A stretch of DNA of 20,387 nt from a virus: IMG/VR virus record IMGVR_UViG_3300006027_000085, positions 1-20,387 of that record; one strand, 5' to 3'. Every line of letters begins with the position of its first letter. Position 1 is the first letter of the stretch. Positions 1 through 20,387 of this stretch are shown in pieces. The position numbers and the translations under genes were made by a program. The notes below the pieces were generated by a model. The model ran no database searches. It saw only the letters and a program-made list of their open reading frames with translations, and was not told the origin of the DNA.

Positions 1-58
1 GATAAAAAAGAGATAAGTGATGCAGTTTGGTCTGCAATCAGTTATATATATAATAAGT

Positions 59-466
59 ATGGGCAGAAAACCTAAACAATATAAATATGTCAAAGAGAAT
101 GATGGACGAAGAAACAATGGACGAAAACCAGGCGTTAGAAACGTGCCTGTTGTACGACCCACATCTTCTGCTGCTATTAACAATGCCAAGCGAAACAGAG
201 TCGGAATCTACGCTCTTAATGCAATGGCAAAAGTATTTGGAAGCGAAGAAGAAGCATGGGAATCATTAGCAGAACAGGCTAAAACTTCTTTTCCTCATCT
301 TAAACTACTGTTTGAATATAAATACGGTAAACCACTTGATACACCTGAAGAAAAACAACAGAAGGTAAATATCAATATAAAAAATCTATTTACAGGTACA
401 CAAGAAGATGATGAAGTAATAGAATTATCTAATGATGAAGAAACCGATACTGAACAAGAAATATAA
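59..466 (+). CDS. terS: Probable terminase small subunit
   Basis: A 135-aa protein. I chose the ATG at 59 over the in-frame GTG at 17 because the protein then opens with MGRKPKQ, a basic N-terminus. Residues 1-50 are rich in Lys, Arg and Asn, as expected for DNA contact. The middle is helical and contains the stretch LFEYKYGKP, which I associate with phage small terminase subunits, and the tail is very acidic (DDEVIELSNDEETDTE). The gene overlaps terL by 35 bp, the usual position for the subunit that recognises the packaging site and hands DNA to the motor. The function rests mainly on position plus the YKYGKP motif. No helix-turn-helix is obvious by eye, so a different small DNA-binding protein remains possible. 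Confidence 0.62.
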   Translation: MGRKPKQYKYVKENDGRRNNGRKPGVRNVPVVRPTSSAAINNAKRNRVGIYALNAMAKVFGSEEEAWESLAEQAKTSFPHLKLLFEYKYGKPLDTPEEKQQKVNINIKNLFTGTQEDDEVIELSNDEETDTEQEI

Positions 467-1640
467 TGCACTTGGTAACGATACCAGGTACTTTGTAATC
501 ACAGGAGGTAGAGGAAGTGGTAAATCTTTCGCTATAACCACATTTTTAGCGTTTCTAACGTTCGAACAGGGTCATAAGATACTTTTTACTCGTTATACAA
601 TGATATCTGCCGCCAATTCGATTATTCCAGAGTTTTTGGAAAAGTTAGAATTGTATGGTATAATGGAACATTTTCGTATAACTAAAGATGAAATATTAAA
701 TATATCTACAGGTAGTTCAATATTGTTTAAAGGAATTAGAACTTCAGCAGGGAATCAAACAGCAGCCCTAAAGTCTATTAGTGGGATTACTACTTGGGTA
801 CTTGATGAAGCAGAAGAACTTGTAAAAGAAGAAGACTTTGATAAGATAGACCAATCGGTAAGAAGTAAATCTAAACCTAATAGAGTTATTATGGTATTGA
901 ATCCAGCTACTAAAGAACATTGGATATATCAAAGATTCTTTGCAGGTAAAGGAGTAAACGCAGGACATAATGGATATAAAGATAATGTAACATATATTCA
1001 TACTACATTTAAAGATAATATAGAGAATCTATCAGAATCATTTCTATTACAGCTAGAAGACATAAGACGCAGAAGGCCAGATAGATACAACCATCAAATA
1101 CTTGGAGGGTGGCTTGACAAAGCAGAAGGAGTTGTATTCTCTAATTGGAGAACTGGTATGTTTAATGATAGTGCAGATTTTATATATGGTCAAGACTTTG
1201 GTTTCTCTGTGGACCCAACAACCTTAATTAAAGTAGCAATAGATAGAGATAGAAAAACCATGTGGATTAAAACAATGTATGCAAAACCAGGATTATCTAC
1301 AAAAGAAATAGGAGAACTCAATAGAAGATACGCAGGAGAAGATTTAATTATCTGTGATTCTGCAGAACCCAGACTTATATCTGAATTACAAGAATACTGT
1401 AATATAAAACCAACCGTTAAACGCAGTGGGTCTATTCTGTCAGGTATTGCACTTGTTCAGGACTTTGATTTAATAATTGATGCTGATAGTTTAGAGCTGA
1501 TAAAAGAGCTAAATAATTATGTTTGGCATGAGAGGAACGAAAGACCTGTTGACAAATGGAACCATCAGCTAGACGCACTTCGATACTCTGCACAGTATTT
1601 CCTCGCCAACGCAAATAAAGGCGTTTATGTGATACGTTAG
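432..1640 (+). CDS. terL: Terminase large subunit (packaging ATPase/nuclease)
   Basis: A 402-aa protein of the PBSX/Terminase_3-like type, of normal length for that group. Walker A is GGRGSGKS at residues 25-32. Walker B is WVLDEAE around 122-128, with acidic D125/E126. A coupling motif, VIMVLNPAT, lies at 152-160. The C-terminal RNase H-like nuclease has candidate metal-binding acids D255 (YGQDFGF), D309 (IICDSAEP) and D381 (WNHQLDALRY). The protein powers DNA translocation into the prohead and cuts the concatemer. Translation starts at two consecutive Met codons (432 and 435) inside the terS reading frame. No portal gene follows. Instead there is a noncoding repeat region and an accessory cassette, which is unusual after terL. 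Confidence 0.96.
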   Translation: MMKKPILNKKYNALGNDTRYFVITGGRGSGKSFAITTFLAFLTFEQGHKILFTRYTMISAANSIIPEFLEKLELYGIMEHFRITKDEILNISTGSSILFKGIRTSAGNQTAALKSISGITTWVLDEAEELVKEEDFDKIDQSVRSKSKPNRVIMVLNPATKEHWIYQRFFAGKGVNAGHNGYKDNVTYIHTTFKDNIENLSESFLLQLEDIRRRRPDRYNHQILGGWLDKAEGVVFSNWRTGMFNDSADFIYGQDFGFSVDPTTLIKVAIDRDRKTMWIKTMYAKPGLSTKEIGELNRRYAGEDLIICDSAEPRLISELQEYCNIKPTVKRSGSILSGIALVQDFDLIIDADSLELIKELNNYVWHERNERPVDKWNHQLDALRYSAQYFLANANKGVYVIR

Positions 1641-1643
1641 ACA

Positions 1644-1659
1644 TTAAACATAGAAGGGT
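1644..1659 (+). repeat. Single copy of the TTAAAC...AGGGT repeat
   Basis: TTAAACATAGAAGGGT begins just after the terL stop. It matches the five-copy cluster at 2876-2965, in particular TTAAACATATTAGGGT at 2893-2908 (14 of 16 bases). Both sites lie downstream of a stop codon and about 85-95 bp before the GATTTCTTAAC element, so the copies look like parts of a duplicated regulatory region. Confidence 0.6.
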
Positions 1660-1746
1660 TTTAAATTATACATATATTTTTATTTCTCATCTAAATTACT
1701 GAATTTTAGTTAATTGTTTTATTATTTTACGAAATGATAACGATTT

Positions 1747-1768
1747 CTTAACGTTAACTTAACATTGG
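1747..1768 (+). repeat. Two tandem 11-bp repeats (operator-like)
   Basis: CTTAACGTTAA (1747-1757) is followed directly by CTTAACATTGG (1758-1768). The first contains the palindrome TTAACGTTAA. The second is identical to units found at 3066-3087. An 11-bp period is close to one helical turn, so a bound protein would sit on one face of the DNA. The second unit supplies the TTG of the promoter candidate at 1765-1792, which suggests transcription control. The binding protein is unknown. Confidence 0.65.
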
Positions 1769-1792
1769 ATATAATATATATGTATAGATTTG
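1765..1792 (+). promoter_or_regulatory. Bacteroidetes-type promoter candidate for the ParB-like gene
   Basis: TTG at 1765-1767 (-33 element), a 17-bp spacer, and TAGATTTG at 1785-1792. The latter is a full match to the Bacteroidetes -7 consensus TAnnTTTG. The ATG of the next gene is at 1812, so the leader would be very short and A-rich. The same TTG and spacing recur at 3084-3111. It is a motif-based prediction only. Confidence 0.55.
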
Positions 1793-1811
1793 CTGTATAA
1801 AAAAATAAAAT

Positions 1812-2537
1812 ATGGATACAGTAAAAACATTCAAACTTAAAACTACAAATGATTATGAACTGTTAAAGATGAATAAATTTAATAGGTCAGTAAATCAAAA
1901 TCATGTAAATAGATTAATTGAAAGCATTAAAACAAATGGTGTTCAAGTTCCTATTATTGTTAATAAGGAAAATGAAATTGTTGATGGACAACACAGATTC
2001 CTTGCTTTAAAAAAACTTAATTATAAAATACCTTATTTAATATCTCCAAATTGGAAAGATAATGAAGATACAGTCCAAGCTAATAATGTTGTGAAAGACT
2101 GGACTGCTTTACAGTTTGCAGAGAATAGAGCTAAAATAGGACATACTGATATTAAAACAGCTTATAATACTGCAGTTAAATGGAATAAATCAACTAATAA
2201 TAAATTAAGTATTGTTAATGGTATGGAACTTTTAATGGATGGAGCTAATTCTTCATCAATTAAAAAACATTTATATGATAAGACATATTCAATAAATTAC
2301 GATAGAGGAGTAAATATTTACCTTTCACTAAAAGTCTTTAACAATTTTCCAGATAGTGTTGAGTCTCCTTTTAGTGCTAGAATGGCAAGAGCTATGAAAA
2401 GATTAGCTTATTACTATGGAGGTTTAAATACTAAAGTTATTGAGGCAATGGCCAAAAGAACTCAAATATTTATATTCAATAGTGAAAGAGAGCAATTTGA
2501 AATGCTTAAAAAGAGATATAAAAGATTTTCTAGATAA
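1812..2537 (+). CDS. ParB/sulfiredoxin-fold domain protein
   Basis: A 241-aa protein. Residues about 22-75 form a ParB N-terminal/sulfiredoxin-like domain: FNRSVNQNHVNRLIESI, then a VPIIVN strand, and then the signature DGQHR at 58-62 followed by FLALKKL. DGQHR takes the place of the GERR motif of true CTP-binding ParB partition proteins, so a partition role is doubtful. Phage relatives of this fold act as nucleases, modification accessories or regulators. The C-terminal 160 residues are helical and basic (ending KKRYKRFSR), with no domain I recognise. It is the first gene of the accessory cassette, behind its own promoter candidate and 11-bp repeats, and its stop overlaps the next ATG (TAATG). 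It could bind those repeats, but that is inference. Confidence 0.75.
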   Translation: MDTVKTFKLKTTNDYELLKMNKFNRSVNQNHVNRLIESIKTNGVQVPIIVNKENEIVDGQHRFLALKKLNYKIPYLISPNWKDNEDTVQANNVVKDWTALQFAENRAKIGHTDIKTAYNTAVKWNKSTNNKLSIVNGMELLMDGANSSSIKKHLYDKTYSINYDRGVNIYLSLKVFNNFPDSVESPFSARMARAMKRLAYYYGGLNTKVIEAMAKRTQIFIFNSEREQFEMLKKRYKRFSR

Positions 2538-2896
2538 TGAAAAAAGAATTCTGGAAATATAACAGAGGCAGCTTTAGGTCCTTTAACTTTGATAAGGCTG
2601 TCTCTTTTTTGAATGAAGAGTATAAGACATTAATTGAAATAGATAAACCTTCAGCAAAAGGAAAAATGTCAATGCTGATAATGAAGTTTCTTGATGAGAC
2701 TATTGTAACAATGAATGATGGTATATCTTTAATAATACAATTTAATTTATTTAGAGATGAATTAAAAGATAGATACTTAAGTGAAGAAGAGACAATAGGT
2801 TTTTATGAATCAATACTCGATGTTGTTAGAAGCGAATTATATTATATGATAGTTGATTCTCTTGAAGATATACAATTAAACGCAGTAGGTTATTAA
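2537..2896 (+). CDS. Hypothetical phage protein
   Basis: A 119-aa protein that I do not recognise. It opens with MKKEFWKYNRGSFRSFNFDKA and is then almost entirely predicted helix with mixed charges (for example LSEEETIGFYESILDVVRSEL). There is no membrane segment, signal peptide or cysteine motif. Its ATG overlaps the stop of the ParB-like gene (TAATG), so the two are probably translated together and may act together. The last codons (LNAVGY) are encoded by the first copy of the TTAAACGCAGTAGGT repeat, so the repeat array begins inside the gene. Confidence 0.6.
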   Translation: MKKEFWKYNRGSFRSFNFDKAVSFLNEEYKTLIEIDKPSAKGKMSMLIMKFLDETIVTMNDGISLIIQFNLFRDELKDRYLSEEETIGFYESILDVVRSELYYMIVDSLEDIQLNAVGY

Positions 2897-2965
2897 ACAT
2901 ATTAGGGTCATTAAACGCAGTAGGGTTACTCTTAAACGCAATACACCCCTTAAACGTATGAGGGT
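2876..2965 (+). repeat. Five-copy TTAAACGyAnTAGGGT direct repeat array
   Basis: Copies begin at 2876, 2893, 2911, 2932 and 2950, spaced 17-21 bp. Examples are TTAAACGCAGTAGGT (2876), TTAAACATATTAGGGT (2893), TTAAACGCAGTAGGGT (2911) and TTAAACGTATGAGGGT (2950). The 2932 copy diverges after TTAAACGCAATA and reads ACACCCC. TTAAAC is fixed in all copies and AGGGT is largely conserved. The array is too short and irregular for CRISPR and has no spacers. It looks like an operator or iteron-like protein binding array. Related copies lie at 1644 and, degenerate, at 4449. Confidence 0.7.
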
Positions 2966-3065
2966 ACACGCTTTGAAATATTTTTATATTTAGATACATT
3001 TTCACCAATTTGCAAAATTACAAAATATTTAATAGATAATTTGTTAATCAAAAACTTAATGATTT

Positions 3066-3098
3066 CTTAACATTGGCTTAACATTGGCTTAATATTGT
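3066..3098 (+). repeat. Three tandem 11-bp repeats (operator-like)
   Basis: CTTAACATTGG (3066-3076) and CTTAACATTGG (3077-3087) are identical. CTTAATATTGT (3088-3098) is a diverged third unit. The same motif and preceding GATTT occur at 1743-1768 upstream of the ParB-like gene, and both arrays include the TTG of a promoter candidate. Helical phasing and position suggest one shared regulator for the two halves of the cassette. Confidence 0.68.
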
Positions 3099-3111
3099 TA
3101 ATGTAATTTAG
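3084..3111 (+). promoter_or_regulatory. Promoter candidate for the small-gene operon
   Basis: TTG at 3084-3086 lies inside the second 11-bp repeat. It is followed by a 17-bp spacer and TAATTTAG at 3104-3111, which matches TAnnTTTG at 7 of 8 bases. The geometry is identical to the promoter candidate at 1765-1792. Transcription would begin near 3115-3118, almost on the ATG of the 36-aa ORF at 3116, so that ORF would be nearly leaderless or, if the start is later, part of a leader for the gene at 3223. Confidence 0.45.
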
Positions 3112-3115
3112 CTAT

Positions 3116-3226
3116 ATGAAAAATTTAAAGAAACCTAAAAAAACATATAAAAATAAAGGCTTAAATATATTAAAGTCTTTAAATAATATGACAAATAAAT
3201 TACAACAACTAAAAAAACAAATATGA
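3116..3226 (+). CDS. Short basic ORF, 36 aa
   Basis: ATG at 3116 opens a 36-residue, Lys-rich peptide (starting MKNLKKPKKTYKNK) whose TGA overlaps the ATG of the next gene (ATGA at 3223-3226). That exact overlap is the junction used elsewhere in this genome and is the best support that it is translated. The promoter candidate ends only 4 bp upstream, so it may be a leader peptide that couples translation to the gene at 3223. The function is unknown, and a chance ORF in A-rich DNA is possible. Confidence 0.42.
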   Translation: MKNLKKPKKTYKNKGLNILKSLNNMTNKLQQLKKQI

Positions 3227-3528
3227 AAAAAAATAAATTACAACTAGATAAAGGAAAAGCAGCCGTTTATATTGAGAAAAAAAACGGTGTCATAAATATT
3301 TATCACGGTGATGATATTATATTAAAAAGCAACTCAAGGCCTTTAAATAGGTCATTTGCTTATCAAGGTAAATGGGCCGCAGCTATTGGCCTATTAACAG
3401 GCGAAACAAAAATAAAAAGGTCAGGTATTTACATGACTAAATTTTTTGATATTATGGAAAATTGGCTCACGCCTTTTTTAATATTGTTTGCGGTGTTTTA
3501 CTTTACATTACATTTTATAATATTATAA
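3223..3528 (+). CDS. Small protein with C-terminal membrane helix
   Basis: A 101-aa protein. Residues 1-65 are soluble and basic, with GKAAVYIEKKNGVINIYHGDD suggesting a beta-hairpin and then GKWAAAIGLLTGETKIKRSG. Residues about 81-101 (ending in LFAVFYFTLHFIIL) form one hydrophobic segment that reaches the C-terminus, which suggests a tail-anchored inner-membrane protein. I do not recognise the family. It begins at an ATGA overlap with the 36-aa ORF and lies 2 bp before the next ATG, so it belongs to the small-gene operon. A role at the host membrane, such as lysis-related or exclusion, is possible but not shown by the sequence. Confidence 0.62.
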   Translation: MKKNKLQLDKGKAAVYIEKKNGVINIYHGDDIILKSNSRPLNRSFAYQGKWAAAIGLLTGETKIKRSGIYMTKFFDIMENWLTPFLILFAVFYFTLHFIIL

Positions 3529-3530
3529 TC

Positions 3531-3842
3531 ATGAAAAGAAAACATTTAAAATATTATATTAATAACAAAATGCCTTTCACATTTCCTTTAAAAAGAAACT
3601 TATCAAGGTATATAGTGAGTGTTAAAAATGTTTATACAGGTAAATTTCCAAAAGCTAATCAATTGGTTAATGTTAACACAAAGGGCTTTGACTCTATAGG
3701 GGGTTGGAATGATGAGCAAGAAAATTATTATTTAGATTTAAATAAACATTTTGACAGCCTCGAAACAGCTTTAAGAGTTGCAAAGGATAACAAAGAATTA
3801 GCAATATTTGACAGCTTAAAAAATAAAGTAATAGAATTATGA
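3531..3842 (+). CDS. Conserved-type phage accessory protein, unknown function
   Basis: 103 aa from ATG 3531. A longer in-frame start at 3462 would lie inside the membrane-segment codons of the previous gene and is rejected. The N-terminus is basic (MKRKHLKYYINNK). The C-terminal half has the pattern GGWNDEQENYYLDLNKHF followed by ETALRVAKDNKELAIFD. I associate this 'GGW...Y.D....A...A..N.Q.AIFD' layout with small phage proteins of unknown function. It has no membrane segment. The TGA stop overlaps the ATG of the next ORF (ATGA at 3839-3842). Confidence 0.66.
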   Translation: MKRKHLKYYINNKMPFTFPLKRNLSRYIVSVKNVYTGKFPKANQLVNVNTKGFDSIGGWNDEQENYYLDLNKHFDSLETALRVAKDNKELAIFDSLKNKVIEL

Positions 3843-4015
3843 CAAAAAAAGAATTAAAAAACATCCTTAATATTTATCAAAATTATTACAATGATTTTAA
3901 AAATATTACTGATGATGATTTAAACAAAATTTATTTGATGGTTGCAAAAAGTGACTTATCAATAAAACAAATAAAAACAGAAGTAAATAAATTAATTAAT
4001 AACTTAAATAACTAA
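3839..4015 (+). CDS. Small ORF, 58 aa
   Basis: ATG at 3839 overlaps the upstream stop (ATGA) and runs 58 codons to TAA 4013-4015, five bases before the next ATG at 4020. The peptide starts MTKKELKNILNIYQNYYNDF and continues with DDDLNKIYLMVAKSDLSIKQIKTEVNKLI, a helical, charged sequence. It has no recognised domain. The tight packing on both sides supports a real gene of the operon. Confidence 0.55.
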   Translation: MTKKELKNILNIYQNYYNDFKNITDDDLNKIYLMVAKSDLSIKQIKTEVNKLINNLNN

Positions 4016-4019
4016 AACA

Positions 4020-4292
4020 ATGAAAAAATTTGACAGATATAAAGAGAACTTAAGACAACATAATGATGAAATATGGTCTTACTCTACTATGGTAGCAATA
4101 ATAAAAGATGAATATTTAATTCAATTGGGGTGGTGGTCAGTCACTACACAAAAGCACATTAACTATGTAGCGAGAGAATATAATTTAAAGTTAGTCACTC
4201 GAGCTGAATATTTAGAGCTTTTCCCAAATTGCACAGATAACTTAAAAAGCTTTACACTAGATAAAGTTTTATATAATTATAATATGAGGTAA
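4020..4292 (+). CDS. Small phage protein with GWWSVTTQKHINYVA motif
   Basis: A 90-aa protein. The core IQLGWWSVTTQKHINYVARE (about residues 35-54) resembles a small conserved protein of unknown function seen in many phages (DUF8033-like, from memory). The basic N-terminus and the aromatic-rich core suggest a compact soluble protein. It is the last gene of the accessory operon: a U-rich intrinsic terminator follows about 90 bp after its stop. The start is preceded by an A-rich leader without Shine-Dalgarno pairing, as for its neighbours. Confidence 0.7.
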   Translation: MKKFDRYKENLRQHNDEIWSYSTMVAIIKDEYLIQLGWWSVTTQKHINYVAREYNLKLVTRAEYLELFPNCTDNLKSFTLDKVLYNYNMR

Positions 4293-4383
4293 TTTAATTT
4301 ATATTTAATAGCTAATTAACTAAACTTACATAATGCAAACAGACACTTTTTAAATTTTCTTTTCGTGTTAATTAGTTGTTTGA

Positions 4384-4408
4384 AGGGGCCTTTTAGGCCT
4401 CTTTTTTT
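4384..4408 (+). terminator. Intrinsic terminator of the accessory operon
   Basis: AGGGGCC (4384-4390) pairs with GGCCTCT (4396-4402) around a TTTTA loop: seven pairs, one of them G-U. It is followed by a run of T to 4408. It ends rightward transcription after the 90-aa gene and separates the cassette from the tail module. Confidence 0.8.
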
Positions 4409-4448
4409 ATGCCCGCTAGTATTATTATTACTTATTATTTAGATGGCA

Positions 4449-4474
4449 TTAAACAGCCCAAAAACACCCTTAAA
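4449..4474 (+). repeat. Degenerate TTAAAC repeat copy
   Basis: TTAAAC (4449-4454), then AGCCC, an A-run, and ACACCCTTAAA, ending at 4474. This resembles the divergent unit at 2932-2955, which reads TTAAACGCAATACACCCC and then TTAAAC. It lies just after the cassette terminator, so related elements now occur at both cassette boundaries and in the middle. The similarity is partial and could be chance in AT-rich DNA. Confidence 0.3.
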
Positions 4475-4566
4475 AATAAAATTAAAAAATATTGTAATCT
4501 ATTGATAAATAGAGATAGTTTTTTTTAGTTGGTAAAAAATACTTATAAATTCAACAGCATACGAAA

Positions 4567-4582
4567 GTAAAGTAAACTTTAC
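4567..4582. repeat. Perfect short inverted repeat
   Basis: GTAAAG (4567-4572) and CTTTAC (4577-4582) flank TAAA. This is a dyad of operator size in an intergenic region, with no T-tract, so it is not a terminator. A dimeric repressor site is one possible reading. Confidence 0.4.
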
Positions 4583-4710
4583 ATAGTTAAATATGTATTT
4601 GGCTAAAGTCAATAACTAAACACAGATATTAAGCTATAAAATGAGATATTCACGTAAAATGAATTTCCTAGGGTTCTGTGCGTGCATTTAAGAAAAATCA
4701 AAGGGATATC

Positions 4711-4741
4711 AAAAAAAAGCTCCGAAAGAGATTCAGAGCTT
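4711..4741 (-). terminator. Leftward-facing intrinsic terminator
   Basis: Read on the minus strand, AAGCTCTGAA pairs with TTCGGAGCTT (ten pairs including one G-U) around TCTCT and runs into eight T (A-run 4711-4718 on the + strand). On the + strand the same stem has a C-A mismatch and no T-tract, so it is directional. No minus-strand gene is visible to its right. It implies an antisense or small-RNA transcript, or protection against opposing transcription. Confidence 0.65.
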
Positions 4742-4841
4742 CAAACTTAAATATGAAAAATATCAGATATATATCTAAATTACAAAAAAAGATAGACTTA
4801 TCCTAAGCCTAACTAGATATATTTTTAAGAAGTCATATTGC

Positions 4842-4887
4842 TTATTCTACCTCTTGTAGGGGATTATTCTACATCTACGACTTCGTA
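4842..4887. promoter_or_regulatory. Direct repeat plus dyad upstream of tail operon
   Basis: TTATTCTAC occurs at 4842-4850 and again at 4864-4872, exactly 22 bp apart (about two helical turns). It is followed by the dyad TACGA-CT-TCGTA at 4876-4887. The group lies 75-120 bp before the first tail gene, where an activator or repressor of late transcription would bind. The role is inferred from arrangement only. Confidence 0.4.
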
Positions 4888-4961
4888 TATATAACTAACT
4901 TTTTTCATTTTGTTTTATTTTCGTATTTTAGTACATAATATAAATATAAAGTTATTATAGT

Positions 4962-5678
4962 ATGAGTCAATCATTTGAAATAAGAGTTCCTAAAGAATTA
5001 TCTGCGATTCCGGTTAAGAACTATCAGAAGTATATCAAAACTGTAAAATCAGACCCCAATAAACAGCCAACGTCTGAAGAATTAGAATTTGCTAATTTAA
5101 AAGTATTAGAATGTTTTTGTGGTATAACAATGAAGCAGGCTTATAAATTACCTATGACAGAGTTCTCTGGCATCATTAAACATATATCGGATTTATTCGC
5201 AGAGAAGACTCCGCTGCAAAGAACGTTTACTATGACCGATAAAAACGGAGAAACTATTGAATTTGGTTTTATTCCTAAATTAGATGATATATCAATGGGA
5301 GAGTTTATAGATTTAGATAAATATATTTCCGATTGGCAGCAAATGCATAAAGCTATGGCTGTATTATACAGACCCCTTAAACATAAAAAAGGAGATTTAT
5401 ATTTAATAGAAGATTACGAAGGTACAGACAAGTTCGCTGATATAATGCTAGACATTCCTGTTAATATTGCTATGGGTGCCATGCTTTTTTTTTACCATTT
5501 AGGGAACGAGTTGTCGAAACATTTGACGGACTCTTTGGTGAATCAACTGAAGGAGGATTCGGAATTTCAGCAAACTTTGGAGCAAAGTGGGGTTGGTATC
5601 AATCAATTTATGCACTCGCTGGAGGAGATGTCAGCAAATTTAAAGAAGTTACAAAACTCTCATTATTTCAATGTTTAA
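4962..5678 (+). CDS. Tail assembly chaperone, short (zero-frame) form
   Basis: A 238-aa protein. The N-terminal 170 residues fit a Bacteroidetes-phage tail chaperone: ITMKQAYKLPMTEFSGIIKHI, then a beta section with FGFIPKLDDISMGEFIDLDKYI and HKAMAVLYRPL. It is the first gene of the tail module, like gpG of lambda. At 5485-5493 nine T residues include a canonical slippery site, and a second open frame continues to 5746. In zero frame the C-terminus is about 60 residues, including GVGINQFMHSLEEMSANLKK. I associate that type of ending with this family, so both frames look functional. Such proteins coat the tape measure protein and help tail tube polymerisation. Here the tape measure lies some 9 kb downstream instead of next door. 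Confidence 0.75.
   Translation: MSQSFEIRVPKELSAIPVKNYQKYIKTVKSDPNKQPTSEELEFANLKVLECFCGITMKQAYKLPMTEFSGIIKHISDLFAEKTPLQRTFTMTDKNGETIEFGFIPKLDDISMGEFIDLDKYISDWQQMHKAMAVLYRPLKHKKGDLYLIEDYEGTDKFADIMLDIPVNIAMGAMLFFYHLGNELSKHLTDSLVNQLKEDSEFQQTLEQSGVGINQFMHSLEEMSANLKKLQNSHYFNV
5486..5492 (+). promoter_or_regulatory. -1 frameshift slippery site T TTT TTT
   Basis: Within the nine-T run 5485-5493, the zero-frame codons TTT (5487-5489) and TTT (5490-5492) are preceded by T5486, giving the X XXY YYZ heptamer. A shift back by one base puts the ribosome in a frame open until 5744-5746. The other frame meets TAG at 5500-5502. This parallels the G/GT frameshift of lambda-type tail chaperones. Polymerase slippage on the T-run could give the same result. 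Confidence 0.75.
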
Positions 5679-5746
5679 CCTGGCTTGAGTTTGAAAAAGA
5701 GAAAAACGAATTAGAAAATAAAATGATAAAACAAAATTTAAAATGA
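5492..5746 (+). CDS. Tail assembly chaperone, -1 frameshift extension
   Basis: 84 codons open in the -1 frame after the slippery site, ending at TGA 5744-5746. Fused to the first 177 residues of the zero-frame protein they give about 261 aa. The extension has protein-like composition, with AKWGWYQSIYALAGGDVSKF, then KEVTKLSLFQCLTWLEFEKEKNEL. This is the T-domain type of ending I associate with frameshifted chaperones of these phages, where the extension contacts the tail tube subunit. Its stop overlaps the next ATG (ATGA at 5743-5746), whereas the zero-frame stop lies 64 bp earlier. That exact junction strongly supports translation of this frame. Bases 5492-5678 are therefore read in two frames. 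Confidence 0.78.
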   Translation, partial: LPFRERVVETFDGLFGESTEGGFGISANFGAKWGWYQSIYALAGGDVSKFKEVTKLSLFQCLTWLEFEKEKNELENKMIKQNLK

Positions 5747-6204
5747 GACAAGTTTATACAGTACTAGATAAAATAAAAGAAATATTAAGAGCAAACGGAA
5801 TTACAAAAACCGTCACCTTCGGTGACATTACACAGGTGGACCTTAATAAAACTAGTATGTTTCCTTTAGCTCATGTAATGTTTAGAAATGTAGTATTTCA
5901 AGATAGAATCATGTCTGCATCTATTAGAATATTATGTTTAGATATAGTAGATGTAAATAAGAATAAAGAAACTGAAGACAACTTCTTTGGAAATGATAAT
6001 TTGCAAGATGTATTAAACACACAATTACAAGCAATAAACGACATACAACAAGAAATGAGAAGGGGAACTGCTTTCTCTGATAACTTTCAAATTACTACAA
6101 ATGTAACAGCTGAACCATTTATTGATAACTTTGAGAATGAATTAGCTGGATGGGGAATAACAGTAAATATAGAAGTTCCTAATAATGAATTATCTCTTTG
6201 TTAA
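5743..6204 (+). CDS. Probable tail completion/neck protein
   Basis: A 153-aa protein. Recognisable features are VTFGDITQVDLNKTSMFPLAHVMF near the N-terminus, a strand-rich middle with RILCLDIVDVNKNKE, and LNTQLQAINDIQQEMRRG before an acidic C-terminus with FENELAGW. This is the pattern of a small tail terminator-like protein that caps the tail tube at the head end. It starts in an ATGA overlap with the frameshifted chaperone and ends in a TAATG overlap with the next gene. The assignment rests on size, position and remembered family layout; it could equally be another connector protein. Confidence 0.55.
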   Translation: MRQVYTVLDKIKEILRANGITKTVTFGDITQVDLNKTSMFPLAHVMFRNVVFQDRIMSASIRILCLDIVDVNKNKETEDNFFGNDNLQDVLNTQLQAINDIQQEMRRGTAFSDNFQITTNVTAEPFIDNFENELAGWGITVNIEVPNNELSLC

Positions 6205-6656
6205 TGGCTAGAAGCACTTCTGAAATATTAGAATCATACAAAGAAAAAATAATATCCCAGTTACAAGACCGTTTAAAAAACTATGATAAGGTAGCTTCAG
6301 GAAGATTAATAAATAGTCTTACAGGAGAGGTTACTGAAAATGAAATTATAATAAGAGGTAGTAAATATTGGTATTGGGTGAATTATGGAAGAGAAGCTGG
6401 TGAGACACCACCTCCATACGCACCAATATTAGAATGGATGAAGGTAAGAGGATTGGATAATGAAAAAAGTGAAAGAGCAAATAAAGTAAAAGCATTTAGA
6501 ATAGCACAGAAAATAGGTAGAGAGGGAATACAAGGAATTAAATTTGTTGATGAAGTAAGTGAAAATATAAAATCTTCTTTAACAAAAGAGATAGGAGATA
6601 GTTATATACTAAAGATAAATAATTCATTTAATGGCAACAGTCAAAGTAAACAGTAG
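6204..6656 (+). CDS. HK97 gp10-like head-tail connector candidate
   Basis: 150 aa from ATG 6204. A TTG six bases upstream is in frame but would break the TAATG junction and is not needed. The core ASGRLINSLTGEV, followed by YWYWVNYGREAGETPPP and ILEWMKVRGL, matches the usual layout of small gp10-like neck proteins (a 'V..GR.PG..PP...I..W...KG' pattern). The C-terminal part is helical. It probably sits in the connector between capsid and tail. Its last 26 bases overlap the start of the large adhesin-like gene. Confidence 0.6.
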   Translation: MARSTSEILESYKEKIISQLQDRLKNYDKVASGRLINSLTGEVTENEIIIRGSKYWYWVNYGREAGETPPPYAPILEWMKVRGLDNEKSERANKVKAFRIAQKIGREGIQGIKFVDEVSENIKSSLTKEIGDSYILKINNSFNGNSQSKQ

Positions 6657-9600
6657 AAGTCCTTATTACGTAGTAGCATCAGGAGCTGACGGAGGTACAA
6701 TAGAAAACGCATCAGTAAAAATAGTTCAGGTAACAGGCACAGGAGATAAAGAAGGTCCTATATCTGAAGTATATGGAAATAATATTACTTTAAAGGTTGT
6801 CGCTAATAACTTTACACCTGTATCTTATTTATGGAGTGGAGGTGCAATTGCTGGAAATACAAATAAACAGATAGATGATTTTACTGAACCATCAGGAGCA
6901 GACCAAAGTATTGATTATGGTGTTATAGCTAAAGATTCAGCAGGAAATTCATATCCAGCAACTTTTACTGTAAGCTGGTCAGCAGATGCTCAATTTACAG
7001 CATTACTACAAATAGAAAATACAATTACAGGTCCATCTGCAGGATATACATTATCAGGAACTCCTGCATTAACTTATAATAGTACTACTAATAGATATGA
7101 AGCAAGAATAACAGGTAAGGATGGGGGTGCTTATTCATTTACATATTCAGCTACTTTAAATTCTGGATATAATGAAACTTCTACATTAACATTCTCTCCT
7201 ACATCTCCACAAGCAGGGACTTTTGCTACAGCAACAGGGGATGTTACAATACCAGTTACTTTATCGGGAACAGTAGCATTAAACGCAACATACGTATTAA
7301 GAAGAAGTACTTCTAATGTAATAGAAGGAAATACATTTGATATCTTTTTAGATACACAAAATGTTCCAAGTGGTACTTCAGTTCCATTTACTATAACAGG
7401 TGTTCAAGAAGCAGATTTACAAAGACAATCTCTGACAGGTGCTTTTGTAATCGGAGATACTGCAGTTCCTAATCAAAGTGTTAGAACATTTCAAACACTA
7501 ACAGATTTTGTTTCTGAAGGTGATGAAACTTTTACTTTAACATTAAATGACATAACCCCTACAGTATCAATAAGTGTTATTATTAGTGATTCTAACACAA
7601 ATCAAGCACAAACAACTCAAGTAAGTTTAAATGGATATTATTCTGAAAATAATGCTTGTTCAGCAACTGCTACAGAAGATGCTCATTATGGGCTTGCTTC
7701 AGGGCAAGTATTTGGTAATGGTGTGATTTTATATAAGGATATGAACCTTACACAACCATACACATCTACAGGAGATAATTATAAAATTGGAGCTAATCAT
7801 AGAGGAAGAATTGGTCGTTTTAATCCAGGTGAGATAACAGGATATGTAGAATGTCCAACTACAACAGAAGAGGAAGATGTTAAAAACGAATCTCCACTAT
7901 TCACTTGTGTTACTTCTGGGTTTCAAATGCTTGATGGAGTTGCAGGTGAACCAGTAAATTTTAATATTAATTTTGGAGCAGCGACTGTCTCACCATCAAC
8001 ATATACTCTTGGAACAAATGTAAAATATACAGCAACAATACAAGTTCCTACATCAGGATATTCAAATAGTGGGACTTTAGAAAATCCAACTTTAATTACC
8101 TGTGAAGATACAGCTAATGCAACTGCAAAGGTTGCTCTAACTTGTAGTGATATTCAATTTAATGTGCCAGATGGTGCAACTGGTGAATCAATTTCATATA
8201 ACTACAGTGTGATTCCTGCAAGTGCTATTGTTAGTGTAAAAAATAGTAGCGGAGGAAATGTTTATGCTTCTGGTTCTGATACTTATACTTTAACTATTAC
8301 AGTACCAGCTGGATATTCAAATACTGGTCAAACTCTACAATGTACAGATACAGCTACAGGAACTACACTGCCTGTATTTACTTGTGATATTGCAAACTTC
8401 CAAATAACATCTCCAGGATTTATTAACACAGCAGTTCAAGCAACTGTTTCTGCTGGAACGTTAAATTCAGTAAGTCCAAGTGTTTATCAAAGAGGAGTAT
8501 ATACATATACAGCTGATATTACAATACCATCAGGTTATCAAAATGCTGGAACTTCAATATCACCTGCTTGTACAATTACAGCAGAAGGAGTTATAAAACC
8601 TTCGGATTCTAATTCAATAACTATATCAAGTACTAATACTTCAACAACAGGAGCAAATGGAGAACTTCCTTGTGATTTAGAAGCTGATACAATTGTTTAT
8701 TATTCAGGTACAATTCAAAACGGAACATCATTATATACAAATCCTGAAAGAACATCTCCTTTTGGAGGTGCAGATTTATGGCATAAATTAGTAGTTCCAA
8801 ATTCAGACGGAGAGTTAATTGATAGATATGCAAGAATATATTCTTATCCTCCAGGACAAATTAATAATTTAAGTCAATGTGGACTGGGAACTGGTACTGG
8901 AACAGGTACAGGAGGTACTGCAACACCAACAGTGACTATATCTGCAAGTAATGAAGATACAGGAAGTAATGCTCATGCTTCATTTACTTATCAAAGAACA
9001 ACTTTAACAGCAACCACTTCAAATATTAATTCACCAAGTTATCAGTGGTATAAAGGTAGTTTTCCTGATGGAGGGACTGCAGTTTTAACTGCAATATCAG
9101 GAGAAACATCAAGTCAATTAGTTATTAATGGGGGTAGCGGTGAAACACAAACAACAACAGGAGTAGTATATTATAACTGTTTAGTTAATGATACTTATGA
9201 AGCAGATGCAAATTATGATATATTATGGGATGCAAGAGCAAGTTATTCTGTTACATATTCAGTTACAGGAGCAGCAAATATAAGTGCTTGTACTTCATCT
9301 GATTCTTTAACTTTATATGGAGATAGAGATGGTTCAACTGCTTTTTGTAATGCAACTAAATTTTATACAGATGCAGCAGGAACTACAGTAGCTCCAGGTG
9401 GAAGAACTTATTCTGATGGAACTAATTTTAGATATATAGAAGTAAGTGGAGTTCCTTTAGGATGTGTTGATTGGGGATGTGCAGGACCACCAGCAACTCA
9501 ACCAACTACTGGTACTATTCAAAAAGTATATGCAAGAAGATGTCAAAACCAAGATTCTCCAGGTAGATATGAATATTTCTTATTTGATGGATTTGAAGGA

Positions 9601-10554
9601 TATATTCCAGGTCAACATATTTTAGATATTTCTGATGTAGGTCAAGTAGGAGGAAGAGGATGTTATGAATTAATACAAGAATTTGATGATACATATTTAC
9701 TTCCTGATGGATATATAAGAATACAATTATCAGACCTTGAAAGACAACAACCTTATCCAGATTGTGATGAATGTACTGGAACTACACCTCCTGTAGTAGA
9801 AGAACCAGAACCAGTAATTACATATTACTATGCAAGATTTATTGATTGTGGTCAAGATGGTGGAAGTATTACTGCTGTATATTCTACAGACCAAATACCT
9901 ACAAGTCTTGTTATAAAAACAAATAATATTTGTAAAGAATATTTAGATAATGTACAAGTAGATGGAGCTTTTAATTTATCTAACTTTACTACATTCTTTG
10001 GTTGTGACCCTTGTAAAGCAACAATTCCTACTCAAGACCCAACACCAACTATATCTTATTTTAGAACTTATGGAGATTGTGCAACTGGAGGTTCAGATAT
10101 TCAAAAAGATTATGGAAGTACATCTGATTTAGGCAGTAATTGGCCAGCAGTTGTAAATGACAATGGAATATGTATGCAAGATTTAGGAAGTACAGGAACT
10201 ACATCAACAGTTAATGTGTTAAACTTAATAAGTTTTGAAGATTGTGCAACTTGTAATGAGTCAGTTAATCCTACTCCTGAACCAGACCCAACTCCAACTC
10301 CTACAGTAAGTAAGTTTAAAGTTTCAAGCTCAACAGAAACAACATCTTCTGCAGCTTGTTCGAATATAACTTTATTTGATGTTAAACTTGCTTATTCAGG
10401 AACATTGCAAGACGGAACTCGTTTATATACAAATGATACTTTAACAACTTTATATACACCAACAAGTACTAATTTTGTTAAATCAGATTCTGGTTATTCA
10501 TTTAGAATAGGTGTAAATAATCCAGGAGAAGTATCTAATTTAGTTGTATGTTAA
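6631..10554 (+). CDS. Giant modular Ig/Calx-beta/Cys-rich virion protein
   Basis: A 1307-aa protein, almost all beta-strand, Thr/Ser/Gly-rich, with no signal peptide. The N-terminal 210 residues hold Ig-like folds (LKVVANNFTPVSYLWSGG). Residues about 222-308 resemble a Calx-beta domain (VIEGNTFDIFLDT, VPFTITGV, SEGDETFTLTLND). Three tandem repeats of about 75 aa follow (about 424-654), each opening with TC and ending near GYSN/GYQN. A module ending in Cys with a 'G..LY....' core occurs at about 331-408, 677-750 and 1237-1307, more weakly at 871-950. Three Cys-rich units at about 965-1210 end in CDEC, CDPC or CATC. It is probably a surface-exposed tail protein for host or glycan binding; that role is inferred from architecture. 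Confidence 0.75.
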   Translation: MATVKVNSRSPYYVVASGADGGTIENASVKIVQVTGTGDKEGPISEVYGNNITLKVVANNFTPVSYLWSGGAIAGNTNKQIDDFTEPSGADQSIDYGVIAKDSAGNSYPATFTVSWSADAQFTALLQIENTITGPSAGYTLSGTPALTYNSTTNRYEARITGKDGGAYSFTYSATLNSGYNETSTLTFSPTSPQAGTFATATGDVTIPVTLSGTVALNATYVLRRSTSNVIEGNTFDIFLDTQNVPSGTSVPFTITGVQEADLQRQSLTGAFVIGDTAVPNQSVRTFQTLTDFVSEGDETFTLTLNDITPTVSISVIISDSNTNQAQTTQVSLNGYYSENNACSATATEDAHYGLASGQVFGNGVILYKDMNLTQPYTSTGDNYKIGANHRGRIGRFNPGEITGYVECPTTTEEEDVKNESPLFTCVTSGFQMLDGVAGEPVNFNINFGAATVSPSTYTLGTNVKYTATIQVPTSGYSNSGTLENPTLITCEDTANATAKVALTCSDIQFNVPDGATGESISYNYSVIPASAIVSVKNSSGGNVYASGSDTYTLTITVPAGYSNTGQTLQCTDTATGTTLPVFTCDIANFQITSPGFINTAVQATVSAGTLNSVSPSVYQRGVYTYTADITIPSGYQNAGTSISPACTITAEGVIKPSDSNSITISSTNTSTTGANGELPCDLEADTIVYYSGTIQNGTSLYTNPERTSPFGGADLWHKLVVPNSDGELIDRYARIYSYPPGQINNLSQCGLGTGTGTGTGGTATPTVTISASNEDTGSNAHASFTYQRTTLTATTSNINSPSYQWYKGSFPDGGTAVLTAISGETSSQLVINGGSGETQTTTGVVYYNCLVNDTYEADANYDILWDARASYSVTYSVTGAANISACTSSDSLTLYGDRDGSTAFCNATKFYTDAAGTTVAPGGRTYSDGTNFRYIEVSGVPLGCVDWGCAGPPATQPTTGTIQKVYARRCQNQDSPGRYEYFLFDGFEGYIPGQHILDISDVGQVGGRGCYELIQEFDDTYLLPDGYIRIQLSDLERQQPYPDCDECTGTTPPVVEEPEPVITYYYARFIDCGQDGGSITAVYSTDQIPTSLVIKTNNICKEYLDNVQVDGAFNLSNFTTFFGCDPCKATIPTQDPTPTISYFRTYGDCATGGSDIQKDYGSTSDLGSNWPAVVNDNGICMQDLGSTGTTSTVNVLNLISFEDCATCNESVNPTPEPDPTPTPTVSKFKVSSSTETTSSAACSNITLFDVKLAYSGTLQDGTRLYTNDTLTTLYTPTSTNFVKSDSGYSFRIGVNNPGEVSNLVVC
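7900..8592 (+). repeat. Three tandem ~75-aa coding repeats
   Basis: Units start near 7900, 8137 and 8374. Each encodes a (V/L/F)TC opening, a central strand pair and a closing V/I-P-(T/A/S)-(S)GYxN-(S/T/A)G motif followed by another Cys. The DNA copies have diverged, so this is an old protein-level duplication rather than a recent DNA repeat. Confidence 0.7.
8887..8910 (+). repeat. 6-bp microsatellite encoding Gly-Thr linker
   Basis: Four GGwACw units encode GTGTGTGT, followed by GGT. It forms a flexible hinge between the second 'LY' module and the next Ig-like domain. Such a tract can change length by slippage in steps of two residues without frameshift. Confidence 0.6.
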
Positions 10555-10606
10555 AATAGATATAATACTATATTTATTTTTTTAGTTATTTACTAAAAGA
10601 AAAGAC

Positions 10607-11698
10607 ATGGCAGTACTATCAAGCTCTACATTAGAATTATATTGCTGGACAGGAAGATTTAGTGCTAAACCTGCTTCACCACAATATACAATTACAAAAT
10701 CAAATCCTGATTCAAATAATACAGTTAGATTTGAAATAGCTGAACTTGTACAAGATTACATAGATATTGTATTTCAAAATGATTATAGTGTAGCTTCAAG
10801 TGGACTTTCTAATATTAAATCTGCTTGTTGGTGGAGTTATGATAAAACAAATACATATAGTGATGCTACACCTTCAACAATTGATACAGGATATGGAATA
10901 GCAACAAAAGGATATAGTTATTTTGAAGATGGAATTAATGCAAATAATGTATCATCTAAATTAATTAGCAATCAATATATTTACTTACCACAAGGCCAAA
11001 CTGTAAGAATACCAGTTTACAAAGGACCTAATGGAGTTAGTAGGGTTAGATTTTATAGTAAAGATTCATCAGGAAATGAATATATAGCAGATAGAGATAC
11101 AGAAGCAACTTTCTCTGCAGTACCTTCTACAGAAGATTGTAACAGATTTATAAAATATGCTTCAACTAATGTTAATGTAAGTAAAATAGAAATTGTATCT
11201 GGAAATACATCATTATCTTCATATTCATCAGTAACAGGAGAAGCAATAGAAACTGTTTATCCTATTTATTTAGATTGTAGTAAATTCAATAACTATAAAA
11301 TATCATTTATAAATAAATTTGGTGCTATACAAGATTTATGGTTTAATCAGAAAAGAACAGATAGTTTAGATGTTAAAAGAGAAAGCTTTAATACAAGTAC
11401 AATATATTCAACAACGTCAACAGTAAATTATAATACATATAGTCCAACAATGATTGTTCAAGATGTATCAAGTAAAAAATCTCTTACATTAAACACAGGA
11501 TTTTTAAAAGAAGAATATAATGAAACAATTAGACAATTAATGCAGTCTGAAGATGTTTGGATTAGAGATGGTAATTATACATTACCTGTAACAATAAAAG
11601 ATTCAAGTTTCAATTATAAAACACATTTAAATGATAAACTTGTGAACTATACCGTTCAATTTGAATATGCTTTTGAAGGTATTAACACAGTTAGATAA
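10607..11698 (+). CDS. Putative tail/baseplate structural protein
   Basis: A 363-aa protein starting 52 bp after the adhesin-like gene, behind an A-rich leader. The N-terminus (LELYCWTGRFSAKPASPQYTI) and the mixed strand-rich body carry no enzyme motif. The C-terminal region (DLWFNQKRTDSLDVKRESF, later FLKEEYNETIRQLMQSEDVW and LVNYTVQFEYAFEG) has the look of a tail-tip protein, which I associate with uncharacterised structural proteins of marine Bacteroidetes phages. The gene is translationally coupled to the next (TAATG). A distal-tail-like role is a guess from its place before the large tail protein. Confidence 0.5.
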   Translation: MAVLSSSTLELYCWTGRFSAKPASPQYTITKSNPDSNNTVRFEIAELVQDYIDIVFQNDYSVASSGLSNIKSACWWSYDKTNTYSDATPSTIDTGYGIATKGYSYFEDGINANNVSSKLISNQYIYLPQGQTVRIPVYKGPNGVSRVRFYSKDSSGNEYIADRDTEATFSAVPSTEDCNRFIKYASTNVNVSKIEIVSGNTSLSSYSSVTGEAIETVYPIYLDCSKFNNYKISFINKFGAIQDLWFNQKRTDSLDVKRESFNTSTIYSTTSTVNYNTYSPTMIVQDVSSKKSLTLNTGFLKEEYNETIRQLMQSEDVWIRDGNYTLPVTIKDSSFNYKTHLNDKLVNYTVQFEYAFEGINTVR

Positions 11699-14433
11699 TG
11701 AAACAAAAAGTACAACTTTTTATAGATAATCAAGAAGTAGATGTTTTTGAAGATGGTTCAATAAACATAGTATCTTCTATTAAAGATTTAAGAGACCCAT
11801 CTAAATTGTTTGCTGATTATAGTAGGAATTTTAATTTACCTGCTACAAGTAGAAATAATAAAGTATTTAAACATTATTATAATTATGATATTATAGATGG
11901 ATTTGATGCAAGAAAATCAGTTGAAGCCATAATAGAAGTAAATAATAGACCTTATAAATATGGATATATAAATTTAGAAGGTGTAGATTTAAAAAATAAT
12001 AAACCATCTGTTTATAGAATTACTTTTTATGGTAATTTAAGATTTCTTAAAGAGACTTTTAATAAAGTAAAACTATCTAAATTAAGCTGGTTAGATAATT
12101 TTAAATTTACATATCAGGCTTTTGATACAACAGGCACGGATAGTGTCTATGATTATTTAACATCATCTAAAAATATAACTGATGCAGACGGCACAACACA
12201 TACGCAACCCATAGTTGTTCCTTTAATATCTAATAAACAAAGATTATATTATAATTCAAGTAATAATTATTATGGAGTTTTAGAAGATGGTAATTTATAT
12301 TATACATCTACATCTCCAAATACTTATCCTAAAGGAGGTAAATATAATGGACTTGATTGGACAGGATTGGCTCCAGCAATTAGAATTGATTTAATAATAA
12401 AAGCAATAGAAAAATACGTAAACAGTTTACCAGAGGAAGTAAATCCATATACGATACAATTTTCTAATGATTTTTTAAATTCAGCTAATATAGATTATTA
12501 TAATTTATATATGTGGCTAAATAAAGATGTTTCTGATGATTCATTAAAAACAATAACCACACCTATAAATACTTTTCCTATAACAAGTACTGCTTCTTAT
12601 TTATATCAAACAACATCGCAAACTCCACTTCTAAATGTATCTTTTTTTAGTCCAGATGGACAAACATCAGGGAACTTTGCAAGTAAAATAGCAATAACAA
12701 ATATTGAAAGTGATTATGCAGATAGTGTTATAGTAAGATTAAGAATATTAAGTGCAGACACATCAACTCAATTTGGAGTACAAGTTAATTTAGATGGAGA
12801 AAAATTTACAAGTTTTGGGAATCAAACTCAAACAGGTCCAACTGGAGCTGCTTTAGAATTTGAAACTGAAACAGATGGAGTTTATGATTTTGAAATAATA
12901 ACAGACGAATCTACACCTATAACTTTTACTGGTTTTGAAATAGAAATTATACCAAGGGTTGAACAAGATTATAATATACAAACAGTAACAAAAACTGCAT
13001 CAGGATTTTCAGTGTATTCTGTAAAACAATTTTTACCTACACAGAGAATGCCAGACATGACAATTCTTGAGTTTTTATCTGGAATATTTAAAATGTTTAA
13101 TTTAGTTGCTGAAGTTGAAAATACTTCAAACACAACTAAAACTATATCTGTAAAAACATTAGATGGTTTTTATAACTCTTCTAATACTACTTTAGATATA
13201 ACAAATAAAATAGATATATCTTCAAGTAAAGTAGATAGACCTTTAAATTACACTAAAATAGTATTTAAATATGAAGATACAGATGCTATACTTGCAAAAC
13301 AACATAAAGAAGAATTAACTGCTGAAGAATGGGGTTCTGAATCTTGGCAAATATCAGAAGCAAAAAGTGGAGAAACTTATGAGGTTATACCTCCTTTTGG
13401 TCATATGAAGTTTGAAAGATTGATTGATGGTGAAACTGGAAATGCAACAAATGTACAAGTAGGTCATAGTATAACAAGAAGTAATAGAGATTCAGAAGAT
13501 TTTACTGAACAAAAATATAATCCCCATTATGGTAAACCTGTATTGTTTTATCCTATACTTCAAGCAAATGATGAGCAAATACCATATATATATAGAAATC
13601 CTGCTGATTTAACTACTTATACATATCAAGCACCAGATGATTATTTTATACCAAGTAATTCTACCGCATTAAACATATCACAAACAAATCATTTTGGTTT
13701 AGAATTAAGTGAATATTTAGCTAATACTGCTGGTGGAGATTATACAGATAACTTGTTTAATACATATTGGAAAAACTATATATCATCTATTTTTAGTAAA
13801 AAGAATAGATTTGTAAAACTAAAAGCTAAATTAACAAATGCTTTTATAGCAAAATATTCTCTTGCTGATAAAATAGTAGTTTCAGGAAGAGATTATAGTA
13901 TAAATAAAATAAATATTAATCTAATAGATGGTAGTTCTGATTTAGAACTAATACCATACTATGCAGTAAAATCTTATTACTGTTTAGCTTCTTTATTTAG
14001 TGTAAAAGTAGAATCAACTCCATCTGGTTATTTATTTGTTTTTGATAATAAATATGGAGTTTATCAAGTATCAGAAGGAACATTTACATTTGAAAATATA
14101 CCTTCATCTCATCCAATAGCTTTTCATAATTATGGAAAAGAAAGTACAATAACATATACTGGAACTGATATTGGAGGAACTAAAGTAGGTCTTGATGGAA
14201 ATACTTATACTTATTATTATGGAGACGTAGAAATGACAATTACAGGTGACTTTGGAATTATTAGTTATGAGTGTTACAATCATGGATATATGGGTGGTGA
14301 GGATAATTTCCAATATAATGCAGATTGTGCTTTAGAAACATCTCCAATACCAGTTGAAGGAAGTTTAACAGTAGATACAACAGATTATACTGCAGATACA
14401 GAGTTTATAACAGCAGACCAAACAGACGAATAA
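11698..14433 (+). CDS. Large tail protein with C-terminal cupredoxin-like domain
   Basis: A 911-aa protein. The N-terminal 130 residues (VQLFIDNQEVDVFEDGSINI, then DPSKLFADYSRNFNLPAT and YRITFYGNLRFLKETF) are typical of tail or baseplate hub-like proteins of Bacteroidetes phages. A section near residues 440-470 (LPTQRMPDMTILEFLSGIFKMFNL) resembles the baseplate hub theme. After about residue 765 a separate domain follows. It has SHPIAFHN around H805 and YECYNHGYMGG with C859, H862 and M865. His plus Cys-x2-His-x2-Met is the ligand layout of type 1 copper proteins such as amicyanin. An acidic Thr-rich tail ends the protein. It probably forms part of the tail tip. The copper site is inferred. 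Confidence 0.65.
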   Translation: MKQKVQLFIDNQEVDVFEDGSINIVSSIKDLRDPSKLFADYSRNFNLPATSRNNKVFKHYYNYDIIDGFDARKSVEAIIEVNNRPYKYGYINLEGVDLKNNKPSVYRITFYGNLRFLKETFNKVKLSKLSWLDNFKFTYQAFDTTGTDSVYDYLTSSKNITDADGTTHTQPIVVPLISNKQRLYYNSSNNYYGVLEDGNLYYTSTSPNTYPKGGKYNGLDWTGLAPAIRIDLIIKAIEKYVNSLPEEVNPYTIQFSNDFLNSANIDYYNLYMWLNKDVSDDSLKTITTPINTFPITSTASYLYQTTSQTPLLNVSFFSPDGQTSGNFASKIAITNIESDYADSVIVRLRILSADTSTQFGVQVNLDGEKFTSFGNQTQTGPTGAALEFETETDGVYDFEIITDESTPITFTGFEIEIIPRVEQDYNIQTVTKTASGFSVYSVKQFLPTQRMPDMTILEFLSGIFKMFNLVAEVENTSNTTKTISVKTLDGFYNSSNTTLDITNKIDISSSKVDRPLNYTKIVFKYEDTDAILAKQHKEELTAEEWGSESWQISEAKSGETYEVIPPFGHMKFERLIDGETGNATNVQVGHSITRSNRDSEDFTEQKYNPHYGKPVLFYPILQANDEQIPYIYRNPADLTTYTYQAPDDYFIPSNSTALNISQTNHFGLELSEYLANTAGGDYTDNLFNTYWKNYISSIFSKKNRFVKLKAKLTNAFIAKYSLADKIVVSGRDYSINKININLIDGSSDLELIPYYAVKSYYCLASLFSVKVESTPSGYLFVFDNKYGVYQVSEGTFTFENIPSSHPIAFHNYGKESTITYTGTDIGGTKVGLDGNTYTYYYGDVEMTITGDFGIISYECYNHGYMGGEDNFQYNADCALETSPIPVEGSLTVDTTDYTADTEFITADQTDE

Positions 14434-14570
14434 TGATTAAATTAATAATAGAACTATTAAAGACAGATAATTTTTATGGAGTTAATCCTTATATAGATAT
14501 TGCTAAAGGTAGATATAAATCACCAGAGAATTGGAAAGAATTTAAAAATATATTAAAACGTAGTAGGTAA
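14433..14570 (+). CDS. Small ORF between tail protein and tape measure, 45 aa
   Basis: ATG 14433 overlaps the upstream stop (TAATG), and its own TAA overlaps the tape measure ATG at 14570 in the same way. The 45-aa peptide begins MIKLIIELLKTDNFYGVNPY and is basic, with one helix and YKSPENWKEFKNILKRSR at the end. Precise overlap on both sides is strong evidence for translation. I recognise no domain. Its place just before the tape measure would suit a small tail chaperone or a coupling peptide. Confidence 0.62.
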   Translation: MIKLIIELLKTDNFYGVNPYIDIAKGRYKSPENWKEFKNILKRSR

Positions 14571-16705
14571 TGAACGAGAATGAAATTATAATTAAGGTAA
14601 CCTTAACTGGAGATGGTAAAGTAAAACTAGACCAGTTAACCACTGCTATAAATAAAGCTACTGAAGCAACTAAAAGGCAAACTAAAGCTCAACAAAATGT
14701 AATTAGAGCTGCTAAAGGAAGTGAGAGGTATTATTTAGAACAAATTGCTGCATTAAAAAAGCTTCGAGCTAGCAATGTAAATAATGCTAAAAGTTATGCT
14801 AAAATTGGTGTAGAAATATCTAAATTAGAAGCAAAGCTACAAAAATTACAGTCAGTACAAAAAGAAGCAATACAAACTAATGCTGACCAAATAAGTAGTT
14901 CTGGTCTTGCAGGTGCAACATTAAACGAATTTGGTAGATTTATTTCTGATTTACCTTTTGGTATTACAGCGGTAACAAATAACTTATCACAGTTAGCAAA
15001 CTTATTTGTAATATTATCTGCTAAAGTAAATGGAGGAAGGAAAGCATTTAGTTTATTATTACAGCAATTAAAAGGTCCTTTAGGATTAATTATAGCATTT
15101 CAAGTAATAATTGCTTTAGTACAAGGATTTCAAAAAGAAATACTTATTCTTTTAGGTATTACTAATAAACAAAAAGAAGCACAAAAAGAATTTAATAAAG
15201 CAATAAAAGAATCACAAGGAGCTATTCAAGCTGAAGCTTTAGAGTTAGAGGGTTATTTAAAAATATTAAAAGATTCAAATAGTTCAAGAGAAGCTCAACA
15301 AAGAGCTGTTCAAGAATTAGCAAATTCTCTTCCTGGTCTTACTGAAGCACAAATAGCAAATAAAGATTCTATTGATGAGACTACAAAAGCAGTAGCAGCT
15401 CTTATAGAACAAAAATTAATTCAAGCGGAAATAGATACACTTCTTGAGAAAAATGCTGAAGTTTTGGCAATGAGAAGTGATATAAGAAATATTCAAGCTA
15501 TTGAGAATGTAGATGAACAAAACAAAGCTATAAAACAATTTGTAAAAGATAATAAATTAAGATTAGAAGTATTTACTGAAACTCTTGGAGATAACTTCAT
15601 GAGTATATTAAAATTTGAAAAATTTGATTTTAATGACGCAAGGAGAATTATATTTGATGGTTTAGGTGAAACACTTGATGGAGTAGAAGAGAAAGTATTT
15701 GAATTACAAAATAAATTATCTCCAGGACCAGGAGACCCAGACAAAAGAGATAGAGTAACTCCTTTTGTATTCGGTGCTAATGTAAAACAAAATCTTGGAA
15801 AAACATCTGATGAAATATCTGAAAGAATAACTAAACTTTTTGATAGAGTAAGAAATGCTCTTGGACTTAAAACATTTGGTGAAGAAATAAATGAAATGCA
15901 GAATAATGCAGCTGATGCAATAACTGAATTTGTAAATGGAGACCAAGTTAGAATTGATTCTGCAAAAAGAGTTGCTGATTTTGAGCAACAGCTTCATGAT
16001 GATAAAATGAAGAGTATAGAAGATGAGTTTAAGAAAAGAGAAGATTTAGCAAATAACATACAGTCTGCAGCTAGTAAATTATCTCAAATACAAGACCAAG
16101 CTTTTCAATCACAAATTAAAAGATTAGATACTGAAAGAGACATTATATTAAATAATGATAATTTAACTGCAGAAGAGAAAGATAGATTATTAAAGAAAAA
16201 TGATGCAGATACTAGAAAAATAAGAACTAAACAAATCAAGTTTGAAAGAGATATGCATATGATAGAAATGTCTATGGAACTTGCTAAAATAGGTCTTCAA
16301 TTAAAGGCAGCTATGACTAAAACAGTAAGTGATGGAACAGGAAGTGTTGCTGCTGCTACTATGTCTTTAGGTGAATTCATGAAACAATTAGGTCCATTTG
16401 GTATAGCAGCTTATGCAGCTTCTATAGGGGGAGTTATTGCAACTATTATATCAGCTCGTAAAAAAGCACAACAACAAATTCAATCACTATCTAATGAATC
16501 TCTAGCTGTTTCAGGTGGAGGAGGTGCAGCTACAGCTATTTCAGCTCCCGCCTTCAACGTAGTAGGTGCAACACAGACAAGTCAACTTGCTCAAACTATT
16601 GCTGGAGCAGAGGATAAACCATTAAGAGCTTATGTTGTAGCATCTGATATATCTACTGCACAAGAACTTGAACGTAGTACAATTGAAGGAGCTTCTATTG
16701 GATAA
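14570..16705 (+). CDS. Tail tape measure protein
   Basis: A 711-aa protein. The N-terminus is a long coiled coil (ATEATKRQTKAQQNVIRAAKG and LEAKLQKLQSVQKEA). A segment ATLNEFGRFISDLPFG and then NNLSQLANLF leads to a hydrophobic stretch at about 166-198 (KGPLGLIIAFQVIIALV). A charged helical region with a further coiled coil follows at about 470-570. A second hydrophobic segment lies at about 607-630 (FGIAAYAASIGGVIATIISA). This alternation is typical of tape measures, which set tail length and may insert into the host membrane during DNA entry. At the usual 1.5 angstrom per residue it predicts a tail of roughly 100 nm. It is not next to the chaperone gene, contrary to the common order. Confidence 0.85.
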   Translation: MNENEIIIKVTLTGDGKVKLDQLTTAINKATEATKRQTKAQQNVIRAAKGSERYYLEQIAALKKLRASNVNNAKSYAKIGVEISKLEAKLQKLQSVQKEAIQTNADQISSSGLAGATLNEFGRFISDLPFGITAVTNNLSQLANLFVILSAKVNGGRKAFSLLLQQLKGPLGLIIAFQVIIALVQGFQKEILILLGITNKQKEAQKEFNKAIKESQGAIQAEALELEGYLKILKDSNSSREAQQRAVQELANSLPGLTEAQIANKDSIDETTKAVAALIEQKLIQAEIDTLLEKNAEVLAMRSDIRNIQAIENVDEQNKAIKQFVKDNKLRLEVFTETLGDNFMSILKFEKFDFNDARRIIFDGLGETLDGVEEKVFELQNKLSPGPGDPDKRDRVTPFVFGANVKQNLGKTSDEISERITKLFDRVRNALGLKTFGEEINEMQNNAADAITEFVNGDQVRIDSAKRVADFEQQLHDDKMKSIEDEFKKREDLANNIQSAASKLSQIQDQAFQSQIKRLDTERDIILNNDNLTAEEKDRLLKKNDADTRKIRTKQIKFERDMHMIEMSMELAKIGLQLKAAMTKTVSDGTGSVAAATMSLGEFMKQLGPFGIAAYAASIGGVIATIISARKKAQQQIQSLSNESLAVSGGGGAATAISAPAFNVVGATQTSQLAQTIAGAEDKPLRAYVVASDISTAQELERSTIEGASIG

Positions 16706-16740
16706 TTAAAACAGAATAAAATAAATATAGTTATTTAGAT

Positions 16741-17907
16741 ATGGAAAAAATAATAGAACTTATTATAGACGAGGAAAATGAAATTAGTGGTATTGAAGCT
16801 ATTTCTGTCGTTGAAAATCCAGCTATAGAAGAAGACTTTATAGCACTGAAAGAACATAAAGATATCAAACTTGCTGAAGTAGATGCAGAGAAAAGGATTC
16901 TTATGGGCCCCGCTCTTATTCCTAATAAGAAGATATTTAGAAAAGGAGAAGATGATGAAGATTACTACATATACTTCTCTGAAGATACAGTAAGAAAAGC
17001 ATCAGAATTATTCTTTATCAAAAGTAAACATAGAAACTCTACGTTTGAACATTCATTTGAATTATCAGATATGTCTGTAGTAGAATCTTGGCTTATTGAA
17101 GACCCTAAAAAAGATAAAGCTGCTGCTTATGGATTTGACCTGCCAAAAGGAACTTGGATGGTATCAATGAAAGTATTAAATGATGATGTATGGAGAGCAG
17201 TAAAAGAAGGAGAAGTAAAAGGATTTTCTATAGAAGGTTATTTTGCTGATAATATGGAAAGACCTAAAGAAAGTATAGAAGAAAATGCTTGTAGTGAATG
17301 TTTAAGTGAACTTAATGCAGAGTTTGAATTAGCAGAAGTGTTAGCAAGTTTATCTGAAGAAGTAGAACTTGAATCTTATGGAGGATATCCACAATCTGCA
17401 AAAAACAATGCAAAAAGAGGAATTAAATATAACGAAGCTGTAAATAATAAATGTGCAACTCAAGTTGGTAAGGTTAGAGCAAGACAACTTGAAAGAGGAG
17501 AAAAATTTACTTTATCTACTCTTAAACGTATATACTCATATTTATCAAGAGCTTCTGCTTATTATCAAGAAGGAAATAATGAGGCTTGTGGAACTATCTC
17601 ATATTTATTATGGGGAGGTAAATCAATGTTAACTTGGGTTACATCTAAACTTAAAGGACTTGATGCAATAGAAGCAGCATCAACTATTATTGATGGTAGA
17701 GCTGCTTATACAACTCAAGAAGAAGCAGAAAGAGCTGCTGAAGATATTGGCTGTCAAGGTTATCATACACACGAGTACGAAGGAGATGTATGGTATATGC
17801 CTTGTGAGGAACACAATTTAAAAGCTCCTTGCCAAGATGGATATGAGCAGATAGGTATGAAAGATAAAGATGGTAGAAAAGTACCTAATTGTGTTCCAAT
17901 AAAATGA
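16741..17907 (+). CDS. XkdF-type prohead protease with extra C-terminal domains
   Basis: A 388-aa protein. Residues 1-170 are an XkdF-like protease: ISGIEAISVVENPAIEEDFIAL, then H104 in FEHSF, S116 in VESWLIEDP, LPKGTWMVSMKV and VKGFSIEGYF. H104 and S116 are candidate catalytic residues by analogy with HK97-fold proteases. A linker with CSEC follows. At about 213-306 (YPQSAKNNAKRGIKYNEA, RARQLERGEKFTLSTLKRIYSYLSR, LLWGGKSMLTW) is a domain seen fused to phage proteases and portals. Residues about 323-358 (TTQEEAERAAEDIGC, HTHEYEGDVWYMPC) and 367-386 (KDGRKVPNCVPIK) are further small Cys-containing modules. The protein would cleave scaffold and capsid in the prohead. The gene starts 35 bp after the tape measure. 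Confidence 0.8.
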   Translation: MEKIIELIIDEENEISGIEAISVVENPAIEEDFIALKEHKDIKLAEVDAEKRILMGPALIPNKKIFRKGEDDEDYYIYFSEDTVRKASELFFIKSKHRNSTFEHSFELSDMSVVESWLIEDPKKDKAAAYGFDLPKGTWMVSMKVLNDDVWRAVKEGEVKGFSIEGYFADNMERPKESIEENACSECLSELNAEFELAEVLASLSEEVELESYGGYPQSAKNNAKRGIKYNEAVNNKCATQVGKVRARQLERGEKFTLSTLKRIYSYLSRASAYYQEGNNEACGTISYLLWGGKSMLTWVTSKLKGLDAIEAASTIIDGRAAYTTQEEAERAAEDIGCQGYHTHEYEGDVWYMPCEEHNLKAPCQDGYEQIGMKDKDGRKVPNCVPIK

Positions 17908-18116
17908 AAAGAAGAAAGAACGCAACATTAAGTTATTCATCACCAAGAAGTTCATCAAGAGCTTGTTTGTGTCCTGATGGTAGAACTTATTCAAGAAAAT
18001 GTTGTGATGGAACATTAGAAGCACAAGGAATAGGATTTATAGGAGGAAGATTTTATTTATTACAAGAAGATAGAGATAGACTATTACAAGAAAATAACGG
18101 TAAAATTATTATATAA
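17904..18116 (+). CDS. Small Cys-rich protein
   Basis: 70 aa from ATG 17904, which overlaps the protease stop (ATGA). An in-frame GTG at 17889 is less likely for that reason. A very basic, Ser-rich N-terminus (MKRRKNATLSYSSPRSSSR) leads to ACLCPDGRTYSRKCCDG, whose four cysteines (C-x-C...CC) could bind a metal or form disulfides. The C-terminus is helical (LLQEDRDRLLQENN). It overlaps the next gene by TAATG. Its position inside the head operon suggests a minor virion or assembly protein; the function is unknown. Confidence 0.65.
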   Translation: MKRRKNATLSYSSPRSSSRACLCPDGRTYSRKCCDGTLEAQGIGFIGGRFYLLQEDRDRLLQENNGKIII

Positions 18117-18571
18117 TGGCAGATAAAAAAATATCAGAATTAAACGCAGCAACAGCTTTACAAGGAACAGAGAAATTTCCAATAGTTCAAAGTGGTGAAA
18201 CTAAATATACTACTTATAGTAATATTATAGATTATTACCACGCTACAAACTTAACAGTTTCAGACGGTCAAACAGTTGACTTAAATGATTCAAGTTATGA
18301 CAATACAAGACTTCTAAAATTATCTTGGTCAGGAGGTTCTGGTAATATGGTTTTAAATTTGCCAGACGCAACAACAACTGAAAGTTTAAGTAGGGTTATA
18401 AGATTTGTTACTAATGGAGGTTTTAACACAAATACAAGAGTACGTTTAACTCCAAAAGCAGGTCAAACTTTAGACGGTAGCTCAAACTACTATGAATTAA
18501 ATGTTGCATACGAAGGTTTATCTATTTGGTGTGACGGAAATGAATGGTTCATAATTCAGAAGAAAGCATAA
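18116..18571 (+). CDS. Small virion protein with 'KISELNAATALQGTEKFPIVQ' N-terminus
   Basis: A 151-aa protein. The N-terminal segment (KISELNAATALQGTEKFPIVQSG) is a motif common at the N-termini of phage fibre and decoration-type proteins. The rest is beta-rich (GNMVLNLPDATTTESLSRVI, RVRLTPKAGQTLDG, LSIWCDGNEWFIIQKK), ending like a trimeric beta fibre head. It lies between the protease and the scaffold candidate, so a capsid-decorating or fibre role is plausible. It starts in a TAATG overlap. Confidence 0.62.
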   Translation: MADKKISELNAATALQGTEKFPIVQSGETKYTTYSNIIDYYHATNLTVSDGQTVDLNDSSYDNTRLLKLSWSGGSGNMVLNLPDATTTESLSRVIRFVTNGGFNTNTRVRLTPKAGQTLDGSSNYYELNVAYEGLSIWCDGNEWFIIQKKA

Positions 18572-18620
18572 AAATACAACAGAATAAATTTAATCGGTAA
18601 TAACTATAAATAAGAATCTT

Positions 18621-19124
18621 ATGAAAGCAAGTGAAATTGTAACTAAAATCAAAGATGTTCTTTTGTCTTCAACTAAAGAAGAGGAAACTACTCCTGAAGT
18701 TGAGTTAAAAGAAGAAGCTCCTAAAGCTAAAATTAAAAAAGAAGAAGCTAAAGAGGAGATTAAACAGGAAGCTCCTGCTGCTGAAGTAAAAGAAATCAGA
18801 TATTCTGCAGAAGAAGGTGCTGAAGAACTACAAGAGGATAACTACGAAGAAGACATCGTAGAAGATGCTCCTGCTGTAGAATATGCTACTAAAGATGAGG
18901 TCGCTGAACTTAAATCTGCAGTAGAAAAACTAAAAGGTATGATTGAAGCTAAAGAAGAGGCTAAAGAAGAAGTTCCACAAGAACTATCTGCTGATGAACC
19001 AGCTGAAGCAATCTCTCATTCACCAGAAAACGAAGTAAGTAATAATATTGGTGTTAGGTTTGCTCCTAATGCAAATAGAAACACTACTTACAATAGAGTA
19101 TTAAACGCAATAACTAATAATTAA
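18621..19124 (+). CDS. Probable capsid scaffold protein
   Basis: A 167-aa protein dominated by Glu, Lys and Ala (TKEEETTPEVELKEEAPKAK), with a coiled-coil stretch (KDEVAELKSAVEKLKGMIEAK), a highly acidic centre and an Asn-rich C-terminus (VRFAPNANRNTTYNRVLNAI). No domain is recognised, but extended charged helices placed directly before the major capsid gene and after the protease are the usual mark of scaffolding proteins. These hold capsid subunits during assembly and are then cleaved. The A/T-rich leader of 49 bp contains ACAGAATAAA, also seen before the protease gene. Confidence 0.65.
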   Translation: MKASEIVTKIKDVLLSSTKEEETTPEVELKEEAPKAKIKKEEAKEEIKQEAPAAEVKEIRYSAEEGAEELQEDNYEEDIVEDAPAVEYATKDEVAELKSAVEKLKGMIEAKEEAKEEVPQELSADEPAEAISHSPENEVSNNIGVRFAPNANRNTTYNRVLNAITNN

Positions 19125-19137
19125 TTAATTTTTAAAA

Positions 19138-20073
19138 ATGGCAACAACAACTTCAATAACTACTACTTACGCTGGTGAATTTGCAGGGAAGTATATCTCA
19201 GCTGCTCTTTTATCAGGTAAAACTTTAGCAGAAGGTAATATTACAGTAGTACCTAATGTTAAATATAAACAAGTAATGAAAAAAGTGGCTACTGATGACA
19301 TCGTAAAAGACGCAACTTGTGATTTTTCTGATACATCAACACTTACTCTTACTGAAAGAATTTTACAACCTGAAGAGTTTCAAGTAAACCTTGAGTTATG
19401 TAAAAAAGACTTTAGAAGCGACTGGGAAGCTGCTCAAATGGGATATTCTGCATTTGACAACCTACCTTCTAACTTTGCAGACTTCTTAATTGCTCACGTA
19501 GCAGATAAAGTAGCTCAAAGAATTGAGACTAACATTTGGACTGGTACTAACGCAACTGCAGGTCAATTTGATGGATTCATCACTACTTTAGGTGCTGATG
19601 CAGACGTAGTTGACGTAGTAGGTACTACATCTACTGCAGCTAACATTATTACAGAGCTTGGTAAAATTGCTGATGCAATTCCTTCAACTGTATATGGTGC
19701 AGAAGATATGACTATTTTCTTACCAGCTGATATGTACAGAAACTATGTAAGAGCTTTAGGTGGATTTGGTGCTTCAGGATTAGGAGCAGCAGGTACTAAC
19801 GACCAAGGTACTCAATGGTACAATATGGGTTCTGGTTTATCATTTGATGGTATTCAAGTAGTTTACGCTCCTGGTTTATCTTCAAGTGACGCTGTAGCAG
19901 CTCAAAAATCAAACTTATTCTTCGGTACAGGTCTTTTATCTGACCAAAACGAAGTAAAAGTAATTGATATGGCTGACCTTGACGGTTCTCAAAACGTAAG
20001 AGTCGTAATGAGATTTACTGCTGGTATTCAGCACGGAATTGGAAGTGAAGTAGTATTATACGCTACTGCATAA
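19138..20073 (+). CDS. Major capsid protein (HK97-like fold likely)
   Basis: A 311-aa protein. Recognisable features are a short Thr-rich N-terminus (MATTTSITTTYAGEFAGKYI), TERILQPEEFQVNLELCKKDF, an ADKVAQRIETNIWTGTN segment, TIFLPADMYRNYVRALGG and the C-terminal strands IQVVYAPGL and VVMRFTAGIQHGIGSEVVLY. The layout and size fit capsid proteins of marine Bacteroidetes phages. The gene uses more C-ending codons (GAC, AAC, TAC) than its neighbours, as highly expressed genes often do. It starts 13 bp after the scaffold candidate behind a purely A/T leader (TTAATTTTTAAAAATG) and is followed by a strong terminator. Confidence 0.85.
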   Translation: MATTTSITTTYAGEFAGKYISAALLSGKTLAEGNITVVPNVKYKQVMKKVATDDIVKDATCDFSDTSTLTLTERILQPEEFQVNLELCKKDFRSDWEAAQMGYSAFDNLPSNFADFLIAHVADKVAQRIETNIWTGTNATAGQFDGFITTLGADADVVDVVGTTSTAANIITELGKIADAIPSTVYGAEDMTIFLPADMYRNYVRALGGFGASGLGAAGTNDQGTQWYNMGSGLSFDGIQVVYAPGLSSSDAVAAQKSNLFFGTGLLSDQNEVKVIDMADLDGSQNVRVVMRFTAGIQHGIGSEVVLYATA

Positions 20074-20091
20074 TAAATAATTGTTCAACTC

Positions 20092-20129
20092 AAAAAAAGG
20101 TAGGTGGTATAAACTACCTGCCTTTTTTT
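20092..20129 (+). terminator. Strong intrinsic terminator after the capsid gene
   Basis: GGTAGGTGGT (20099-20108) pairs with ACTACCTGCC (20113-20122) around ATAA, ten pairs including two G-U. Seven A before and seven T after extend the stem. The symmetric A/T runs mean it may work in both directions. It would separate capsid from tail tube transcription or lower read-through. Confidence 0.88.
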
Positions 20130-20145
20130 ATAAAATATAAAAATT

Positions 20146-20387
20146 ATGGCTTGTGATTTATCATTAGGAAGAAAGGAACCTTGTAAAGATGTCGTTGGTG
20201 GTATTAAAAATATTTATTTTGTTAATTATGGAGATTTAGGCTCTGTTACATTAGCTGGTTCAGGAACAGCAAATGAAGACGAAATTACTAATATCACTAA
20301 TACATCTACTGTGGTTGCCTACAAATACGAAGTAAAAGGAAACTCATCATTAGAACAAACAGTAAATTCTTCAAGAGAAAACGGAAC
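20146..20387 (+). CDS. Probable tail tube protein, N-terminal part (cut by window end)
   Basis: ATG 20146, 80 codons to the window edge, no stop. The start MACDLSLGRKEPCKDVVGGI, then IYFVNYGDLG and VVAYKYEVKGNSSLEQTVNS followed by SRENG, matches my recollection of major tail tube proteins of Bacteroidetes phages. It lies 16 bp after the capsid terminator. Its own promoter would have to lie in or just after the terminator, unless read-through supplies it. The tube would polymerise around the tape measure with help from the frameshifted chaperone. Confidence 0.65.
   Translation, partial: MACDLSLGRKEPCKDVVGGIKNIYFVNYGDLGSVTLAGSGTANEDEITNITNTSTVVAYKYEVKGNSSLEQTVNSSRENG

Follow-up and report, generated by a model that had tools for sequence, protein, structure and literature searches.

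Frameshifting of the G-T type is widespread in long-tailed phages; for the resulting G/GT chaperones, the proportion of the short and long products is important, and it is the -1 domain that recruits the tube protein (PMC5009743). In phage lambda, an N-terminal domain is produced as gpG or, through a -1 slip on the in-register heptamer G_GGA_AAG, as the fusion gpGT; G ends 5 codons past the slip, T adds about 144 codons, and the pair lies in the tail module directly before the tape measure. Phage HK97 presents a similar architecture with gp13/gp14, a short tail protein that a -1 frameshift extends into a fusion; GenBank annotates the pair accordingly, and it is flanked by the major tail subunit and the tape measure. 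Two frames can also be linked by transcriptional slippage, as in Thermus dnaX and in Shigella mxiE, whose slippage run consists of nine identical A/T bases. The run of Thermus dnaX is made of nine As (PMC1088944). The closest described relative of the locus analyzed here is found in the Inhavirus phages P12024S and P12024L: their gp38 and gp39, annotated as two separate hypothetical genes, represent a homologous gene that shares the T9 slip site and the -1 domain but whose zero-frame tail comprises 25 codons, against 61 here.

The DNA that we analyzed (the window) is an IMG/VR virus record of 20,387 bases. In the frame of the ORF starting at 4962, positions 5481-5504 read ATG CTT TTT TTT TAC CAT TTA GGG. 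Without a slip, reading goes on for 61 codons and stops at 5678, whereas a -1 slip fuses 177 codons to 84 codons of the -1 frame, yielding a product of 261 aa that ends at the TGA 5744-5746. The translation of the -1 frame from 5492 is LPFRERVVETFDGLFGESTEGGFGISANFGAKWGWYQSIYALAGGDVSKFKEVTKLSLFQCLTWLEFEKEKNELENKMIKQNLK. The ATG of the next ORF (5743-5745) overlaps this TGA as ATGA. The features of the locus and their basis are:

4962..5678, + strand: zero-frame ORF encoding the shorter product of 238 aa (N-domain of 177 codons and zero-frame tail of 61 codons); match to PHROG 32199 and 62 relatives
5485..5493, + strand: nine-T run, read directly; T9-T12 in readable relatives except the A_AAU_UUU clade
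5486..5492, + strand: slippery heptamer T_TTT_TTT in zero-frame register; sequence and relatives
5492..5746, + strand: -1 frame extension of 84 codons plus TGA; translated, conserved in 50 relatives, predicted helical
5493..5678, + strand: dual-coded stretch of about 61 codons in both frames; synonymous suppression and long zero frame
5500..5502, + strand: TAG shutting the third (+1) frame; sequence, with TTTAG or TTTAA also in the listed relatives
5743..6204, + strand: next gene, 153 aa; ATGA overlap with the -1 stop, homologue of P12024S gp41

A first-pass annotation of the window had already given the positions of the T run, the end at 5678, the 84 codons, the TGA and the overlapping ATG, all correctly, and had also observed that the remaining frame closes at once, which the TAG at 5500-5502 confirms. 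This third-frame stop is largely forced by the two coding frames, because Leu in one frame combined with Phe-Arg/Lys in the other imposes TTTAA or TTTAG. Its near-universal presence was left out as evidence, since our filter required one of these two sequences. Relative to lambda, the locus is alike in its N-domain product and -1 fusion, its in-register slippery heptamer and its place in a tail module, but the unshifted and shifted readings extend 61 and 84 codons past the slip, and lambda lacks the long selected overlap between the unshifted tail and the extension that is described below.

A protein scan with the zero-frame product retrieved 62 relatives. As far as they are readable, all of them, including P12024S, present T_TTT_TTT in register, with the homologous place reading GTT/CTT/ATT/TTT TTT TTT T..; the only exception is L048. 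More broadly, with the exception of one five-contig clade, a run of T9-T12 was found at every readable slip site in over 300 IMG/VR loci, as well as in P12024S and P12024L, two isolated phages of Nonlabens. Two types of scan were blind to the slip site, using patterns located solely in the -1 domain or solely in the N-domain. The former recovered the T run in all loci except L245, which belongs to the A_AAU_UUU clade, and L267, in which the run lies a few bases earlier; the latter yielded 78 new loci, with T9 or T10 in 78/78. One scan relied on a peptide that itself covers the slip site and was left out as independent evidence for the T run, and in one listing many contexts were ignored because they were anchored on an upstream Phe-Arg. 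Outside this place, the loci of the relatives contain only 54 T runs of at least nine over 1.50 Mb. Because the run occupies the homologous place in relatives and is rare elsewhere, sequencing error or chance can be excluded. Homopolymers are indeed error-prone, but the same frame break is shared by hundreds of independent contigs and two isolated phage genomes and also occurs in a clade without any homopolymer. Both frames are moreover under purifying selection. The relatives thus rule out an error in the run or gene decay, to which we assign a negligible probability. The first-pass annotation had proposed that relatives with one uninterrupted frame would point to such an error, and single-frame relatives were absent from all the DNA examined. 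In one clade (L313-L317), an AAT (Asn) codon takes the place of xTT ahead of the run, and a third Phe codon keeps the run at ten Ts, which hints at possible selection on run length itself.

P12024S is the nearest isolated phage and possesses the T9 slip site. It was together with P12024L the sole match (P12024) in a tblastn search of the -1 extension against isolated phages. The isolated members of this phage group infect marine Bacteroidota and there are no other isolates. Among 395 sampled genomes of the MAG's phylum, we obtained two matches, one of which is the query MAG itself; the family is therefore rarely integrated or rarely sampled.

The five-contig clade (L048, L148, L149, L150 and L245) contains no long T run. 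Its slip region reads GTA/GCA AAT TTT AT(T/A) TA(T/C), which places A_AAU_UUU in register with both frames open and with the same frame relation as T_TTT_TTT. Heptamers of the type R_RR.U_UU.Y, to which A_AAU_UUU belongs, have been highlighted as prone to shifting in E. coli (PMC4066793). Since one canonical tandem-slip heptamer replaces another at the same place, a pattern predicted by ribosomal but not by transcriptional slippage, the sequences suggest that ribosomal slippage is more likely than transcriptional slippage. The family thus presents an X_XXY_YYZ heptamer in zero-frame register followed by an open -1 frame, and both the site and the extension are conserved across divergent relatives. 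A run of about nine or more at the junction, as expected in all members under transcriptional slippage, is found in the other relatives but not in the A_AAU_UUU clade, which in this respect is unlike dnaX and mxiE.

Under transcriptional slippage, RNA polymerase would add a U at T9 in some transcripts and bring the extension in frame, giving the same two proteins with the choice made in the mRNA. This explanation keeps some weight, because outside the A_AAU_UUU clade the run is never shorter than nine, because the second Phe codon is never TTC although TTC represents 19% of the Phe codons in these genes, and because nine is the length associated with polymerase slippage: it is the length from which bacterial genomes avoid A/T runs, and some bacterial genes use runs of 9T/9A for this purpose (PMC1088944). 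However, the T9 length is mostly accounted for by coding around the heptamer (V/L/I-F-F-Y/W), the five-contig clade holds the frame relation through A_AAU_UUU without a long homopolymer, and the literature searched contained no phage tail gene using such a route. We therefore regard transcriptional slippage as improbable. When the bases following the slip were folded with nested pairing, a conserved RNA structure was not detected (mean z about -0.3). The comparison of relatives bears out the -1 frameshift on the T run claimed by the first-pass annotation, through both the slip site and the conserved extension, and the window likely carries a programmed -1 ribosomal frameshift in a tail-assembly gene of a phage group whose isolates infect marine Bacteroidota.

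We further analyzed whether the bases following the slip site are selected in both frames. The four-fold (third) positions of the -1 codons correspond to the second codon positions of the zero frame. At conserved residues of the -1 frame, four-fold synonymous differences affect 14, 4.7 and 8.7% of pairs over the overlap in three clades; for the same clades, the N-part gave about 49% and the next gene 39-47%. In the window's clade, bootstrapping gave 0.14 [0.04-0.26] for the overlap versus 0.51 [0.45-0.58] before the slip. The synonymous-site comparison recommended in the first-pass annotation thus gave a clear pattern: along a sliding plot, synonymous difference is about 0.4 ahead of the slip, drops there to 0.12-0.3 and is back at 0.37 shortly after the zero-frame stop, with a second dip at the start of the next gene. 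The zero frame remains open for 46-79 codons past the slip in 61 of the 62 relatives checked in detail. When the -1 frame was shuffled among synonyms, the median open length of the zero frame was mostly 0-7 codons (P mostly <=0.06 per locus). On the side of the -1 frame, the extension is conserved (KWGWYQSIYALA...), with a mean column identity of 58% in 50 aligned relatives, and the conservation of this domain reaches down to 25% identity in P12024S. Synonymous changes are therefore fewer over the overlap and the second frame is maintained, as expected of dual coding and as the first-pass annotation had suggested for 5492-5678. These results support the view that the same 61-codon stretch is selected in both frames in related phages.

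One zero-frame tail is shortened naturally: in L121, a premature TAA interrupts the zero frame 7 codons past the slip, while the remaining tail is still recognizable, so that only the short product is truncated.

Alternatively, the -1 domain alone may matter, and the zero-frame tail may be a passive by-product whose frame stays open through composition or a constraint at the RNA level. Several properties of the tail are consistent with this: it is predicted to be disordered or weakly helical, its length varies from 7 to 84 codons over 263 loci (mostly 46-66) and is restricted to 16-25 codons in the P12024S group, and in L121 it stops almost immediately. In contrast, the strong conservation of the third positions of the -1 codons extends over the whole overlap, the zero frame rarely stays open under synonym shuffling, and our search for conserved RNA structure found none. 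Overall, a passive tail appears unlikely. Because the -1 domain is more widely kept, it is presumably the older of the two, and the zero-frame tail would have been overprinted later. Tentatively, the slip may decide which of two similarly sized C-terminal domains, both under selection and encoded by the same ~61 codons, is made, a reading that we find nearly as probable as its opposite. If correct, it would represent a variant of tail-chaperone frameshifting in which the unshifted product, too, possesses a dedicated overprinted tail, generating isoforms with alternative functional tails.

The two products were compared to known families and folds. The N-domain matches only PHROG 32199, whose function is unnamed (E 2e-19), and no significant Pfam match was obtained for the gene. 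In the AlphaFold model of the zero-frame product (pLDDT 79.6), the N-domain is confident and the tail is helical but weak; PDB fold searches with this model returned generic helices only. The -1 domain is modeled as helical with lower confidence (68); the extension did not match any named PHROG, and 20 members match phrog_38404, which is unnamed. In BFVD, the zero-frame model and the -1 model share several matches, to proteins of 226-267 aa. Distant relatives thus seem, from these structural models, to carry both domains in one chain, which supports the fusion as a real protein, although some of these matches may come from error-prone long reads. A0A516L611, A0A516L5A8 and A0A6J5N0W0 are candidates for such a single-frame fusion.

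The genomic context of the gene was analyzed to evaluate its function. Two further features are relevant:

6198..6656, + strand: tail-completion/Neck1-like gene, weak (PHROG 5, E 0.009); weakly similar to P12024S gp42
14570..16705, + strand: candidate tape-measure gene (PHROG 18891 tape measure, E 5e-4); C-terminus similar in P12024S gp49

The frameshift gene (4962) lies ~9 kb upstream of the tape-measure candidate (14570) and is not adjacent to it, unlike lambda G/T and HK97 gp13/gp14, the latter being likened to our gene by architecture. The order is the same in P12024S, where terminase, gp38/39, gp41, gp42, ..., gp49 follow one another and resemble the genes of the window. The position directly upstream of the tape measure, which is usual for these chaperones but not strictly defining, is therefore not the one observed here. 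At the sequence level only, the gene does encode the two products of a G/GT pair, with a common N-domain and a longer form obtained through a -1 shift. No match to a known tail chaperone was found in Pfam, PHROGs or PDB, and hhalign found no sequence similarity to lambda G and T (probability 0.1), although such families diverge widely.

Because G/GT chaperones are characterized by a -1 frameshift pair encoded within a tail module, a role in tail assembly is favored. The products are most likely a G/GT-type tail-assembly chaperone pair, a reading based on architecture and tail-module position, not on homology. The label of tail chaperone given in the first-pass annotation is thus plausible on those two grounds, while homology to a known chaperone was not found. 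We infer that most ribosomes would pass T_TTT_TTT unshifted and produce the 238-aa protein, and that in a minority the P-site and A-site Phe-tRNAs would slip back one base and re-pair on UUU UUU, leading to the 261-aa fusion with its 84-aa C-terminal domain. By analogy with lambda gpG/gpGT, the shared N-domain may bind the tape-measure protein and the -1 domain may recruit the tail-tube protein, in a fixed ratio. The unshifted product would carry its own 61-residue tail, encoded by the same DNA as the -1 domain and apparently selected as well.

It is also conceivable that the pair is a true frameshift pair but represents another tail or neck protein made in two forms. The failure to find homology to known chaperones in Pfam, PHROGs, PDB and hhalign searches is consistent with this, as is the fact that the gene adjoins a neck/tail-completion-like gene or directly follows the terminase rather than adjoining the tape measure. 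However, frameshifted G/GT pairs constitute a widespread precedent in long-tailed phages, the inspected gene map of the window contains no other gene of such architecture, and three family members hit PHROG 166 ('tail protein') with E-values down to 3e-4. We consider a non-chaperone role unlikely, yet the most serious of the alternatives discussed here, and retain the chaperone pair as the preferred reading.

Frameshifting of the G/GT kind is a known phenomenon, but this family and its long selected overlap look new. Judging from the sequences compared, the frameshift is real, programmed and dual-coded, and the family is distinct in sequence. These results have consequences for annotation, since gene callers split the gene or drop its second half, and an essential-looking tail factor is then recorded as two unrelated hypotheticals or as a single one. 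The first-pass annotation had anticipated that a one-frame annotation would miss the long product, and the public records that we saw indeed leave the gene unannotated or split, as for gp38/gp39 of P12024S. A large phage group is affected by such misannotation. The family further offers a long overlap where the same bases are under selection in both readings. Moreover, T_TTT_TTT versus A_AAU_UUU constitutes a natural comparison to determine whether the ribosome or the polymerase is responsible in phages of Bacteroidota, and P12024S is cultured and available for such tests.

Several other characteristics of the window were observed. Between 432 and 20073, the terminase is followed by small genes, the tail genes including the tape measure, the protease and a probable capsid protein, such that the tail block precedes the head block. 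A region of ~670 bases (4293-4961) without any listed ORF of at least 60 aa separates the early small genes from the putative chaperone gene and contains a strong terminator-like hairpin at 4382-4404. A repetitive protein of 1307 aa that contains cysteine-rich segments and probably serves as a tail fibre or adhesin is encoded at 6631-10554, and a head maturation protease (Peptidase_S78_2) with a DUF3721 match near its C-terminus is encoded at 16741-17907.
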